From Terriglobia bacterium (GTDB taxonomy: Bacteria > Acidobacteriota > Terriglobia > Acidiferrales > UBA7541), in contig JAIQEV010000013.1 in NCBI GenBank assembly GCA_020073585.1, positions 1-64,000 on the forward strand: 64,000 nucleotides of DNA, in the 5' to 3' direction. How positions within the stretch are numbered: position 1 is the stretch's first letter; every line of letters begins with the position of its first letter. The position numbers and the translations under genes were made by a program. A model generated the notes under the pieces. That model did not search any database and was not told the origin of the DNA. It saw only the letters and a list, made by a program, of their open reading frames with translations. Positions 1-64,000 of the stretch are shown in pieces.

Positions 1-671
1 GCCTTCAGCTCCACCCCCATGGACTTCACGTAGCGCAGCCCGCCGCTGGAATGCCGGATGGCCTTGGCGATCTTGTTGGCGATACCCACGTCGGAGGTGT
101 TCAGGTTGACGTTGTAGGCGATGAGAAATTTCCGCGCTCCCACCACGGTGGTTCCCGCCGTGGGATGCAGCTTCGGCTCGCCGACGTCCGGCTGCCGGTC
201 GTGATTGCGCTTCACCTCTTCGCGCAGGCCCTCGAACTGCCCGCGCCGGATGTTTTCCAGATTGATGCGGTCGGGGCGCGTCGCGGCGGCTTCGTAGAAA
301 TAAACCGGGATGCGGTAGCGGCTCCAGATCTCCTTGCCCACGCGGCGCGCCAGCGCCACGCAGTCCTCGATGGTCACGCCCTCCACGGGAATGAACGGCA
401 CCACGTCGGTGGCGCCGACGCGCGGGTGCGCCCCGGTGTGCGTCGTCAGGTCGATCAGCTCCAGCGCCTTGCCCACGCCGAGCAGCGCCGCCTCGGCCAC
501 CGCGTCCGGCTCGCCCGCCAGCGTGATCACGTAGCGGTTGTGGTCGGCGTCCATCTCGCGGTCGAGCACGTACACCCCGGTCACGCCGCTCATCACCGCG
601 ACGATCGCGTCCACTTTGGCCGCGTCGCGCCCCTCGGAAAAATTCGGCACGCACTCAATCAGTCGTTTCAT
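1..671 (-). CDS. ftcD: glutamate formimidoyltransferase, partial (3' end outside window)
   Basis: Transfers the formimino group of N-formimino-L-glutamate to tetrahydrofolate, the final step of the folate-dependent histidine degradation route in the cytosol. The frame from the ATG at 671 runs leftwards with no stop and leaves the window, so about 223 codons are visible. VPNFSEGRD (residues 8-16) and HTGAHPRVGA (78-87) are family signatures; His82 falls where the catalytic base of porcine FTCD lies. It sits 134 bases behind hutI on the same strand, completing a hutU-hutI-ftcD order. Because the C-terminus is missing, I cannot tell whether a cyclodeaminase domain is fused, as in animal FTCD. 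Confidence 0.93.
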   Translation of the reverse strand, partial: MKRLIECVPNFSEGRDAAKVDAIVAVMSGVTGVYVLDREMDADHNRYVITLAGEPDAVAEAALLGVGKALELIDLTTHTGAHPRVGATDVVPFIPVEGVTIEDCVALARRVGKEIWSRYRIPVYFYEAAATRPDRINLENIRRGQFEGLREEVKRNHDRQPDVGEPKLHPTAGTTVVGARKFLIAYNVNLNTSDVGIANKIAKAIRHSSGGLRYVKSMGVELK

Positions 672-687
672 GGCTTCGTTGATCGCC

Positions 688-724
688 CTGTAGCGCGGGG
701 CGTCAGCCCCGCGGCTTTTTCTTG
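688..724. repeat. intergenic palindromic repeat, family A copy 1
   Basis: A stretch starting CTGTAGCGCGGGGCGTCAGC and continuing into CCCCGCGGCT and a T-rich tail is nearly identical to 2111-2147 (one C/T change in the centre). GCGGGGC and GCCCCGC can pair as a hairpin, so besides being a dispersed repeat it could act as a terminator or RNA stabiliser between hutI and ftcD. Confidence 0.7.
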
Positions 725-751
725 GGTATGGCGGTTGTCCCGGGCCTGCCT

Positions 752-777
752 GTTGACCGCTTTGCGGTCACGCATAC
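752..777. repeat. dispersed hairpin repeat, family B copy
   Basis: GTTGACCGCTTTGCGGTCAC followed by GCATAC. The core TGACCGC-TTT-GCGGTCA is a 7-bp stem with a 3-base loop. The same hairpin recurs near 16871, 36255-36359, 38014, 44283-44336, 45354-45407 and 45444, which makes it a dispersed REP-like family. Here it lies between hutI and ftcD, 28 bases past the hutI stop. Confidence 0.75.
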
Positions 778-805
778 AAAGGACGCCGTGCCCGTTTTCC
801 TTCAC

Positions 806-2083
806 TTACGCGCAGGCCTCCGCGCGCGAATAAATAACTTTCCCCCGCTTGATGGTCATCCCGCAGGTGTTCACCCCAAAATAATAGGGAATTTCCCGGT
901 AGTCGGCCACTTCGAAGACGGCCAGGTCGGCGAGCTTGCCAACCTCCAGGGAACCCAGCTGCTTTTGCCGCCCCAGGGCATACGCCGCGTTGATCGTGGC
1001 CGCGGCGATGGCTTCCCCCGGGGTCATGCGCATCTGCGTGCACGCCAGCGAAAGAATCATGGGCATGCTCAGCGTCGGGCTGGTGCCGGGGTTGTAGTCC
1101 GTGGCCAGCGCCACGATCGCGCCCGCCTCGATCAGCTCCCGCGCCGGGCCGTAGTGCTCGAGGCCGAGGTGAAAGCAGCAGCCCGGTAGCAGGGTCGCCA
1201 CGGTGTTCGATTTCGCCAGCGCGCGGATGTCCGCGCGGTTGATCTTTTCCAGGTGATCGCAGCTCGCCGCGTGCAGCTCCACCGCCAATTGTGTCGCGCC
1301 GGTACGCGCCAGTTGTTCCGCGTGCAGCCGCGGCGTCATCCCGCAGGCGCGCCCCGCCGTCAGCACTCGCCGCGCCTGCTTCACCGAAAACGCCCCGCGG
1401 TCGCAGAAGACGTCGCAGTATTCCGCCAGCCCCTCGCGCGCCACCTGCGGAATCAGCCGCGTCGCCAGCAGCTCCACATAGTCGTCGGCTCCGCGGGCCT
1501 TGCCCCGGTATTCCCGCGGAACGACGTGCGCCCCCAGAAACGTCGAGACGATCTCCAGCGGCTGCTCCTGCTGCAGTTCGCGGTGCAGGCCTAGAATCTT
1601 CAACTCGCTTGCGATATCGAGCCCGTAGCCGCTCTTCGCTTCCACGGTCGTCGTGCCGTTCGCCGCAAACTGCCGCAGCGCCGCGTGCGCCCGCTGCTTC
1701 AGCGCCTCGGCCGTCGCCGCGCGCAGCTTCTTCACCGAGTTCAGAATCCCGCCGCCCTTGCGCGCGATCTCTTCGTAGCTGGCCCCGGCGATCCGCAGAT
1801 CGTACTCTTCCGCCCGGCTCGCCGCATGGATCAGGTGCGTGTGCGAATCCACAAACCCCGGCAGCGCCACCCGCCCGCCCAGCTCCAGCCTCTCCGCGCC
1901 GCGCGCCTCGGGATGCGCCTCCACCTGCGCCCGCGTGCCCACCGCCGCAATCACGCCGTTGCGCACCAGCACCGCCCCATCCTTCACGATGCCCAGGTTG
2001 GACAGCGCCTTCCCGCGCCGCGGTGCGCGCCCGCGCAGCGTCAGCAGTTGGGAAGCCCCGGTAATGAGCAGGGAATTAGCCAA
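806..2083 (-). CDS. hutI: imidazolonepropionase
   Basis: Hydrolyses imidazolone-5-propionate to N-formimino-L-glutamate, third step of histidine degradation; a cytosolic zinc/iron amidohydrolase. HTHLIH (His81 and His83 of the 425-residue product) is the metal-binding motif after the first strand; the HAEQLA, CDHLEKI and ATDYNPGTSP segments further on are typical of HutI. I chose TTG at 2083 (reading LANSLLITGA) because the longer frame from 2164 would translate the family A repeat at 2111-2207. A GGAG lies about 14 bases upstream, a little far, so the start is the uncertain point. Same strand as hutU and ftcD. Confidence 0.92.
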   Translation of the reverse strand: MANSLLITGASQLLTLRGRAPRRGKALSNLGIVKDGAVLVRNGVIAAVGTRAQVEAHPEARGAERLELGGRVALPGFVDSHTHLIHAASRAEEYDLRIAGASYEEIARKGGGILNSVKKLRAATAEALKQRAHAALRQFAANGTTTVEAKSGYGLDIASELKILGLHRELQQEQPLEIVSTFLGAHVVPREYRGKARGADDYVELLATRLIPQVAREGLAEYCDVFCDRGAFSVKQARRVLTAGRACGMTPRLHAEQLARTGATQLAVELHAASCDHLEKINRADIRALAKSNTVATLLPGCCFHLGLEHYGPARELIEAGAIVALATDYNPGTSPTLSMPMILSLACTQMRMTPGEAIAAATINAAYALGRQKQLGSLEVGKLADLAVFEVADYREIPYYFGVNTCGMTIKRGKVIYSRAEACA

Positions 2084-2110
2084 AGTGTTTGCAGAATCTC
2101 CGAAAACGTC

Positions 2111-2207
2111 CTGTAGCGCGGGGCGCCAGCCCCGCGGCTGTTTCTTTCCGGGAACGCGGCGCAACTCGTATGCGCAAGATCCGCAGCCTCGCCGCCCCGC
2201 GCTACAG
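2111..2207. repeat. 97-bp element bounded by 13-bp inverted repeats (family A copy 2)
   Basis: The left end CTGTAGCGCGGGG (2111-2123) reappears inverted as CCCCGCGCTACAG at 2195-2207. The left 37 bases match the family A repeat at 688-724. The right inverted end contains the TAG stop codon of hutU. The layout resembles a very small MITE-like element between hutU and hutI, but no target-site duplication was recognised. Confidence 0.55.
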
Positions 2208-3878
2208 CATCGGCACTTTCACGCCGCTCTTCTTGGCGAAGGCGATCGCCTCGTCGTAGCCCGCGTCCACGTGGCGCACCACGCCCATCCCGGGATCGTT
2301 CGTCAGCACGCGCTCGATCCGCGCGGCCATCTCCTTCGTGCCGTCCGCCACGGTCACCTGTCCCGCGTGCAGCGAATAGCCGATGCCCACGCCCCCGCCG
2401 TTATGAATGGAAACCCACGACGCCCCGCTCGCCGTATTCACCAGCGCATTCAGCAGCGGCCAGTCGGCCACCGCGTCCGAACCGTCGCGCATCGCTTCCG
2501 TCTCGCGGAACGGCGAAGCCACCGAGCCGCAATCCAGATGGTCGCGCCCGATCACCACCGGCGCTTTCAGTTCGCCCTTGGCCACCAGGTCGTTCAGCGC
2601 CAGCCCGAATTTGTCGCGCTCCCCGTAGCCCAGCCAGCAGATGCGCGACGGCAGCCCCTGGAACTTCACCCGCTTCTGCGCCAGCCGGATCCACCGCCCC
2701 AGGTGCTCGTCCTTTGGAAACATCTGCAGCACCAGCTCGTCCGTGCGCGCGATGTCCGAGGCCTCGCCCGAAAGCGCCGCCCAGCGGAACGGCCCCTTGC
2801 CCTCGCAAAACAGCGGCCGGATATACGCCGGCACGAACCCCGGGAAGTCGTAGGCGTTCTTCACGCCCTGCTGAAAGGCGAACGTGCGGATGTTGTTGCC
2901 GTAATCGAACGTCACCGCGCCCAGCTTCTGCAGCTCCAGCATGCCCCGCACGTGCTGCGCGATCGCCGCCAGCGCGTGCTTCTTGTACTCCTGCGGGTCC
3001 TTCTTGCGCAGCGCCAGCGCCTCCGCCAGCGTCATGCCGTTGGGCACGTACCCCCCGATGGGATCGTGCGCGCTGGTCTGGTCCGTGAGCATGTCCGGCA
3101 CCACGCCGCGCCGCGCCAGCTCCGGTATCACGTCCGCGCAGTTGCCCACCAGCCCCACCGACGCGGCCTCGCCCTTGCGCACCGCGTTTTTCAGGATGCG
3201 CAGCGCCTCGTCCAGGCTGGTCACCATCACGTCGCAGTAGCCGGTCTTCAGCCGCTTCTTGATGCGCTCCGGGTCCACGTCGATGCCCAGAAACGCCGCG
3301 CCGTTCATCGTGGCCGCCAGCGGCTGCGCTCCGCCCATCCCGCCCATGCCGCCGCTCACCACCAGCTTCCCGCTCAGGCCGCTGCCGAAATGTTTCCGCC
3401 CCGCCGCCGCAAACGTCTCGAACGTCCCCTGCAGAATTCCCTGCGACCCGATGTAGATCCAGCTCCCCGCGGTCATCTGCCCGTACATCATCAGTCCCTG
3501 GCGGTCCAGCTCGTTGAACGCGTCCCAGTTGCTCCAGTGGCCGACCAGGTTGGAATTGGCCAGCAGCACCCGCGGCGCGTATTCGTGCGTGCGGAAAACC
3601 GCCACCGGCTTCCCCGACTGCACCAGCAGCGTCTCGTCGTTTTCCAGCGCGCGCAGCGACTTCACGATCGCGTGGTAGCACTCCCAGTTGCGCGCCGCCT
3701 TGCCCGTTCCCCCGTAGACGATCAGCTCGTCCGGCTGCTCGGCCACTTCCGGGTCCAGGTTGTTCATCAGCATGCGCAGCGCCGCTTCCTGCTGCCAGCC
3801 CTTGCAGGAGAGCTGCGTGCCGCGCGGCGCGCGGATGGGCCCCGGCGCGGCCATCTTTTCGGTAGTTACTTCGCTCAT
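2202..3878 (-). CDS. hutU: urocanate hydratase
   Basis: Converts urocanate to imidazolone-5-propionate using tightly bound NAD+ as electrophile; second step of histidine catabolism, cytosolic. The 558-residue product has the usual family length and the glycine-rich [18 protein letters not shown] and [18 protein letters not shown] segments typical of HutU, plus [16 protein letters not shown] in the C-terminal part. The ATG at 3878 is chosen over the frame opening at 3899 because GAGG sits 6 bases upstream. First gene of the hutU-hutI-ftcD order and divergent from the acyl-CoA synthetase gene at 4004. No hutH (histidine ammonia-lyase) is visible in the window. Confidence 0.97.
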
Positions 3879-4003
3879 CGGAGTCCTCGGAAAGCCCACT
3901 CGCCAGCATCTTAGCGCAGGGGCTTGCGAATTGCATCCCGCCGCCGCACCGCCCGATTGCGCCCGCTGGCCCGCTTTAGTACAGTGACGCTAAGGGCTCT
4001 GTA

Positions 4004-5815
4004 ATGACCTACGGCACGTTGCCTTCGCGTTTTCTCAACGCCGTGGATTCCATGCCGAATCCGCGCGCGCAACTCGTGCGCCGCGAGGGCCGCTGGGAGG
4101 CCGCCTCCTCCGCCGAATTCCTGCGCCGCGTCGCCGGCCTGTGCGCCGCGCTGATCGAATTGGGCGTCAAGCCCGGCGACCGCGTCGGCCTCTTCACTCC
4201 CAACCGCCCCGAATGGCACGTCGCCGATTTCGCCATCACCGGAGCCGGCGCCGTCAACGTTCCCGTCTACTTCAACGAATCCCCCGAGCGCATGACCTAC
4301 ATCCTCAACCATTCCGGCGCCAAGGTCGTCTTCGTGGCCGGCGCGGCCCAGGTGGAGAAGCTTCTCGCCGTCCGCGCGCTGCTCAAGACCGTCGAGCACG
4401 TCATCGTCGCCGACGGCGGCGCCGAACTCCCCGCGGAATGCCTGCGCTACGAAACCCTCACCGCCTCCGCTGGCGACCACGAGATCGCCAGCTACCGCTT
4501 GCACGCCTCGCAGGTCCTGCCCGGCCAGCTCGCTTCGCTCATCTACACCTCGGGCACCACCGGCGAGCCCAAGGGCGTCATGCTCTCGCACACCAATTTC
4601 TGCTCCAACGCCACCGACGCCTGCGTCGCCTTCGATCTCCAGGCGGGCGTGGACGTCGCGCTCTCCTTTCTCCCGCTCTCCCACGTTTTCGGCCGGCTCC
4701 TCGATTACGTCTATCTCTTCAACGGCGTCACCGTGGCCTACGTCGAGCAGATGGAGCACGTTCCGCAGGCCCTCGTCGAGGTGCGCCCCACGGTGCTCGC
4801 CGCGGTTCCGCGCTTCTTCGAAAAAATTTATGCCCGGCTGATGGAGCAGGGCGGCCATGCGCGGGGCATCAAGCGCCGCCTGTTCCGCTGGGCCATGCAC
4901 GTCGCCAGCCGCTCCGTGGCCTGGCGCACCGTGGGCCGCGACCCCGGCCTGGCCGTGCGCCTGCAGTGGACCCTCGCCGACAAGATCGTCTATTCCAAGA
5001 TCCGCGCCGCCACCGGCGGCCGCCTGCGCATCGCCTTTTCCGGCGGCGCCCCGCTTTCCAAGGACCTCGCGGAATTCTTCTGGTCCGTCGGCGTGCCCAT
5101 CTACCAGGGCTACGGCCTCACGGAGACTTCGCCCATCGTCTCCAGCAACTATCCGGTGAACCGCATCGGCAGCTCCGGCAGGATCATCCCGCACGTCCAG
5201 GCGCGCATCGCCGAGGACGGCGAAATCCTCGTCCACGGCCCCTGCGTCATGCAGGGCTACTACAAGGATGCGCAGGCCACCCGCGAGGTCCTCAGCGAGG
5301 ACGGCTGGTTCGCCACCGGCGACATCGGCTTCCTCGACGCCGACGGCTACCTCTTTATCACCGACCGCAAGAAGGACCTGCTGAAGACCGCGGCCGGAAA
5401 ATTCGTCGCCCCGCAGCCCATCGAGAACAAGCTGAAGACCAGCCCGTGCATCCTCAACGCCATGGTCGTCGGCGACCAGCGCAAATTCGTCGTGGCCCTC
5501 ATCGTGCCCAATTTCGAATCCGTCGCCGCGCTGGCCCGCGAGCAGGGCAAATCCTTCGCCTCCCCCGCCGACCTGGTTGCCGACCCCTGGGTGCACTCGC
5601 TCATCGAAACCGAGGTGCAGCGCCTCACCGCCAACCTCGCGCAGTACGAATCCATCAAGCGCTTCGCCCTGCTCCCCGAAGACTTCACCTTCCAGAACGG
5701 CGGCCTCACCTACACCATGAAGCTCAAGCGCCGCGTCGTCGAGCAGCAGTTCCGCGACGTCATCGACCGCCTCTACGCCGACGTCGCCGAGCCCCGCCCC
5801 ATCTATCAGCAATAA
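4004..5815 (+). CDS. long-chain acyl-CoA synthetase (AMP-binding family)
   Basis: ATP-dependent activation of a carboxylic acid, probably a long-chain fatty acid, to its CoA ester. The P-loop YTSGTTGEPKG is at residues 181-191; GYGLTETSP follows a little beyond mid-protein and the ATGDIGFLDADGY, TDRKKDLLKTAAGK signatures of the FadD/FAA1 branch are in the C-terminal third. Length (603) fits the FadD15-like long-chain ligases. Its promoter region is shared with the divergent hutU (125 bases between starts). Chain length and in vivo substrate cannot be read from the sequence; a bile-acid or aromatic acid ligase is less likely. Confidence 0.92.
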   Translation: MTYGTLPSRFLNAVDSMPNPRAQLVRREGRWEAASSAEFLRRVAGLCAALIELGVKPGDRVGLFTPNRPEWHVADFAITGAGAVNVPVYFNESPERMTYILNHSGAKVVFVAGAAQVEKLLAVRALLKTVEHVIVADGGAELPAECLRYETLTASAGDHEIASYRLHASQVLPGQLASLIYTSGTTGEPKGVMLSHTNFCSNATDACVAFDLQAGVDVALSFLPLSHVFGRLLDYVYLFNGVTVAYVEQMEHVPQALVEVRPTVLAAVPRFFEKIYARLMEQGGHARGIKRRLFRWAMHVASRSVAWRTVGRDPGLAVRLQWTLADKIVYSKIRAATGGRLRIAFSGGAPLSKDLAEFFWSVGVPIYQGYGLTETSPIVSSNYPVNRIGSSGRIIPHVQARIAEDGEILVHGPCVMQGYYKDAQATREVLSEDGWFATGDIGFLDADGYLFITDRKKDLLKTAAGKFVAPQPIENKLKTSPCILNAMVVGDQRKFVVALIVPNFESVAALAREQGKSFASPADLVADPWVHSLIETEVQRLTANLAQYESIKRFALLPEDFTFQNGGLTYTMKLKRRVVEQQFRDVIDRLYADVAEPRPIYQQ

Positions 5816-5933
5816 ACAAGTTCAAAGTCGAAAGTTGAACAGTTAAGAAGTTGCACCGCCCGATCGCTGCGCGCCCTCGCCCCGCTCTCGCTCTTCTTTG
5901 ACCGTTTCACCCGCATTTCTCACAAGCTCATCG

Positions 5934-5987
5934 GTAGGGGCACGGCATGCCGTGCCCGCTGCGGCACCAGCACGATTGCATGTTCCG
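5934..5987. repeat. composite repeat, family C copy 1
   Basis: GTAGGGGCACGGCATGCCGT then GCCCGC forms a near-perfect palindrome around GGGCACGGCATGCCGTGCCC (5939-5958). It is followed by CACCAGCACGATTGCATGTT (5965-5984). Both parts recur downstream of thiG (6957-6982 and 7031-7053), so thiG is bracketed by direct copies. Confidence 0.75.
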
Positions 5988-6120
5988 TGGCGCTCCCGCC
6001 GCCAAGCCCTCCTCTTTTCTTCCCTCTGCGCCTCTGCGTTATCTTTACTCTTCCCCCGCCCGCCGCACCACGAACACGCTTGCCTCTCCCGGCGCTCCCC
6101 GCGCGCTCTTGAACTTCCTT

Positions 6121-6149
6121 TTGCCGCCCGGCCCGCTCCGTTCTACAAT
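6121..6149 (+). promoter_or_regulatory. putative sigma-70-type promoter of thiG
   Basis: TTGCCG (6121-6126), 17 bases, TACAAT (6144-6149); the start of transcription would fall near 6156, leaving a very short leader with GAGGG ahead of the ATG at 6168. Predicted by eye only. Confidence 0.45.
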
Positions 6150-6167
6150 CCTCGTGAGGGAACCCCC

Positions 6168-6944
<777 letters not shown>

Positions 6945-6956
6945 CCCTCCTTCCTC

Positions 6957-7053
6957 GTAGGGGCACGGCACGCCGTGCCCGCTCTTCTCGCCATGCCTGC
7001 CCCTCCTTGTCGGGGCCGTGCCCTCTGCAACACCAGCACGATTGTATGTTCCG
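6957..7053. repeat. composite repeat, family C copy 2
   Basis: GTAGGGGCACGGCACGCCGT plus GCCCGC (6957-6982) and CACCAGCACGATTGTATGTT (7031-7050) repeat the two parts seen upstream of thiG, here separated by an extra GGGGCCGTGCCC-containing insert. The region 6945-7264 otherwise holds no gene that I can support. Confidence 0.75.
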
Positions 7054-7114
7054 GCGCTGCTGTGACCGCCGCCCACCCCTCGTCATACCACCCCGCAGCC
7101 TCCATCCTCGACGT

Positions 7115-7140
7115 GTCATCCTGAGCGAAGCGAAGGATCT
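7115..7140. repeat. GTCATCCTGAGCGAAGCGAA-type repeat
   Basis: GTCATCCTGAGCGAAGCGAA followed by GGATCT. From general knowledge this string is a common intergenic repeat in many unrelated bacterial genomes; only one copy is in this window. It lies just before the low-GC two-gene insert. Confidence 0.55.
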
Positions 7141-7264
7141 CAACCGATCCCCTCTACAACTTCAGACCATTCAGGCGGGCGGTCCGGGTCTAATGGGAAG
7201 GCAGGCCACCACCGTCCCTCTTGTCGGGAATTTGATGACTTGCAATGTATACTTTCCTTATCTT

Positions 7265-8491
7265 ATGGAACTAAACCTTGCCATCCATAGCGCGACTCAA
7301 ATTCTTGAAGAAGAGCGCCGGTATCCCACGGTTGCGTACAAAGTGGTTAAGGAGCCTTCGAGCGACAAGCCTCATCCTTTGGAACGAATAGCAGACTCTG
7401 TTGATTCGCTTGCGGCCTTTCAGGAATTGCGGGATAACCGTGGTCAAAATCCGCGCACTGTGCTTAAGGGTGACTATCGATATCAGTTTCAAAGCAGCAA
7501 CTACAAGCTACTTGTGAGACTTCTAGGTCGCATTGCGGATACAGATCGGACGCCATTCCTGGAAGCGATCGCGACAAGGATGAATGACTTTCCCGGTTGC
7601 CAGAAAAACGAGAGAGCATTTTACCCGTCCTGGAATAAATGCACATCCGAGATGCCTTTGGTCGCTGAGTATGTCATTCGCAACGGCGGAAGAGAGGTGT
7701 TTTTCGAGAAACTCAAATCATCCCCGATCACCCCTGGAATGGTCATTTTGCTACTGCAGCTCGAGGACATGATTGCGCTTAACTATTCGATTTTTTCGGA
7801 GTCAGAGTACCTGATCCTGAAAACTGCTGTTGGAGAATTGGAGAAACTCGCACTCGAGACGTTCCTATATGCGAAGGAACATTCATACAGAGCCATAAGC
7901 CCCGAATGGCAGCAGTCCGGGTTCGATGGCGGTCAGGTTAGCTACGCCATCTTCGAACGTTGCGGCTCCATTGTTGAACTTTGTCGAAAAGCAGGCTTCC
8001 TACATTTGGAAAGTTCCCTCATGGAAGAGGTCAATCTTGAGATTAACCAAGACAAGTATGTCGTTGAAAATTTTCTCGAGAAACTCGGTTTCACCAAACC
8101 ACTTCTCACGTCTCTCAATGAGGCAGAACGGTTGAACCATCCCAGTGCTAGCCCACTAGAACTGAAATCCAGCATGGGACATCTGCGCAGTTTCTTGGAG
8201 CATCTTCACAAGGAGGGAATACCTCGGGTCTGCGCGAAGAAAAAAATCTCTCCCCCAGCCGACGATAAGTGGGGAACCGAACTCGCCTTTCTTCGGGTCA
8301 ACGACGTCCTATCAAGACAGGAAGAACAACTCGTCGTGGGGCTCTATGCGGTCATCAGCGACGAGGCCGTTCATCCTCTAATCGCTAGGAGAGAATATGC
8401 AAGGCTCTCCCGCAACGTGCTGATCGAATACGCGCTGCTTTTTCTTCGGAAGCTTGAAAAACTACAAGGTTCGGCGTGTGGCCCTCGATAA
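7265..8491 (+). CDS. hypothetical protein, first gene of low-GC pair
   Basis: I do not recognise this protein. From the ATG at 7265 it has 408 residues, no signal peptide and no obvious membrane segment, and looks helical and soluble. The C-terminal part (ELAFLRVNDVLSRQEEQL, then SDEAVHPLIARREYARLSRN, then LIEYALLFLRKLEKL) looks like a helical bundle ending. Base composition is clearly lower in GC and codon use is more even than in thiG or the CPBP gene, suggesting transfer. Start is uncertain: ATG 7234 has a weak GGGAA upstream, while ATG 7265 would follow a TATACT at 7248 almost leaderless. The next gene begins 82 bases later on the same strand and shares the composition. Confidence 0.7.
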   Translation: MELNLAIHSATQILEEERRYPTVAYKVVKEPSSDKPHPLERIADSVDSLAAFQELRDNRGQNPRTVLKGDYRYQFQSSNYKLLVRLLGRIADTDRTPFLEAIATRMNDFPGCQKNERAFYPSWNKCTSEMPLVAEYVIRNGGREVFFEKLKSSPITPGMVILLLQLEDMIALNYSIFSESEYLILKTAVGELEKLALETFLYAKEHSYRAISPEWQQSGFDGGQVSYAIFERCGSIVELCRKAGFLHLESSLMEEVNLEINQDKYVVENFLEKLGFTKPLLTSLNEAERLNHPSASPLELKSSMGHLRSFLEHLHKEGIPRVCAKKKISPPADDKWGTELAFLRVNDVLSRQEEQLVVGLYAVISDEAVHPLIARREYARLSRNVLIEYALLFLRKLEKLQGSACGPR

Positions 8492-8573
8492 GAGCGAGCA
8501 CCCCATCTCTCTATTCCACGCTGACCTGCAACGGTGGGGGCTGGTAAAATAATAAATTAAAGAGGCGAGCCAC

Positions 8574-9518
8574 GTGAACCTGCTCACCAATGCCGTAGAG
8601 TCAATACAGGTCGGCGTGGAAGACTACCAATCGGGCGCCCGGCCTCGGTTGCTCTCGGCTGTACGGAATATCCATGCTGGAATCTTGTTGCTTTACAAAG
8701 AGGCACTGAGGCGCGAGTCCCCTAACGACAGCAAAGATGTATTGATGATGGCGAAGATAGCTCCTTCGCGGGACCCGAACGGCAGAGTCGTGTTTGTCGG
8801 TGTCGGCAAAAACACCGTTGATGTCCGGCAAATCCGGGAGCGATTTGAGGCGTTACAGATAGGCACAGATTGGAAGCGATTCGTCCGAATAAACGAAGTA
8901 CGAAACGATGTAGAACACCTGTACCCGCGTTTGGACCAAAAAGCCTTGGAAGGTTTGATTTCTGATTCTTTCCTCCTCGTTCGAGACTTCATCGCGAATG
9001 AACTGAAGCATGACCCGCTCGAACTTCTTGGCGAGGAAACGTGGCAGACCATGTTGGAGGTCACGGAGGTATATCAGAAAGAAAGGCAGGAATGTGACCG
9101 GCTCATTGCAGGTGTGAATTGGGGTTCTCCGACATTACAAGATGGAGTGGCTGATCTGACATGCAGGGAATGTGGCTCGGACCTGCTCAAGCCGGTCGAA
9201 AGTCCAATTGGCGAAATGATCTTTCAGTGTAGCTCATGTGGGGAGGATGAAAGCCCTGAATCCTATGTACCTAAAGCGGTCGCCTTCGCGCTACGTGGTG
9301 CGAGTTACGAGGCAGTCAAAGACGGCGGAGAAACGCCTTATGTTCGCTGTCCAGAGTGTGGCGAGGAAACTTACGTAATAGAGGAACGTCGTTGCGCGCT
9401 TTGCAAGCATAAGGCGGAGCATAGCTGTGCGAGATGCGGCTGTGAAATTCCGGCGGAGGAATTAGATTCATCACCATTTTGCGGGTATTGCGCATACATG
9501 ATGAACAAGGACGACTGA
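8574..9518 (+). CDS. putative HEPN-domain protein with three C-terminal zinc ribbons
   Basis: A 314-residue soluble protein. The N-terminal 150 residues look helical and carry RNDVEH (110-115), an R-X4-H motif with a polar residue after Arg, the signature of HEPN domains, many of which are RNases in toxin-antitoxin or defence systems. The tail has six CXXC pairs (Cys197/200, 219/222, 259/262, 274/277, 285/288, 303/306), enough for three zinc ribbons. GTG at 8574 is chosen because AGAGG lies 8 bases upstream and no in-frame ATG precedes residue 58. GC content is low like the upstream gene. HEPN assignment rests on the motif and helical context, so function (RNA cleavage, antiphage, or none) is inference. 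Confidence 0.7.
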   Translation: MNLLTNAVESIQVGVEDYQSGARPRLLSAVRNIHAGILLLYKEALRRESPNDSKDVLMMAKIAPSRDPNGRVVFVGVGKNTVDVRQIRERFEALQIGTDWKRFVRINEVRNDVEHLYPRLDQKALEGLISDSFLLVRDFIANELKHDPLELLGEETWQTMLEVTEVYQKERQECDRLIAGVNWGSPTLQDGVADLTCRECGSDLLKPVESPIGEMIFQCSSCGEDESPESYVPKAVAFALRGASYEAVKDGGETPYVRCPECGEETYVIEERRCALCKHKAEHSCARCGCEIPAEELDSSPFCGYCAYMMNKDD

Positions 9519-9524
9519 AAGCGA

Positions 9525-9539
9525 GTCCGCAAAACGGAC
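9525..9539 (+). terminator. small hairpin after the HEPN-type gene
   Basis: GTCCG-CAAAA-CGGAC is a perfect 5-bp stem six bases past the stop codon, followed by AAATAAAATC rather than a T-run. It may end the transcript but is weak as an intrinsic terminator. Confidence 0.3.
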
Positions 9540-9850
9540 AAATAAAATCGCAGAGACGTATAGCGGGATAATGCGGCAGATGGCCTAGACTTCACGAGTA
9601 AGCAGGGTGGCCCTCAGTTTTAGGTGGGGCCTTTGTTCGCGGCTGGCGCACTCTTTGCCGCAGAAACCCACGCCCACCCGTTTCCCCCTGCCAGTTCGAA
9701 CAGACACCCCGCTATCCCCCGGCAGGCAAACCACTTATCAGTATCTAATTGACAACCAGTACCTCTGCTGCTATCATTCCCCGTGAATCGCGGCCCGCAC
9801 CTCCGCCCGCTCCCCTCATTACCTCTCCTTACTTCACAACTTCATCTCAC

Positions 9851-10128
9851 GCTCTTCCAAAAACCGGAGCGCCCCGCAACTCTCCTGCAATCAATGAATT
9901 GCCCACTCTTTGCACTCTTCCAAAAACCGGAGCGCGCCGCAACCCTCCCGGAATCAAAAGCATGCGCACTCTTTGCAAAAACACCGGGGGTGTGGGGCCT
10001 TACTTTCAACTTTCAACTGTCAACTTTTAACTCCCTTGCCATCAGCAGTTCCAAAACAAAGGACTTCATCTCTACTGGAATCTGCAGTTACAAGAAAACC
10101 AGGGGGGTGGGGGTCATTCTGTTAACCA
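9851..10128. repeat. degenerate 62-bp tandem units plus G-rich element
   Basis: CTCTTCCAAAAACCGGAGCG occurs at 9852 and again at 9915 (period about 62), with a third, shortened unit (GCACTCTTTGCAAAAACACC) near 9966 running into GGGGGTGTGGGG. A second G-rich block, GGGGGGTGGGGGT (10102-10114), ends in TTCTGTTAACCA. The same G-run plus TTCTGTTAACCA ending recurs at 49395-49419, so this is a dispersed composite repeat. Confidence 0.6.
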
Positions 10129-10130
10129 GC

Positions 10131-11126
10131 TCACAGCGTGCGGAAGAAGAAGTGCCAGGTCACATTCACCAGCGTATGCACGATCGCCGAGGCGAAGATC
10201 GACCCGCTCTTGCGCCACGTCCAGCCGTAGCACAGGCCGGCAATCGCCGCCAGCAGCGCGTAGCGCCAGTTCGGGAAGCCGTTGTTGGCGATGTGCGCCA
10301 GGCCGAAGAGCAGCGAGGCTGTCCACCAGCCGGCAAATTCGCTCTTCGACGCGCGCCCCAGCAGGTTCTGCAGCAGCCCGCGGAAGAAAAACTCCTCGGG
10401 CCACGCGGTGAAGAAGAAAATCCCCAGGACCGTGAGGGGAATCGTTTTCCACGCTTGAAGCTGCGGCTCGAAGCGGATGAAATGGATGGCCTGGCCCAGC
10501 GGCGCGGCGATCAGCAGAAAGACCGCGAAGCTGCCGAAAATGTAAACTCCCCAGCCGCGGCCCCAGTCGAGCGCATAGCCGGTGCCGTCCACGCGGCGCG
10601 CAAAGAGGAAGGCCGCCAGGGCGATGCTCAGGGTAAAAAGCACCGCCAGGACGTGTCCGGGCTGGCCGCTGGGGAAGGCCAGGAGCTCGCGCAGCGGCAG
10701 AAACTTCACCGCGGCCCACAGGCCCGCCAGCGTCAGGAAATCCTGCCAGGCGCCGGGCGCCGCGCCTTCCGCCGAGGCCGCGAGCAAGAGCGGCAAAAAC
10801 ACCAGCGCCGCGGCAATCCCGGCGGGGCGGAACGCCAGCACGCCGTTTTCGAGCGCGTACAGCAGATACGCGAGATACGCGGCCGCCCCGAGAAGGTAGC
10901 CCGTTCCGGAGCCGAACAACGCGCCGAGCCATTCGGAGACGCCGCGCGCCGAGGGGAGGAGCGCCACCGCCAGCAGAAACGCGAAGACCGTCAGCGTCGC
11001 GGCAAAACCGCGCCCGCCATAGCCGTGCCACGAAGCGTAGAGCGCCACGCCCAGGCACATCCCCGCCCACAGGCCGAGGCCGGCCAGAGTGGGAAGTTGC
11101 GCACCGGGTTGACGCGAGGGCGACAA
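10131..11126 (-). CDS. CPBP-family intramembrane metalloprotease
   Basis: Polytopic membrane protein of the CAAX-protease/bacteriocin-processing family. The EEXXXR motif is in AWPEEFFFRGLL, the second His motif in LFGLAHIANNG and the third in SAIVHTLVNVTW, all in the C-terminal third within hydrophobic helices, as expected for the glutamate and histidine metal ligands. The substrate is unknown; members process prenylated or peptide targets or act as structural partners. The longest frame starts at TTG 11126; an ATG at 11060 (residue 23) is a sensible alternative because a TTGACG promoter-like box for the divergent gene overlaps the first codons. Confidence 0.85.
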   Translation of the reverse strand: MSPSRQPGAQLPTLAGLGLWAGMCLGVALYASWHGYGGRGFAATLTVFAFLLAVALLPSARGVSEWLGALFGSGTGYLLGAAAYLAYLLYALENGVLAFRPAGIAAALVFLPLLLAASAEGAAPGAWQDFLTLAGLWAAVKFLPLRELLAFPSGQPGHVLAVLFTLSIALAAFLFARRVDGTGYALDWGRGWGVYIFGSFAVFLLIAAPLGQAIHFIRFEPQLQAWKTIPLTVLGIFFFTAWPEEFFFRGLLQNLLGRASKSEFAGWWTASLLFGLAHIANNGFPNWRYALLAAIAGLCYGWTWRKSGSIFASAIVHTLVNVTWHFFFRTL

Positions 11127-11173
11127 AGTACGTTAGTGTATCGCACAGAACCAAGCGGGCCTATGAGCGGAAA

Positions 11174-12361
11174 ATGAGCGGACCAATCCCAACCCCGGCG
11201 CAGACCGCCGCGCAGCGCCTCGCCTACATTGATTGGATGCGCGGCCTCGCCTGCGTGCTCATGTTTCAAACGCACGCCTACGATTCCTGGCTGAGCCCGG
11301 CCGCGCGCAAATCAGCATTCTTTCTGTGGTCGCAACTAGGCGGCACGTTTCCCGCGCCGCTTTTCGTCTTTCTCGCCGGCGTTTCCTTCGCGCTGGTGAC
11401 GGAGCGCCTTCGCGCCAAGAGCGTGGCCCGCAACGCCGTCGCCCGCGCGACCATCCGGCGCGGCGCGGAGATTTTCGGCCTGGGCCTGCTCTTCCGCGTG
11501 CAGGAATTCGCCCTGGGCTATCCCTCGGCGCCGTGGACCGATCTCCTGCGCGTGGACGTCCTGAACATCATCGGCCTCTCCATGATGCTGATGGGCGTGC
11601 TCTGCTGGGTGGCCGCGGCGGCCGCGCCGGGCGCGCTATCTCTCGCGGGAACGGCCGCGAGCGTGCGCCTGCGCAACATTTTCGCCGCGCTGGCCGCGGC
11701 TGCGCTGGTGGCTCTGGTCACCCCGCCGCTGTGGACCACGCACCGCCTCCGCTGGCTTCCGTGGTTCCTGGAGTCCTACGTCAACGGCGTGCACATCTTC
11801 AAGGAGCCGCAGCCCTGGCTCTTCCCGCTCTTCCCCTGGGCGGCATTCGCCTTCGCGGGTCTCACCGCCGGTTTTCTGCTCTTTTCCGAGTACGCGAAGA
11901 AGAGACAAGCCGCCGTCGTCGCCGCTCTCGGCGGGGCAGGCATTCTCGCTTCTCTGCTTTCTATCTTTTTTGATCGCGCGCCCGTGCGCCTCTACGCCGT
12001 TTACGACTACTGGCACACCAGCCCCAACTTTTTCCTCATGCGCTGCGGCCTGCTGCTGCTGATTCTGTTTTTGGTTTACGCGTGGTGCCGCTGGGGCCTG
12101 GCGCTGAAAGGCTTCAGCCCCATCGTGCAGCTTGGCAATACTTCGCTGCTGGTCTATTGGGTGCACATCGAATTCGTGTACGGGGGCTTCTCGATCCTGC
12201 CCAAGGGGAAGTGTTCCATCGCGCAGGCCAGCGCCGGCCTGCTGGTCATCTTTCTGGCCATGCTGGCGCTGTCGCTGGCGCGCACGCGCCTGAAAAAGGA
12301 TCGCCTTATGGTTTTCCTGGCGCGCTGGAAGAATTCGCGGGCTGCTGTGGGATCCGGATAA
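11174..12361 (+). CDS. HGSNAT-like membrane acyltransferase (DUF1624-type)
   Basis: A 395-residue protein with about ten hydrophobic helices. The N-terminus R-L-A-Y-I-D-W-M-R-G-L-A (15-26), then QTHAYDSW and PLFVFLAGVSFAL, matches the heparan-alpha-glucosaminide N-acetyltransferase-like family in which acyl groups are passed across a membrane to sugars. The C-terminal LGNTSLLVYWVHIEFVYG is also typical. It is divergent from the CPBP gene (47 bases between starts) and its 3' end overlaps the convergent ftsB-like gene by 56 bases. The acceptor is unknown; O-acetylation of a cell-surface glycan is a guess. Confidence 0.8.
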   Translation: MSGPIPTPAQTAAQRLAYIDWMRGLACVLMFQTHAYDSWLSPAARKSAFFLWSQLGGTFPAPLFVFLAGVSFALVTERLRAKSVARNAVARATIRRGAEIFGLGLLFRVQEFALGYPSAPWTDLLRVDVLNIIGLSMMLMGVLCWVAAAAAPGALSLAGTAASVRLRNIFAALAAAALVALVTPPLWTTHRLRWLPWFLESYVNGVHIFKEPQPWLFPLFPWAAFAFAGLTAGFLLFSEYAKKRQAAVVAALGGAGILASLLSIFFDRAPVRLYAVYDYWHTSPNFFLMRCGLLLLILFLVYAWCRWGLALKGFSPIVQLGNTSLLVYWVHIEFVYGGFSILPKGKCSIAQASAGLLVIFLAMLALSLARTRLKKDRLMVFLARWKNSRAAVGSG

Positions 12362-12644
12362 TCACTTCGCCGGGGCGCGCCAGGCCCAGTTCGTCGCGGG
12401 CGATTTTTTCGATGAGCTGCGGGTCGCTCTTCAGCGCCTTGACCTGCCCGGCAAGCTGCTGGTTCTCGTCGTTCAGCCGCTGCAGCTCTTTCTTCAGCGC
12501 GGCGATCTCTTTCTGGGTGCGCCGCATGGCCAGAAAGCCGTGCGTGCCGAAAATGTTGTCCATCAGCAGCAGCACGACAACCAGGCCCAGGAACGTGCGC
12601 AGGTGCCGTTGCAGGAAAGCTTGCAGGTTGTCCGGGAGGGCCAT
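12306..12644 (-). CDS. ftsB: FtsB/DivIC-type septum formation initiator
   Basis: Short bitopic cell-division protein, 112 residues. A short cytoplasmic N-terminus is followed by a membrane helix (about 16-33, LRTFLGLVVVLLLMDN), a coiled coil (about 42-75, RRTQKEIAALKKELQRL) and the conserved DPQLIEKIARDELGLARPGE segment that defines the family. In other bacteria it works with FtsL and FtsQ in the divisome. AAGGAG lies 9 bases before the ATG, inside the 3' end of the phosphohexomutase gene, whose stop is 6 bases upstream, so both are probably co-transcribed. The C-terminal extension is Pro/Ser-rich and overlaps the convergent acyltransferase gene. Confidence 0.88.
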   Translation of the reverse strand: MALPDNLQAFLQRHLRTFLGLVVVLLLMDNIFGTHGFLAMRRTQKEIAALKKELQRLNDENQQLAGQVKALKSDPQLIEKIARDELGLARPGEVIIRIPQQPANSSSAPGKP

Positions 12645-12650
12645 GGCGCG

Positions 12651-14078
12651 CTACTCCTTCAGCAGCCAGTGGGCCGCGTCGCGCGCCAGGCGCGCCGAGG
12701 CGTCCGCGCCGTCCGTCTCGGTGTAGATGCGCAGCAGGGGCTCCGTGCCGGACATGCGGCAGAGCATCCACGCGCCGTCGTCGAAGACGAATTTCGCGCC
12801 GTCGGTGCGGTCGATGCTCGCGACTTTGCGCCCGGCCAGCGTGCGCGTGTCCGCGCCGATCCTGGCCAGGGCGCGAATCTTTTCTTCTTCGCTGAGATGC
12901 AGATTCTGGCGCAGCGGCCAGAATTCGCGCCCCAGCTTGCGGAACGCCGCGCGAATCTGCTCGCCGAGCGAAGCGCCGCGCGCCGCGGTCATCTCCGCGA
13001 CGAGCAGGCAGGCCAGGATGCCGTCCTTTTCGGGGATGTGCCCGCGGATGGAGAGCCCGGCGCTCTCTTCGCCGCCCAGCGCGATCTTGTCTTCGCGGAT
13101 GAGCTGGCCGATGTATTTGAAACCGACAGGCGTCTGGTAAGTTTTCTGCCCGCGGGCCGTCGCGGCCGCATCAATCATCTGCGAGGTGGCCACGCTGCGC
13201 GCCGCGGCCAGGTTCCAGCCGCAGGTCTCGCAAACGTAGTCGTAGAGGAGCGCGAGAATGTGATTGGGGGAGATCCAGGCGCCGTCGCGGTCCACGATGC
13301 CGAAGCGGTCGGCGTCGCCGTCGGTGGCCAGACCCGCGGTGGCTCCGGCTTCGCGCACGGCGTGGCTCAGGGGCTCGAGAATTTCCGCGGAGACGTCCGG
13401 GCCTTTGCCGTCGAAGAGGACGTCGCGCGTGGTGTGGATAGCCTGCACGGGAATGCCGTGCGCGGCGAGCGCGCGGTCGAGGTAGCCGATGCCGCTGCCG
13501 TGGCGCGGATCGACAACGAATTTCATGCCGGATTTGCGAATGACGTCGAAGCGCACCAGCTCATCCATGCGCTGGAGGAAAGGCTCGGCGAGAGAAACGA
13601 TTTCCGCGGCGGGCGGCGCGGATTTGCCGCGGTGTTTCGGGGGAGGCACGCTGCCGGAGGCGGCCAGCTTGGCGACGCGGGCTTCGATGTCTTTGGTGAT
13701 TTCGGGGAGCGCGGGGCCGGCGTCGGCGGAAGAGAATTTCAGGCCGTGGTATTCGGCGGGATTGTGGCTGGCGGTGAAGTTGATGGCGCCATCGAGTTTG
13801 CGGCGCATGATTTCGAGGGCCACGGCGGGGGTTGGCGCGAAGGTGCTGGCGCGCAAGACGCGGATGCCGTGTTGCTGGAGCACTTCAACGGCGAGGCTGG
13901 TGAACTCTTCGGAGTAGAATCGCGTGTCGCAGGCGACGAGCAGCGTGGGGCGCTGCGCGCGGCTCTTGGCGTGCTCGGCGATGGCGGTGACGGCGAGGCG
14001 CACGTTGGCGAAAGTAAAATCGTCCGCGATCAGCCCGCGCCACCCGGAAGTGCCGAACTTGATGGGGGAAGCAGCCAT
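12651..14078 (-). CDS. phosphoglucomutase/phosphomannomutase family protein
   Basis: Alpha-D-phosphohexomutase of 475 residues, interconverting 1- and 6-phosphates of a hexose (glucose, mannose or amino sugar). Four signatures are in order: phosphoserine loop TASHNP (102-107, Ser104), metal loop DGDADRFG (253-260), sugar loop GGEESAG (335-341) and the phosphate-binding SGTEPLLRIYTE near the C-terminus. FGTSGWRG at 8-15 is typical of the phosphoglucomutase branch. Upstream of the ftsB-like gene on the same strand. The exact sugar is not clear; a glmM role seems less likely given the GGEESAG loop. Confidence 0.92.
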   Translation of the reverse strand: MAASPIKFGTSGWRGLIADDFTFANVRLAVTAIAEHAKSRAQRPTLLVACDTRFYSEEFTSLAVEVLQQHGIRVLRASTFAPTPAVALEIMRRKLDGAINFTASHNPAEYHGLKFSSADAGPALPEITKDIEARVAKLAASGSVPPPKHRGKSAPPAAEIVSLAEPFLQRMDELVRFDVIRKSGMKFVVDPRHGSGIGYLDRALAAHGIPVQAIHTTRDVLFDGKGPDVSAEILEPLSHAVREAGATAGLATDGDADRFGIVDRDGAWISPNHILALLYDYVCETCGWNLAAARSVATSQMIDAAATARGQKTYQTPVGFKYIGQLIREDKIALGGEESAGLSIRGHIPEKDGILACLLVAEMTAARGASLGEQIRAAFRKLGREFWPLRQNLHLSEEEKIRALARIGADTRTLAGRKVASIDRTDGAKFVFDDGAWMLCRMSGTEPLLRIYTETDGADASARLARDAAHWLLKE

Positions 14079-14144
14079 GCCCGGCTATTCTAGCCTGCCG
14101 CGCGGCAAGCCCAAAGCGCTGTTCGCGGGAGACGGAGGGAAACG

Positions 14145-14486
14145 ATGATCGCCGGAGGACAAAACCGTGTGGTGCTGGTGACGTGCGGATCGCTGGCGGA
14201 GGCGCGGCGGATTGCGCGCGGGGTGGTGGAGGCGCGCCTGGCGGCGTGCGTGAATATCGTGAGCGCGCCGGTGGAGTCGATCTATCGCTGGAAAGGGAAG
14301 GTGGAGCGGGCGCGCGAGTTTCTGTTAGTGATGAAGACGACGGCGAAGCGGCTGCGCGAGCTGGAGCGGGAAGTGCAGCGGCTGCACAGCTACGAGGTGC
14401 CGGAATTTATCGCGGTGCCGATTGTGGCGGGTTCGCGCGAATATCTGCGCTGGCTGGGCGGGAGCGTGAAGGGTGTTCCGCGGTGA
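14145..14486 (+). CDS. cutA: CutA1 divalent-ion tolerance protein
   Basis: Small trimeric PII-like protein, 113 residues, first known from copper tolerance in E. coli; its biochemical role is still debated. The family line is clear: VTCGSLAEARRIARGVVE, LAACVNIV, SIYRWKGKVE, then HSYEVPEFIAVPI and YLRWL. GGAGG precedes the ATG at 14145 by 6 bases. It is divergent from the phosphohexomutase gene and convergent with the trans-sulfuration gene, with a palindromic repeat between the two stop codons. Confidence 0.94.
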   Translation: MIAGGQNRVVLVTCGSLAEARRIARGVVEARLAACVNIVSAPVESIYRWKGKVERAREFLLVMKTTAKRLRELEREVQRLHSYEVPEFIAVPIVAGSREYLRWLGGSVKGVPR

Positions 14487-14539
14487 CGAATAAGGAACAT
14501 CGGCGGTACGGGCTTCAAGCTGTGCATTTTTATACGCGG

Positions 14540-14559
14540 GCACAGACTGAAGTCTGTGC
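14540..14559. repeat. palindromic repeat between convergent genes
   Basis: GCACAGACTGAAGTCTGTGC is a 9-bp perfect stem with a 2-base loop. It lies between the converging stops of cutA and the cystathionine synthase-like gene, where it could end transcription from both sides. The string is familiar to me as a common dispersed repeat in acidobacterial genomes, but only one copy is in this window. Confidence 0.6.
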
Positions 14560-14567
14560 TACTGGGG

Positions 14568-15710
14568 CTAGATGTACATCAGGGCCTGGTCGAGGTCGGC
14601 GATGATGTCGGCGACGTCTTCGATGCCGACGGAGAGGCGGACTAAGCCATCGGTGATGCCGATGTTCTGGCGGATTTCGGCGGGGATGGAAGCGTGGGTC
14701 ATGGAGGCGGGGTGGGAGATGAGGGTCTCGACGCCGCCGAGGCTTTCCGCGAGGGAGCAGAGCTTGACGTTGTTGAGCAGGGCGCGCGCGGCTTCGGCGG
14801 AGCCCAGTTCGAAGGAGAGCATGGCGCCGGGACCCTTCTGCTGCTTGCGGGCGAGTTCGTGCTGGGGGTGCGAGGGCAGTCCGGGGTAGAAGACCTTCTT
14901 GATTTTGGGGTGGGCGTCGAGGTGCTTGGCGACGGCCATGCCGTTGACACTGTGCTGGATCATGCGCACGGCCAAGGTCTTGATGCCGCGGGAGACGAGG
15001 AAGCAGTCCATGGGGGCGAGGCCGGAGCCCGCGGAGCGCTGGATGAAGTAGATTTTCTCGGCGTCGGCGGGGCGGGTGAGGACGACCGCGCCGCCGGTGG
15101 CGTCGCTGTGGCCGTTCAAGTACTTGGTCATGGAATGGACCACGATGTGCGCGCCGAGGGCCAGGGGATTCTGCAGGTAGGGGCTGAGGAAGGTGTTGTC
15201 CACGACGAGGGTGACGCCGCGAGCGTTGGCCAGAGCGGCGGTGGCGGCGATGTCGGAAAGAATCATGGTGGGGTTGGTGGGGGTCTCGAGGTAGATCATC
15301 TTGGTGCTGGGGCGCAGGGCCGCGGCCAGTTGGTCCTGCGAGGAAGTGTTCACGAAGCTGAATTCCAGGCCGAACTGCACGAGGAGCTGCGTGGCGAGGC
15401 GATAGACGCCGCCGTAGACGGCCTCGGAGACGACGACGTGGTCGCCGGGACGGAGCAGGCGGAAGACGGCGTCGATGCCGGCCATGCCGGAGGAGAAGAC
15501 GTAGGCGCTCTGGCCGCCTTCGAGCTGGGCCACGCAGCGCTCGAGGGCCTTGCGGTTGGGATGGTTGGTGCGGGCGTAGTCGTAGCCGGCGGTGTACTTG
15601 CCGAACTCCTGCTGCACGTAGGTGGAGGTCTGGTAGATGGGCGCGACAACCGCTCCGGTGGAGGGATCCGGCTCCTGGCCGACGTGGATGGCATCTGTGG
15701 CAAAGCCCAT
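14568..15710 (-). CDS. trans-sulfuration PLP enzyme (cystathionine gamma-synthase/lyase family)
   Basis: PLP-dependent Cys/Met metabolism enzyme, 380 residues. QTSTYVQQEFGKYTAGYDYARTNHP is split here as QTSTYVQ (27-33) and YDYARTNHPNR (43-53); the PLP lysine is Lys196 in VHSMTKYLNGH; DNTFLSPYLQNP (171-182) and SLGGVETLISHP near the end are typical. Synthase (metB), lyase (mgl/mccB) and O-acetylhomoserine sulfhydrylase are hard to separate by eye. I chose ATG 15710 because AAGGAG lies 6 bases upstream; the frame opens a little earlier at 15734. No SAM riboswitch was recognised upstream. Confidence 0.9.
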   Translation of the reverse strand: MGFATDAIHVGQEPDPSTGAVVAPIYQTSTYVQQEFGKYTAGYDYARTNHPNRKALERCVAQLEGGQSAYVFSSGMAGIDAVFRLLRPGDHVVVSEAVYGGVYRLATQLLVQFGLEFSFVNTSSQDQLAAALRPSTKMIYLETPTNPTMILSDIAATAALANARGVTLVVDNTFLSPYLQNPLALGAHIVVHSMTKYLNGHSDATGGAVVLTRPADAEKIYFIQRSAGSGLAPMDCFLVSRGIKTLAVRMIQHSVNGMAVAKHLDAHPKIKKVFYPGLPSHPQHELARKQQKGPGAMLSFELGSAEAARALLNNVKLCSLAESLGGVETLISHPASMTHASIPAEIRQNIGITDGLVRLSVGIEDVADIIADLDQALMYI

Positions 15711-16068
15711 GGTGTTCTCCTTGCGTTGCGACACCCGGCGCGCGAAGGCGCGTTCTCAGAACCGCAAATGGCGGAGCGTCCGGGGTGTGCAGGCTCGCAA
15801 GCCCGCTTAGTTTTCGGACGAGCAGAGTCAAGTGAAGTTACAAGAGCCCACGCGGGGAGTCAATTGCCGGGGAAAAGGGGCCGTGGGCCGATTTGGCCTG
15901 TGCGGCGGCGCGAGCAGGCCGCCCGGCTGCCCGCAAATCCGGCGCAATCAGAGATCGAGAGGGACGAGGCCCGCGGGCAAGCAGCCGGCACGCTCCCGGG
16001 AGCATCCGAAAAGAGTAGAGGCGGCACTTGACCTGGGTAGCCCGGGCGTAGAGGATGGAGTCCAACAC
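15711..16068. other. divergent intergenic region
   Basis: About 360 bases between the trans-sulfuration gene and the small secreted protein gene, which point away from each other. A TTGACC at 16028 could be a -35 box for the rightward gene but has no good -10 partner. An open frame continues upstream of 16069 but lacks protein-like features, so I see no gene. Confidence 0.6.
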
Positions 16069-16491
16069 ATGCGACGGTCTTTTCTCTGTTTCACGATCAT
16101 GATTCTGGGAGTCCTGGCCCTAGCCCTGGCGGCCGGCGCGGGGCGCGCGCAGGAGAAGAACCCGGCGCCGGGCAAGGGCAAAGCGCCGGCGCCCGCGGCG
16201 CAGAACCGCCTGACCATCGAAGTTACCGGCGGCGAGAACAACGTGCCCGTGGAAAATGCCAGCGTGTACGTGAAGTTCGTCATCGAGCGCAAGCTCATCA
16301 AGGACAAGAAATACGAGCTGAACGTCAAGACCAACCGCGACGGCATCACGCACGTGCCCGACGCGCCGCTCGGCAAAGTGCTGATCCAGGTGATTGCGGA
16401 AGGCTGGAAGACCTACGGACGCTGGTTCACGATCACCGATGCGCAGCAGACCATTCAGATCCACCTCGAAAAACCGCCACGCTGGTACTGA
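16069..16491 (+). CDS. small secreted protein, carboxypeptidase-regulatory-like fold
   Basis: A 140-residue exported protein of unknown role. An N-terminal signal peptide (MRRSFLCFTIMILGVLALAL) ends near AGAGRAQ, followed by a Lys/Pro/Ala linker and one beta-rich domain with TIEVTGGENNVPVENASVYV, TNRDGITHVPDAPLGKVLIQV and AEGWKTYG; this pattern resembles carboxypeptidase regulatory-like (transthyretin-type) domains. GGAG lies 9 bases before the ATG. The frame is open to 15832 but that part precedes the signal peptide. Followed by about 400 gene-free bases. Confidence 0.75.
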   Translation: MRRSFLCFTIMILGVLALALAAGAGRAQEKNPAPGKGKAPAPAAQNRLTIEVTGGENNVPVENASVYVKFVIERKLIKDKKYELNVKTNRDGITHVPDAPLGKVLIQVIAEGWKTYGRWFTITDAQQTIQIHLEKPPRWY

Positions 16492-16825
16492 AAAGCCGCA
16501 GAGATCCCGAGAGTAAGAGCCGAAGAGTGAAAGAGTTGAACGGAGAAAATAGCGCGGCGGTGCGCGGCGATTTTTTTCTTAGTGGATTGGATTGTCCGGT
16601 TCCTGACTGTTCCACGGTGCAACTTTTCCGCATCCGTATTGCCCGCAAATTGTGCAAACCGCATCAGGGCATTGATGCGCGTAGAGTTAGCGCGAGCGCA
16701 GCGTGCTTTTCCACACGGTTTTCAACACTTGTGTGCAAATTGTAAGCGGAGAGAAATGTGCTGCGGCGATTCGGCATGCGGCTTGCACAGAGGGCGCTCC
16801 GTGACATTTTTTGCCCGCGGTTTTT

Positions 16826-16855
16826 TTGACCCGTTCGAAACAGGGGTGTTAGAGT
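16826..16855 (+). promoter_or_regulatory. putative promoter of the permease gene
   Basis: TTGACC (16826-16831), 18 bases, TAGAGT (16850-16855). Transcription would begin near 16862, so the hairpin repeat at 16871 would lie in the 5' leader. Prediction by eye. Confidence 0.4.
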
Positions 16856-16870
16856 AGCGCACAGATTCGC

Positions 16871-16896
16871 GTGGACCGCTTTGGGGTCACGCCTAC
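16871..16896. repeat. dispersed hairpin repeat, family B copy
   Basis: GTGGACCGCTTTGGGGTCAC followed by GCCTAC, three bases before the permease ATG-proximal TATG. GACCGC/GGGGTC pairs less well than other copies. It abuts the start codon of the permease and could influence ribosome access. Confidence 0.65.
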
Positions 16897-16898
16897 AT

Positions 16899-18020
16899 AT
16901 GGACGCTGAACAGACCGAAGTGTACTTCTCGCGCTTCCAGATGCTATGGGGCAATCTGCTGGCCCGGCCGCTGCGCTCCGCGCTGGCCGTCATGGCAATC
17001 GCCATTCAAGTGATTCTGGTGCTGATGATTGTGGGCCTGACTTCGGGCGTTGTCTCAGAATGGGGCAAACGCGTGGAAGGGGTGGGCGCGGACATCCTGG
17101 TGCAGCCGCCCAACTCCTCTATTTTCTTCGCGCTCTCGAGCGCGGTGATGCAGGAATCGGTGGGGGAGACGATCGCGGAGCTGCCCGGGGTGGATGAAGT
17201 GGCGCCGACGCTGATCCTGATGGATCAGAAGCAGTTCGCGGTGGTGTACGGGATCGACTACCGGCGGTTCAACGCGCTGAGCCAGGGATTCCTGTACCGG
17301 GAAGGGCGGCCATTCGAGGGAGCGGACGAGGCGCTGGCCGACGATATCGTGGCGCAGACCAAGCATCTGAAGACGGGCGACGCGATCACGCTGCTGAATC
17401 ACAACTTCCGGATTTCGGGGATCGTGGCGCACGGGAAGGGGGCGCGGTTCTTCGTGCCGTTGCGCACGGCGCAGGACATCGCCAGCGCGGAGAAAAAGGT
17501 GTCCATGTTCTACGTGCGCAGCAAGGGGGACACGGCGGGGACGCGGGCGGCGATCGTGAAGCTGCTGCCGAAGAACAGCATCCGCTCGACGACGGAATAC
17601 GTGACGCTGATGAATTCCTCGAAGCTGCCGGAATTGAAACCGTTTATCCGGACGATGGTGGGGCTGGGGCTGGTGATCAGCTTCCTGGTGGTGCTGCTGA
17701 CGATGCACACGATGGTGCAGGAGCGCACGCGGGAGATCGGGATACTGAAGGCGCTGGGCTTCGCGCGTTTCGACATCGTGCGGCTGCTGCTCACGGAGAC
17801 GCTGGTCATCGCGGTGAGCGGGAGCGCGCTGGGCATCGCGATCACGTTTGTGGCACAGGCGGTGCTGAAGCAGACCTCGCCGAGTCTGATGATTCTAATC
17901 TCCCCGGGCTGGGTGTTTTCCTCGATTGCCCTGGCGCTGCTGGGGGCTTCCGCCGGAGCGGTGTATCCGGCGATGCGTGCGGCGGGCTACGATCCAGTCG
18001 TGGCGCTGGCGTACGAATAG
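16899..18020 (+). CDS. MacB/FtsX-type ABC transporter permease
   Basis: Inner-membrane permease of 373 residues with FtsX topology: one N-terminal helix (about 27-47, MAIAIQVILVLMIVGL), a large periplasmic domain, then three helices in the C-terminal third (around FLVVLLTMHTMV, LVIAVSGSALGIAITF and WVFSSIALALLGASAG). RTREIGILKALGF is the conserved cytoplasmic loop of the family. No ATPase or fusion protein gene is adjacent, so its partner must be encoded elsewhere. ATG 16899 is preferred to TTG 16881, which lies inside the hairpin repeat; ATG 16941 is a further option. A strong terminator follows at 18095. Confidence 0.87.
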   Translation: MDAEQTEVYFSRFQMLWGNLLARPLRSALAVMAIAIQVILVLMIVGLTSGVVSEWGKRVEGVGADILVQPPNSSIFFALSSAVMQESVGETIAELPGVDEVAPTLILMDQKQFAVVYGIDYRRFNALSQGFLYREGRPFEGADEALADDIVAQTKHLKTGDAITLLNHNFRISGIVAHGKGARFFVPLRTAQDIASAEKKVSMFYVRSKGDTAGTRAAIVKLLPKNSIRSTTEYVTLMNSSKLPELKPFIRTMVGLGLVISFLVVLLTMHTMVQERTREIGILKALGFARFDIVRLLLTETLVIAVSGSALGIAITFVAQAVLKQTSPSLMILISPGWVFSSIALALLGASAGAVYPAMRAAGYDPVVALAYE

Positions 18021-18094
18021 GCTAAAGGACCAGAATACAGGAAGCCTCAAAAAGGGCGTGCCAGGCCAGGACCGAGAAAGGTAAAAAATATTTT

Positions 18095-18134
18095 GCGGGC
18101 GGGGCAAATAAATGCTCCGCCCGCGATTTTTTTT
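18095..18134 (+). terminator. strong intrinsic terminator, possibly bidirectional
   Basis: GCGGGCGGGGCA (18095-18106) pairs with TGCTCCGCCCGC (18113-18124) over a 6-base AATAAA loop with one G-T pair, followed by eight T (18127-18134). An A-rich stretch on the other side (18082-18089) would give a T-run for the reverse strand. It separates the permease from the reductase gene. Confidence 0.8.
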
Positions 18135-18174
18135 GGTAGGATTTCTGATTCTTTGGCGGCCAGGAGACCAGGTC

Positions 18175-18954
18175 ATGACGCAGTCATCGGAGAAACACTA
18201 CAAGGCCAAGATCGTGAGCCGGAGGGAGCTCTCCCCGAACCTGTGGGTGATGCGCGTGCACCCCGGGGGCAATTTCCATTACGTGGCGGGGCAGTACGCC
18301 ACGCTGGGCGAAGAGAAGAACGGGAAGCTGATCGAGCGGGCATATTCGATCGCGTCTTCGCCATACGAGCAGGATCTGGAGTTTTTCATCGAACTGGTGC
18401 ACGAGGGGACCCTGACGCCGCACCTCTACGACAAGAAACCGGGGGAGACGCTAAACATCCGGCGCATCGCCAAGGGCCGCTTCACGCTGGACGTGAAGAG
18501 CGGGCGGACGCACCACCTGCTGCTGGCGACGGTGACCGGGGTGGCGCCGTTTGTCAGCTACATCCGGACGTTTCATCACGACTGGAAGAAGGGGAAGGCG
18601 CCCGGCGACCACCACTTTTACCTGCTGCAGGGGGCGAGCCACTCGAACGAATTCGGGTTCCGCGACGAGCTGGAGAGCATCGCGGCGGAAGTGCCGTGGC
18701 TGAAGTACGTGGCGACGGTGAGCCGGCCGTGGGAAGACCACTCGTGGAAGGGGGAGACGGGGCGGGTGGACGACGTCATCCGCAAGTACACCGACAAGTG
18801 GAGGCTGGACCCGGAAAAGACCAGCGCGTACCTGTGCGGGCATCCGAGCATGGTGGACCACGGGCGGGGAATCCTGCAGCGCGCGGGGTGGAAGAAAGAG
18901 ACGATGAGCGAGGAAGTGTACTTTATCCCGTCGACGGACGCGGCGGGACACTAG
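18175..18954 (+). CDS. fpr: ferredoxin--NADP+ reductase
   Basis: FAD enzyme of 259 residues moving electrons between NADPH and ferredoxin or flavodoxin. RAYSIASSP (55-63) is the FAD-binding RXYS motif; TGVAPFVSYIRTF (121-133) begins the NADP domain and LCGHPSMVDHGR with the terminal EEVYF are typical of the bacterial Fpr class. GGAG lies 9 bases before ATG 18175; the longer frame from 18112 starts inside the terminator and is not used. The glycine motif reads VTGVAPF rather than the usual GTGIAP. Stands alone on the plus strand. Confidence 0.9.
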   Translation: MTQSSEKHYKAKIVSRRELSPNLWVMRVHPGGNFHYVAGQYATLGEEKNGKLIERAYSIASSPYEQDLEFFIELVHEGTLTPHLYDKKPGETLNIRRIAKGRFTLDVKSGRTHHLLLATVTGVAPFVSYIRTFHHDWKKGKAPGDHHFYLLQGASHSNEFGFRDELESIAAEVPWLKYVATVSRPWEDHSWKGETGRVDDVIRKYTDKWRLDPEKTSAYLCGHPSMVDHGRGILQRAGWKKETMSEEVYFIPSTDAAGH

Positions 18955-19200
18955 TCCGGCCGCGGGGCGGCGGAGCGGGTGTGGATCGGGACGCGCTGCC
19001 GCGCGCCTTTCACTAAAAAAATTCAACATCAGGTTGTGATCACGAGGCGGAGGTGTGTTTACTCTCCGGCGCGAGGAAGCTTGACGGATTCGGCGGGGCG
19101 AACCTAGGCTAGAACTTGCTCGGGATTCGGGAGCAGGGCACGCGGCGCAGGCGGGCATGGGCGCGGAAACGACTTCGGCTGGAAAGGCGGCAGGTACGAG

Positions 19201-19551
19201 ATGAGTCCTTCGTGGCAGAGCCAGGCCGATATGAAGCGGCAATGCGTGTATTGCGGGAAGATGGTGACCGGGCCGCGTCCCGCGTGTCCCTATTGCCGCG
19301 AGGCGCTGCCGGAACTCAAGAAAGTTGCGGCGCCGAGCGCGCCTGCCGGGTCGGACGGGCGCCGGGAAGTGCGGCGGGGGCTGCTGTACATGCTGCTGGC
19401 CGCGGTGGTGCATTTCTTTGCCGGGGGCTATAGCTCGCTGAGTCTGCCGATTCCGATCAACCCGGTGGTGTTCGAATACCTCACACCGTTGCTGTTTCTC
19501 TCCGGGCTGGGGTTTACGCTGTACGGGTTGATCCTGCGGATGAAGAGTTGA
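19201..19551 (+). CDS. small zinc-ribbon membrane protein, function unknown
   Basis: 116 residues. An N-terminal double CXXC (CVYCGKM at 15-21 and CPYC at 29-32) suggests a zinc ribbon; after a charged linker come two hydrophobic helices (LLYMLLAAVVHFFAGG and LTPLLFLSGLGFTLYGLIL). Such ribbon-plus-two-helix proteins are common in acidobacteria; the role is unknown. It converges with glgB. The 246 bases before it hold no gene I can support. Confidence 0.65.
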   Translation: MSPSWQSQADMKRQCVYCGKMVTGPRPACPYCREALPELKKVAAPSAPAGSDGRREVRRGLLYMLLAAVVHFFAGGYSSLSLPIPINPVVFEYLTPLLFLSGLGFTLYGLILRMKS

Positions 19552-19652
19552 AGCCGGGTTGCGGTTGCTTTCTCCCTCGTTGAAGACCTCGAAGTTATCG
19601 CACGCAAAAATGGAATAAGCAGGCCCGAGTGGCAACGCGGGCGAAGTGTGCT

Positions 19653-19670
19653 CCGCGGCTGAAGCCGCAG
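19653..19670. repeat. short palindrome between convergent genes
   Basis: CCGCGGCTGAAGCCGCAG contains GCGGCT-GA-AGCCGC, a 6-bp perfect stem, lying between the stops of the zinc-ribbon gene and glgB. It may help terminate transcription. Confidence 0.45.
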
Positions 19671-19716
19671 TCCGGCGATGGCGCCGGGATATATGCGGGT
19701 GACCGCTACGGGGAAG

Positions 19717-21996
19717 CTACGGCTGCCACTTGAAGAAGAGAGCGGCGAGGGGCGGGAGGGTGACGCAGAGGGAGAAGGGGTGGCCGTGACAGGGGTCGGA
19801 GGAGGCGGGGACGCCGCCGTGATTGCCGACGTTGGAGCCGCCATAGGTGGCGGAGTCGGTGTTGAGGATCTCCTGGTAGAAGCCGGAGTGGGGCACGCCG
19901 ATGCGATAGGCTTCGCGGACGACTGGGGTGCAGTTGACGACGACGGCCATGAGGTCGCGGGGGTTTTTGGCGAGGCGGAGGAAGGAAAGGACGCTGTTGT
20001 CGGCGTCGTGGCAGTCGATCCACTGAAAGCCGTGCCAGTCGAATTCGACCTGATGGAGAGAGGGCTCGGAGGCGTACAGGCGGTTGAGATCGGCGACAAG
20101 CTTCTGGAGGCCGCGGTGGGAATCGTAGTGGAGGAAGTGCCAGTCGAGGCTGGCCGCTTCGGTCCACTCGGAGCGCTGGGCAAATTCGCCGCCCATGTAG
20201 AGGAGCTTTTTGCCGGGGTGGGCGTACTGGTAGCCGAAGAGGAGGCGGAGGTTGGCGAACTGCTGCCACATGTCGCCGGGCATTTTGTGGAGCAGGGAGC
20301 CTTTGCCGTGGACGACTTCGTCGTGGGAGAAGGGCAGGATGAAGTTTTCGCTGAAGGCGTAGAGCATGGAGAAGGTGAGGTTGTTGTGCTCGAATTTGCG
20401 GTGGATGGGGTCGGCGGAAAAGTACTTGAGGGTGTCGTTCATCCAGCCCATGTTCCACTTGAGGCTGAAGCCGAGGCCGCCGAGATAGGTGGGGCGGGAG
20501 ACGCCGGGCCAGGAGGTGGATTCCTCGGCGATGGTGAGGACGCCGGGGAAACGGGAGTGGGCGACTTCGTTGAGGTGCTTGAGAAAGGCGATGGCTTCGA
20601 GATTTTCGCGGCCGCCGAATTCGTTGGGGATCCATTCGCCTTCGTTGCGGGAATAGTCGAGGTAGAGGATGGAGGCGACGGCGTCCACGCGCAGGCCGTC
20701 GATGTGGTACTTGTCGAGCCAGAAGAGGGCGTTGGAGATGAGGTAGTTCTGCACCTCGTTGCGGCCGTAGTTGAAGATGAGGGTGCCCCAATCGGGGTGC
20801 GCGCCCTTGCGGGGGTCGCAGTGCTCGTAAAGATGGGAGCCGTCGAAGAAGGCGAGGCCGTGCTCGTCGCGGGGGAAATGGGCGGGAGTCCAGTCGAGAA
20901 GAACGCCGATGCCGGCGCGGTGACAGCGGTCCACGAACTCCATGAAGTCGGCGGGGGAGCCGTAGCGGGTGGTGGCGGAGAAATAGCCGAGGGTCTGGTA
21001 GCCCCAGGAGCCGTCGTAGGGGTGCTCCATGACGGGAAGCAGTTCGATGTGCGTGTAGCCCATCTCCCGGACGTAGGGGATGAGCTGGTCGGCGAGCTCG
21101 CGATAGGTGAGCCAGCGGTGTTCTTCGTGAGGGACGCGGCGCCAGGAGCCGAGGTGCACTTCGTAGATGGCGATGGGGGATTCGAGCCAGTTCTTGCGCT
21201 CGCGCTGGCGCATCCACTCGGCGTCGGCCCAGGGGTGGGTGTCCAGACGGGCGACGACGGAGCCGGTGTTGGGGCGAAGCTCGGAGCGGAAGGCGTAGGG
21301 ATCGGCTTTGAGGGGCAGGAGCTCGTCGGCGGGGGAGATGATTTCGAATTTGTAGATGGCGCCTTCGGCCAGGCCGGGGACGAAGAGCTCCCAGATGCCG
21401 GAGGAGCCGCGGGGACGCAGGGGATGGACGCGGCCGTCCCAGCGGTTGAAGTCGCCGACGACGCTGACGCGGCGGGCGCTGGGAGCCCAGACGGCGAAGT
21501 GCACGCCGGAAACGCCGGCGACGGTGTGCAAGTGCGCGCCGAGCTTTTCGTAGGTGTCATAGTGGCGGCCTTCGCCCATGAGGTGCAGGTCGAGGTCGGA
21601 GAGGAGGAAGGGAAAGGCGTAGGGGTCGTGGATTTCGAAGGATTCGCCGAAGTTGGCGCGGTAGAGGATGCGGTAGGCGGCAGGCTGCAGGGCGCCTGAC
21701 GGGGGATCGGCGATGCGGGCTTCGAAGAAGCCTTCGGGGCGGAGGCGGCGGGCTTGGATGGCGCGCGCGGCACCTTCCACGAGGACGCTGGCTTCCTCGG
21801 CCCAGGGAAGGAAGAAGCGCACGGACCAGGCGTGGTCGGCGGGAGCCGCCGCGGGATGCGGGCCGAGCAGGGCGAAGGGATCGGCGTTGCGGCCGCGAAG
21901 GAGCGCGTCGATCTGAGAGTCGAGCGGAGATTTCCTGTGTGGCGCAGGTGCGCCGGGCTGGTGCGCGACCGGCGCGGATGTGCGTTGCTTCGACAC
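19717..21996 (-). CDS. glgB: 1,4-alpha-glucan branching enzyme
   Basis: Makes alpha-1,6 branches in glycogen; GH13 family, cytosolic. The product is 759 residues: an N-terminal CBM48-like part ([19 protein letters not shown]), the barrel (EVHLGSWRR, then [13 protein letters not shown] with nucleophile Asp438, [11 protein letters not shown] with the acid/base Glu, and [13 protein letters not shown]) and a C-terminal beta domain. GTG at 21996 with GGAG 9 bases upstream gives the usual family length; the open frame extends to 22497 but that would run across the divergent ggt start. The last 35 residues (after [16 protein letters not shown]) are more variable. No other glycogen gene is adjacent. 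Confidence 0.95.
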
Positions 21997-22225
21997 TGGC
22001 GGTGACTCCGGGACGAAGAAGGCGCGGCGTGGAGCGGGCCTTGCCGCCTCCGTCAATTCTAGGATGTTGCGGGGGGAATTGCCAAACGTTCCGGCGCGAG
22101 GTGTGCAGGGGAGGCGGATGGCAGGCGGCGGTGATTGCTGGAGGCTGGAAGATGGAGAAGGCGCCCGGCATTTTTGCGTGACGGATGTAGAATGCGAAGC
22201 GCCGTTCAAGGGGCGGAGGAGAAAC

Positions 22226-23914
22226 ATGGATAACTCTCGCAGGCTGGTTCTTTTGCTGTGCTTGGCGGCGGGGATGGCGGTGACACCGATGGCGAACGGG
22301 CAGGACCGGGAACAGGGGCGGTCGATGGTGATCTCGCGCAACGGGATCGTGGCGGCGGAATCGCCGCTGGCGGCGCAGGCCGGGGCGCGCATGCTGGAGC
22401 GCGGAGGCAACGCGGCGGATGCGGCGATCGCGGCGAACGCCATGATGGGAGTGGTGGCGCCGATGATGAACGGTATCGGCGGGGATCTGTTCGTCATTTA
22501 TTACGACGCGAAGAGCGGGAAGCTCTATGGATTGAACGCCAGCGGGTGGGCGCCGAAGGGGCTGAGCATCGAATTTCTGCGGCAGCAGGGATTTACGGAG
22601 ATGCCGCGGTTCGGTGTGCAGGCGATCACGGTGCCGGGCGTGGTGGATGGCTGGCAGAAACTGGCGGAGCGATTCGGGCGGAAGAAGCTGGGGGAGGACC
22701 TAGGGCCGGCGGTGCGCACGGCGCAGGAGGGTTTTCCGGTGACGGAGCTGACCGCCGGCTTCTGGGGTCAGTCTGTTGAACTTCTGCAGAAGGACGAAGC
22801 CGCCGCGGCGACGTATCTGCCGCAGGGGCGGGCGCCGCGGATCGGGGAAGTGTTTCGCAATGCGGATCTGGCGTGGTCGCTGCAGCAGATCGGGGAGCAG
22901 GGGCGCGACGCGTTTTACAAGGGGGCGATCGCGAAAAAAATTCTGGCGGCGATGAAGAGCCACGGCGGGACGATGACCGCGGAGGACCTGGCGGAATATT
23001 CCAGCGAATGGGTGGAGCCGATTGCCACGACGTACCGCGGGTGGACGGTGTACGAGCTGCCGCCGAACGGGCAGGGGCTGGCGGCGCTGGAGATGCTCAA
23101 CATCATGGAGACGTTTCCGCTGGGGGAGTACGGGTTCGGCACGGCGAAAGCGCTGCACGCGATGATCGAGGCGAAGAAGCTGGCGTACGCGGATCTGGCG
23201 CGGTACATCGGGGAGCCGCGAGGACAGAAGCTGCCGGTGGCGACGCTGCTGTCGAAGGCCTGGGCGGCGGAGCGGGCGAAGCGGATCGATGCGGAGCACG
23301 CCAATTGCAAAGTGGGGGCGGGAGAGATGCGCGGGGGAAGCGAGACGACGTACCTGAGCGTGGTGGACCGCGAGGGGAACATGGTGTCGCTGATCCAAAG
23401 CAACTACGAGCATTTCGGGTCGGGGATGGTGGCGCCGGGGACGGGATTTGCGCTGCAAGACCGCGGGGCGCTATTCAATCTGGAGGCGGGGACGCCCAAC
23501 GCGCTGGCGGGGCGGAAGCGGCCGCTGCACACGATCATTCCGGCGTTCGCGGAGAAGGGCGCGACGCGGATGGCGTTCGGGATCATGGGCGGGTGGAACC
23601 AGTCGCAGGCGCACGCGCAGTTCGTGGCCAACGTGGTGGATTTCAAGATGAACATACAGGCGGCGCTGGAAGCGCCGCGGTTCAGCAAGTACACGTTCGA
23701 GGGCTGCGATGTGGCGATGGAGAATCGCTTCGCGGAAAAGGAGCGGCGCGAGCTGGCCGCCAAGGGCCACCAGATCGAGCTGCGCGGGGCGTTTGCGGGG
23801 AGCGTGGTGGGCGGGGGGCAGGCGGTGCTGCGGGATTTTGCCGCGGGGGTGAACTACGGGGCGTCAGACCCGCGCAAGGACGGAGCGGCCGTGACGGAAC
23901 TGCCGGTGGAGTAG
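22226..23914 (+). CDS. ggt: gamma-glutamyltranspeptidase
   Basis: Periplasmic or secreted Ntn-hydrolase that cleaves gamma-glutamyl bonds of glutathione and similar peptides. 562 residues with a signal peptide ([15 protein letters not shown], cut near MANGQ). [12 protein letters not shown] and [17 protein letters not shown] are typical of the large subunit; autoprocessing should occur before Thr374 in [10 protein letters not shown], where the usual TTH is [20 protein letters not shown] and [14 protein letters not shown] mark the small subunit. GGAGGAG precedes ATG 22226. Divergent from glgB with about 230 bases between starts. Some such proteins act as glutathione hydrolase or cephalosporin acylase-like. 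Confidence 0.95.
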
Positions 23915-24138
23915 GAGCCGGGACCGGAATGGCCCGGGAGAGGGCAAATGGTTTCCCGTAGTATGCCGGTAGGAAGCACTGTTCCGCTGCGCGGGCGGCA
24001 GCGAATCTTCGGTGTATTTCTAAGCCGTTTTGAATAAAGCAGATAGTTGCGGGCCAGTGTGGAACGGGCCTTGCACTATGTCTGGTGTCCGGGTTCACAC
24101 GCGGGAAGCTGCGACTCGGCACGGAGGTCTGCCTTCCC

Positions 24139-24510
24139 ATGCCCCGGCTCGCCTTGATTATCCTCGCTGGTCTCGGCGCCTCTCTTTTTCTGGTGGCGCC
24201 GTGCAGCCGTGCCCATGCGCAAGTATCCGGGCGCTATCAGTGCGTGGGAGCCAAGGTTCGGGGGAAGGCGGTGCCGTGCAAGAGCCGGCCGCTGCTGCTG
24301 ACCGAGGATGGGCGGTATGAGATCCACGGGCGGGAAGGAAGTTACGTGGTGATCGGAGAGTGGCTGGTGCTGGCCGACAGGAAGGAGCGTCCGCGGGCCA
24401 AGATTGCTCCAGGGCACCGCATTCTCTTTCAGTTTCCTTGCGGTAAGGGTACCTGCGAGATGACGTTCCAACGGCGTACGGCAACGCTGGGCAAGACTTT
24501 CCTCAGTTAG
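24139..24510 (+). CDS. small exported protein, function unknown
   Basis: 123 residues with a signal peptide (MPRLALIILAGLGASLFLVA, cut near AHAQ) and a short mature domain beginning VSGRYQCVGAKVRG. Three to four cysteines (CVGAK, PCKSR, FPCGKGTC) could form disulfides outside the membrane. No family recognised. GGAGG lies 11 bases before ATG 24139; the frame is open from 24085 but a start there would bury the signal peptide. Same strand as ggt, about 220 bases later, probably its own unit. Confidence 0.6.
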   Translation: MPRLALIILAGLGASLFLVAPCSRAHAQVSGRYQCVGAKVRGKAVPCKSRPLLLTEDGRYEIHGREGSYVVIGEWLVLADRKERPRAKIAPGHRILFQFPCGKGTCEMTFQRRTATLGKTFLS

Positions 24511-24994
24511 TTCTCCGCGACTGGTAAGAAACTTTCCATTTTCCTTGCGCACTCCGAAGTGAAATGCCCCTTCCGGCCTAGCCGGAATACGCGGCCCGCA
24601 AAACCTGTCCGAAGTTCCCGATAATCGTGCAGCCCGCCGAGGGAGTTACAGCGGACCGCCTATTTGCGCCGGCGGAAGCGATGAGTGCGGAGCTTTCATA
24701 CGCCCTGAGCCGGCAACGGAGATGCCGCCAGAATTGTAAATAAGGAAATTCCAAGAAATGAAGATGTGCCGCCAGAGTGACGCTGTTCCCGGGTGGGACA
24801 GCGGGAGTTTGCGCGCTCTCATTAAGTAGTGTCCTTTCAGAGCGTTTTCTGCGGCGAGTTTGGCGCTGAAAACGCACTTATCCGGCATGTCTGCAGGCGG
24901 AAAGGTTTGCCTGCCGCAGCGCCGGGATGGGCAAAGCCGGCGCCGCAGCCGACGGACGAAAACCTCCGGGACATTCAGGAAAAGGCGCGCAGCG
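24511..24994. other. gene-free region before the sigma factor gene
   Basis: About 480 bases. No protein-like frame on either strand that I can support. The right third has two consecutive hairpins (24891-24942) listed separately. The left part has CTCCGAAGTG- and CGGCCTAGCCGG-type short palindromes only. Confidence 0.55.
24891..24942 (+). promoter_or_regulatory. possible structured 5' leader of the sigma factor gene
   Basis: Two stems in a row: CTGC-AGGC pairing with GCCT-GCC-GCAG (24891-24919), then CGCCGG (24920-24925) with CCGGCG (24937-24942) around a GATGGGCAAAG loop. The leader lies 50 bases before ATG 24995. A GGGCAAAGCC string recalls c-di-GMP-I riboswitch cores but the rest of that consensus is absent, so no riboswitch class is claimed. 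Confidence 0.25.
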
Positions 24995-25819
24995 ATGAAA
25001 AGTCCAAGCCATTCGGAGACGCACGGAGGCGCGCGGGATTCGGCCAAGCGCCAGCAATTGTTGCTCGAGCACCTGCCCGAGGTGAGCTACATCGCGCGGC
25101 GCATTCACGAGCGCCTGCCGCCGCACGTGCCGTTGGACGACCTGGTGCACGCCGGCATGCTCGGCCTGATCGACGCGGTGGACAAATTCGATCCCCGGAA
25201 GAAAGTGCAGTTGAAGTCCTATGCGAGGTTCCGCATCCGCGGGGCGATTCTCGACAGCCTGCGGCAGATGGACTGGAGCCCGCGGAATCTGCGGCGGCAG
25301 GCGCGGCGCATCGAGCAGGCGCAGCAGGATCTGGCCGCGGAACTGGGACGCGCGCCGCAGGAGCCGGAACTGGCGCAGAACCTGGGCATGCCGCTGGCCC
25401 AATTCCAGCGTCTGCGCGGCGATCTGCGCGGACTGGAACTGGGCAGCCTGCACCGGGAAACGGAAGACGGCCCGGGAGAGGACGCCGCGGTGGCGCTGGC
25501 CAGCTCGCCGGAAGAGGATCCCTTCCATCTGTGCCTGGAGTCGGAGATGCGGGCCCTGGTCGCGGAGGCGCTGGAAGCGCTTGCCGAAAAGGAGCAGCAG
25601 GTGGTGGCGCTGTACTACCTGAAAGAGCTGACAATGAGCGAAGTGGGGGCGCTTCTGGGCATCGGTGAATCGCGGGTCTCGCAGATCCATACGGCGGCGC
25701 TGGTCCGCCTGCGGGCCCGGCTGCAGGCGGTCCTGCAGCCCGTTGCCGCGACCCTGGGGCGTGTGGAATGCGGAGGAGTGCGCATGGACAGGGGCCAGCT
25801 GCAGCATCAACTGCTTTAA
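24995..25819 (+). CDS. sigma-28 (FliA/WhiG)-type RNA polymerase sigma factor
   Basis: Alternative sigma factor of 274 residues. Region 2 is clear: YIARRIHERLPPHVPLDDLV, GMLGLIDAVDKFDP and YARFRIRGAILDSLRQMDWS, the last being the hallmark of the FliA branch. A sigma-3 segment (ARRIEQAQQDLAAELGR) and a region 4 helix-turn-helix (YYLKELTMSEVGALLGIGES, then RVSQIHTAALVRLR) follow. In other bacteria such factors drive flagellar or developmental genes; no flagellar gene or FlgM is nearby. ATG 24995 is chosen because the N-terminal 45 codons of the longest frame are Arg-rich and lie over the hairpins. The ribosome site is poor. Confidence 0.92.
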   Translation: MKSPSHSETHGGARDSAKRQQLLLEHLPEVSYIARRIHERLPPHVPLDDLVHAGMLGLIDAVDKFDPRKKVQLKSYARFRIRGAILDSLRQMDWSPRNLRRQARRIEQAQQDLAAELGRAPQEPELAQNLGMPLAQFQRLRGDLRGLELGSLHRETEDGPGEDAAVALASSPEEDPFHLCLESEMRALVAEALEALAEKEQQVVALYYLKELTMSEVGALLGIGESRVSQIHTAALVRLRARLQAVLQPVAATLGRVECGGVRMDRGQLQHQLL

Positions 25820-25907
25820 GCCCGATGCGGCGGCGCTGCGGTCCTGATGGCACTTCCGGCGCACGCACCGCAGCCCGCGAGCTGCGGAAGGAAAAGTTGC
25901 AGGCCTG

Positions 25908-27266
25908 TTAATCTCCTGAAACGGCGTCGGCGACCGCCGAAGCGGCGGAAACGGTGGTGGTGACTTCGTGCAAAGCTTGTTTTAGGGCGGGTTCCGAAGG
26001 GTGGAGGCGCAGGCCGCGCTCGAGGGCTGCCGCGGCACGCACCCAGTGGCCCAGGCGATTGGCGAGGCTGGCGGCGCGCAGGAAATCAGCGGGGGCGGGT
26101 GAGGCGATGGTGTCGAGCTTGACTTCCGCGGCCAGGGCGGCGTCGGCAATGCGATCCAGGCAGACGAAGGCCAGAATCAGGCGGTCGTGGGTGTCGCTGG
26201 TTTTCGGATCCGTGGCGACGGCGGCGCCGATGCGTTTCAGACCGGTCCCGGGGCGGCCGAGGCGAACTTCCGCGAGGCCCAGTTTGCTGGCCAGCGAGGG
26301 AAGTTCGGGGGCGCGGCTTAGAGCCAGTTCGTAGCAGCGGCAGGCGCTGCTGAAATCGCCGGCGCTGTAGAAGGCGTCGCCGCGCGTTTCGGCGACCAGC
26401 GCCGTGGCGTGGCCGCGGCGTTCCGCCTCTTCGAGCGGACGCAGGGCGTCCGCAGGACGGCCTAGGCGCAGGAGAGTCACCCCGCTGAAGAACCAGGCCA
26501 CGCCGAGTCTGGGATTGAGGGTAAGCGCGCGGTGGAAAAGCTCGAGAGCTTCGGGGAGGTTGCCGAAGCCGTCCAGCTCGACGAAACCCTGCTCGAGATG
26601 GGCCTGAGCATTGCAGGGCATCTCCTGGATTTTCCGGCGGCCCAGATCGCGGTAGAGGAGGTTCTTCCGCGCGCGGCGCTGGGCATCCACGGCCAGGCCG
26701 AAGTGATGAATGCAGAAGCCCGCAGGGCCGATCTTGCCGCCGCTATCGAGGATGCGCGGGCCCACACTTTCGTGGACGCGGCCGACGAAATGGAAGGCGG
26801 GGTTGCGGCGGAAGAGCCGCACGTGCTCGTGCTCGACATAGGCGGGAAAGGGCCTGGCGTCGGGAAGGCGGCCGTCGTTGGGAACGGCGGTGCGGTCCCA
26901 GAGGCGATCCTGGAGGCTCAGCACGTAGCTGCGGATGGTGGTCTGGAAACCGGCGATGGGCTCCTGCTGGAGCAGCGTGGGAAGGAGTTGCCGGGCCGCG
27001 ACATCGAGCTGCTCGTCGGCGTCCAGGACCAGCACCCAGTCGCTCCGGACTTCGGCGAGAGCCCGATTGCGGGCCTCGGCAAAGTGGCTTTCCCAGGGGA
27101 TGGAGAGGACGCGCGCGCCGAAGCGCCGGGCGATCGCGACGGTGTCGTCGGTCGAGCCGGTATCGGCGATGACAATTTCGCTGACAATGGGACGCGCGCT
27201 GGCGAGACAGGCGGCGAGGTCGCGCGCGGCGTCGCGCACGATCATGGAAAGTGCCAGTCCGGGCAT
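25908..27266 (-). CDS. family 2 glycosyltransferase with TPR repeats
   Basis: 452 residues. The N-terminal GT-A domain begins LALSMIVRDAARDL and has IADTGSTDDT and the metal motif LDADEQL, as in the SunS/WaaE-like GT2 branch; YVEHEHVRLFRRNPAFHFVG follows. The C-terminal half has TPR-like repeats (AQAHLEQGFVELDGFGNLPEAL, shown here only in part, and later GDFSSACRCYELALSRAP). Such proteins are often linked to peptide or surface glycosylation; the acceptor is unknown. ATG 27266 has GGAGAG 9 bases upstream; the frame is open to 27419. Convergent with the sigma factor gene and divergent from the response regulator gene. Confidence 0.85.
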   Translation of the reverse strand: MPGLALSMIVRDAARDLAACLASARPIVSEIVIADTGSTDDTVAIARRFGARVLSIPWESHFAEARNRALAEVRSDWVLVLDADEQLDVAARQLLPTLLQQEPIAGFQTTIRSYVLSLQDRLWDRTAVPNDGRLPDARPFPAYVEHEHVRLFRRNPAFHFVGRVHESVGPRILDSGGKIGPAGFCIHHFGLAVDAQRRARKNLLYRDLGRRKIQEMPCNAQAHLEQGFVELDGFGNLPEALELFHRALTLNPRLGVAWFFSGVTLLRLGRPADALRPLEEAERRGHATALVAETRGDAFYSAGDFSSACRCYELALSRAPELPSLASKLGLAEVRLGRPGTGLKRIGAAVATDPKTSDTHDRLILAFVCLDRIADAALAAEVKLDTIASPAPADFLRAASLANRLGHWVRAAAALERGLRLHPSEPALKQALHEVTTTVSAASAVADAVSGD

Positions 27267-27479
27267 AGACGTTTGCTCTCCGATGGCCAGGGCGGACGGA
27301 GCCACACGCCCGGGCGCCAGGCCGGTGAGGCGCTGCACTCTAGATATATCGGCAGAAGCCGCCCCGAGATTAGCGGCGGATGTCCGCGGAGACACGCGGC
27401 GTTGACTTCCGCGGGGCAAGCGGCCACACTGGGGATGTTCCCCCCTTCCAGAAAATCTTGCCGGTAGAAGTGTCTAGCC

Positions 27480-28154
27480 ATGCGCATCCTGGTTGCAGAA
27501 GATGATCAGCCATTAGCGGAATTTCTGAAGGACCGCCTCCAGCAGGAACATTTCACGGTGGAGGTGGTATCCGACGGCCTGGAAGCGCGGCGCCGCGCCG
27601 AAAGCCAGCTCTTCGATCTGCTCATCCTGGACCTGGGGCTGCCCGGGGAGAGCGGCCTCGGTGTCCTGCAGCACATCCGCGAACGCAAACCCGATCTGCC
27701 CGTGCTGATCGTTACCGGCGATACGCCCGTGGACGCGCGGGTGCGCGGGCTCGATGCCGGAGCGGACGACTATCTGGGCAAGCCGTTTTCCTTCGCGGAG
27801 CTGGCGGCGCGGGTCCGCGCGCTGCTGCGCCGCGCCAGCCGCCCGGTTTCCACGCATCTCCAGGTGGAGGATCTCGAACTGGACCGCGTGGAGCGCAAGG
27901 TGCAGCGTGCGGGGCGGCCGATCGAACTCACTCCCAAGGAGTTCGCGCTGCTGGAATTCCTGATGCAGCATGCCGGCCAGCCGGTCAGCCGCGCGCTCTT
28001 CGTTGAGCAGGTCTGGGGCATGAAGGGCGAGACGCTGACCAACGTCGTGGACGTGTACATAAATTATGTGCGCCACAAGGTGGACGAGGGGTTCCCCCGA
28101 CACCTCATCCGCACGGTGCGCGGGGTGGGCTATCAGATTGGCGAAAGCAGTTAG
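27480..28154 (+). CDS. OmpR-family response regulator (orphan)
   Basis: Two-domain regulator of 224 residues: receiver domain with acidic pair AEDDQ (6-10), phospho-acceptor Asp51 in LILDLGLPG, Thr78 and Lys100 in GKPFSF; then a winged-helix DNA-binding domain (LELDRVERKVQRAGRPIEL to TVRGVGYQIGE). The sequence resembles QseB/TctD-type regulators. No histidine kinase gene is adjacent on either side, so its kinase is elsewhere. It is followed after 210 bases by the first FecR gene and could control the cell-envelope genes there, but no operator is visible. Confidence 0.93.
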   Translation: MRILVAEDDQPLAEFLKDRLQQEHFTVEVVSDGLEARRRAESQLFDLLILDLGLPGESGLGVLQHIRERKPDLPVLIVTGDTPVDARVRGLDAGADDYLGKPFSFAELAARVRALLRRASRPVSTHLQVEDLELDRVERKVQRAGRPIELTPKEFALLEFLMQHAGQPVSRALFVEQVWGMKGETLTNVVDVYINYVRHKVDEGFPRHLIRTVRGVGYQIGESS

Positions 28155-28364
28155 GGCCGGGGAGCGCGCGATAGGGTAATTAGGGAAGCGTGCCCGGAAG
28201 TACTAGTATTTCGCTGGGCTAACCCCTTCTTTTTCCTGTATTTATTAGGTTCCTGGCTCCTTTCGGCGGCAACTTCTTTCCCCCGCCCGTGTTTAGCCTT
28301 ATAGAAGTCGCCACATACTCGTTTCGGCTGCTCCCAGTCTGGCGCCGAGAAGAGGGGGATCGCC

Positions 28365-30680
28365 ATGAAGAACGCCATCATCCCTAAGACACTGGCGGCC
28401 ATGTTTTTGGCCCCGATCCTAGGTTTCGCCTGTTTACTGAGCTTGGCCAGCGCAGCCCGCGCGGAGGAAAACGATCCCCCCACGCGCGTGGCGCGCATCA
28501 GCTACCTGCATGGTTCGGTTTCCTTCCAGCCGGGCGGGGAGGGCGAGTGGGGCAATGCGGTGATCAACCGGCCGGTGACCATCGGGGACCGCCTGTGGAC
28601 CGACTCCGGCGCGCGGGCCGAGCTGCAGGCCGGCGCCGCAGCCATTCACCTGGACGGGAGCACCGCGCTCTCCTTCCTCAATCTGGACGAGCGCACCACG
28701 CAGATGCGCGTGGCGGAAGGGGCGATCAATTTCCGGGTGCGCGAACTGCGCAGCGACGATCTCTATGAAGTAGACACGCCGAACCTGGCGTTTACGGTGA
28801 CCCGGGCGGGCGACTTCCGCGTGGACGTAAACGAAGCCGGGGACTTTACCGGGGTGAGCGTATTCCGCGGCGAGGGCGAGATCAACGCCGGCGGGCGCAG
28901 CTACAAGGTGCGCGAAGGCGAGCGCGCGGAATTCCGCGGCGCGGAGAAGCTGGAATACAGCGTGTTCGCGACGCCGCGCCCGGACAGGTTTGACCGCTGG
29001 GCGATGGAACGCGACCTGCGCGAGGAGCGCTCGGTTTCCGCGCGCTACGTTTCGCGCGACATGGTGGGCTACGAGGACCTGGACGATTACGGCTACTGGC
29101 GCCAGGTGCCGGGCTACGGGCCGATGTGGTATCCCACGGCGGTAGCGGTGGGCTGGGCGCCGTATCGCTATGGCTACTGGTCGTGGGTCGGCCCGTGGGG
29201 CTGGACCTGGATGGACTACGAGCCGTGGGGCTTTGCGCCGTTCCACTACGGCCGCTGGGCCTATGTCGGGGACAGTTGGGGTTGGTGCCCGGGGCCGGTG
29301 TTTGTGCGGCCGGTGTATGCTCCGGCGCTGGTGGCGTTCATCGGCGGATCGCACTGGGGCGTTTCGGTGGGATTCGGCGGGGGGTGGGGCGGGGCAGTGG
29401 GCTGGTTCCCGCTGGGCTATGGCGAGCCGTACCATCCGTGGTACCGCTCCAGCACGAACTACATCACGCGGGTCAATGTCACCAACACCACGATCAACAA
29501 CATCAACATCATCAATAGCAGCGGGGGAGGGAATTTTCATTACGCGCACGCGCGGGACGTCAATGCCGTGACGGCGGTGCCGCGGAGCGCCTTCGTCAAC
29601 GCCCAAGCCGCGAATCAAGCGGCGCTGCGCCTGACCCCGGAGGCGTTGCGCAACGCGCAAGTCAACCCGCGCGCGGCGGGCAACATGCCGTCGCCGACGC
29701 AGCGCAGCATGCTGGGGGCCTCGGCGGGGGCGCGGGTGGCGATGCCGCCGGCGGGCATCGAGAACCGCGCGGTCTTCACACGCAACCAGCCCTCCATGGC
29801 GGCACGCAATCTCTCCGTGCGTCCGGCCAATGCGGACACGCGGATGGCGACGCGCATGCCGATGGCGGCGCCGGCCGACGGGCCGCGCAACAGGCCCCAG
29901 GCGGGGCCCGCCGTTGGGCCAGGGAGCGGACGCTCCGGCGTGCCGGACGCGGCGCCGCTGTCGGCGCGGCAGCGCGAGCTGGCGATGGACAAGCCGCAGG
30001 GCTACGGCCAGAACAGCCGCGGGGCGATGATTGCGCCGCAGGGGCAAGTGCGCGGTTCGGGCGATACGCGCTCCGGCGTGCCTCCGAGCGCGGGGAATGA
30101 GGCACGGTACAGCCAGCGGCCGCGGGCATCGCAGCCGGATGTGGCGCCGCGCATGCGCGAGGGGAGCACGACCCAGGCCGATCGTCCACCGTGGGCGCGG
30201 GGCGGCGGCTCCGCCTCTCGCGTGTCCGACGTCCGCCCCATGGGCAACGTGGACCGAGGAGCGGGCGCGCTGAATCGGCAGGGCGCTTCCGCCGCGCCGC
30301 AGATGTCGCCGGGAAATAGGCGGTCCTACGACCGATCCGCGCCGCAACCGCGCTATGAAAACAGCCCGGTGCAACGGTCAGTGGAGCGGCCGAGCCGCTC
30401 GTACGAGCCGCCGGCGTACTCGCGCCCAGCGCCGTCGTATGACCGTGGGTCGCGCGTGCAGGATAGCCCGCGCTATTCGGCACCCGCACCGCACACCTAC
30501 TCGGCGCCGCGGACGTATTCCGCGCCGCGCGAGCGCTCGTACTCGGCACCGCCGCCGCGCAGTTACGGCGGCTCCGGGGGCGGCTACTCCGCGCCGCGCG
30601 GCAATTCCGGCGGCGGGTCGCGGGGTTCCTCGGCACCGTCTTCGCGCGGCTCGGGTGGATCGGACCGCAGCCACCGCTAA
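28365..30680 (+). CDS. FecR-domain, DUF6600-type exported protein, copy 1
   Basis: 771 residues. A signal peptide (ATMFLAPILGFACLLSLA-type core, cut near ARA) is followed by a FecR-like beta domain (ARISYLHGSVSFQPGGEGEW to about residue 170), a striking Trp/Tyr/Gly segment (GWAPYRYGYWSWVGPWGWTW, then WGFAPFHYGRWAYV) and a long disordered Pro/Ser/Arg/Tyr tail with YSAP repeats near the end. The next gene has the same layout. In acidobacteria such proteins are abundant and of unknown role, probably envelope-located. AGGGGG precedes the ATG by 5 bases. The tail is compositionally biased, so antisense frames there look open but are not genes. Confidence 0.85.
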   Translation: MKNAIIPKTLAAMFLAPILGFACLLSLASAARAEENDPPTRVARISYLHGSVSFQPGGEGEWGNAVINRPVTIGDRLWTDSGARAELQAGAAAIHLDGSTALSFLNLDERTTQMRVAEGAINFRVRELRSDDLYEVDTPNLAFTVTRAGDFRVDVNEAGDFTGVSVFRGEGEINAGGRSYKVREGERAEFRGAEKLEYSVFATPRPDRFDRWAMERDLREERSVSARYVSRDMVGYEDLDDYGYWRQVPGYGPMWYPTAVAVGWAPYRYGYWSWVGPWGWTWMDYEPWGFAPFHYGRWAYVGDSWGWCPGPVFVRPVYAPALVAFIGGSHWGVSVGFGGGWGGAVGWFPLGYGEPYHPWYRSSTNYITRVNVTNTTINNINIINSSGGGNFHYAHARDVNAVTAVPRSAFVNAQAANQAALRLTPEALRNAQVNPRAAGNMPSPTQRSMLGASAGARVAMPPAGIENRAVFTRNQPSMAARNLSVRPANADTRMATRMPMAAPADGPRNRPQAGPAVGPGSGRSGVPDAAPLSARQRELAMDKPQGYGQNSRGAMIAPQGQVRGSGDTRSGVPPSAGNEARYSQRPRASQPDVAPRMREGSTTQADRPPWARGGGSASRVSDVRPMGNVDRGAGALNRQGASAAPQMSPGNRRSYDRSAPQPRYENSPVQRSVERPSRSYEPPAYSRPAPSYDRGSRVQDSPRYSAPAPHTYSAPRTYSAPRERSYSAPPPRSYGGSGGGYSAPRGNSGGGSRGSSAPSSRGSGGSDRSHR

Positions 30681-30947
30681 CATAACCAATACAGAAGTTT
30701 CGACGAATGACCTGCGCAGCCTGGGGTGTGCCCTTGCAACTGTTTGTGCCAGCGGGTGTTAAATGAACAGCGAGTCCGGAGAGCGTTCTGGTGCACTTGC
30801 GCAGCAAGAAAAGGGCGGCTGCAAAGACGCGCCGCTTTTCCCGGCCGGTGCTAAAGTCCTTGTGGAGGCCGCTTCCGGCCTCGGCCCCGGGCAAATAAAG
30901 ATGGCACGGCTTGCTGGGGGAAGGCGCGCCGTCGAGAGGGTAGCGAA

Positions 30948-33083
30948 ATGAAAAAACATTTGGTGAAGTGGGCGAGCCTGTTCGGCGCCGCCCTGCTATT
31001 GGCAGTTTTCGCGCCGCAGCGCGCAGCGGCGGACGAGGACGATCCCCCCGGCCGGGTGGCCCGGCTGAGCTACACAAGAGGCCAGATCTCCTTCCAGCCC
31101 GCGGGAACCGACGACTGGGTCTCCGCGGTCGTCAACCGGCCGATCACGACCGGAGACAAGCTCTGGACCGAACGCGACGCGCGCGCCGAGCTGCACATGG
31201 GTTCGGCCGCGATCCGGCTGAGCGGCGAAACGGGTTTCAGCTTCCTGAATTTGAGCGACCGCATCGTGCAGATCCGCCTGACCGAAGGCGCCATCAACGT
31301 GCGCCTGCGGCAGCTCGATCCGGACGAGATGTTCGAGGTGGACACGCCCAATCTGGCGTTCACGCTGCTGCGAGCCGGCGAATACCGCATAGAGGTCAAC
31401 GAAGCCGGCGATGCGACCGTTATCACCGTGCGCAGCGGGGATGGGGAAATGACCGGCGGGGGCCAGGCGCTTACCGTGCATGCCGATCAGCGCGCCACCT
31501 TTACCGGCACGGAGCAATTGTCGGCCGACGTGGACGACGCGGGCGGCTACGATGATTTCGACGAGTGGTGCCGCGACCGGGATCGCCGCGCGGAGCACGC
31601 GATATCCACGCGCTACGTCTCCCGGGACGTGATCGGCTACGAAGATCTGGACGAATACGGCGAGTGGGTGGCGGCGCCCGACTACGGGTACATCTGGATG
31701 CCCACCACGGTGGTCGTGGGCTGGGCGCCATACCGCTACGGCCACTGGGTGTGGATCTCGCCCTGGGGCTGGACCTGGGTGGATGAGGCGCCGTGGGGAT
31801 TTGCGCCGTTCCACTACGGCCGCTGGGTCCATTGGCGCGGGCGCTGGGGCTGGATACCGGGCCCGTATGTGGTGCGGCCGGTGTATGCGCCCGCGCTGGT
31901 TGCCTGGGTGGGCGGACCGCACTTCAGCTTGACGCTGACGTTTGGCAGGGGCGGGGGAGTGGCGTGGTTCCCGCTGGGCCCGCGTGAAGTCTATATTCCG
32001 CCGTATCGCGTGAGCCCCACCTACGTGACGAACGTCAACGTGACCAACACGACGGTCAACAACGTTTATGTCACCAATGTCTATAACAACTACACGGCGA
32101 ACAGGGAGACGGACATCCGCTACGTGAACCGGGGCGCGCCCGGCGCGGTGACCGCCGTGCCGCGGAACGTATTTGCTTCGGCGCAGCCGGTGGCCCGAAA
32201 TAACGTCCAGGTGAACGAGAGAGAGGCCGCCAGGGCTCCGGTGAGCCCGGGGGCCGCCATTGCGCCACAGCAGAGGAGCGTCCTCGGCGCAGGCGCGGAA
32301 GGAGCGAACGTGGCCCGGCCGCCCGCCGGGCTGCAGAATCGCGCGGTGGTCGCCAAGACGCCACCTCCTCCGCGGCCCGTGCCTTTCGCCGCGCAGCAAA
32401 AGGCGCTCCAGGAGAACCAGGGGCGGCCGCTCGATCCGGAGCAGATGAGGAGAATTCGCCCGGCAGGCGAAGAGCGGGCTCCGCGTGCGAACGTCCGCGT
32501 CGCTCCGCCCGCTCCGAAGCCTGTCCCCGTCGAGAAGGTTGCGCCGCCGCGACCCGGGCGGCCGGCACCCCCGGAAAGGCCGCAAGCGAGGCCGCCAGTG
32601 AAGCCGCCGGAAGCTCCCGCGCAACCCGCACAGCCCGAAGCGGCAAGGCCGGCGCAGCCGGTGAGACCGGCACCGCAGGCGCCACCGCCCGCGGAGCGCA
32701 TCCGCGAGGACCGGCCGCCCGCGGCGCAGCGTCCACCGGCACAGGCGCCGCCGACGCAGGCTCCCCAGGTGCGAACCCAAGAGCGGCCGCAGCAGCCGCC
32801 CCCGAGCGAGCGTCCGGACCGTCCGCCGAAGCCGCCGCAGCAGATCGAACGCGAAACGCAGCAGCGGCAGAGGCACGAGGAGCAGCAGCGGCAGCTCCAG
32901 CAGAAGCAGCAGCAGGAACAGCAGAAGCTGCAGGAACGCCAGCAACGCGAGCGGCAGAAGCTGGACCAGCAGGCCCAACGCCAGCAGCAGAAACAACAGG
33001 AGAAGGAACAGAAGGAGCGGCAGAAGAGCAAGGCGGAGGAAAAGCCGCAGCCGAAGCCGCCGGGCTCCGATCACCGGAACTAG
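30948..33083 (+). CDS. FecR-domain, DUF6600-type exported protein, copy 2
   Basis: 711 residues and a paralogue of the gene just before: signal peptide (SLFGAALLLAVFAPQRAAA), FecR domain starting VARLSYTRGQISFQPAG, then GWAPYRYGHWVWISPWGWTW and WGFAPFHYGRWVHW almost as in copy 1. The C-terminal part differs: Pro-rich and then a long Gln/Glu/Arg-rich coiled-coil-like stretch (about 610-700, QRQQKQQEKEQKERQKSK type). GAGGG lies 7 bases before the ATG. Tandem duplication followed by tail divergence is the simplest reading. A clear terminator follows. Confidence 0.85.
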   Translation: MKKHLVKWASLFGAALLLAVFAPQRAAADEDDPPGRVARLSYTRGQISFQPAGTDDWVSAVVNRPITTGDKLWTERDARAELHMGSAAIRLSGETGFSFLNLSDRIVQIRLTEGAINVRLRQLDPDEMFEVDTPNLAFTLLRAGEYRIEVNEAGDATVITVRSGDGEMTGGGQALTVHADQRATFTGTEQLSADVDDAGGYDDFDEWCRDRDRRAEHAISTRYVSRDVIGYEDLDEYGEWVAAPDYGYIWMPTTVVVGWAPYRYGHWVWISPWGWTWVDEAPWGFAPFHYGRWVHWRGRWGWIPGPYVVRPVYAPALVAWVGGPHFSLTLTFGRGGGVAWFPLGPREVYIPPYRVSPTYVTNVNVTNTTVNNVYVTNVYNNYTANRETDIRYVNRGAPGAVTAVPRNVFASAQPVARNNVQVNEREAARAPVSPGAAIAPQQRSVLGAGAEGANVARPPAGLQNRAVVAKTPPPPRPVPFAAQQKALQENQGRPLDPEQMRRIRPAGEERAPRANVRVAPPAPKPVPVEKVAPPRPGRPAPPERPQARPPVKPPEAPAQPAQPEAARPAQPVRPAPQAPPPAERIREDRPPAAQRPPAQAPPTQAPQVRTQERPQQPPPSERPDRPPKPPQQIERETQQRQRHEEQQRQLQQKQQQEQQKLQERQQRERQKLDQQAQRQQQKQQEKEQKERQKSKAEEKPQPKPPGSDHRN

Positions 33084-33100
33084 CGGGCCGGAGATACCCG

Positions 33101-33148
33101 CGGGCGAGATGCCGGGCGTTCAGCCGGCGTCTCGCCCGTTTTCTTTTT
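33101..33148 (+). terminator. intrinsic terminator after the FecR pair
   Basis: CGGGCGAGA (33101-33109) pairs with TCTCGCCCG (33130-33138), with an inner GCCGG/CCGGC pair, followed by TTTTCTTTTT. It ends 60 bases before cofE and isolates the F420 genes. Confidence 0.8.
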
Positions 33149-33208
33149 CGCGCGCGTTTTCCCGCGTGAATTGCGCCCGCCGCTCGCGTACAATTTTCTT
33201 ACTTTCCC

Positions 33209-34003
33209 ATGCGCCCGCCCGCCAAACCTGCTCCCGCCGCGTTCCGTCCGAAAGACGGCGTGCAGCTTCTCGCTTTGCCGGGGCTGCCGGAGATCCGCAA
33301 GGGCGACGATCTGGCCGGGGCGATCGCCGGGGCCGCCCGGAAGCAAGGGCTGGCGTTCGAAGACGGCGACGTTCTGGTCGTGGCGCAGAAGATCGTGTCC
33401 AAGGCCGAGGGGTGCATCGTGGCCCTGGCGCAGGTGCGGCCGTCGGCGGCGGCGCGCGCGCTGGGCAAGACGCTGCGCAGCGATCCGCGGTTTGTCGAGG
33501 TGGTGCTGAGCGAGACGCGGCGCATCGTGCGCGAGAGCGCGCATGTGCTGATTGTCGAAACGCATCACGGCCTGGTCTGCGCCAATGCCGGCGTGGACCG
33601 TTCCAACGTGCCGGGGCGCGACGTGGTGTCCCTGCTGCCGCGGGACCCGGATGCTTCGGCGAAGCGGCTGGCCGCGGCGCTGCGCAAGCGCACCAGGAAG
33701 CGCGTCGCGGTGATCATCAGCGACACCTTTGGGCGCGCCTGGCGGCTGGGCCTGGTGAACGTGGCCATCGGCGCCGCGGGGCTCGCGGTGCTGCGCGATC
33801 TGCGCGGGGAGCGCGACCGCACCGGCAAGCTCCTGCATGCTACGATTCTGGCGGTGGCCGATGAACTGGCCGCCGCGGCGGGGCTGCTGATGGGCAAGGC
33901 CGAGGGCGTGCCGGCGGTGGTCATCCGCGGATATGCGTTTGCGGCGGCCTCGGAGCCTGCGGCGAAGATCATCCGCCCGGCGCGCGAGGACCTCTTCCGC
34001 TGA
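33209..34003 (+). CDS. cofE: coenzyme F420-0:L-glutamate ligase
   Basis: GTP-dependent enzyme adding gamma-linked glutamates to F420-0; last step of F420 synthesis. 264 residues with the family line LPEIRKGDDLA, DVLVVAQKIVSKAEG (about 53-67), ETHHGLVCANAGVDRSNVPG and ISDTFGRAWRLGLVNVAIG. It stands without the FMN-like extension found in actinobacterial FbiB. First gene of cofE-cofG-cofD on the plus strand; cofG begins 10 bases after its stop. A TACAAT at 33189 could be the -10 of its promoter, giving a short leader, though no good -35 pairs with it. Confidence 0.94.
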   Translation: MRPPAKPAPAAFRPKDGVQLLALPGLPEIRKGDDLAGAIAGAARKQGLAFEDGDVLVVAQKIVSKAEGCIVALAQVRPSAAARALGKTLRSDPRFVEVVLSETRRIVRESAHVLIVETHHGLVCANAGVDRSNVPGRDVVSLLPRDPDASAKRLAAALRKRTRKRVAVIISDTFGRAWRLGLVNVAIGAAGLAVLRDLRGERDRTGKLLHATILAVADELAAAAGLLMGKAEGVPAVVIRGYAFAAASEPAAKIIRPAREDLFR

Positions 34004-34013
34004 ACGAAATGCG

Positions 34014-35270
34014 ATGAATACGGAGCTGCAAAACGGAGCGCAGCCGGGCGCCAAGCCGGCGAACCAGCAGGCGCTGGATGCCGCGCTGGCGCGCGCGTGC
34101 GAAGGCCGCGGACTGGCGCGCGAGGCGGCGCTGCTTCTCTACGCGCAGGCGCCCACGGAAGAGCTGCTGCGCGCGGCGTTCCGGGTGCGCGCGCGGCGCA
34201 AGGGCAACGTCGTCACCTTTTCAAAAAAGGTTTTCCTGCCGCTGACCACGCTCTGCCGCGATTACTGCAGCTACTGCACCTTCCGCAAAGATCCCGGCGA
34301 GCCCGGCGCGCACTTCATGACCCCGGAGGAAGTTCTGGCCGCGGCGGAGGCCGCGCGGGAGGCCGGCTGCAAGGAGGCGCTCTTCAGCCTGGGCGACCAG
34401 CCGGAACGCATCTTTCCCGAGGCGCGCGAGTTTCTGCACGGGCAGGGGTTTGCGCGCACGCTCGATTACCTGGCGGCGATGTGCGAGTTGGTGCTGGAAG
34501 AGACCGGGCTGCTGCCGCACGCCAATCCCGGGGTGATGGACCGCGCGGCGCTGGAGCGCTTGCGAGCCTCGAACGCCAGCGTGGGCTTGATGCTGGAAAA
34601 CGTCAGCCCGCGCCTGGTGCGCGACGGCGGGCCGCATGCCGAAGCCCCGGACAAGGTTCCAGCGGTGCGCCTGCGCACCATCGAAGAAGCGGGGCGGCTG
34701 TCCATGGCCTTTACCACGGGGATTCTCATCGGCATCGGCGAGACTCCGGAAGAACGCGTGGATTCGCTGCTGGCGATCCGCGCGCTGCACGAGCGCTACG
34801 GGCACATTCAGGAAGTGATCGTGCAGAATTTCCGCGCCAAGCCCGATATTCCCATGGCCGGGCACCCCGATCCCACGCTCGAGGAGATGCAGCGAACCGT
34901 GGCCCTCGCGCGGCTGGTGCTCGGCGAGGAGATGAACCTGCAGGCGCCGCCCAACCTCAGCTACGGCGATTTTCCGCGGCTGCTCGATGCGGGAATCAAC
35001 GACTGGGGCGGCATTTCGCCGGTGACGCGCGACTTCATCAATCCCGAAGCGGCCTGGCCGCAGATCGCGCGCCTGCGCCAGGAGAGCGCGGCGCGCGGCT
35101 TCACGCTGCGCGAGCGCCTGGCGCTCTATCCCGAGTATCTGGCGCGCCCGGAGTTTCTCACGCCGGCGGTGCGCGAGCGCGCGCTGCGCCTTACGGATGA
35201 CGCGGGCTACGCGCGGGAAGACGCCGTGGCCCTGCGGGGCGGCACGCCCGTAGCGCAGGGGGACGCATGA
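34014..35270 (+). CDS. cofG: FO synthase subunit CofG (radical SAM)
   Basis: With CofH it makes 7,8-didemethyl-8-hydroxy-5-deazariboflavin (FO), the F420 chromophore. 418 residues; the radical-SAM cluster is Cys81, Cys85 and Cys88 in CRDYCSYC, followed by TFRKDPGEPG. FSLGDQPER, GILIGIGETPEERV and INDWGGISPVTRDFINPE are typical of CofG rather than CofH. ATG 34014 is used; upstream codons lie in cofE. The ribosome site is poor, so it may rely on translational coupling to cofE. cofH is not in the window and this is not the fused FbiC form. Confidence 0.93.
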   Translation: MNTELQNGAQPGAKPANQQALDAALARACEGRGLAREAALLLYAQAPTEELLRAAFRVRARRKGNVVTFSKKVFLPLTTLCRDYCSYCTFRKDPGEPGAHFMTPEEVLAAAEAAREAGCKEALFSLGDQPERIFPEAREFLHGQGFARTLDYLAAMCELVLEETGLLPHANPGVMDRAALERLRASNASVGLMLENVSPRLVRDGGPHAEAPDKVPAVRLRTIEEAGRLSMAFTTGILIGIGETPEERVDSLLAIRALHERYGHIQEVIVQNFRAKPDIPMAGHPDPTLEEMQRTVALARLVLGEEMNLQAPPNLSYGDFPRLLDAGINDWGGISPVTRDFINPEAAWPQIARLRQESAARGFTLRERLALYPEYLARPEFLTPAVRERALRLTDDAGYAREDAVALRGGTPVAQGDA

Positions 35271-36241
35271 GCGGCGCTGCGCGCGGGAAGAAAGTGCGGC
35301 GGGCGCGGCGGCGGCCCGCCCTGAAACTTGCCGCGCTGGCCGGGGGCGTGGGCGCCTCGAAGCTTCTTCTCGGCCTGTACGCGGAGTGCGATCCGGCCAG
35401 GCTGGACGTCATCGTGAATACGGGCGACGACATCGTCCTGCACGGGCTGCGCATCTCGCCGGACCTGGACATCGTTACTTACACGCTGGCCGGGATCGTG
35501 GACGATGCGAAGGGCTGGGGCCTTCCGGGAGAGACGTTTCACGCGCTGGAGCGGCTGCGCGCGTACGGCCGCGAGGCTTGGTTCAACCTCGGCGACCGCG
35601 ATCTCGCCACGCACCTTCACCGCACCGCGCTGCTCGCGGAAGGGAAGACTCTGGCCGAAGCGGCCGAGGCGATCCGCCGCGCGCTGGGCGTGAAGTCGCG
35701 CATCCTGCCGATGTCCAACCAGCCGGTGCCCACGATTATTGATACGAACGAGGGGCCGCTGCACTTTCAGGAGTATCTGGTGAAGCGCCGCGCCGAGCCG
35801 GTGGTGCGCGGCATCCGCTTCGAAAACGTGGAAACGGCCGTGCCCGCCCCGGGCGTGCTGGAAGCGATTCGCGAGGCGCAGCGGATCATCATCTGCCCGA
35901 GCAATCCGCTCATCAGCATCGGTCCGATCCTGGCGGTGCGGGGAGTGCGCGAGGCGCTGCAGGCGCGCAAGAAGGACGTCGTTGCGGTGTGCCCGATCGT
36001 CGGGGGGAAGTCGCTGAAGGGCCCGTCGGACCGCATGCTGGGGCAGCTCGGCTACGAAGTTTCGGCGCGCGGCGTGGCGCGGCTCTACGCCGATTTCACG
36101 GGAACGCTGGTGGTGGATCCGGCGGACCGGGCGCAGGCCACCTCGATCCGCTCGCTGGGGATGGACGTGGCGGTGATCCCCACGGTGATGCGCACGCCCG
36201 CGCAGAAGCGCAAACTCGCCCGTGCGCTCCTGGCGCTGTAG
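35267..36241 (+). CDS. cofD: 2-phospho-L-lactate (or PEP) transferase CofD
   Basis: Transfers the phospholactyl or phosphoenolpyruvyl group from its GDP derivative to FO, yielding (dehydro-)F420-0. 324 residues with the N-terminal LAALAGGVGASKLLLGLY (25-42), NTGDDIVLHGLRISPDLD and PSNPLISIGPIL, all typical of CofD/FbiA. The start overlaps the cofG stop as ATGA (35267-35270), indicating tight coupling. The guanylyltransferase gene (cofC/fbiD) that makes its donor substrate is not visible here. Ends just before four hairpin repeats. Confidence 0.95.
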   Translation: MSGAARGKKVRRARRRPALKLAALAGGVGASKLLLGLYAECDPARLDVIVNTGDDIVLHGLRISPDLDIVTYTLAGIVDDAKGWGLPGETFHALERLRAYGREAWFNLGDRDLATHLHRTALLAEGKTLAEAAEAIRRALGVKSRILPMSNQPVPTIIDTNEGPLHFQEYLVKRRAEPVVRGIRFENVETAVPAPGVLEAIREAQRIIICPSNPLISIGPILAVRGVREALQARKKDVVAVCPIVGGKSLKGPSDRMLGQLGYEVSARGVARLYADFTGTLVVDPADRAQATSIRSLGMDVAVIPTVMRTPAQKRKLARALLAL

Positions 36242-36254
36242 CGGCCGCTCTTCC

Positions 36255-36359
36255 GTATGCGTGGCCGCAAAGCGGTCGACTCCACGCGTGACCGCAAGCG
36301 GTCGACTCCACGCGTGACCGCAAGCGGTCAACTTCATGTGTGACCGCGAAGCGGTCAAC
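36255..36359. repeat. four tandem copies of the family B hairpin
   Basis: Inverted copies, each about 26 bases: 36255-36280, 36283-36306, 36309-36332 and 36335-36359, with cores such as GTGACCGCAAGCGGTC. Two copies are identical over CACGCGTGACCGCAAGCGGT. The array fills the gap between the converging stops of cofD and npdG, and its last base is the first base (on this strand) of the npdG stop codon. Confidence 0.85.
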
Positions 36360-37036
36360 TACTTCAGCGGCAGGCCGGTGAAGCGAATCCCCGCGCTGTG
36401 CACCTTATAGCGGATATTCAGCCCGATCAGCAGCGCGGTCAGCGATTCCACGATGCGCGCGTTTTCCAGCTTGCCGCCGTTGAGCGCGCGCGCCCCGGGA
36501 ATCTTCAGCGCCAGCTCGGAGGCCGCCTGCTTGGCCTTCTCGTCGTCGCTGCACACCAGAACGTCGCAATCCACCGGGGCATCCGTGGCCAGGATCTCCG
36601 CGCCGAGGTTCTGAAACGCGGCGGCCACGCTGACGCCCGCGGGGACGAGTTCCTGGGTCTGCTGCGCCGCGGAACCCTGCCAGACGCCGAGCATGCGCGT
36701 GGCGGGGCCGCCGACGGTGGCGGCCAGCGGCACGGTGGTGTCAATGAGGATGGCGCCGGGCTTCCACGCGGCCTTGAGCGATTTCAGCAGTGCGGCGTGG
36801 CCGGCGAAGGGCACGGTGAGGACCACGATGTCGCCCTGGGCCACGGCGGCGGCGTTGTCCGCGCCCTCGATGCTGGCGGCGGGGCCGATGCGGGCCTTGA
36901 GCTGCTGCGCGGCCTGAGCGGCGCGCTGCGCGTCGCGCGAGCCGATGACGATGCGTTCGCCGGCGCGCGCCCAGCGATAGGCAAGTCCCGAACCTTCGGG
37001 TCCGGTGCCGCCGAGAATGGAAACGATGCGTGACAT
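36359..37036 (-). CDS. npdG: F420H2:NADP+ oxidoreductase (NADPH-dependent F420 reductase)
   Basis: Moves hydride between NADP(H) and F420. 225 residues with a Rossmann start, SILGGTGPEGSGLAYRWARA (6-25), where GGTGPEGSGL is the NADP loop, then IVIGSRDAQRA, VLTVPFAGHAALL and the C-terminal PGARALNGGKLENARIVESL. ATG 37036 has GGGAG 10 bases upstream; the open frame continues to 37102. It converges with cofD and is divergent from the flavin reductase-like gene, so the F420 maker and user genes are together. A plain ketopantoate-type reductase is less likely given the fit and the neighbours. Confidence 0.92.
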   Translation of the reverse strand: MSRIVSILGGTGPEGSGLAYRWARAGERIVIGSRDAQRAAQAAQQLKARIGPAASIEGADNAAAVAQGDIVVLTVPFAGHAALLKSLKAAWKPGAILIDTTVPLAATVGGPATRMLGVWQGSAAQQTQELVPAGVSVAAAFQNLGAEILATDAPVDCDVLVCSDDEKAKQAASELALKIPGARALNGGKLENARIVESLTALLIGLNIRYKVHSAGIRFTGLPLK

Positions 37037-37198
37037 GATGGCTTTCTCCCTTGGTTCTTTGCTCCGCCGCCGCAGAGCCCGCGGCGGCGCGAAAAGAATC
37101 ACCGATTATACGCGAAGCCGGGGTTTTCTTCCGCGCACTTGTTGGACGCCGGGTTTCGCGTCCGGGGCGGGCCATGTGGTATGGTTTGAAAAACCCAA

Positions 37199-37723
37199 AT
37201 GAGCACACACCCACCGACACCCGAAGAGTTTCGCCGCGCCCTGGGGCAGTTTGCCACCGGCGTCACGGTCGTTACCGTCGAGGACACGGCCAGTTCCGGG
37301 GCGCCGCCGCGGAGCCAGGTCCATGGCATGACCGCGAATTCTTTCACGTCGGTGTCCCTGGAGCCGCTGCTGGTGCTGATCTGCGTGGACCTGCAGGCGA
37401 AGATACTGCCGCTGCTGCAGAAAAAGCGGCGCTTCGGCATTTCCGTGCTGGCCGCGGAGCAGCAGGATCTTTCCCGGTACTTCGCGCGGAGCGAGAAGAG
37501 TCCCGAGGCCGAAGAGCGGCTGGGGATCCGCTACCGCTGGACGGAAAACGGGATTCCGCTGGTGGAAGGGACGATCGCGCAGATGGCCTGCCAGGTAGTG
37601 GCCGCGCACGTTTCCGGCGACCACACCATCTTCGTCGCCGAAGTGCAGAGCGCGGAAATCCAGGGCGGGGAACCGCTGCTCTTTTTCCGGGGAAAATACC
37701 GCCGCCTCGCTCCGGAATCCTGA
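37199..37723 (+). CDS. flavin reductase-like (FMN-binding split barrel) protein
   Basis: 174 residues with the RutF/HpaC-type split barrel: FRRALGQFATGVTVVTV near the N-terminus, GMTANSFTSVSLEPLLVLIC (43-62), then FGISVLAAEQQDLSRYFA, and GDHTIFVAEVQ near the end. Usually such proteins reduce FMN with NAD(P)H for a partner monooxygenase; no monooxygenase is nearby. Its position next to npdG with a shared upstream region raises the possibility of F420-linked chemistry, which is inference. No Shine-Dalgarno site is visible before the ATG; a TATGGT 14 bases upstream hints at a near-leaderless transcript. Confidence 0.85.
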   Translation: MSTHPPTPEEFRRALGQFATGVTVVTVEDTASSGAPPRSQVHGMTANSFTSVSLEPLLVLICVDLQAKILPLLQKKRRFGISVLAAEQQDLSRYFARSEKSPEAEERLGIRYRWTENGIPLVEGTIAQMACQVVAAHVSGDHTIFVAEVQSAEIQGGEPLLFFRGKYRRLAPES

Positions 37724-37997
37724 ACCTCACCCCGAAATACGGGCTGGCCCGGGCAGTGCCGATGAAAAGTTAAGAGCGAAAAGGAATGTCCAAGCGCGCG
37801 CCGGGCTTCCGGGAGCACCGCGGTCTGCCCCGTGGGTACCGGGGCGGATTTCATGTAACCGGTTCTTTGCTGGCCGCATCTATGTGATAGTAAGTGCAAC
37901 AGGATACAATACCTCCCCGTGTCTGCAGGTTCGCGCAGGAAACACAGACGGAGATCCGGTTGTTCCCGGTGCAAGTCGTATCCAATACCAAAACGAG

Positions 37998-39176
37998 ATG
38001 ATGCCCTCAATTCCATGCATGACCGCAGAGCGGCCAACTTTTTTTTGCAATGACCGGCGGCGCTATGCAGCCGTAAGGCGCCCCGCGCTGGCGGCCGTGG
38101 GTGTGGGACTCGCCGCGCTGCTCTTTGCCGGCTGCGGGAAGCAGCAGGCCGCGGCCCCGGCAGCACCCGCCGTGCCGGTGGTGGTCGCCAAGGCGGTGGA
38201 GAAGGACGTTCCGGTCGAGCTGCGGGCCATCGGGAATGTGGAGGCCCTGGCCAGCGTGTCCCTCAAGGCCCAGGTGACCGGCCCGGTACTGACGGTGCAC
38301 TTCCAGGAGGGCCAGGACGTCCGCAAGGGCGACCTGCTGTTCGAAATCGACAAGCGCCCGTTTGAAGTGGCGCTGAAGCAGTCGCAGGCGGATCTGGCCC
38401 GCGACCAGGCCAAAGCGCAGAACGCTCGCGTGCTGGCCGAACGCTACCAGAACCTCTTCGAGCAGGGCATCGTGCCCAAGCTGCAGTACGACACGCAGCG
38501 CGCCGACGCCGAGGCCCAGGAAGCCGTGGTGCAGGCCGACCGCGCGGCCATCGAATCGGCGCGGCTGAATCTGCAGTATTGCGAGATCCGCTCGCCGATC
38601 AACGGGCGCACGGGCAGCGTGCTGGTCCGCCCGGGCAACCTGACCAAAGCCAACGACGTGCCCATTCTGGTGACCATCAACCAGATCACGCCGATCTACG
38701 TGACGTTTGCCATTCCCGAGCAGAATCTCGCCGAGGTCAAACGCTACAACGCCGGGGGCAAGATGCGCGTGACGGCGATGATTCCGGAGCAGCTCAACGT
38801 CGCGGAGCAGGGCACGCTCTCTTTCGTGGACAACGTGGTGGACTACACCACGGGCACGATCCGGCTGAAGGCCACGTTCGGCAACACGCAGCGGCGCCTG
38901 TGGCCCGGGCAGTTCGTCACCGTGGTCCTGACGCTGACGACGCAGCCGCATGCCCTGGTCGTGCCGTCGCAGGCCATCAGCACCAGCCAGAGCGGCTCGT
39001 TTGTCTTCGTGGTCAGGCCCGACAACACCGCGGAGATGCGCAACGTCACCGTGGGCCGCACCGTGGGCGGGGAAACCATCGTGGAAAAGGGCCTGCAAGC
39101 CGGCGAAACCGTAGTGACCGACGGGCAGCTCCGGCTGCTCAACGGCTCGCACGTCGCTCCGAAGTCCGGTTCCTGA
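37998..39176 (+). CDS. RND efflux periplasmic adaptor (membrane fusion lipoprotein)
   Basis: Adaptor of a tripartite efflux pump, MdtA-like. 392 residues; after a charged N-terminus a hydrophobic stretch ends in LLFAGC, a lipobox. VEALASVSLKAQVTGPV, FQEGQDVRKGDLLFEIDKRP, an alpha hairpin (QSQADLARDQAKAQNARVL) and SPINGRTGSVLVRPGNL give the usual lipoyl-hairpin-lipoyl and barrel order. Start is uncertain: tandem ATGs at 37998/38001 or the ATG at 38019, which lies inside a family B repeat. The RND gene follows 12 bases later. No outer-membrane factor or regulator gene is adjacent. Confidence 0.92.
   Translation: MMPSIPCMTAERPTFFCNDRRRYAAVRRPALAAVGVGLAALLFAGCGKQQAAAPAAPAVPVVVAKAVEKDVPVELRAIGNVEALASVSLKAQVTGPVLTVHFQEGQDVRKGDLLFEIDKRPFEVALKQSQADLARDQAKAQNARVLAERYQNLFEQGIVPKLQYDTQRADAEAQEAVVQADRAAIESARLNLQYCEIRSPINGRTGSVLVRPGNLTKANDVPILVTINQITPIYVTFAIPEQNLAEVKRYNAGGKMRVTAMIPEQLNVAEQGTLSFVDNVVDYTTGTIRLKATFGNTQRRLWPGQFVTVVLTLTTQPHALVVPSQAISTSQSGSFVFVVRPDNTAEMRNVTVGRTVGGETIVEKGLQAGETVVTDGQLRLLNGSHVAPKSGS
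38014..38038. repeat. degenerate family B hairpin repeat inside the adaptor gene start
   Basis: CATGCATGACCGCAGAGCGG then CCAAC; GACCGC/GCGGCC shows the same hairpin with changed bases. It spans the third possible start codon of the adaptor gene, so the repeat is either translated (residues 6-14) or the real start lies further on. Confidence 0.5.
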
Positions 39177-39188
39177 GCCGATTCCCGC

Positions 39189-42100
39189 ATGTCTGATCTC
39201 TTCATTCGCCGGCCGATTGCCACCACCCTGGTGATGCTGGCGATTCTCTTTTTCGGCCTGTTCGCCTACCGCATCCTGCCGGTCAGCGACTTGCCCAACG
39301 TGGACTTCCCGACGATCCAGGTCTTTGCGGCGCTGCCGGGCGCCAGCCCGGAGACCATGGCTTCCAGCGTGGCTACCCCGCTCGAGAAGCAGTTCTCCAC
39401 GATCCAGGGCCTCGATTCGATGTCCTCGGTGAACCAGCAGGGCTCCACGCAGATCACCCTGCAGTTCAACCTCAACCGCAGCCTGGACGGCGCGGCCCAA
39501 GATGTGCAAACGGCGATCACCCAGGCGGGGTCGCAATTGCCGCAGAACATGCCCGCCCCGCCGTCGTTCTTTAAGGTCAACCCGGCGGACCAGCCGATTC
39601 TGTACATCGCCATGTCCTCGCCGAGTCTGCCGCTTTCGCTGGTGGACGAATTCGCGGAGACCTACCTGGCGCAGCGCGTCTCGACCATCAGCGGCGTGGC
39701 CCAGGTCAGCGTCTACGGCGCGCAGAAGTACGCCGTGCGCGTGCAGCTCGACCCGCGCAAGCTGGCCAGCCGCGGCATCGGCGTGGACGAAGTGCAGAAG
39801 GCGGTGCAGCAGGGCAACGTCAATCTGCCCACGGGCACGCTCTGGGGACAGCACCGGGCCGTGACCGTGCAGGCCACCGGACAGCTCACCAGCGCGGCGG
39901 CTTACCGGTCGCTGATCGCAGCCTACCGCGGCGGCTCGCCGGTGCGCCTCGATGACGTCGGCACCGTCCTCGACAGCGTGGAGAACGACAAGGTGGCCAG
40001 TTGGTTCAACGGCGAGCGGGCCATCGTCCTGGCCGTGCAGCGCCAGCCGGGCACCAACACCGTCGAGGTCGTGGATTCCATCAAGCGGCTCCTGCCCGTC
40101 TACCGCGCGCAGATTCCGCCCTCGGTCAAACTCGAGATCCTCTACGATCGCTCGGTCTCCATCCGCGATTCGGTGCACGACGTCAAATCCACGCTGCTGC
40201 TGACCATCGCGCTGGTCATCCTGGTCATCTTCCTCTTCCTGCGCAACCTCTCCGCCACCGTCATTCCCAGCCTGGCCGTGCCCATGTCCATCATCGGCAC
40301 GTTTTCGGCGATGTACCTGCTCGGCTATTCCGTGGACAACCTCTCCATGATGGCCCTGACGCTCTCCGTCGGCTTCGTGGTGGACGACGCCATCGTGATG
40401 CTGGAGAACATCGTCCGCCACATGGAAGCGGGGGAGCCGGTGATGGAGGCGGCCATTCGCGGGGCGCGCGAGGTCGGCTTCACCATTTTGTCCATGACCC
40501 TGTCGCTGGCCGCGGTGTTCCTGCCGGTGCTGTTCATGGGCGGAATTCTGGGCCGGCTGCTGCACGAATTCTCGGTGACCATCGGCATGGCCATTCTCGT
40601 CTCGGGCTTCGTGTCCCTGACGCTGACGCCCATGCTCTGCAGCCGCTTCCTGCGTTCCCAGCACGAGCGGAAGCACGGCTGGCTCTACAATTCCTTCGAA
40701 AACGCCTACCAGGCGGTGGAGCGCGCCTACGAAGGCTCGCTGCGCTTCGCCCTGCGCCACCGCTTCGCCACGGTGTTGCTCTCCGTGCTGATGCTGGCCG
40801 GGACGGTGGAGCTCTTCCGGCTGATCCCCAAGGGCTTTCTGCCCAGCGAGGACACCGGCCAGATATTCATCTTCACCGAAGCGCAGGAGGGCATCTCCTT
40901 CGAAGCCATGGCCGAGCACCAGAAGCAGCTCATGGCCATCGTGCAGCAGCAGCCTTACGTGGCCAATGCTTTCTCCAGCATCGGCAGCGGCTCGTCGGGC
41001 GCCGCCGGCTCGTCCAACGCCGGGCGGCTGTTTATCCGGCTGACGCCGCGCGCCACGCGGCCCCACGTGGACCGCATCATCGAGGATCTGCGTCCGAAGC
41101 TCGCCGTGGTGCCGGGAATCCGCGCCTATCCGCAGAATCTGCCGCCCATCCGCATCGGCGGGCAGCTCACCAAGGCGCTCTACCAGTTCACCCTGCAGGG
41201 CACCGAGACCTCCGAGCTGTACCGCGCCGCCGCGGAGTTCGAAGCCAGGGCGCGCGCGCTGCCCGGCCTGCAGGACGTCAACACCGACATGCAGATCAAG
41301 AATCCCCAGGTGGACGTGCTGATCGACCGCGACAAGGCCTCCGCTCTGGGCGTTACCGCGCAGCAGATCGAAGACGCCCTGTACACCAGCTACGGCGCCC
41401 GCCAGATCTCCACCATCTACACCCCGACGAACGAGTACCGCGTGATCATGGAGCTGGAGCCGCGCTACCAGCGGGATCCCGCGGCCCTGCCCCTGCTCTA
41501 CATCCGTTCCGGCACCGGACAGCTTGTGCCGCTGAACGCCGTGGCCCGCCTGCGCCCCTCGGTGGGGCCGCTGGTGGTCACGCATCTCGGGCAGCTTCCC
41601 GCGGTCACGCTTTCCTTCAACCTGAAGCCCGGCGTGGCGCTGGGCACCGGAGTGGCCGAGGTCAGCGAGCTGGCGCGCACCACGCTGCCCGCGACCGTCA
41701 CCACCAGTTTTCAGGGCACCGCGCAGGCCTTCGAATCCTCGGTCGCCGGCCTGGGCGTGCTCCTGCTCATGTCCATTCTGGTCATCTACATCATTCTCGG
41801 AGTTCTCTACGAGAGCTTCATTTATCCCCTGACGATTCTCTCGGGGCTGCCTTCGGCGGGTTTTGGAGCGCTGCTCACGCTCTACCTGTTTCACTACGAC
41901 TTGAACCTCTACGGCTTCGTCGGCGTGATCATGCTGGTGGGCATCGTGAAGAAGAACGCCATCATGATGATCGACTTCGCGCTGGAAGCGCAGCGCAGCG
42001 GCAACCTGGCTCCCGCGGAGGCCATCTTCAAGGGCTGCATCGTGCGCTTCCGCCCCATCATGATGACCACCATGTCCGCGCTGATGGGCACCCTGCCCAT

Positions 42101-42296
42101 CGCGATGGGTTACGGCGCCGGCGCGGAATCGCGGCGCCCGCTGGGCCTGGCCGTGGTGGGCGGGCTGTTGCTCTCCCAGGTGGTCACGCTGTACCTGACC
42201 CCGGCGGTCTTCATCTACATGGATCAGTTCGAAAGCTGGATCACGCGCGTCTTCCGCAAAGGAAGCGCGCAGGCCGCGCCGCAGTCCGCGGACTAA
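39189..42296 (+). CDS. RND-family multidrug efflux transporter (inner-membrane pump)
   Basis: Proton-driven export pump of 1035 residues, MdtB/AcrB family (HAE1). The N-terminus ISRRPIATT-like form is DLFIRRPIATTLVMLAIL; TM4 has VGFVVDDAIVMLENIVRHME with the Asp pair of the proton relay; GFLPSEDTGQ opens the second half and LVGIVKKNAIMMIDFALE lies in TM10/11. Two periplasmic halves (about 40-330 and 560-870) follow the standard fold. Co-transcribed with the adaptor. The sequence is closest in style to MdtB/MuxB-like pumps; the drug range cannot be inferred. The large open frames on the opposite strand here are shadows. Confidence 0.97.
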   Translation: MSDLFIRRPIATTLVMLAILFFGLFAYRILPVSDLPNVDFPTIQVFAALPGASPETMASSVATPLEKQFSTIQGLDSMSSVNQQGSTQITLQFNLNRSLDGAAQDVQTAITQAGSQLPQNMPAPPSFFKVNPADQPILYIAMSSPSLPLSLVDEFAETYLAQRVSTISGVAQVSVYGAQKYAVRVQLDPRKLASRGIGVDEVQKAVQQGNVNLPTGTLWGQHRAVTVQATGQLTSAAAYRSLIAAYRGGSPVRLDDVGTVLDSVENDKVASWFNGERAIVLAVQRQPGTNTVEVVDSIKRLLPVYRAQIPPSVKLEILYDRSVSIRDSVHDVKSTLLLTIALVILVIFLFLRNLSATVIPSLAVPMSIIGTFSAMYLLGYSVDNLSMMALTLSVGFVVDDAIVMLENIVRHMEAGEPVMEAAIRGAREVGFTILSMTLSLAAVFLPVLFMGGILGRLLHEFSVTIGMAILVSGFVSLTLTPMLCSRFLRSQHERKHGWLYNSFENAYQAVERAYEGSLRFALRHRFATVLLSVLMLAGTVELFRLIPKGFLPSEDTGQIFIFTEAQEGISFEAMAEHQKQLMAIVQQQPYVANAFSSIGSGSSGAAGSSNAGRLFIRLTPRATRPHVDRIIEDLRPKLAVVPGIRAYPQNLPPIRIGGQLTKALYQFTLQGTETSELYRAAAEFEARARALPGLQDVNTDMQIKNPQVDVLIDRDKASALGVTAQQIEDALYTSYGARQISTIYTPTNEYRVIMELEPRYQRDPAALPLLYIRSGTGQLVPLNAVARLRPSVGPLVVTHLGQLPAVTLSFNLKPGVALGTGVAEVSELARTTLPATVTTSFQGTAQAFESSVAGLGVLLLMSILVIYIILGVLYESFIYPLTILSGLPSAGFGALLTLYLFHYDLNLYGFVGVIMLVGIVKKNAIMMIDFALEAQRSGNLAPAEAIFKGCIVRFRPIMMTTMSALMGTLPIAMGYGAGAESRRPLGLAVVGGLLLSQVVTLYLTPAVFIYMDQFESWITRVFRKGSAQAAPQSAD

Positions 42297-42368
42297 TCAC
42301 GCGGTACGAAATCTCAAAGCGTCAATGAATCGGGAAGCGTGCGGCGGGCGGGAAGCGCCGCGCGCGGT

Positions 42369-43391
42369 CTAGCGGTCGGAACTGCCGGATGGGCGCGTGG
42401 ACTCGGCCGAGTCGCCCATCTCCTTGCGGTGGCTCTTCACTTCGCGCAGCGAGTAGATCGGCTTGTTCTGCGATTCGTAGTAGGTGCGCGCCATCATTTC
42501 GCCGAGCAGCCCCATGGACATGAACTGAATCCCGCTCACGAAGAGCGCGATGCCCAGCAGCAGCAGCGGGCCGTGCTGCGTCAGCAGCGGCGTATGGTAG
42601 AACAGTTTCTTGAAGCCCAGCCCCAGGCAGATCAGCATCCCCGTACCCGAGCCGGCCATTCCCAGCACCCCGAAGAACTGCAGCGGCCGCGTGGAGTAGT
42701 CCAGGAGAAACTTCACGATCAGCAGGTCCAGGAAGACGCGGATGGTGCGCCCGATGCCGTAATTCGATTTTCCGTTCTGGCGCTCCAGATTGACGATGGG
42801 CACTTCCGCGATGCGCGCCCCGGCGGAGGCCGCCAGCGCGGGAATGAAGCGGTGCAGCTCGCCGTAGAGCTGGATCTCCTGGATGATCTCGCGGCGGTAG
42901 GCCTTGAAGGTGGTTCCGAAATCGTGCACCGGGACGCCGGAAAGCTTGGCCATCATCCAGTTGGCGACGCGGCTGGGCAGGCGCCGCGTGAGCCAGTGAT
43001 CCTTGCGCGCCACGCGCCACCCGCTCACCAGGTCGTAGCCCTCTTCCAGCTTCTCGATGAACTTGGGGATCTCGTCGGGATCGTGCTGCAGGTCGCCGTC
43101 CATGGAGATGATCACGTCGCCCCGCGCGAAATCGAAACCCGCCTTCAGCGCCGCGGTCTGTCCGAAGTTGCGGCGCAGCCGCACCAGATTGACCCGGTGG
43201 TCGTGCTCGTAAATGTCCTGGAGCACCTTGTAGGTATTGTCGCGGCTGCCGTCGTCGATGAACACCAGCTCATAGGCCTCGCCGAGCCCGTCCATCACTT
43301 CGGTGAGATGCAGATAGAGCTGGGGGATGTTCTCCTGTTCGTTGAAGAACGGGACGACCAGGGAATATTGAATGGCGCTTTCGCTTTTCAT
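42369..43391 (-). CDS. GT2 glycosyltransferase, polyprenyl-phosphate type
   Basis: Membrane-linked family 2 transferase of 340 residues similar to dolichyl-phosphate mannosyltransferase, GtrB and ArnC: YSLVVPFFNEQENIP, FIDDGSRDNT, ISMDGDLQHDPDEIP (metal-binding DXD area) and RRNFGQTAALKAGFD, then two C-terminal hydrophobic helices (FFGVLGMAGSGTGMLICLGL and LLLLGIALFVSGIQFMSMG). It probably transfers a sugar to undecaprenyl phosphate. ATG 43391 follows the hpnK-like stop by one base. With the deacetylase-like gene it suggests modification of a lipid-linked sugar; donor unknown. Confidence 0.9.
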   Translation of the reverse strand: MKSESAIQYSLVVPFFNEQENIPQLYLHLTEVMDGLGEAYELVFIDDGSRDNTYKVLQDIYEHDHRVNLVRLRRNFGQTAALKAGFDFARGDVIISMDGDLQHDPDEIPKFIEKLEEGYDLVSGWRVARKDHWLTRRLPSRVANWMMAKLSGVPVHDFGTTFKAYRREIIQEIQLYGELHRFIPALAASAGARIAEVPIVNLERQNGKSNYGIGRTIRVFLDLLIVKFLLDYSTRPLQFFGVLGMAGSGTGMLICLGLGFKKLFYHTPLLTQHGPLLLLGIALFVSGIQFMSMGLLGEMMARTYYESQNKPIYSLREVKSHRKEMGDSAESTRPSGSSDR

Positions 43392-43392
43392 G

Positions 43393-44280
43393 TCAGCCGG
43401 CTGCAAGACCGTAGTGTAGCAAGCGGATGCCCTGGCTGGCGACAAGATTTCGAATGCCCGGTGCCGTCAGAATAGCCAGCTCGGTCTCGCGGGAGTCCTG
43501 CAGCCGGGTGGGGCTGCGGCGCAGCTCCTCCCCGGCGTAACCCGGGTGGGTCATCAGCTCGGTCAGGCCCGGCGGCAGGTTGGCGAGCAGGGCGGCCACG
43601 CCGCTTTCCGTGAGCAGGCCCGTCTGGGTGATGCCGCAGAAGAAATCGCAGGTTACCAGGCCCGCGCGGCGCGCCTCCTCTCGTGCGCCCATGGCCAGCA
43701 GGCGCAGACCGCGCACCGCGAGGGTTTTAGTGAAACGCCGGGCGGCGCCGGGCGCACCGGGCGGCGCCCCCTGGTCCAGCAGCGCGCAGAGCGGCGGCGC
43801 TTCCCGCGCGACGCGGATAGCGCGGATGCCGTGGCGCCGCGCGATGCGCACGGCAATCTCGAACAGCCCCGGAAGCATGTGCACGTGCTTGTGCCCGTCG
43901 AGATGCGTGGGCGCAATGCCGGCATCGCGCACTTTGCGCACCTGCGCCTCCCATTCCCGCTCGACTTCGGCGAGATGCAGGCGCTCGCGCAGCAAGCCCA
44001 CGAAGAGCGCTCCCGGGCCGCCGTGCAGCATCCCCTGGCCGTTGACCAGGCTGGGCACTTCCCAGAGCGGCAAAATAGGCGGCCCGTCGCTCAGGTTGAG
44101 GTGCACGCCCACGCCCAGCCGCGTTTCGCAGCGCGCCAGCTGCACCGCGCCGGCGAAGGCCGCGCCGTTGGCCAGCAGGGAAGCGCTGGTAAGGATGCCG
44201 TTGCGGTGGGCTTCGGCGATGCCGCGGTTTACGCCGTCGGTCCAGCCCAGGTCATCGGCGTTGACGATGAGTGCTTTCAA
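43393..44280 (-). CDS. hpnK: YdjC/ChbG-family deacetylase, HpnK-like
   Basis: Carbohydrate deacetylase fold of 295 residues. NADDLGWTDGVNRGI carries the metal-binding Asp pair (Asp9-Asp10); GVHLNLSDGP (His60) and THLDGHKHVHMLPG (His126, His130, His132) hold the metal histidines, as in ChbG and in HpnK of hopanoid clusters. MTHPGYAGEEL near the end is typical of the HpnK branch. TTG 44280 is the only start (stop codon in frame upstream; no clear ribosome site) and a hairpin repeat lies right before it. Paired with the GT2 gene one base downstream. No squalene-hopene genes are nearby, so the hopanoid link is from the family only. Confidence 0.85.
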   Translation of the reverse strand: MKALIVNADDLGWTDGVNRGIAEAHRNGILTSASLLANGAAFAGAVQLARCETRLGVGVHLNLSDGPPILPLWEVPSLVNGQGMLHGGPGALFVGLLRERLHLAEVEREWEAQVRKVRDAGIAPTHLDGHKHVHMLPGLFEIAVRIARRHGIRAIRVAREAPPLCALLDQGAPPGAPGAARRFTKTLAVRGLRLLAMGAREEARRAGLVTCDFFCGITQTGLLTESGVAALLANLPPGLTELMTHPGYAGEELRRSPTRLQDSRETELAILTAPGIRNLVASQGIRLLHYGLAAG

Positions 44281-44282
44281 GA

Positions 44283-44336
44283 GTTGATCGCTTCGCGCTC
44301 ACGCAGATAGTCGGCCGCTTCGCGGTCGCACCTACG
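44283..44336. repeat. two family B hairpin copies before the hpnK-like gene
   Basis: GTTGATCGCTTCGCGCTCAC (44283-44302, degenerate) and GTCGGCCGCTTCGCGGTCGC (44310-44329) continue into CCTACGG. They lie between the divergent hpnK-like and PilZ genes, 2 bases from the TTG start. The rest of the 185-base gap holds no gene. Confidence 0.65.
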
Positions 44337-44465
44337 GATGTCCGTGCCGGAGTGCCAGCGGCGAGCGGCCTGGAGCGCTGTCCCTGCGTACAGCTATGTC
44401 TCTCTCGCCTTGGTACTATTGACCGCTTCGAATTCCAACTCTAACATGGTAGGTGGGTCGCGGGA

Positions 44466-44819
44466 ATGGCGGGAATGGCTGTGCCTACACGAGAAGACCG
44501 CAAGTCCGAATCCCCGGCGAATGACAGTCGTCGCGGCAGGCGAATGAACTCCCGCGTGCCGGTGCGCCTGGAATGGGACGCCGCCGACGGCAAGCGCATT
44601 CGCCTGGAAGCCCACACGCGGGTGGTCAATCCTTATGGCTGCATGGTGGTGCTGCCGCAGTCCCTGGAGATCGAGCACCGCCTGGCGCTCACCAATCTGG
44701 CGACGCAGAGCAGCAACGTCGCCGTCGTCGTCTGGAAGGGCAAGGCGCGCCCGGAAGGCTGGGAATACGGCCTGGAACTGATCGCGCCGGAGATGGATTT
44801 CTGGGGGTTGGAACTGTGA
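44466..44819 (+). CDS. PilZ-domain protein, first of an overlapping pair
   Basis: 117 residues; a single PilZ-like domain with the N-terminal RRGRRMNSRVPVRLEW (RxxxR-type c-di-GMP motif region) and a beta barrel (VRLEWDAADGKRIRLEAHTR, VVVWKGKA). The classic D/NxSxxG motif is not obvious (NPYGCMVVLP stands in its place), so c-di-GMP binding is uncertain. The start at ATG 44466 is one of several. The next gene begins inside its stop codon. Together they suggest a second-messenger output module. Confidence 0.75.
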   Translation: MAGMAVPTREDRKSESPANDSRRGRRMNSRVPVRLEWDAADGKRIRLEAHTRVVNPYGCMVVLPQSLEIEHRLALTNLATQSSNVAVVVWKGKARPEGWEYGLELIAPEMDFWGLEL

Positions 44820-45205
44820 AACTGCCGGAGAAACCGCTGCCGCAACGGCAAAAGCTCGCCCGGGCCGGGGAAGGCCCCGCAAAGCCGGCCCTGCTGCTCG
44901 AGGAGCGCCGCCGCAACCAGCGCGTGATGCTGCGCATGCCGGTGATCCTGCATGTGCCCGGCAAGCAGAACTCGATCAACGCCATGACCGTGGCCGTGAA
45001 CGAACTGGGCGCCATGCTAGTGGTTTCCGAGCCGTTGCCCCTGGGCACCAGGCTGATCGTGGAAAATCCCAAGTCCCAAAAGCGCCTTGGCGCCAGCGTC
45101 ACCCGCGCCCCGCAAGTCAGTCCCGAAGGCTCGCTCGTTCCCGTCGAGTTTGCCGCGCGCGCCCCGGCCTTCTGGAACATTTTTTTCCCTCCGTCGGGAA
45201 GCTGA
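44816..45205 (+). CDS. PilZ-domain protein, second of an overlapping pair
   Basis: 129 residues. GTG 44816 overlaps the stop of the previous gene as GTGA, so the two are translationally coupled. ERRRNQRVMLRMPVILHV is the arginine-rich PilZ start (RxxxR), then TVAVNELGAMLVVSEPLPLG in the place of the D/NxSxxG turn, and VEFAARAPAFWNIFFPP at the end. Paralogue of the first gene in layout. No membrane segment. A role in c-di-GMP or surface regulation is inferred from the domain only. Confidence 0.75.
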   Translation: MKLPEKPLPQRQKLARAGEGPAKPALLLEERRRNQRVMLRMPVILHVPGKQNSINAMTVAVNELGAMLVVSEPLPLGTRLIVENPKSQKRLGASVTRAPQVSPEGSLVPVEFAARAPAFWNIFFPPSGS

Positions 45206-45353
45206 ACGCCGGTTGGCTTCCTCTCGAGGGCCCCTCTTCTTTGCTTTGTTGCCGCGCAGGGAGTGGTGTACCCTCACCGGGCATGGGTTCTTCCCGGATG
45301 GCCCGGCCAACCGCAGCCGCCCCCGGACCATCTGAATGTAGAGTGTCCTGAGG

Positions 45354-45407
45354 GTTGACCGCTTCGTGGTCACCTCTAATTCTGACCGCTTCGTGGTCAT
45401 AGTAAAG
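45354..45407. repeat. two tandem family B hairpin copies
   Basis: GTTGACCGCTTCGTGGTCAC (45354-45373) and TCTGACCGCTTCGTGGTCAT (45381-45400), period 27. A third copy starts at 45444 inside the next gene. They lie just before the giant exoprotein gene and may shape its 5' leader. Confidence 0.8.
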
Positions 45408-45422
45408 AGGTCTATCTCACCC

Positions 45423-48400
45423 ATGAACCCCAGCCGCGCCGTAGTTAACCGCTTCGCGGTCACGGATGCATCCGATAGCCCGCAGCGCATCCGCCAAAAT
45501 CGCTCGTGCCGCGCGGCGGCGCTGCTTGCGGCGCTGCTCCTGGGCAGCGCGGCGTTCGCTCCGCGCTTGTGCGCGCAGGATAAATTGCTGGCAACACCCC
45601 CGGTCACCAATTCGCAGGTCGTGAGGCCGCACATACTCATTCCGCACGTGGAGGGCGAAGAGCGCGAAGGCGTGGACTTCTTGCAGCGCCGCCAGCACTG
45701 GTTCTTCCACCCGCGCACCTATCCCCTGGGCTTCATTCCCGCGGGCGCGCGCCAGCGGGCCCTCGAGCATGTGCGCCGCATGCAGCAACAGCAGTCGTTG
45801 GCGCTGGGCGCCCCGGTGCCGGGCGCGCAGTTGCAGGCAGCGCAGCCGCAGAGCGCTGCGGCTGCGGGCGGCGCGCAACTCGCGGCCCCCGGCAGCGGCG
45901 CTGGCGGGGGCTTCGTCGTTCCCTCCAGCGGCACCGGAGCGGCGTGGCTGGCCATCGGCCCGCAGGCCACCAGTTCGTCCTTCTATGCGCCGTACACCTC
46001 CGGCCGCGTGACCGCCCTGGCCGTGGACCCCTGCGACGCCACGGGCAATACGGTCTTCCTCGGCGGCGCGGACGGCGGTGTCTGGAAGACCACCAACGGC
46101 GGCGTGGCGTGGACGCCACTCTTCGATTACCAGCCGCTTACTTCCGTCGGTTCGATCGCCATTGATCCCACACCGAATACGAATTGTGCAGCGTCCATCG
46201 TCTATGTGGGCACGGGCGAAGACAATTTCGGCGGCGACAACATTTACGGCGCCGGGGTGTTCAAGTCCACCAACGGCGGCGCGACCTGGACCCGCGACAA
46301 CACCTTCAAAACCCCTTCGCCGCTGGACGACGCCCGCATGGGGCCCTCCATCGGGGCGATCGCGGTGAACCGCGCTCCGGGCAAGAACAATATCCTGCTC
46401 GCCGCCGTCCGCGGCCGTGGCACCGCCCTGCAATCCGGCATCTGGTGCTCCGCGGACAGCGGGGTTAACTGGACGTGGATTTGGCCCACGGTGCCAAGGG
46501 TGGTGGGCACGGATGTGGCCTTTGCCAGTGACGGCACCGCCTATGTCGCGCTGGGCACGCCCTCCGGTGATGCCACCAACAACGGCATCTACAAATCCAG
46601 CGTCCCGGTTACGTCCTGCACGATCACCTGGAACAAGCAGACCCTGCCGGCGGGCACCCCGGCCTCCAGCCTCGGCCGCATCGCTTTGGCCATCGCGCCG
46701 TCCGATAACAACACGGTCTATGCAGCCATCGCCGACAGCACCACGGGGTCCAATAAGCTGCTGGGCGTGATCAAAACATCGAATGCAGGCTCTTCCTGGG
46801 CGCAACTGACGGATGCACTCGTAAATCCCACAAAGGGTTTCTGCAATGACCAGTGTTTCTACGATCTGACCATCGCCGTGCACCCCACGGACCCGCTTAC
46901 GGTCTTCGCCGGCGGCGCCGCCAACAACGCCACGGTGATCCGCTCCATGGATGGCGGCTCGACCTGGGCGGAGGTTTCGCGGAACAATGTGGCCGGTGCT
47001 ACGGACGCGCTGCATGTGGACACACACGCGTTTGCGTTTAACACGATCGGCAGTATCCTCTACGTCGGCAACGACGGAGGCGTCTGGAGCACCAACAACC
47101 CGAAAGGCACAGTTGGCGCCGGCTACTGGAGCAATCTGAACGCTCCGCTGAACATCACCCAGTTCTATCCCGGCATCTCCATTCATCCCTCCACGCCGAA
47201 GTTCGGTTTGGGCGGCACGCAGGATAACGGCGTGCAGGTTTATACGGGCAGCATGGTCTGGACCGACACGGGGCTGAGCTGCGACGGCGGCTTTACCGCC
47301 ATTGATCCGCAAACCCCGACGACTACCTACGGCGAGTGCGAGTACCTTCCCAATCCCAACGGCATACTCCAGATCAACATTTCCTACACGGGCGACGGAA
47401 TGCTCGGCAATGGTTTCGTGGGCATCACCGGAATCGATCCCACGGACCGCGGCAGCTTCATTCCCCCGCTCGTGCTGGACAAGAACAATCCGCTGACCCT
47501 CTATTTCGGCACCTGCCGCGTCTGGCAGACCACGGACGGCGCCAACACCTGGAACGCGATTTCCGCCGACGTCACCACTTCGGCCCATACCGCGGGCTGC
47601 GGCGGCACCACGGGCGGCAATCTCACCGCGATTACCGTGGCGCCCAGTGCCTCGGCCACGATTTACACCGGCGCGGACAATGGCGAGATCGAGGCCACGG
47701 TCAATAGCGGCACCGTCTGGACGAGCCTCACCACCACCACTCTTCCGGTGCGCAGCATCACGCAGGTGGCCGTGGACCCCGCCAATTCGAAGAAGGCCTA
47801 CGTAACGTTTTCGGGTTTCGGAACCTGCGCCAACGTGGCCATCACCTGCGACGGCAAGGGCCACGTCTTCATGACCACCGATGCGACCGTTGTTCCCCCG
47901 GTCTGGACGGACATCAGCGGTACTGGGGCCAGCGCCCTCCCGGACATTCCGGTGAACGACATCGTCATCGACCCCGACGATCCGACACACAGCACGCTCT
48001 ATGTCGCCACCGACGTCGGCGCCTTTTTTACCACGACGGCGACGACGCCTCTGCCGGTGGGCGGTCCAACTTGGTCTATCCTGGGCGCCTCAAGCACCCT
48101 ACCCAATTCCGAAATCCTCTCGCTCGTCCTGCACGATCCCTCGCGCACCCTGCGCGCCGCCACGCACGGCCGCGGTGTCTGGGACCTCAACCTCGGTCCT
48201 GCCGCCGGCACACCGACGTTCGCCATCAGCTCGATTTCACCCATTAAGGCGCTGCAAGGCGCCGCGGACATCACCAATTTCACCGTGAACGGCGTGGGCT
48301 TTACGGCCAGTTCCACGATCAATTTCGCCATCAATGGCACAACTCATGTGCTGACTCCCACCTCGATAAACATAGCCTCTTCGCCAAACGTATTGGTTGC

Positions 48401-49049
48401 TACGCTCCCCGCTACCCCAGAACTGGCCGCGGGCGGCGTAGCCCAGGTCTCGGTGAGCAATCCGGGGCCGGTGAACACGGCTAGCGTTCCGTTTGTCGTT
48501 CTGGCGCCGGACTTCGTGATCGCCACCAGCACGGTGATCAGCAAGACGGTGAAAGCGGGAGTGTCCGCGCAGTATCCGATCTCCATCGTGGCGCTCAACG
48601 GCTTTACCGCCGCGGTGAGCCTGAGTTGTTCGCTGCCCGCGGCGGCGAAGGGCACCACGTGCACGGTCAGCCCCAATTCCGTTTCCCCGGGAGGCTCCGC
48701 CACGGTTACGGTGACGACCACTGCGTTCCTGCCGCCCGCGGGCTTCCGCCAGCCGTCGCGGCCCGCGAACCCCATGCTGCCGGTCGTTCCAGCCGCGCTG
48801 CTCGCGGCGGTCTTGCTGGCCTTGCTGGCTTACCAGACCAAGCGCCCGCGGCCGCGCCTGGGGCTCACGGCGGCGTTCGCCGCGCTGGCCTTCTTCGTGA
48901 TTCTTCCGCTGGCAGGCTGCGGCGGGGGCTCAAGCTCTGCTCCGCCGCCGGTGACCAACAGCACGCCCAAGGGCACCTACACCATCACCGTGACGGGCAC
49001 CTCCGGCAGCATCACCCACACCACCCCGCTTACCATCGTGGTCAACTAA
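45423..49049 (+). CDS. giant secreted BNR/sortilin-like beta-propeller protein
   Basis: 1208 residues. A signal peptide (AALLAALLLGSAAFAPRLCA) follows an N-terminal segment containing a translated hairpin repeat. The centre has many BNR-type turns (GGVWKTTNGGVAWTP, GVFKSTNGGATWTR, RSMDGGSTWAEVS, WQTTDGANTWN), like sortilin/VPS10 and exo-xyloglucanase propellers, without clear sialidase Asp-box catalytic partners. A TIG/IPT-like domain (about 950-1040) and a further Ig-like domain come next. The end is odd: a hydrophobic helix (VVPAALLAAVLLALLAYQ), a second one running into LPLAGCGGGSS, and a short TYTITVTGTSG tail. Role unknown; adhesion or polymer binding is a guess. Start ATG 45423. Confidence 0.85.
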   Translation: MNPSRAVVNRFAVTDASDSPQRIRQNRSCRAAALLAALLLGSAAFAPRLCAQDKLLATPPVTNSQVVRPHILIPHVEGEEREGVDFLQRRQHWFFHPRTYPLGFIPAGARQRALEHVRRMQQQQSLALGAPVPGAQLQAAQPQSAAAAGGAQLAAPGSGAGGGFVVPSSGTGAAWLAIGPQATSSSFYAPYTSGRVTALAVDPCDATGNTVFLGGADGGVWKTTNGGVAWTPLFDYQPLTSVGSIAIDPTPNTNCAASIVYVGTGEDNFGGDNIYGAGVFKSTNGGATWTRDNTFKTPSPLDDARMGPSIGAIAVNRAPGKNNILLAAVRGRGTALQSGIWCSADSGVNWTWIWPTVPRVVGTDVAFASDGTAYVALGTPSGDATNNGIYKSSVPVTSCTITWNKQTLPAGTPASSLGRIALAIAPSDNNTVYAAIADSTTGSNKLLGVIKTSNAGSSWAQLTDALVNPTKGFCNDQCFYDLTIAVHPTDPLTVFAGGAANNATVIRSMDGGSTWAEVSRNNVAGATDALHVDTHAFAFNTIGSILYVGNDGGVWSTNNPKGTVGAGYWSNLNAPLNITQFYPGISIHPSTPKFGLGGTQDNGVQVYTGSMVWTDTGLSCDGGFTAIDPQTPTTTYGECEYLPNPNGILQINISYTGDGMLGNGFVGITGIDPTDRGSFIPPLVLDKNNPLTLYFGTCRVWQTTDGANTWNAISADVTTSAHTAGCGGTTGGNLTAITVAPSASATIYTGADNGEIEATVNSGTVWTSLTTTTLPVRSITQVAVDPANSKKAYVTFSGFGTCANVAITCDGKGHVFMTTDATVVPPVWTDISGTGASALPDIPVNDIVIDPDDPTHSTLYVATDVGAFFTTTATTPLPVGGPTWSILGASSTLPNSEILSLVLHDPSRTLRAATHGRGVWDLNLGPAAGTPTFAISSISPIKALQGAADITNFTVNGVGFTASSTINFAINGTTHVLTPTSINIASSPNVLVATLPATPELAAGGVAQVSVSNPGPVNTASVPFVVLAPDFVIATSTVISKTVKAGVSAQYPISIVALNGFTAAVSLSCSLPAAAKGTTCTVSPNSVSPGGSATVTVTTTAFLPPAGFRQPSRPANPMLPVVPAALLAAVLLALLAYQTKRPRPRLGLTAAFAALAFFVILPLAGCGGGSSSAPPPVTNSTPKGTYTITVTGTSGSITHTTPLTIVVN
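45444..45474. repeat. family B hairpin repeat inside the exoprotein start
   Basis: GTTAACCGCTTCGCGGTCAC followed by GGATGCATCCG. It is in frame with the giant exoprotein and would be translated as VVNRFAVTDA upstream of its signal peptide. No later start codon could preserve the signal peptide, so translation of the repeat is likely. Confidence 0.7.
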
Positions 49050-49073
49050 CGCGCGGCGCTTCCGCCCGGCATT

Positions 49074-49110
49074 CCGGCGCGGCTCACAACGAGCCGCGCC
49101 GGTTCTTTTT
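49074..49110 (+). terminator. strong intrinsic terminator after the exoprotein gene
   Basis: CCGGCGCGGCTC (49074-49085) pairs perfectly with GAGCCGCGCCGG (49091-49102) over an ACAAC loop, followed by TTCTTTTT. It lies 24 bases past the stop codon. Confidence 0.9.
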
Positions 49111-49286
49111 CGAATGCCTCCGCATCCGTTCTTTCCAAATCGCGAAAATCCCTCGACAAGAACGGTCTCCACTGGTATACTTAGCATATTAGTAAAGTTC
49201 AAATGCCTTTATCGTGTCTGTCCGCCTCCCGCCCGCGGGAGAACCCGGAAACCCTGTCGAGTGCTCCCCCTCGACTCGTAACCTCA

Positions 49287-49419
49287 ATAGAATCCATACT
49301 TGCGAATAATCGTCCCGTAACCCCCGTAGAATCCATACTTGCAAAATATCAGCACTTAAAAGCCTTTAGAATCCACACTTACACAAATATGCCCGGGGGT
49401 GGGGTTCTTCTGTTAACCA
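49287..49419. repeat. tandem 40-bp units ending in a G-rich block
   Basis: TAGAATCCATACTTGC occurs at 49288 and 49327 and, as TAGAATCCACACTTAC, at 49368 (period about 40). The last unit runs into CCCGGGGGTGGGG (49393-49405) and TTCTGTTAACCA, the same ending as the composite repeat at 10102-10128. The G-runs could form a quadruplex. Confidence 0.65.
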
Positions 49420-49553
49420 CCTCCTCTCTCCCGCTCTGTATAGCAAGTCATCCCGGCTCCCCCCGATTTGGTCGGGCCCCAGTTTGGATGCCACCATCTT
49501 GGTTTTACAGTGTGTCGAAGGAAGGAAGCGGCAAGATACGGGAGAAACGCCGT

Positions 49554-50561
49554 TCAGAAGGGCAGGGAGGCGAGATCCACGTTGCCGCCGGAGAGGATGA
49601 TCCCGATCTTGGGGGCTGCGCCATCGCCGCGCGCCGCCAAGCCCAGCGCCGCCAGGCCGCCCGGCTTCAGCAGGGGCGCCACGGCCACCGCGGACGACGG
49701 CTCGATGACGATCTTCATGCGCTCCCAGACGGTGCGCGTGGCGGCGATGATCTCTTCTTCGCTCACCAGCAGGATGCCGTCCACGTTGCGCCGCAGGATG
49801 GCGAAGGTGCGCGGAGCCAGAGCAGCGCGCAGGCCGTCGGCGATGGTATCGCTCTGTTCCAGCCCCTGCAGCGTGCCGCTGGCAAGCGAGCGGCTGGCGT
49901 CGTCGGCGCGCTCGGGCTCGCAGCCAAAGACGCGCACCGCCGCGCGCAGGCCCTTGGCCCCCAATGCCGTGCCGCTGAGCAGCCCGCCGCCGCTGACCGG
50001 AGCCAGCACCGCGTCCAGATCCGGAATTTCTTCGAGCAATTCCTTCGCGGCCGTGGCTTGCCCGGCGATGATGCGGTCGTCATCGTAGGGATGGATCAGC
50101 ACCGCGCCGGTTTCGCGCTGGAGGCGCGCGGCGGTTTCCGCGCGCGCCGAAACCCTGGGTTCGCAGAAGGTGATTTTTCCGCCATAGGCTTCGACGGCGC
50201 GGCACTTCACCGCCGGAGCATTCCTGGGCATGACGATCCATGCCGGCACGCCGCGCCAGCGCGCCGCGCAAGCCACCGCGGCGCCATGGTTGCCGCTGGA
50301 GTGGGTGATGATGCCCTGCGCCGCCTCCGCTTCGCGCAGCGAAAAAATCGCATTCGCCGCCCCGCGAATCTTGAACGAGCCGGTCTTCTGCAGGTTTTCG
50401 CATTTGAAATAGAGGCGCGCCCCAGCCAGGGCGTCCAGCGAAGCGCTGGTCAGGACCGGCGTGCGGTGGATGCGCGGCGCGATGCGCGCGTGGGCCGCGG
50501 CGATCTCCGCCGGGCCGGGGCCGCTGCCGTCGAACGTTTCCGGAGCAGGTGCGGTGGTCAT
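49554..50561 (-). CDS. threonine/serine dehydratase (fold-type II PLP enzyme)
   Basis: Deaminates threonine or serine to the 2-oxo acid; a serine racemase role is possible. 335 residues without the C-terminal regulatory ACT domain of biosynthetic IlvA, so it belongs to the short catabolic/racemase class. PLP lysine is Lys64 in TGSFKIRGA; SSGNHGAAVA and the SGGGLLSG phosphate loop are clear. ATG 50561 overlaps the stop of the upstream propeller gene as ATGA, so the dehydratase is the last gene of the S55 peptidase operon, an unusual partnership. The frame is open to 50729 but inside the propeller gene. Confidence 0.92.
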   Translation of the reverse strand: MTTAPAPETFDGSGPGPAEIAAAHARIAPRIHRTPVLTSASLDALAGARLYFKCENLQKTGSFKIRGAANAIFSLREAEAAQGIITHSSGNHGAAVACAARWRGVPAWIVMPRNAPAVKCRAVEAYGGKITFCEPRVSARAETAARLQRETGAVLIHPYDDDRIIAGQATAAKELLEEIPDLDAVLAPVSGGGLLSGTALGAKGLRAAVRVFGCEPERADDASRSLASGTLQGLEQSDTIADGLRAALAPRTFAILRRNVDGILLVSEEEIIAATRTVWERMKIVIEPSSAVAVAPLLKPGGLAALGLAARGDGAAPKIGIILSGGNVDLASLPF

Positions 50562-52858
50562 TTGGCGCCCGGGAGGGTGAAGACGATCTTCGCGCTGCCT
50601 ACATTCTCGAATCGGTCGTAGACACGCACGGCGAGCGTATGTTCGCCAGGAGAGAGAGAGGGCAGGGAGAGCTCGTAGCGTTCCTCCGGTGCATCGCTGA
50701 GGCCGCCGAGGGGCGCGGCCAGAGTCCACTCGCCGCCGTCCAGGCTATACTGCGCGCGGTCGATTCCGCTGGCGGCGTCGCGCGCCACAAAATGCGCCGT
50801 GGCCGCGCCCTTCTTCGCATCGGCTTCGGCGCGGAGCTGCTCGACGGCGGGCGGGGTGTTGTCCACCTCGAAGCGCTCGCTCTCGCGGCTCGCGGTGAGC
50901 GCCAGCGCCGGCGGATTGGACGGGGCGTCCGTCGCGGCGATCTTCAGGTAGTAGGCGCCGTCGGGGAATGCCGTGGTGTCCCAGCTGAAATGTTTCTGCT
51001 CCATGCCTTCCTTCAGGAGCTTCCACTGGCTCTCGGCTTCGCCGCGGTAGTAAACGGCGTAGCGCAATTCGTCGTCGTTGTCGTCGTGCGCGCTCCACAG
51101 GACGGAGCGGTAGCCCTTCTGCGCGAAGCCCTGCGGCGGCGCTTCCATGCTCGGCGCGCCCGCGCGCTGCGGCGGCTGGGGAAACGGGGAAGCTGGGGCG
51201 TTGCTGGCCGGGGGCAGCTTCAGGCTGACGGGCGTCTGCCCGGGCATGGGGCTGCCGGAGGGCGCACCCTGCACGCGCACGCCGGGGTCTTGCACGACGA
51301 TGGCGTCGATCAGCGGGGCGACGTTGCGCGGGAGGTAGGCGATGCTCACCCAGTCGATGCCGTCGCCCGGCCGGCCGTCGCGGAGCACGGCCTTCCACTG
51401 CACGAAACGCGCGGGCGGCGCTTGCACGCTTTCCCCCGGTTTCGTGTACGGCCCGGACCACGGGCTCCACTCGCGCCCGGGATCTTCAGTGTTGCCGGAG
51501 CGCGCGAAGAAGGAGATGCGCGGCGCGGCGCCCGCCGGGGCAGCGGCGTGCTTCGCCGCGTTGTCCGGCGGCGGGCCCCACCACTCGATGCGGCCCCAGT
51601 GCGAAAAGAGCTGGGCGTCGAAGGACGCGGATTCGAACGTGCCTTCGGGCTCGAGCTCCGGTCCCGCGGAGAAAACTTTTCCGGGATTCGCGGTGCAGAG
51701 ATAGACCTTGCCGCCGGTGTCGCGCGCGAGGCCGGTGATTTGCGCCGAGCCGGACTTGGCGAGCTGCGCGAAGACGCCGCGGCCGTCAAGCACCAGCAGG
51801 GCGCCCTTATTGCCGGTGCCGGCGAGGACGCGGCCGTCGCTGTTCAGCCCCAGCGCATAGACCGTCTCTTCGCGCGAGGACCAGATCTCTTCGGGAGCGC
51901 CGTCGGGAGCGAGGCGGTAGATGCTGCTGGAAATGAGCTGCGGGAAGGGCATGAATGGAACGGCCATCTGCGGGCCGCCGGAAGCAACGGCAATGCCGGC
52001 GGCGGCTCCGGCGGGGAGCTGCATCTGCGGAGGAAACAGAATTTGCGGCGCGCCAGCCGGAGCGGGGCGCGGTTTTTCGCCAATGGCCGCGGCGTAGATG
52101 CTGCCGTCGGGCGCCACCAGCAGCGCGGTCACTTCGCGCTTGGAGGTTTCCTGGAGGACAAAGGCCCCGCGCTCCGTCTTTCCCGCGGTCAGGGCGATGC
52201 GCAGGATGCGTCCGCTGGGCTCGGTGCCGGCGAGGAGATTGCCGCGGCCGTCCAGCGCCAGGACGCGGATGTGCGCTTCGTCGCTGGCGTAGAAGAGTTC
52301 GCTCTTGCCGCCGGGCGCCACCGCGAAGATCTGTCCCTTGTCACCGGTAGCGACGTAAAGCGTGCCGTCGGGGCCGGTGGCCAGGTCCCAGATATATTTC
52401 GTCTTGGGTTCGAAGAAGACGGATTTTTCGCCCTGCGCGGAAACGCGGTAGACCTTGCCGTCGGGCGAGGTGCCGACGTAGAGCCCGCCTTTGCCGTCGA
52501 AGGCGATGGCCTGCGCGGAGAGTTCGCCGGATTCAAAGAGGACGGCGGGCTTGCCGGCGGCATCGAAGCGGAAGACTTTTGCCGGGGAACCCCCCGCGGC
52601 ATAGAGCACGCCTTTGCCGTCCAGGCGCAGCGACCAGAGATAGGAAGCGTCGGCATCGGCGATCAGGCGCATGCGCGGAGCCAGTTCGAGGCGCCCGTCG
52701 CTGCGCACGGCGATGCCGCGCGCGGTGCCCTTCAGAAAGTCCTCGTAGCTGGTCTGGCGCCAGCGGCGGGTGCGTTCCGCGCGCAGCGCCGCGGCCCCCG
52801 CGAGGAGCAGGCCGAGCGCCAGGGCCAGGGAAATGCCGCGCCGAAGAGAAGGTTTCAT
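50558..52858 (-). CDS. exported beta-propeller protein with C-terminal Ig-like domains
   Basis: 766 residues; signal peptide (SLALALGLLLAGAAA, cut near ALRA). The first half has NHL/SMP-30/YncE-like blades (GKGVLYAAGGSPAKVFRFD, GKGGLYVGTSPDGKVYRVS, DGTLYVATGDKGQIFAV), then a Pro-rich linker and a C-terminal part with fibronectin/Ig-like segments (DNTPPAVEQLRAEADA, SGIDRAQYSLDGGEWTLAAP). Probably a periplasmic or surface sensor or scaffold; no enzyme signature. ATG 52858 has GAGGA 6 bases upstream. It lies 48 bases behind the S55 peptidase gene and overlaps the dehydratase start by four bases. Confidence 0.75.
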   Translation of the reverse strand: MKPSLRRGISLALALGLLLAGAAALRAERTRRWRQTSYEDFLKGTARGIAVRSDGRLELAPRMRLIADADASYLWSLRLDGKGVLYAAGGSPAKVFRFDAAGKPAVLFESGELSAQAIAFDGKGGLYVGTSPDGKVYRVSAQGEKSVFFEPKTKYIWDLATGPDGTLYVATGDKGQIFAVAPGGKSELFYASDEAHIRVLALDGRGNLLAGTEPSGRILRIALTAGKTERGAFVLQETSKREVTALLVAPDGSIYAAAIGEKPRPAPAGAPQILFPPQMQLPAGAAAGIAVASGGPQMAVPFMPFPQLISSSIYRLAPDGAPEEIWSSREETVYALGLNSDGRVLAGTGNKGALLVLDGRGVFAQLAKSGSAQITGLARDTGGKVYLCTANPGKVFSAGPELEPEGTFESASFDAQLFSHWGRIEWWGPPPDNAAKHAAAPAGAAPRISFFARSGNTEDPGREWSPWSGPYTKPGESVQAPPARFVQWKAVLRDGRPGDGIDWVSIAYLPRNVAPLIDAIVVQDPGVRVQGAPSGSPMPGQTPVSLKLPPASNAPASPFPQPPQRAGAPSMEAPPQGFAQKGYRSVLWSAHDDNDDELRYAVYYRGEAESQWKLLKEGMEQKHFSWDTTAFPDGAYYLKIAATDAPSNPPALALTASRESERFEVDNTPPAVEQLRAEADAKKGAATAHFVARDAASGIDRAQYSLDGGEWTLAAPLGGLSDAPEERYELSLPSLSPGEHTLAVRVYDRFENVGSAKIVFTLPGAK

Positions 52859-52906
52859 CGGTTTCCTCGATTGCTGCAATTTAGGTCCGCGCGCGCCGGC
52901 CGCCAT

Positions 52907-54712
52907 CTAGCGCACCACAAGCGTCAGCGAAATAGTTCCGGCAACGGGTCCGTCGAGTTCCGCCGAATCCTCGCTGGCCAGCGATTCCCGCAGAATCTGC
53001 AAGCCGCCCGGCGCGGGCCGGCCGTCGAGAACACCGATCTGCGACAGCGGGATGTTGGGCATCTCCTTGCCGGCCCACAGCAGCGTCGGCGAGGGCGCGA
53101 AGAGGCCCGCGTACAGCCGGTCGTTGCGCCGCTCGCGGTTCAGCAGCGAAATGAGCTGCTCGAGGCCGCCTTCGGAGCCGGCCCCGCCGGGAAAGAAGCC
53201 GCGCGAAGCGCGCGTCAGCGAATCCGCGTCGCTGACGAGGACGCGCAGCGTGGCGCCGCGCGCGATCTGCTCGGGAACGCGCACGGCCAGCTCCTGGATT
53301 CGCGGCGCCCCGCGATAGGGCCGCAAGAGCACGCGCACGCGCAGGGTATCGCCGGGGCGCGCTTCGCTGTTTTCCAGCCACGCGCTTTCGATGGTGTAGG
53401 AGCGGCGTCCCGGCGTGCTTTCGACGCGCAGCGCAATGCCTTCGACGGAGGGCTCCTCGAAGCTGTTGGCAAAGAGCCGGGCAAAGACATTTTGCACGCT
53501 CATGGCCACGGGGAGGCCATCCGGATTGAGCGTATCCCCGGGAGCGTAGATATTTTCGAGATGCACGCTGGAGTGGCTCTTGATGCGCACTTCTCCCTGC
53601 AGGCGCAGCGTCGTGCCCTCTCCGTAGAGGGCGTTTTGCGTCAGGCCGTTCATCGTGGTCATGGCCACGAGGAGCGGGGTCAGCTTGGGGTGGTTCACCA
53701 GCTCGAAATGGTATTTTTTTTCGGCGCCGCCGGCGGCCACCGTCAGATCCAGGGGCACGAGCGGCGGGGGCGGGCCGAGTTTGCCGACGACGGCGGTGAG
53801 ATAGTCGTCCGTGATGGCGCCGATGGGGCCGCCGACGTTCACGATCTTGGTCGAGGCGAGATCGGAGGAGAGCGTGGTGAGGACGCGGCTGCGGGCCATG
53901 GGCAGGTTGACGCTGCCGAGTTTGAGGAACGGGTGGCCGCAGAGATAGACGCGGCCATCGCGGATCGCGGTGACCGTGCACGCCGAACTGATGGAGGCGT
54001 CGCCCTGCACGAGGACCATGCCGGCCATATCGCCGGGGTGCAGTTGGACGTCATCGGCGCGGGGCGCGGCCGTGCCGCCCTGCGCCGCGACGAAGCCGTA
54101 TCCGGCGAGCTGCGGCGCGAACTGCTGCAGCGTTCCGGGCTGGAAGCCGGAGAAGACCAGCGGCGTATCAATGGGTTCGAGCGAAGAGCCGCTGGGGAGC
54201 GCGTTGTGGCTGGCGATGTCGCCGGGCAGAAAAAATGGCTGCAGAGCGGCGCGCGGTTCGCCGGAGGAGGGTTCCGGCTGCAGAACGTCCTGGATCGGGG
54301 TGACACCGGCGATGGGCTCTTTGGTGAAGATGCCGAGTTTCAGCGAGAGCGCGCCGGCCAGCTTGCCTTCGAGATAGACCGGGCTGCCGCTCATCCCGGC
54401 CACCACACCGGTGTGTTCGACCTTGGGGCCCTTGAGCTGGACCAGAATGATCGATTGCTTGGGGCCGAGAAAATTGGGCATCACGCCGATGACTTCGAGG
54501 TCGAACTTTTCGATCTGGTCCCCGGCAAAGATCGTGTAGGCATAGCCCTGCATGCCGGGGCGGACCTGATCCAGAGGAAGAATCTCTCCGGCATTCGGGG
54601 CGGCGGAGAGCGAAGCAGCCAGGCTGAGACTCCCGGCGAAAAGGAAAAGCGCGGCGAGCAGGAGACGCAAAATACGGAGCGGCACGGCGCGATGCGAATG
54701 GGCTGGCAGCAT
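52907..54712 (-). CDS. SpoIVB-type S55 peptidase domain protein
   Basis: 601 residues, exported (LLLAALFLFAGSLSLAASLS then APNAGE). The N-terminal third is S55-like: LDQVRPGMQGYAYTIFAG, KVEHTGVVAGMSGSPVYLEG with the Ser pair 108/110 as nucleophile candidates and His100 close by. In Bacillus the S55 peptidase SpoIVB cleaves SpoIVFA in sporulation; here there is no sporulation context, and this family branch occurs in acidobacteria with unknown targets. The C-terminal part is beta-rich (AVRVPEQIARGATLRVLV). ATG 54712 sits only a few bases past a promoter-like TATCAT, hinting at a leaderless transcript. First gene of a three-gene operon with the propeller and dehydratase. Confidence 0.82.
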   Translation of the reverse strand: MLPAHSHRAVPLRILRLLLAALFLFAGSLSLAASLSAAPNAGEILPLDQVRPGMQGYAYTIFAGDQIEKFDLEVIGVMPNFLGPKQSIILVQLKGPKVEHTGVVAGMSGSPVYLEGKLAGALSLKLGIFTKEPIAGVTPIQDVLQPEPSSGEPRAALQPFFLPGDIASHNALPSGSSLEPIDTPLVFSGFQPGTLQQFAPQLAGYGFVAAQGGTAAPRADDVQLHPGDMAGMVLVQGDASISSACTVTAIRDGRVYLCGHPFLKLGSVNLPMARSRVLTTLSSDLASTKIVNVGGPIGAITDDYLTAVVGKLGPPPPLVPLDLTVAAGGAEKKYHFELVNHPKLTPLLVAMTTMNGLTQNALYGEGTTLRLQGEVRIKSHSSVHLENIYAPGDTLNPDGLPVAMSVQNVFARLFANSFEEPSVEGIALRVESTPGRRSYTIESAWLENSEARPGDTLRVRVLLRPYRGAPRIQELAVRVPEQIARGATLRVLVSDADSLTRASRGFFPGGAGSEGGLEQLISLLNRERRNDRLYAGLFAPSPTLLWAGKEMPNIPLSQIGVLDGRPAPGGLQILRESLASEDSAELDGPVAGTISLTLVVR

Positions 54713-55051
54713 GAATTTACAATGATACTTGGCGGGGTAGCGGGAAGCAATTGGAGCGACGGGGAACATCCCAACGCTTGGAGTCCGGCCGTTGGCCGGC
54801 TTTCCTGGAGCGCAGGCGGGAGATGCGCGGTGCGGTGCTCCAGTGTGAGAGATAGCCCGCGGAGCTGCGCCATTTGGCGATGGGGCTCTCTGCGGAGAGC
54901 GGCGGAAGCGCCGGCTGGTCAAATAACTTCTTTGTGTTCAGTGGGCTAGATTGCATTGCCGGGGCGTGATTTTTGGTCCCTCGGGTGCTCTTTTATGTAC
55001 AATGCCCGGAAAGGTTCCGACGGAGGTTCCTGCCGGAAAAGGGAGGCTGTG
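54713..55051. other. divergent intergenic region
   Basis: About 340 bases between the S55 operon and the CXXCH membrane protein gene. It holds the minus-strand promoter above and a TACAAT at 54998 that may serve the rightward gene. Frames open on both strands here are not protein-like. Confidence 0.55.
54722..54750 (-). promoter_or_regulatory. putative promoter of the S55 peptidase operon
   Basis: On the minus strand TTGCTT (54750-54745), 17 bases, TATCAT (54727-54722). Transcription would start about 2-4 bases before ATG 54712, leaving no room for a ribosome-binding site. Confidence 0.45.
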
Positions 55052-55648
55052 ATGATTCTGGAAAATTTTCTGCTCATCGCAACGCTGGTTCTGGCTGCGG
55101 GAGTGATCCTGGTCGGATGCTTTGTGGGTGTGCGCACCTACTTGCGGTACCGGGGGAAGATGCTGATTACCTGCCCGGAAACGGGCAAGGCTGCCGCGGT
55201 AAAAGTGGACGCTACGCAGGCAGTTCGAGAATCCCTGGTAGGGCACGCAAAGATCCGGCTGGAGGAGTGCTCGCGCTGGCCGGAACGCCAGAACTGCGGG
55301 CAAGAGTGCCTCAGCCAGGTCGAAGCCGACCCGGAGAAATGCCTGGTGTGGACGACGGTTGCGAAATGGTATGAGGGGAAAAGTTGCGCGTACTGCCATA
55401 AGCCCTTCGGCGAGATCCACTGGCACGATCACCGGCCGGCGCTGGTGGGCCCGGCTGGGAAGTCGGTGCAGTGGAATGAGATTCGCGCGGAGCGCCTGCC
55501 GGAATTCTTTGCGACGCACTTGCCGGTGTGCTGGGATTGCCACATCGCGGAAACTTTCCGGCACGAGCATCCCGAGCTGGTAGTGGACCGGACGTGGAAA
55601 CGCGGCGCAATGGGCGAAGTCATCCCCGAACACAGGCCTGAGAAGTAA
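55052..55648 (+). CDS. membrane-anchored CXXCH protein, function unknown
   Basis: 198 residues. An N-terminal membrane helix (MILENFLLIATLVLAAGVIL) anchors a hydrophilic domain with nine cysteines, including two CXXCH sites: Cys112-Ala-Tyr-Cys115-His116 and Cys160-Trp-Asp-Cys163-His164. They fit covalent haem c attachment, but a zinc-type fold is equally possible because the CXXC pairs Cys82/Cys86 and Cys41/Cys73 are also present. GGAGG lies 5 bases before the ATG. No cytochrome maturation or respiratory gene is adjacent. Orientation after the anchor is unclear. No family recognised. Confidence 0.7.
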   Translation: MILENFLLIATLVLAAGVILVGCFVGVRTYLRYRGKMLITCPETGKAAAVKVDATQAVRESLVGHAKIRLEECSRWPERQNCGQECLSQVEADPEKCLVWTTVAKWYEGKSCAYCHKPFGEIHWHDHRPALVGPAGKSVQWNEIRAERLPEFFATHLPVCWDCHIAETFRHEHPELVVDRTWKRGAMGEVIPEHRPEK

Positions 55649-55698
55649 GGGCGGGCGCCGCCCGTGCGCCTTTGCGGCCCAGAAGATCCGTCTGTCTG

Positions 55699-56529
55699 CT
55701 AGCGCATGCCGAAGATCTTTTCCTGCGAATCCTCAAAAGGGTAAACGTGGACCATCCAGCCGAAGATGGAGGGCCGGAAGCGGCCGCCGGCGGCGTCGCA
55801 AGCGCGCTGCGTGCTGATCGAGCCGTGCAGGCCGAACCTGGTCCAGTCGGCGGATTTCTTCTGGGCGCGCGAGGGCAGACAAAGATTGGTGTGCAGATGC
55901 CACTGCGCCACGCTGAGCGGGACGCGCTCGTTCAACTGCTCCTCGGTGGCGCTTTTCGGCATGGTGTACATGGCGCCGGCCAATTCGTAGCCTGCTGACG
56001 TTTTCTTGTAGAGGAGGGAAGTGGGGCGCGCGGGATCGAAGGTCAGGGCTTCGAGAAAGCCGTGCCAGTAGTTGGTGAAGTGATATTCGGGCTGCGGAAC
56101 GTTGGGCAGAAAGATTTTGTAACCGTCGGCGAGGGCCGCGTGATAGTCCCGGTATTTGGCGAGGGCCTCGCGCAACTGCGCGGCGAGCTGGGCGGCGCGC
56201 TGCTCATCGGCTTTGTTGCGCGGCCGGGGCGGGGTCACCTGCAGGTGCGGGCCGGCCACATGGCGCCGGCGGTGCAGCATGTCGTTGACGGCGTTTCCCT
56301 CGCTGCTTTTTTCATCGCGCAGGTCCATGCCGGGCATCGGGTCGTGCTGCATGGCGCCGTTGTGCTCCGTGTCCGGGGGAGCGGGGGCCAGCGCGGGAGA
56401 AATCTCCTGCTGCGGAAGCGCGAGAGTGCGGCGGCCGGGCATGGCGGCCAGCAGGACGGCAAGCGCGAGCAAGCCGCAGACGGCCAACAGGGCTCTGGTG
56501 ATGCGTCGAATCCAGGTGCGAGAGGTCAT
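55699..56529 (-). CDS. exported His-rich protein, function unknown
   Basis: 276 residues with an N-terminal hydrophobic segment (ALLAVCGLLALAVLLAAM) and a soluble domain. The stretch NVPQPEYHFTNYWHGFLEAL, SLLYKKTSAGYELAGAMYTM and SVAQWHLHTNLCLPSR looks conserved, with HXH and a Cys that could bind metal; IFGWMVHVYPFED closes the protein. No family name recognised. ATG 56529 is preceded by GGGGGA. It converges with the CXXCH protein gene and is divergent from aroA, so the CXXCH and His-rich genes face each other, which may or may not mean a shared role. Confidence 0.65.
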   Translation of the reverse strand: MTSRTWIRRITRALLAVCGLLALAVLLAAMPGRRTLALPQQEISPALAPAPPDTEHNGAMQHDPMPGMDLRDEKSSEGNAVNDMLHRRRHVAGPHLQVTPPRPRNKADEQRAAQLAAQLREALAKYRDYHAALADGYKIFLPNVPQPEYHFTNYWHGFLEALTFDPARPTSLLYKKTSAGYELAGAMYTMPKSATEEQLNERVPLSVAQWHLHTNLCLPSRAQKKSADWTRFGLHGSISTQRACDAAGGRFRPSIFGWMVHVYPFEDSQEKIFGMR

Positions 56530-56702
56530 ACCCGTTTTCCCCCGGACCATGGTACGCAACAGGGCGGCGGAGAGCAGCGAAGCGTTCGCGGCGGAGTTCC
56601 ACAACCGCATAGCTGTCCGAAAGGGCAAGAAAAGGGCAGCGGATGGCGGCGGCGCAGACGGCCTGGGACGTGACCGCAAAAAGCGCGTGATACACTGAAT
56701 TT

Positions 56703-58013
56703 ATGGGGAAACATACCGTCGAACCGGCAAGAGCGATCAGCGGGGGCCTGGAGCCGCCCGGCGATAAATCCATTTCGCACCGCTACGCGATGCTTGCGGC
56801 GCTGGCCGAAGGCCCGAGCGAGCTGCGGCACTTTTCCTCCGCGGCGGACTGCCAGAGCACGCTGGAGTGCGTGGGCGCGCTGGGCGCCGAGGTGCGGCGC
56901 GAGAAGGAACTGGTGTGCGTCACGGGGCACGGGCCGCGCGGCCTGCGCGGAAGCAAGCGCGCGCTGGATGCGGGCAACTCGGGCACGACGATGCGCTTGC
57001 TCGCGGGGATTCTTTGCGGCCAGAAATTCGCATCCACGCTGACCGGGGACGCTTCGCTGCAGCGGCGGCCGATGCGCCGGGTGATCGCGCCGTTGCGGGA
57101 GATGGGGGCGGAGATCAAGGCGCGCGAGGATAATTTCGCGCCGCTGGAGATTCGCGGCGGGGACCTGCGGCCGCTGGAGTATGCGATGCCCATGGCCAGC
57201 GCGCAGGTGAAGTCCGCGGTGCTGCTGGCGGGCCTGTTCGCGGACGGGACGACGTCGGTCAGCGAGCCGGCGCGCACGCGCGACCACACGGAACTGGCGC
57301 TGGAAGCCTTCGGCGTGCCCGTGGAAAAAAGAGGCCGGATGGTGAGCGTGCACGGTCTGGTTTTCGGAAAGGGCGGCGGGCGGCTGGAGGGGCGGCAGCT
57401 CGAAGTGCCGGGCGATCTCTCCTCCGCGGTTTTCTTCATCGCCGCGGCGCTGCTGCTGCCGGAATCGAACCTGCTAATCCACAACGTGGGGCTGAATCCG
57501 ACGCGCACGGCGGTGCTGGACCTGCTGGCGTCCATGGGCGGAGCCATCCGCATCGTCTCGCCGCGGGTGGCCAACGGGGAGATCACCGGCGATATCGTGG
57601 TGCGCGGGTCGGAGCTGAAGGGCGGGGTGATCGAAGGGGAGACGGTGGCGCTGCTGATCGACGAGCTGCCGATGCTCGCCGCGCTGGGGCCGTTCACCGA
57701 AGAGGGCATCGAGATCCGGGACGCGAAAGAGCTGCGCGTGAAAGAGAGCGACCGCATCGCGGCGCTGGCGGAAAATCTGAAGCGCATGGGCGCGCGGGTC
57801 GAGGAGCGGCCGGACGGGCTGCGCGTGGAGGGGCGCGCGGCGGGGCGCCTGCACGGAGCGGAAATCGAGCCGCACGGGGATCACCGGATCGCCATGGCGT
57901 TTGCCGTGGCGGGGCTGGCGGCGGAGGGAGCGACGCGGATCCGGGATGCGGAGTGCGCGGGGGTCTCTTACCCGGAATTCTATAAGGAACTGGAGCGGCT
58001 GGCGGAGAGGTAA
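56703..58013 (+). CDS. aroA: 3-phosphoshikimate 1-carboxyvinyltransferase (EPSP synthase)
   Basis: Sixth step of the shikimate route to aromatic amino acids: transfers enolpyruvate from PEP to shikimate 3-phosphate, in the cytosol. 436 residues with PPGDKSISHRYAMLAALAEG (the PGDKSISHR motif, about 19-27), LDAGNSGTTMRLLAG, GDASLQRRPMRR and, late, RVKESDRIAALAENLKRMGA and PHGDHRIAMAFAVAGL. All residues of these signatures look intact. Not in an aro operon; it starts 173 bases after a divergent gene and is followed by a short A-rich tail and a convergent operon. Confidence 0.96.
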   Translation: MGKHTVEPARAISGGLEPPGDKSISHRYAMLAALAEGPSELRHFSSAADCQSTLECVGALGAEVRREKELVCVTGHGPRGLRGSKRALDAGNSGTTMRLLAGILCGQKFASTLTGDASLQRRPMRRVIAPLREMGAEIKAREDNFAPLEIRGGDLRPLEYAMPMASAQVKSAVLLAGLFADGTTSVSEPARTRDHTELALEAFGVPVEKRGRMVSVHGLVFGKGGGRLEGRQLEVPGDLSSAVFFIAAALLLPESNLLIHNVGLNPTRTAVLDLLASMGGAIRIVSPRVANGEITGDIVVRGSELKGGVIEGETVALLIDELPMLAALGPFTEEGIEIRDAKELRVKESDRIAALAENLKRMGARVEERPDGLRVEGRAAGRLHGAEIEPHGDHRIAMAFAVAGLAAEGATRIRDAECAGVSYPEFYKELERLAER

Positions 58014-58121
58014 GTTCAAAAGTAAAAAGCGGAAGAGTTCAACGGCAGAAGAGGGTGAGAGAGAGCGGCGGCAAACGGCCGAACTCTCCCGGCTCTGGTG
58101 CTCTTGAACTCTTTTGCTTTT

Positions 58122-59474
58122 TTAGGCGCCCTTGTGCAGGGCGATGGAGCCGTAGCTGGTCTTCAGGGTGATTCTGGGGCCGCGCGCGCCGAGTTTGCCT
58201 TCGAGATGCGCGTCGCCGGATTCGGTGGAGGTCTTCTTGAGGGCGGCGGCGTCGAATTCGGAGTCGATGTCGCCGGAGTGGGAGTCGGCCACGATGGAGA
58301 AGGCGGAAGCCGCCGGCAGAGTGAGGGTGATGCTCGCGGATTTGTTGGTGATTTCGAGGTCTTCCCTGGGGGGCGAGGCGAAGCGGACCTTGACGTCGCC
58401 GTCACGGTTGTCGAGTTTGATTTTGCCGGTCACGTTGTCGAGAGTGATGTCGTAGGAGTGCGTGCGCAGGGTCAGGTTGCCGGTGGAATCGAAGATGTCC
58501 ATGTTGCCGGAGCCGGTTTCGAGGTGGCCGGCGAGCTGGGTGAGGGTCAGATCGGTGCGCTGGGAGATGAAGCGCACGCCCTTGGCGACCTTCTCCGCGC
58601 GGATCGGGCCGTAGAACTCGCCGTCGAGGGTCAGCCCGCCCGTGGCATTGATGACTTCGACTTCGCCGCCCCGGCCGGAGAGTTTTACGTCCCCCTGCAC
58701 GCCGGAAATCTTCACATCGCCGCGGCGCAGATCCACGCTGACACCGGAGCCCGCATCGCGGATTTCGACAGCGCCGGCCTGCGAGGCGACGTCAATCTCC
58801 CCGGCGACGCCGGAAACTTCCACGTCGCCACCATCCTTGCGGATGGTGAGGATGGCTTTTCGCGGCACCTCGACGTCCAGGTCCATGGCGATGCGGCGAT
58901 CGCCGGGATCGTAGCCGGCGGGGCGAACTTCGTAGGCGTCGCCCTCCTGAGCAATCTGCAGGGAGGCTGGAGCGGCAATGCGCCGGGCTTCGCGCTCGCT
59001 CCAGGCGCGGATGTTCTTCTTGGCGGAGAGGCGGATTTGCGGGGTGTCGCCGGCGCGCACGCGGATATCGCCGCGTCCATTGCGGATGGTGATGCGCGCA
59101 TCGGCGGGCACGGCGCGAGGAGCGACGTCCAGGTCGTAGGAGTAGGAGTTGCCGAAGACGTCGCCAATCTCCGGGGTCTTCCGCAAAACAAAATCGCTGG
59201 CGGTAAAAATGCCCGCGATGGACAGCAGGAGGAGCACGAGGAAGATCTCGCCGGTGGAGATGGCGCCGGCGCCCGTGGCGCTCTGGCGGCGGGCGGCGGT
59301 GCGTTCGTAGAGCTTGGTGATCCCCCAGAGGATCAGGAGCAGGGGCCACCAGTGGCGGAAGAGGTGGCCGAAGTCGAGGCCGCCGCGGTAGTTATGGAGG
59401 AGAAAGAGCACGCCAAAGAGGATCAGCACCAGGGCGCTGAAGAGCGAACTGCGGCGTGGGCGGTTGGCGGCCAT
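58122..59474 (-). CDS. membrane protein with DUF5668-like helices and DUF4097 beta-helix-like domain
   Basis: 450 residues. Three N-terminal hydrophobic helices (SALVLILFGVLFLLHNY; WWPLLLILWGITKLY; EIFLVLLLLSIAGIF) are followed by a long repetitive beta domain (DVEVSGVAGEIDVASQAGAV, DVKISGVQGDVKLSGRGGEV, DGDVKVRF) typical of DUF4097 adhesin-like proteins. Probably envelope-associated with the beta domain outside. Last gene of the ECF sigma operon, 6 bases behind the LiaI-like gene. In Firmicutes related LiaI/LiaF parts respond to cell-wall stress, which suggests but does not prove a stress-related job. Confidence 0.85.
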   Translation of the reverse strand: MAANRPRRSSLFSALVLILFGVLFLLHNYRGGLDFGHLFRHWWPLLLILWGITKLYERTAARRQSATGAGAISTGEIFLVLLLLSIAGIFTASDFVLRKTPEIGDVFGNSYSYDLDVAPRAVPADARITIRNGRGDIRVRAGDTPQIRLSAKKNIRAWSEREARRIAAPASLQIAQEGDAYEVRPAGYDPGDRRIAMDLDVEVPRKAILTIRKDGGDVEVSGVAGEIDVASQAGAVEIRDAGSGVSVDLRRGDVKISGVQGDVKLSGRGGEVEVINATGGLTLDGEFYGPIRAEKVAKGVRFISQRTDLTLTQLAGHLETGSGNMDIFDSTGNLTLRTHSYDITLDNVTGKIKLDNRDGDVKVRFASPPREDLEITNKSASITLTLPAASAFSIVADSHSGDIDSEFDAAALKKTSTESGDAHLEGKLGARGPRITLKTSYGSIALHKGA

Positions 59475-59480
59475 GAGGAT

Positions 59481-59735
59481 TTATCGCCCCTGCCCCGGGT
59501 TGTCCGGCGCCGGCGGCATCGCGGCCGTGCCGTGGCCTTCCGTGGAGGAAAGCGATTCGGCCAGCTTGATCAGACCGATGACGATCAGCAGGACCGGCCA
59601 GGTGTAGTGGAAGCCGAAATAGTCGCCACGCCACTCGTTGAGCAGAAAGAGCACGCCCAGGGTGATGAGCACAGCCGGGCCCATCAGCCCGTGCATCATG
59701 CAGCGCTGGCACGCACAGCGGATTCGATCTGCCAT
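59481..59735 (-). CDS. small LiaI/DUF5668-like membrane protein
   Basis: 84 residues; CACQRC at the N-terminus, then two hydrophobic helices (GLMGPAVLITLGVLFLLNEW and WPVLLIVIGLIKLAESL) and a short Pro/Gly tail. The WRGDYFGFHYTWPVLLIVIG core is as in LiaI/DUF5668 proteins. GAGGAG lies 7 bases before the ATG. Position fourth in the ECF operon, between the B-box-like membrane protein and the DUF4097 protein, whose N-terminal helices it resembles. Confidence 0.8.
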   Translation of the reverse strand: MADRIRCACQRCMMHGLMGPAVLITLGVLFLLNEWRGDYFGFHYTWPVLLIVIGLIKLAESLSSTEGHGTAAMPPAPDNPGQGR

Positions 59736-59748
59736 TGTCAGACTCCTC

Positions 59749-60375
59749 TCACCCAGCGTGTCCCAGGCGCTTGCGCAGCATCAAGATCCCGGCCACGATC
59801 AGAATGACGGGCCAGAACTGCGAAATGCGGTCCCAGGGAAACCACCCGAAATTGCTCAGCAGGAAGAGCGCGCCCAATACGATCAGCAGGATCGCTCCGA
59901 CAGGCTTTTCCTTGCTCCAGGTCTCCAGAGCATCGGGAGAGGGCTCACCGGCGCGGCGGGCCTGCGCGGTGCGCATGGCGTCAAAGGCCATGTAAAAGAT
60001 AAAGCCCGCCAGCAAAAGACCGAGTGCCGTTTCCGCGCCGTCACTCTGGACGGTGCTGAGGCCGACGACCATGGCGGCGAAGACGAGGATGTGGATCAGG
60101 CCCTTGTTGTATTCGCCGTTGTAGATCGCGCCCAGACCGGGAAAGAAGCCGAGGATGAAGGCCACGGCTGGGCTTGAACTGGAAGCTGCCGGGGCCGGAG
60201 CGACCGGAGCGGCGGCGGGAGCAGCGGCCGGAGCGGCATGGCCCATGAGCGAGGCGAGGCAGTCCTCACAGTAGATAACATCGCGGACCGGGCGCGTGCA
60301 GGCGGCGCACAGGGCCTTGCCGCAATTGCGGCAGTAGCCGACGGCTTGCTGTTCCGTATGGACGGCGCAGTTCAT
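59749..60375 (-). CDS. B-box-type zinc-finger membrane protein
   Basis: 208 residues. The N-terminus carries a B-box-like zinc finger: Cys3, His6, Cys15, Cys18, Cys23, Cys26, Cys36 and Cys39 in MNCAVHTEQQ, YCRNCGKALCAACTRPV and YCEDCL. After an Ala/Pro linker come several helices (GAIYNGEYNKGLIHILVFAA and FWPVILIVAGILML), the last being DUF5668-like. The start overlaps the anti-sigma stop as ATGA with AGGAG 7 bases upstream. Second membrane partner in the ECF operon; function unknown. Confidence 0.8.
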   Translation of the reverse strand: MNCAVHTEQQAVGYCRNCGKALCAACTRPVRDVIYCEDCLASLMGHAAPAAAPAAAPVAPAPAASSSSPAVAFILGFFPGLGAIYNGEYNKGLIHILVFAAMVVGLSTVQSDGAETALGLLLAGFIFYMAFDAMRTAQARRAGEPSPDALETWSKEKPVGAILLIVLGALFLLSNFGWFPWDRISQFWPVILIVAGILMLRKRLGHAG

Positions 60376-61052
60376 GGGAGGCTCCTTTGGGTGAGGGGCG
60401 TCAAGGTCGTCGCCAGGACGGTCAGGCCGGGGCGAATGCCGTACGAGCGGTTGAAATGCCGCGGCGCGTTGGAAATGCCCGGCTGGTCATCGGGGCCGGA
60501 TGGCGGGCCCGATGGCGGGGCGGAGTTTTCCGGGGCGGCGGGGTTTTCGGCGTCCGGGCGCAGGCGCGACTGAATCTCATAGACCACGCGCAGATCGCTG
60601 ACGAACTTGGAGCCGCGCGCGTAGACGAGGTGCGCCTGGCGGTCGGCGCTGCGGTAGATGGTGACCGGGTGCAGCTCCGCGAGGCGGGGCTTGCGCCAGG
60701 AGAAGCCCGCGGCGGTCAGGATCACGGCCAAGGTGGCGAGAACGGAGACGGCGCCGTAGGCGAATTTCGGCGAAGCCAGGCCGCGCAGGAAATCGCGGAG
60801 GAAGCGCCAGGCGGAAGAAGATTCGCGCGGCCCGAGGGTCTGGTCGAGAATGTTGTAGACGAGGTGCGGGGGCGTCTCCAGCGGCGCGAGGGTATGAAGT
60901 CCGGCGAGGAGCTGCGAGAGACTGGCCAGCAGCGGCGCGCACTGCGCGCAGGAGCCGGCGTGTGCGAGGAAGGCCTCGCGGTCGGCGGAGGAGAGCGAGC
61001 CCTCCAGGTAATCGCTCAGCCGCGCTTCGATTTGTTCGCAGGTCCAGTTCAT
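60372..61052 (-). CDS. anti-sigma factor, zinc-binding (HC2/ZAS type)
   Basis: 226 residues. The N-terminal ZAS motif H-X3-C-X2-C is His31-Ala-Gly-Ser-Cys35-Ala-Gln-Cys38, preceded by CEQIEARLSDYLEGSL. One membrane helix (about 100-118, YGAVSVLATLAVILTAAG) separates it from a periplasmic tail. Such proteins hold the cognate ECF sigma at the membrane until a stress signal arrives. It begins 13 bases behind the sigma gene and overlaps the next gene by four bases. The tail (IRPGLTVLATTLTPLTQ) shows no known sensor domain. Confidence 0.85.
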   Translation of the reverse strand: MNWTCEQIEARLSDYLEGSLSSADREAFLAHAGSCAQCAPLLASLSQLLAGLHTLAPLETPPHLVYNILDQTLGPRESSSAWRFLRDFLRGLASPKFAYGAVSVLATLAVILTAAGFSWRKPRLAELHPVTIYRSADRQAHLVYARGSKFVSDLRVVYEIQSRLRPDAENPAAPENSAPPSGPPSGPDDQPGISNAPRHFNRSYGIRPGLTVLATTLTPLTQRSLP

Positions 61053-61065
61053 GGTTCGCTCCGCG

Positions 61066-61635
61066 TTACGATGGCCGCACTCCCATCTGCTGGAGAATGC
61101 GCGCCAGCTCGATCCGGCCGCGGTTGATTCTCGATTTTACCGTTCCTTCGGGCACTCCCAGTACACTTCGAATTTCGACATATTCCAGGCCCTGCAAGTC
61201 GCGCAGGATGACCGCTTCGCGCAGCTCCGGAGAAAGCTTCCGCAGGCCAGCCTGAATCTGCGCGCTGAGTTCGCCGAGCAGCGCCAGTTCGTCGGGGCGG
61301 CGCGCCGAGGCCTCCTTGTTCTCAACCACGGGCATGGCGTCGTCGAGGGAGTCGGTGAGGCGGTCGCGCTTGGTGCGGCGGTAGTGGTCAATGAGGAGAT
61401 TGCGAGTCACGCTGGTCATCCAGGTGGCAAAACCGCCGTGGGCGGAGCGGTAACTGGCGAGCGTGCGGTAAATCCTCAAAAAGACCTCCTGGGCCAGATC
61501 CTCGGCTTCGCTGCCGTTGCCGGTGAAGCGATAGCAAAGGTTATACACGCGCCGGGTATGGCGGCGCACGAGTTCCTCCCAGGCCGAACCATCGCCCTGG
61601 AGGCATTGCTGGACCAGTTGGGCATCCTGCTCCAA
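61066..61635 (-). CDS. ECF RNA polymerase sigma factor
   Basis: 189 residues, RpoE-like. Region 2 (WEELVRRHTRRVYNLCYRFT, DLAQEVFLRIYRTLASYR, GFATWMTSVTRNLLIDHYRR) and region 4 (LREAVILRDLQGLEYVEIRS, GVPEGTVKSRINRGRIELA) are complete. TTG 61635 is the only in-frame start past a stop at about 61678 with GAGG 11 bases upstream. It heads a tight operon with the anti-sigma and three membrane proteins. A sequence like an ECF promoter lies upstream (61685-61712), so autoregulation is likely. Which stress opens it is unknown. Confidence 0.92.
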   Translation of the reverse strand: MEQDAQLVQQCLQGDGSAWEELVRRHTRRVYNLCYRFTGNGSEAEDLAQEVFLRIYRTLASYRSAHGGFATWMTSVTRNLLIDHYRRTKRDRLTDSLDDAMPVVENKEASARRPDELALLGELSAQIQAGLRKLSPELREAVILRDLQGLEYVEIRSVLGVPEGTVKSRINRGRIELARILQQMGVRPS

Positions 61636-61684
61636 CGTCGCATCAGCCTCGAATCCTGCTAGGTCTTTCGGCCTGCCACACTAT

Positions 61685-61712
61685 GGAACGCAAAGTGCTC
61701 CCGAAATGTTCC
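61685..61712 (-). promoter_or_regulatory. putative ECF-type autoregulated promoter of the sigma operon
   Basis: On the minus strand GGAACA (61712-61707), 16 bases, CGTTCC (61690-61685). GGAAC and CGTT fit the -35 and -10 of ECF promoters, and the pair also reads as an inverted repeat (GGAAC/GTTCC), so a repressor site is an alternative. Transcription would start near 61678, 43 bases before TTG 61635. Confidence 0.5.
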
Positions 61713-61836
61713 CTGCTGGCGGACCTGGTGAGGGGCCCCCTCGGCGGCATCTTACCACCCCCGAGCCGGGGTACAAGTCTGGGGCTAAGTATTTGGGATT
61801 ACGAGGATTGTTGAAGAGGGCCAGGGCAGGCTGCGC

Positions 61837-61865
61837 TTGACCTTCCGGCTCGCGGCCAGTACGCT
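61837..61865 (+). promoter_or_regulatory. putative promoter, near-leaderless transcript
   Basis: TTGACC (61837-61842), 17 bases, TACGCT (61860-61865). The transcript would begin at about 61872, two bases before ATG 61874, and no Shine-Dalgarno site is present. The -10 match is moderate. Confidence 0.35.
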
Positions 61866-61873
61866 GACACCAC

Positions 61874-62935
61874 ATGCGCTCGGGGACTCGCAGGGGCATT
61901 CTGATCGGCTTGGGGATTGTGCTGCTGGGTGCGGTGCTTTACCACCTGGGCGGCCTCCTCAAGCACGGGGAATTTCACGCCGGGGAGATGCTGCAGGCGC
62001 TGCGCGGCGCGCATCTTGGGCTCCTGCTGCTCGGGCTGGCGGTCATCTACGCCTGCTACGCCCTGCGCGCGCTGCGCTGGATGCGCTTTTCGCGGCACCT
62101 TGGACCGGTCTCCTTCCGCAACATCTACGGTATGACGCTGGCCGGCTTCTCCCTGGTCTTCCTGTTCGGGAGGCCCGGGGAGCCGCTCCGTCCGCTGCTG
62201 CTGGCGCGCAAGGAGCGGCAGCCGGTGGCGGACACGTTCGGCATCTATGCCCTGGAGCGGCTGTTCGATATGGCGAGTATGGCCGTGATTTCGGCGGTGG
62301 GGCTGTTCCTGTTGCCGGTGCATGCCGGAGCGGAGGGCGTGGCGGGAGCGCTGGAGCATGCGGCGCGGACAGCCGGGACGCTGCTTTTCGCCGGGGTGTT
62401 CGGCGTGGTGGTCTTCCTCGTCTATCTGCGGCTGCACGGCACGGCCCTGCTGGAGCGGCGGCTGCAGGGCTGGCGCGCGGCGCATGGCTGGCGGGCGACG
62501 CTGGCGCACGTGGTCCTGGGATTTGTGCGCGGCATCCAGACCATCCGCAGCTGGGGTGACCTGGCGGCCGCAGTGGTCTACTCGGGAACGCACTGGGTGC
62601 TGGTAGCGATGGCTTATTACTGGGTCTCGCACGGCTTCGGGGGCCGGCTGAGCACGCTTACGTTCGGCGAAGCGACGGTGGTGATGGCCTTCACGCTGGT
62701 GGGCTCGGTTGTGCAGCTGCCCGCGGTGGGCGGGGGCTCACAGCTCGGCTCGATTCTTGCATACACGGCAATCTTTGGAGTAGAAAGAGAGCCGGCGGTG
62801 GTGGCGGCGATGGCCGTGTGGCTGGTCACGTTTGCGAGCTGCATCCTGGCGGGCGTGCCGCTGCTGATCCATGAAGGCTTATCGTTCGGGGAGTTGCGCC
62901 GGTTGGCTGGGCGTGAAGAAGAGGAAGCCGCCTAG
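61874..62935 (+). CDS. YbhN/UPF0104-type membrane protein (LPG synthase flippase-like domain)
   Basis: 353 residues with about eight hydrophobic helices, similar to the membrane domain of lysylphosphatidylglycerol synthases (MprF) and to YbhN-like proteins: YALRALRWMRFSRHLGPVSF, FGRPGEPLRPLLLARKE, YALERLFDMASM, and late LPAVGGGSQLGSILAY. No catalytic synthase part is present, so it may be a lipid transporter or flippase component rather than the enzyme. Followed after 30 bases by nrdR, on the same strand; the two may be co-transcribed. Confidence 0.85.
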   Translation: MRSGTRRGILIGLGIVLLGAVLYHLGGLLKHGEFHAGEMLQALRGAHLGLLLLGLAVIYACYALRALRWMRFSRHLGPVSFRNIYGMTLAGFSLVFLFGRPGEPLRPLLLARKERQPVADTFGIYALERLFDMASMAVISAVGLFLLPVHAGAEGVAGALEHAARTAGTLLFAGVFGVVVFLVYLRLHGTALLERRLQGWRAAHGWRATLAHVVLGFVRGIQTIRSWGDLAAAVVYSGTHWVLVAMAYYWVSHGFGGRLSTLTFGEATVVMAFTLVGSVVQLPAVGGGSQLGSILAYTAIFGVEREPAVVAAMAVWLVTFASCILAGVPLLIHEGLSFGELRRLAGREEEEAA

Positions 62936-62965
62936 AAGGGCAGGGCGGCGAGGAGAGACGTCCGG

Positions 62966-63430
62966 GTGAAATGTCCCTTTTGCGCGCATCTTGACGACAA
63001 GGTGATCGATTCCCGCGAAGGCCGCACCGGCGATACGATTCGCCGGCGCCGCGAATGCCTCAAATGCGGCCGGCGGTTCACCACCTACGAACGCATCGAC
63101 GAAATTCCCTACATGGTGATCAAGAAGGACGGGCGGCGCGAGCGCTTCGATCGCCAGAAGATTCTGCAGGGGCTGCTCAAGGCCTGCGAGAAGCGGCCCG
63201 TGCCCACCGCCAAGCTCGAGGGCATCGTGGACGAGATCGAGGGTGTGGTGCAGGAAGCCACCGAGCGCGAGCTGACCACCACGGAAATCGGCGAGATGAT
63301 CATGCACCGGCTGAAAAAGCTGGACAAGGTCGCTTATGTGCGCTTCGCCTCCGTGTACATGGATTTCAAGGACGTGAAGGAGTTCATGAGCGAGCTGAAG
63401 GGGCTGCTCAAGGATCGCACGAAGAAGTAA
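62966..63430 (+). CDS. nrdR: transcriptional repressor NrdR
   Basis: Represses ribonucleotide reductase genes when (d)ATP is plentiful. 154 residues: N-terminal zinc ribbon Cys3, Cys6, Cys31 and Cys34 (KCPFCAH and CLKCGRRFTTYERID), then the ATP-cone (about 49-139, VIKKDGRRERFDRQKILQGL). GTG 62966 is the start, with GAGGAGAG about 10 bases upstream. No nrd gene is in the window, so it acts in trans. Essentially full family length. Confidence 0.97.
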   Translation: MKCPFCAHLDDKVIDSREGRTGDTIRRRRECLKCGRRFTTYERIDEIPYMVIKKDGRRERFDRQKILQGLLKACEKRPVPTAKLEGIVDEIEGVVQEATERELTTTEIGEMIMHRLKKLDKVAYVRFASVYMDFKDVKEFMSELKGLLKDRTKK

Positions 63431-63462
63431 CCGCTTCGCCACGTTTTTGGGGAGAAATGAAC

Positions 63463-64000
63463 ATGCGCTTCCAGAAGATCCGTGCGGGTCTCGCCGGGCT
63501 GTTGTTCGTTTTGCTGCTGAGCGGGGCCACGGGCTATTTTGCCGCGAGGGCCGCCGGGGAAGAAGCCGCGGGGCTGCCTGCGGCGGCAGGGGCGGCGATG
63601 CGGGGAATTGACGCGGAGAAGATCCGCGCGCACGTGCGCTTCCTCGCGCACGACCTGCTCGAGGGGCGCGGCACGGGCGCGCGCGGCGGGGACATCGCGG
63701 CGGAATATATGGCGGCGCAGTTCGCGCTGGATGGACTGAAGCCGGCGGGCGATAACGGCACGTATATGCAGAAGGTGCCCATGGTGGGCGTGCGCACTCT
63801 GCCGGAGACTTCCTTTACCCTGGCGCCGGCCCAGGGCGAGCCGGTGCGGCTGAAACTGCTGGACGACTTCGTGACCAACAACGAAAGCCAGACGGAAACG
63901 GCGGAGATCGACGCCCCGGTGGTCTTCGTGGGATTCGGGATTCAGGCGCCGGAGTACAACTGGGACGATTTCAAGGGCGTGGACCTGCGCGGCAAGGTCG
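63463..64000 (+). CDS. M28-family peptidase, partial (5' end only)
   Basis: About 179 codons are visible before the window ends. A signal peptide (AGLLFVLLLSGATGYFAARA) is followed by IRAHVRFLAHDLLEGRGTGA and a PA-like insert start (APVVFVGFGIQAPEYNWDDF), the pattern of secreted M28 zinc aminopeptidases found widely in acidobacteria. The metal-ligand region lies beyond the window. ATG 63463 gives 8 bases to GGAG; ATG 63457 would be too close. Zinc aminopeptidase activity is inferred from the family. Confidence 0.85.
   Translation, partial: MRFQKIRAGLAGLLFVLLLSGATGYFAARAAGEEAAGLPAAAGAAMRGIDAEKIRAHVRFLAHDLLEGRGTGARGGDIAAEYMAAQFALDGLKPAGDNGTYMQKVPMVGVRTLPETSFTLAPAQGEPVRLKLLDDFVTNNESQTETAEIDAPVVFVGFGIQAPEYNWDDFKGVDLRGKV

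Follow-up and report, generated by a model that had tools for sequence, protein, structure and literature searches.

Does the two-gene island between thiG and a CPBP gene encode one defence module, or have two separate genes come to lie at the same site? An earlier note on this DNA had proposed the former, an undescribed pair made up of a protein without assigned function (gene A) and a HEPN-type protein (gene B). The question was followed in the window, that is, the whole 64-kb stretch analysed, and in related genomes, plasmids and viral contigs. The features are collected in Table 1.

Table 1. Positions of the features discussed, numbered along the window
Feature	Position	Strand	Description
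Segment missing from closest sister genome	7058-9613	.	Sister has ~670 mostly unrelated bases instead
Gene A	7265-8491	+	408 aa, ATG start; function unassigned; not linked to gene B elsewhere
Promoter-like site of gene B's own	8521-8550	+	CTGACC-18-TAAAAT, TG before the -10; consensus match only
Gene B	8574-9518	+	314 aa, GTG start; HEPN and three zinc ribbons; PADLOC PDC-S64 member
N-terminal HEPN domain of gene B (model)	8574-9023	+	Residues 1-150; helices 3-20, 23-48, 100-114 and 122-143; beta hairpin 59-81 before the third core helix
Predicted RNase motif	8901-8918	+	R110-N111-D-V-E114-H115, end of helix 100-114; invariant residues
Three zinc ribbons (cysteines in homologue alignment)	9162-9491	+	C197/C200/C219/C222; C259/C262/C274/C277; C285/C288/C303/C306

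Composition of the island

The two genes together have a GC content of 0.506 (0.495 for gene A and 0.520 for gene B), whereas the mean of the whole window is 0.654 (sd 0.034). When all segments of 2254 bases in the 64-kb stretch were compared, the lowest GC content was found for the one starting at 7251, which corresponds to the A+B pair. The GC3 values are 0.54 for gene A and 0.55 for gene B against 0.82-0.91 in thiG, the CPBP gene and two further neighbours. The codon use of the two genes correlates with that of these four neighbours at 0.03-0.28, whereas the neighbours correlate with one another at 0.61-0.96. Therefore, the GC minimum, the deviant GC3 and the poor codon-use correlation indicate a real island that chance would not be expected to produce. 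The lower GC content and different codon use relative to thiG and the CPBP gene had been claimed in the earlier note and were confirmed in all three measures, and the two genes do lie on the same strand with 82 bases between them. The reading frame of gene A stays open upstream of its ATG at 7265. The description of the flanks as repeat-rich holds weakly, for one 63-nt tandem pair (9852-9977) and two weak pairs were found. The copies of the tandem pair are 84% identical and lie downstream of the CPBP gene, in DNA that does not code for protein; the pair is also present in the sister genome.

A site of variable cargo

The thiG and CPBP genes are convergent neighbours in the 24 congeners examined. 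The interval between them, which corresponds to 6945-10130 of the window, ranges from 679 to 6144 bases in these genomes and holds varying genes, and neither gene A nor gene B occurs in it in any of the 24. The thiG-CPBP interval is thus a variable-cargo site in the genus. DinB-like, permease-like and response-regulator-like genes, among others, were seen there (names assigned by eye). The closest sister genome, with a CPBP gene 92% identical, is without both genes; the flanking sequence is shared as far as about 7057 and again from about 9614. Integration linked to a tRNA was rejected, since the window contains no tRNA genes.

A stretch of 29 bases in the gap between genes A and B (8501-8529) matches the interval of the sister genome at 90%, and near-copies of it are found at three more places in that genome. 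It is perhaps a dispersed leader element. The match hints at separate arrivals of the two genes, one on each side of an element that was already present; alternatively, the 29 bases could be a dispersed repeat that was picked up later.

Linkage of genes A and B

If the two genes formed one toxin-antitoxin or sensor-effector module, gene A would sense or neutralise and gene B would be the RNase. The common strand, the short gap and the similarly low GC content speak for such an arrangement. However, gene A occurs in 0 of 36 distinct gene B loci, within the sequence stretch examined per locus, and gene B is present in none of the 7 other genomes that carry gene A and at none of the gene A loci. 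A promoter-like site between the two genes also speaks against the module; the consensus scan that gave this candidate found four such sites in the region where 1.9 were expected. The 29 bases of the gap, matched in a sister interval that holds neither gene, fit separate arrival. The two-gene A+B module was rejected on the linkage data, and on all the evidence a functional partnership is very improbable. The undescribed module of the earlier note is therefore not borne out, because the two genes are unlinked in all of the 36 gene B loci and 7 gene A genomes, an outcome that the note itself had named as refuting the pair, and because gene B already belongs to a PADLOC family. Also, no minimal nucleotidyltransferase antitoxin of the kind that marks HEPN-MNT systems is adjacent to gene B.

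Gene A itself is a rare gene, and an antitoxin role for it is without support. Searches of Pfam, NCBIfam, PHROGs and the PDB gave no match for it, and no nucleotidyltransferase match was obtained in Pfam, PADLOC or NCBIfam. One other genome was found in a search of 297 genomes of the phylum, and a two-row profile run on 399 genomes of the class found 7 others (6 full-length and 1 partial); homologues were absent from the viral contigs searched. A relation to HEPN proteins, Abi_C (PF14355) or AbiJ was considered, and no Pfam match was found in gene A or its homologues; hhalign against a single AbiJ/Abi_C protein, one target sequence, gave a probability of 0.4%. The hhalign comparison with the gene B family was negative. 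A single-sequence structure model of gene A reached a pLDDT of 35 and was too poor for use. The last 110 residues resemble the C-terminal end of a 258-aa protein in another genome and, weakly, that of a protein encoded on a phage-like scaffold, both without assigned function. From these resemblances, the C-terminal part may be a mobile and possibly undescribed domain. Proteins of ~260 aa that share or resemble it lie at L054 5983-6759 and L149 1419-2219, one of them on a phage-like scaffold.

Family and fold of gene B

Gene B matches the PADLOC family PDC-S64 (PDLC05058) over its full length, with an E value of 1.9e-52 and 176.9 bits, residues 2-314 being aligned on profile positions 9-305 of 305. 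By this profile match the gene is already catalogued, and its family is not an undescribed one. PDC is the PADLOC label for phage-defence candidates, and PDC-S64 is such a candidate family. The PDC families were reportedly introduced in a preprint. None of the papers in the collection searched names PDC-S64, and we know of no activity recorded for any member of the family. In Pfam and NCBIfam, gene B obtained weak zinc-ribbon matches only.

An AlphaFold2 model of gene B was built on an alignment of 22 homologous sequences and has a pLDDT of 90.1. In structural comparison with VIA-align, the top row was AF0298 (2hsb) with a Z score of 11.2 over 115 residues and an rmsd of 2.5 A, followed by Csm6 (9.8), MntA-HepT structures (9.2-9.4, HepT itself at 9.4), several HEPN-MNT toxins (8-9) and AbiV (6.3). 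Nearly all of the best 15 rows are HEPN or related nucleotidyltransferase-associated domains, aligned on residues 1-150. Z scores of 9-11 are not extreme for helical bundles, and clearly unrelated bundles enter the list from about 7.6. Foldseek gave nothing against the PDB at E<=0.001 and one borderline match against viral models, a protein without assigned function. The fold was therefore assigned because HEPN proteins head the structural list and the motif is present, Foldseek alone not being significant. Both the HEPN fold and the completeness of its catalytic signature are strongly supported, and the model contains the four-helix bundle that the earlier note had expected of the 314-residue protein.

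The RNDVEH motif, correctly read in that note at residues 110-115, is placed where the superfamily has its RNase motif, namely at the end of the third core helix (PMC3710099). The HEPN pattern of R-x4-6-H with a polar residue after the arginine is present in gene B as R110-N111-x-x-E114-H115. All four named residues are invariant in the 22 homologues, the lowest identity among which is 28%, while the adjacent residues vary. The invariant signature suggests catalysis by gene B. The three zinc ribbons claimed for the second gene were likewise recovered; eleven of their cysteines are invariant in the 22 homologues and the twelfth position is cysteine or histidine in most. Weak matches of the ribbons to those of RNA polymerase RPB9 and ribosomal eL37 are no more than a hint. 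Two homologues (L037 and L039) deviate from the others around the last ribbon, and the adjacent gene there resembles a T7-like terminase when judged by eye.

Spread and genomic company of gene B

Relatives of gene B were found in 13 plasmid records (7 predicted conjugative), in 20 IMG/VR contigs and, among 297 genomes sampled from the phylum, in 5, of which the source genome is one. In a Methylomonas plasmid the homologue comes directly after HmaB/HmaC (Hma-type methylase/ATPase) genes, and in a Bradyrhizobium barranii plasmid after ietAS and an AbiJ_NTD3/Abi_C protein. It adjoins AbiEi/AbiEii in a B. quebecense plasmid, and ThsB (Thoeris) and SduA (Shedu) in a Rhizobium plasmid. Other loci contain AIPR (L002), Mrr with type I restriction (L021) or RmrA (L023). 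Further copies lie among conjugation, SOS-type (SOS-peptidase/UmuDC) or transposase genes, and the copies on phage contigs lie between structural or integrase genes, as read by eye. This company fits mobile defence cargo as far as raw co-occurrence goes, but roughly half of the ten plasmid neighbourhoods with annotation are without a named defence gene, and PADLOC candidates are themselves picked by association of this kind. The mobility of gene B and its recurrent defence, prophage and plasmid company are strongly supported. On an Acidobacteria gp2 contig, the first 50 residues of a homologue (84% identical) are followed by unrelated sequence, which is a truncated copy (L003 6001-6150).

The plasmid copies bear on two other readings. 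Gene B could be a HEPN toxin of the classical type that serves element maintenance rather than phage defence, its antitoxin (a small RNA or an unlinked protein) being encoded elsewhere. HEPN toxins such as HepT stand high in the structural list, the gene is carried on conjugative plasmids, and an AbiF system that is encoded by a phage and regulated through RNA is known (PMC12373285); however, no conserved second gene adjoins gene B in the loci inspected, and we regard this reading as unlikely. Still less probable is that gene B acts as a HEPN factor in regulation or RNA processing, with ribbons that bind nucleic acid, and that mobile elements carry it for their own gene control. The RPB9 and eL37 matches would suit it, as would those plasmid copies that adjoin SOS-peptidase/UmuDC and conjugation genes, but the full R-N-x-x-E-H signature is invariant and suggests catalysis, and no other recurrent company is as striking as the defence genes.

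Proposed role of gene B

The reading that we prefer, at a probability of roughly 0.68, is that gene B is a lone, horizontally acquired PDC-S64 HEPN RNase that serves as infection-triggered abortive-infection cargo, with gene A as a separate passenger in the same interval. HEPN enzymes with an intact motif are metal-independent RNases (PMC3710099) and usually dimers. Gene B would likewise cut RNA as a dimer and without metal at the R110/H115 site, and would be kept inactive as long as the cell is not infected. Binding of a phage product or a nucleic acid by the zinc-ribbon part would switch on the RNase, which would then halt the infected cell in the manner of abortive infection. Gene A would be neither partner nor antitoxin. 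A wider proposal, which we offer tentatively and hold to be rather doubtful, is that PDC-S64 proteins are self-contained RNases whose three ribbons sense infection through phage nucleic acid or a component of transcription or translation, so that one protein of 314 residues both senses and kills in phages, plasmids and chromosomes.

Gene B is a further member of a catalogued but uncharacterised family. The HEPN call was right, and its defence-type character is supported by the fold, the R-N-x-x-E-H signature, the PDC-S64 match, the defence neighbourhoods and the carriage on prophages and plasmids; the module call was wrong. A false two-gene module is thereby removed from consideration, and a vague HEPN island becomes a testable single-gene candidate, whose family is small, has the RNase signature invariant and is spread widely over phages, plasmids and chromosomes.

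Comparison with known systems

Compared with PDC-S64, no difference was found in the full-length match. With MntA-HepT and other HEPN-MNT systems, gene B has the HEPN fold in common (Z up to 9.4), but no minimal nucleotidyltransferase gene adjoins it. The fold is also common to the CRISPR ancillary RNases Csm6 and Csx1 (Csm6 Z 9.8), whereas gene B has no room for their CARF domain, residues 150-314 being short helices and zinc ribbons. CoCoNuTs and other restriction components with HEPN and zinc ribbons resemble gene B in that HEPN RNase and ribbons occur in one defence system (PMC11090510, PMC3710099). However, CoCoNuTs are made up of several genes and include McrB GTPases (PMC11090510), and gene B is one small protein.

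The nearest precedent that is known to work is Tha (tail-activated HEPN anti-phage protein), a HEPN RNase that acts alone and is encoded by S. aureus prophages. This protein of 301 aa stays inactive until a tail protein of the phage is present, whereupon it degrades RNA, and protection is lost when its histidine is mutated (PMC11087260). Tha and gene B are alike in being one prophage-borne protein of about 300 aa with an R-x4-H motif beginning with RN, and the HEPN domain of Tha, as that of gene B, resembles HEPN-MNT toxin and Csm6 (PMC11087260). The two differ, as compared by description, in that the HEPN domain of Tha is at the C-terminal end with zinc not mentioned (PMC11087260), whereas that of gene B is at the N-terminal end and is followed by three ribbons. 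From the economy of Tha, and from the ribbons taking the place of its N-terminal part, we infer that the ribbons may hold gene B off or sense infection.
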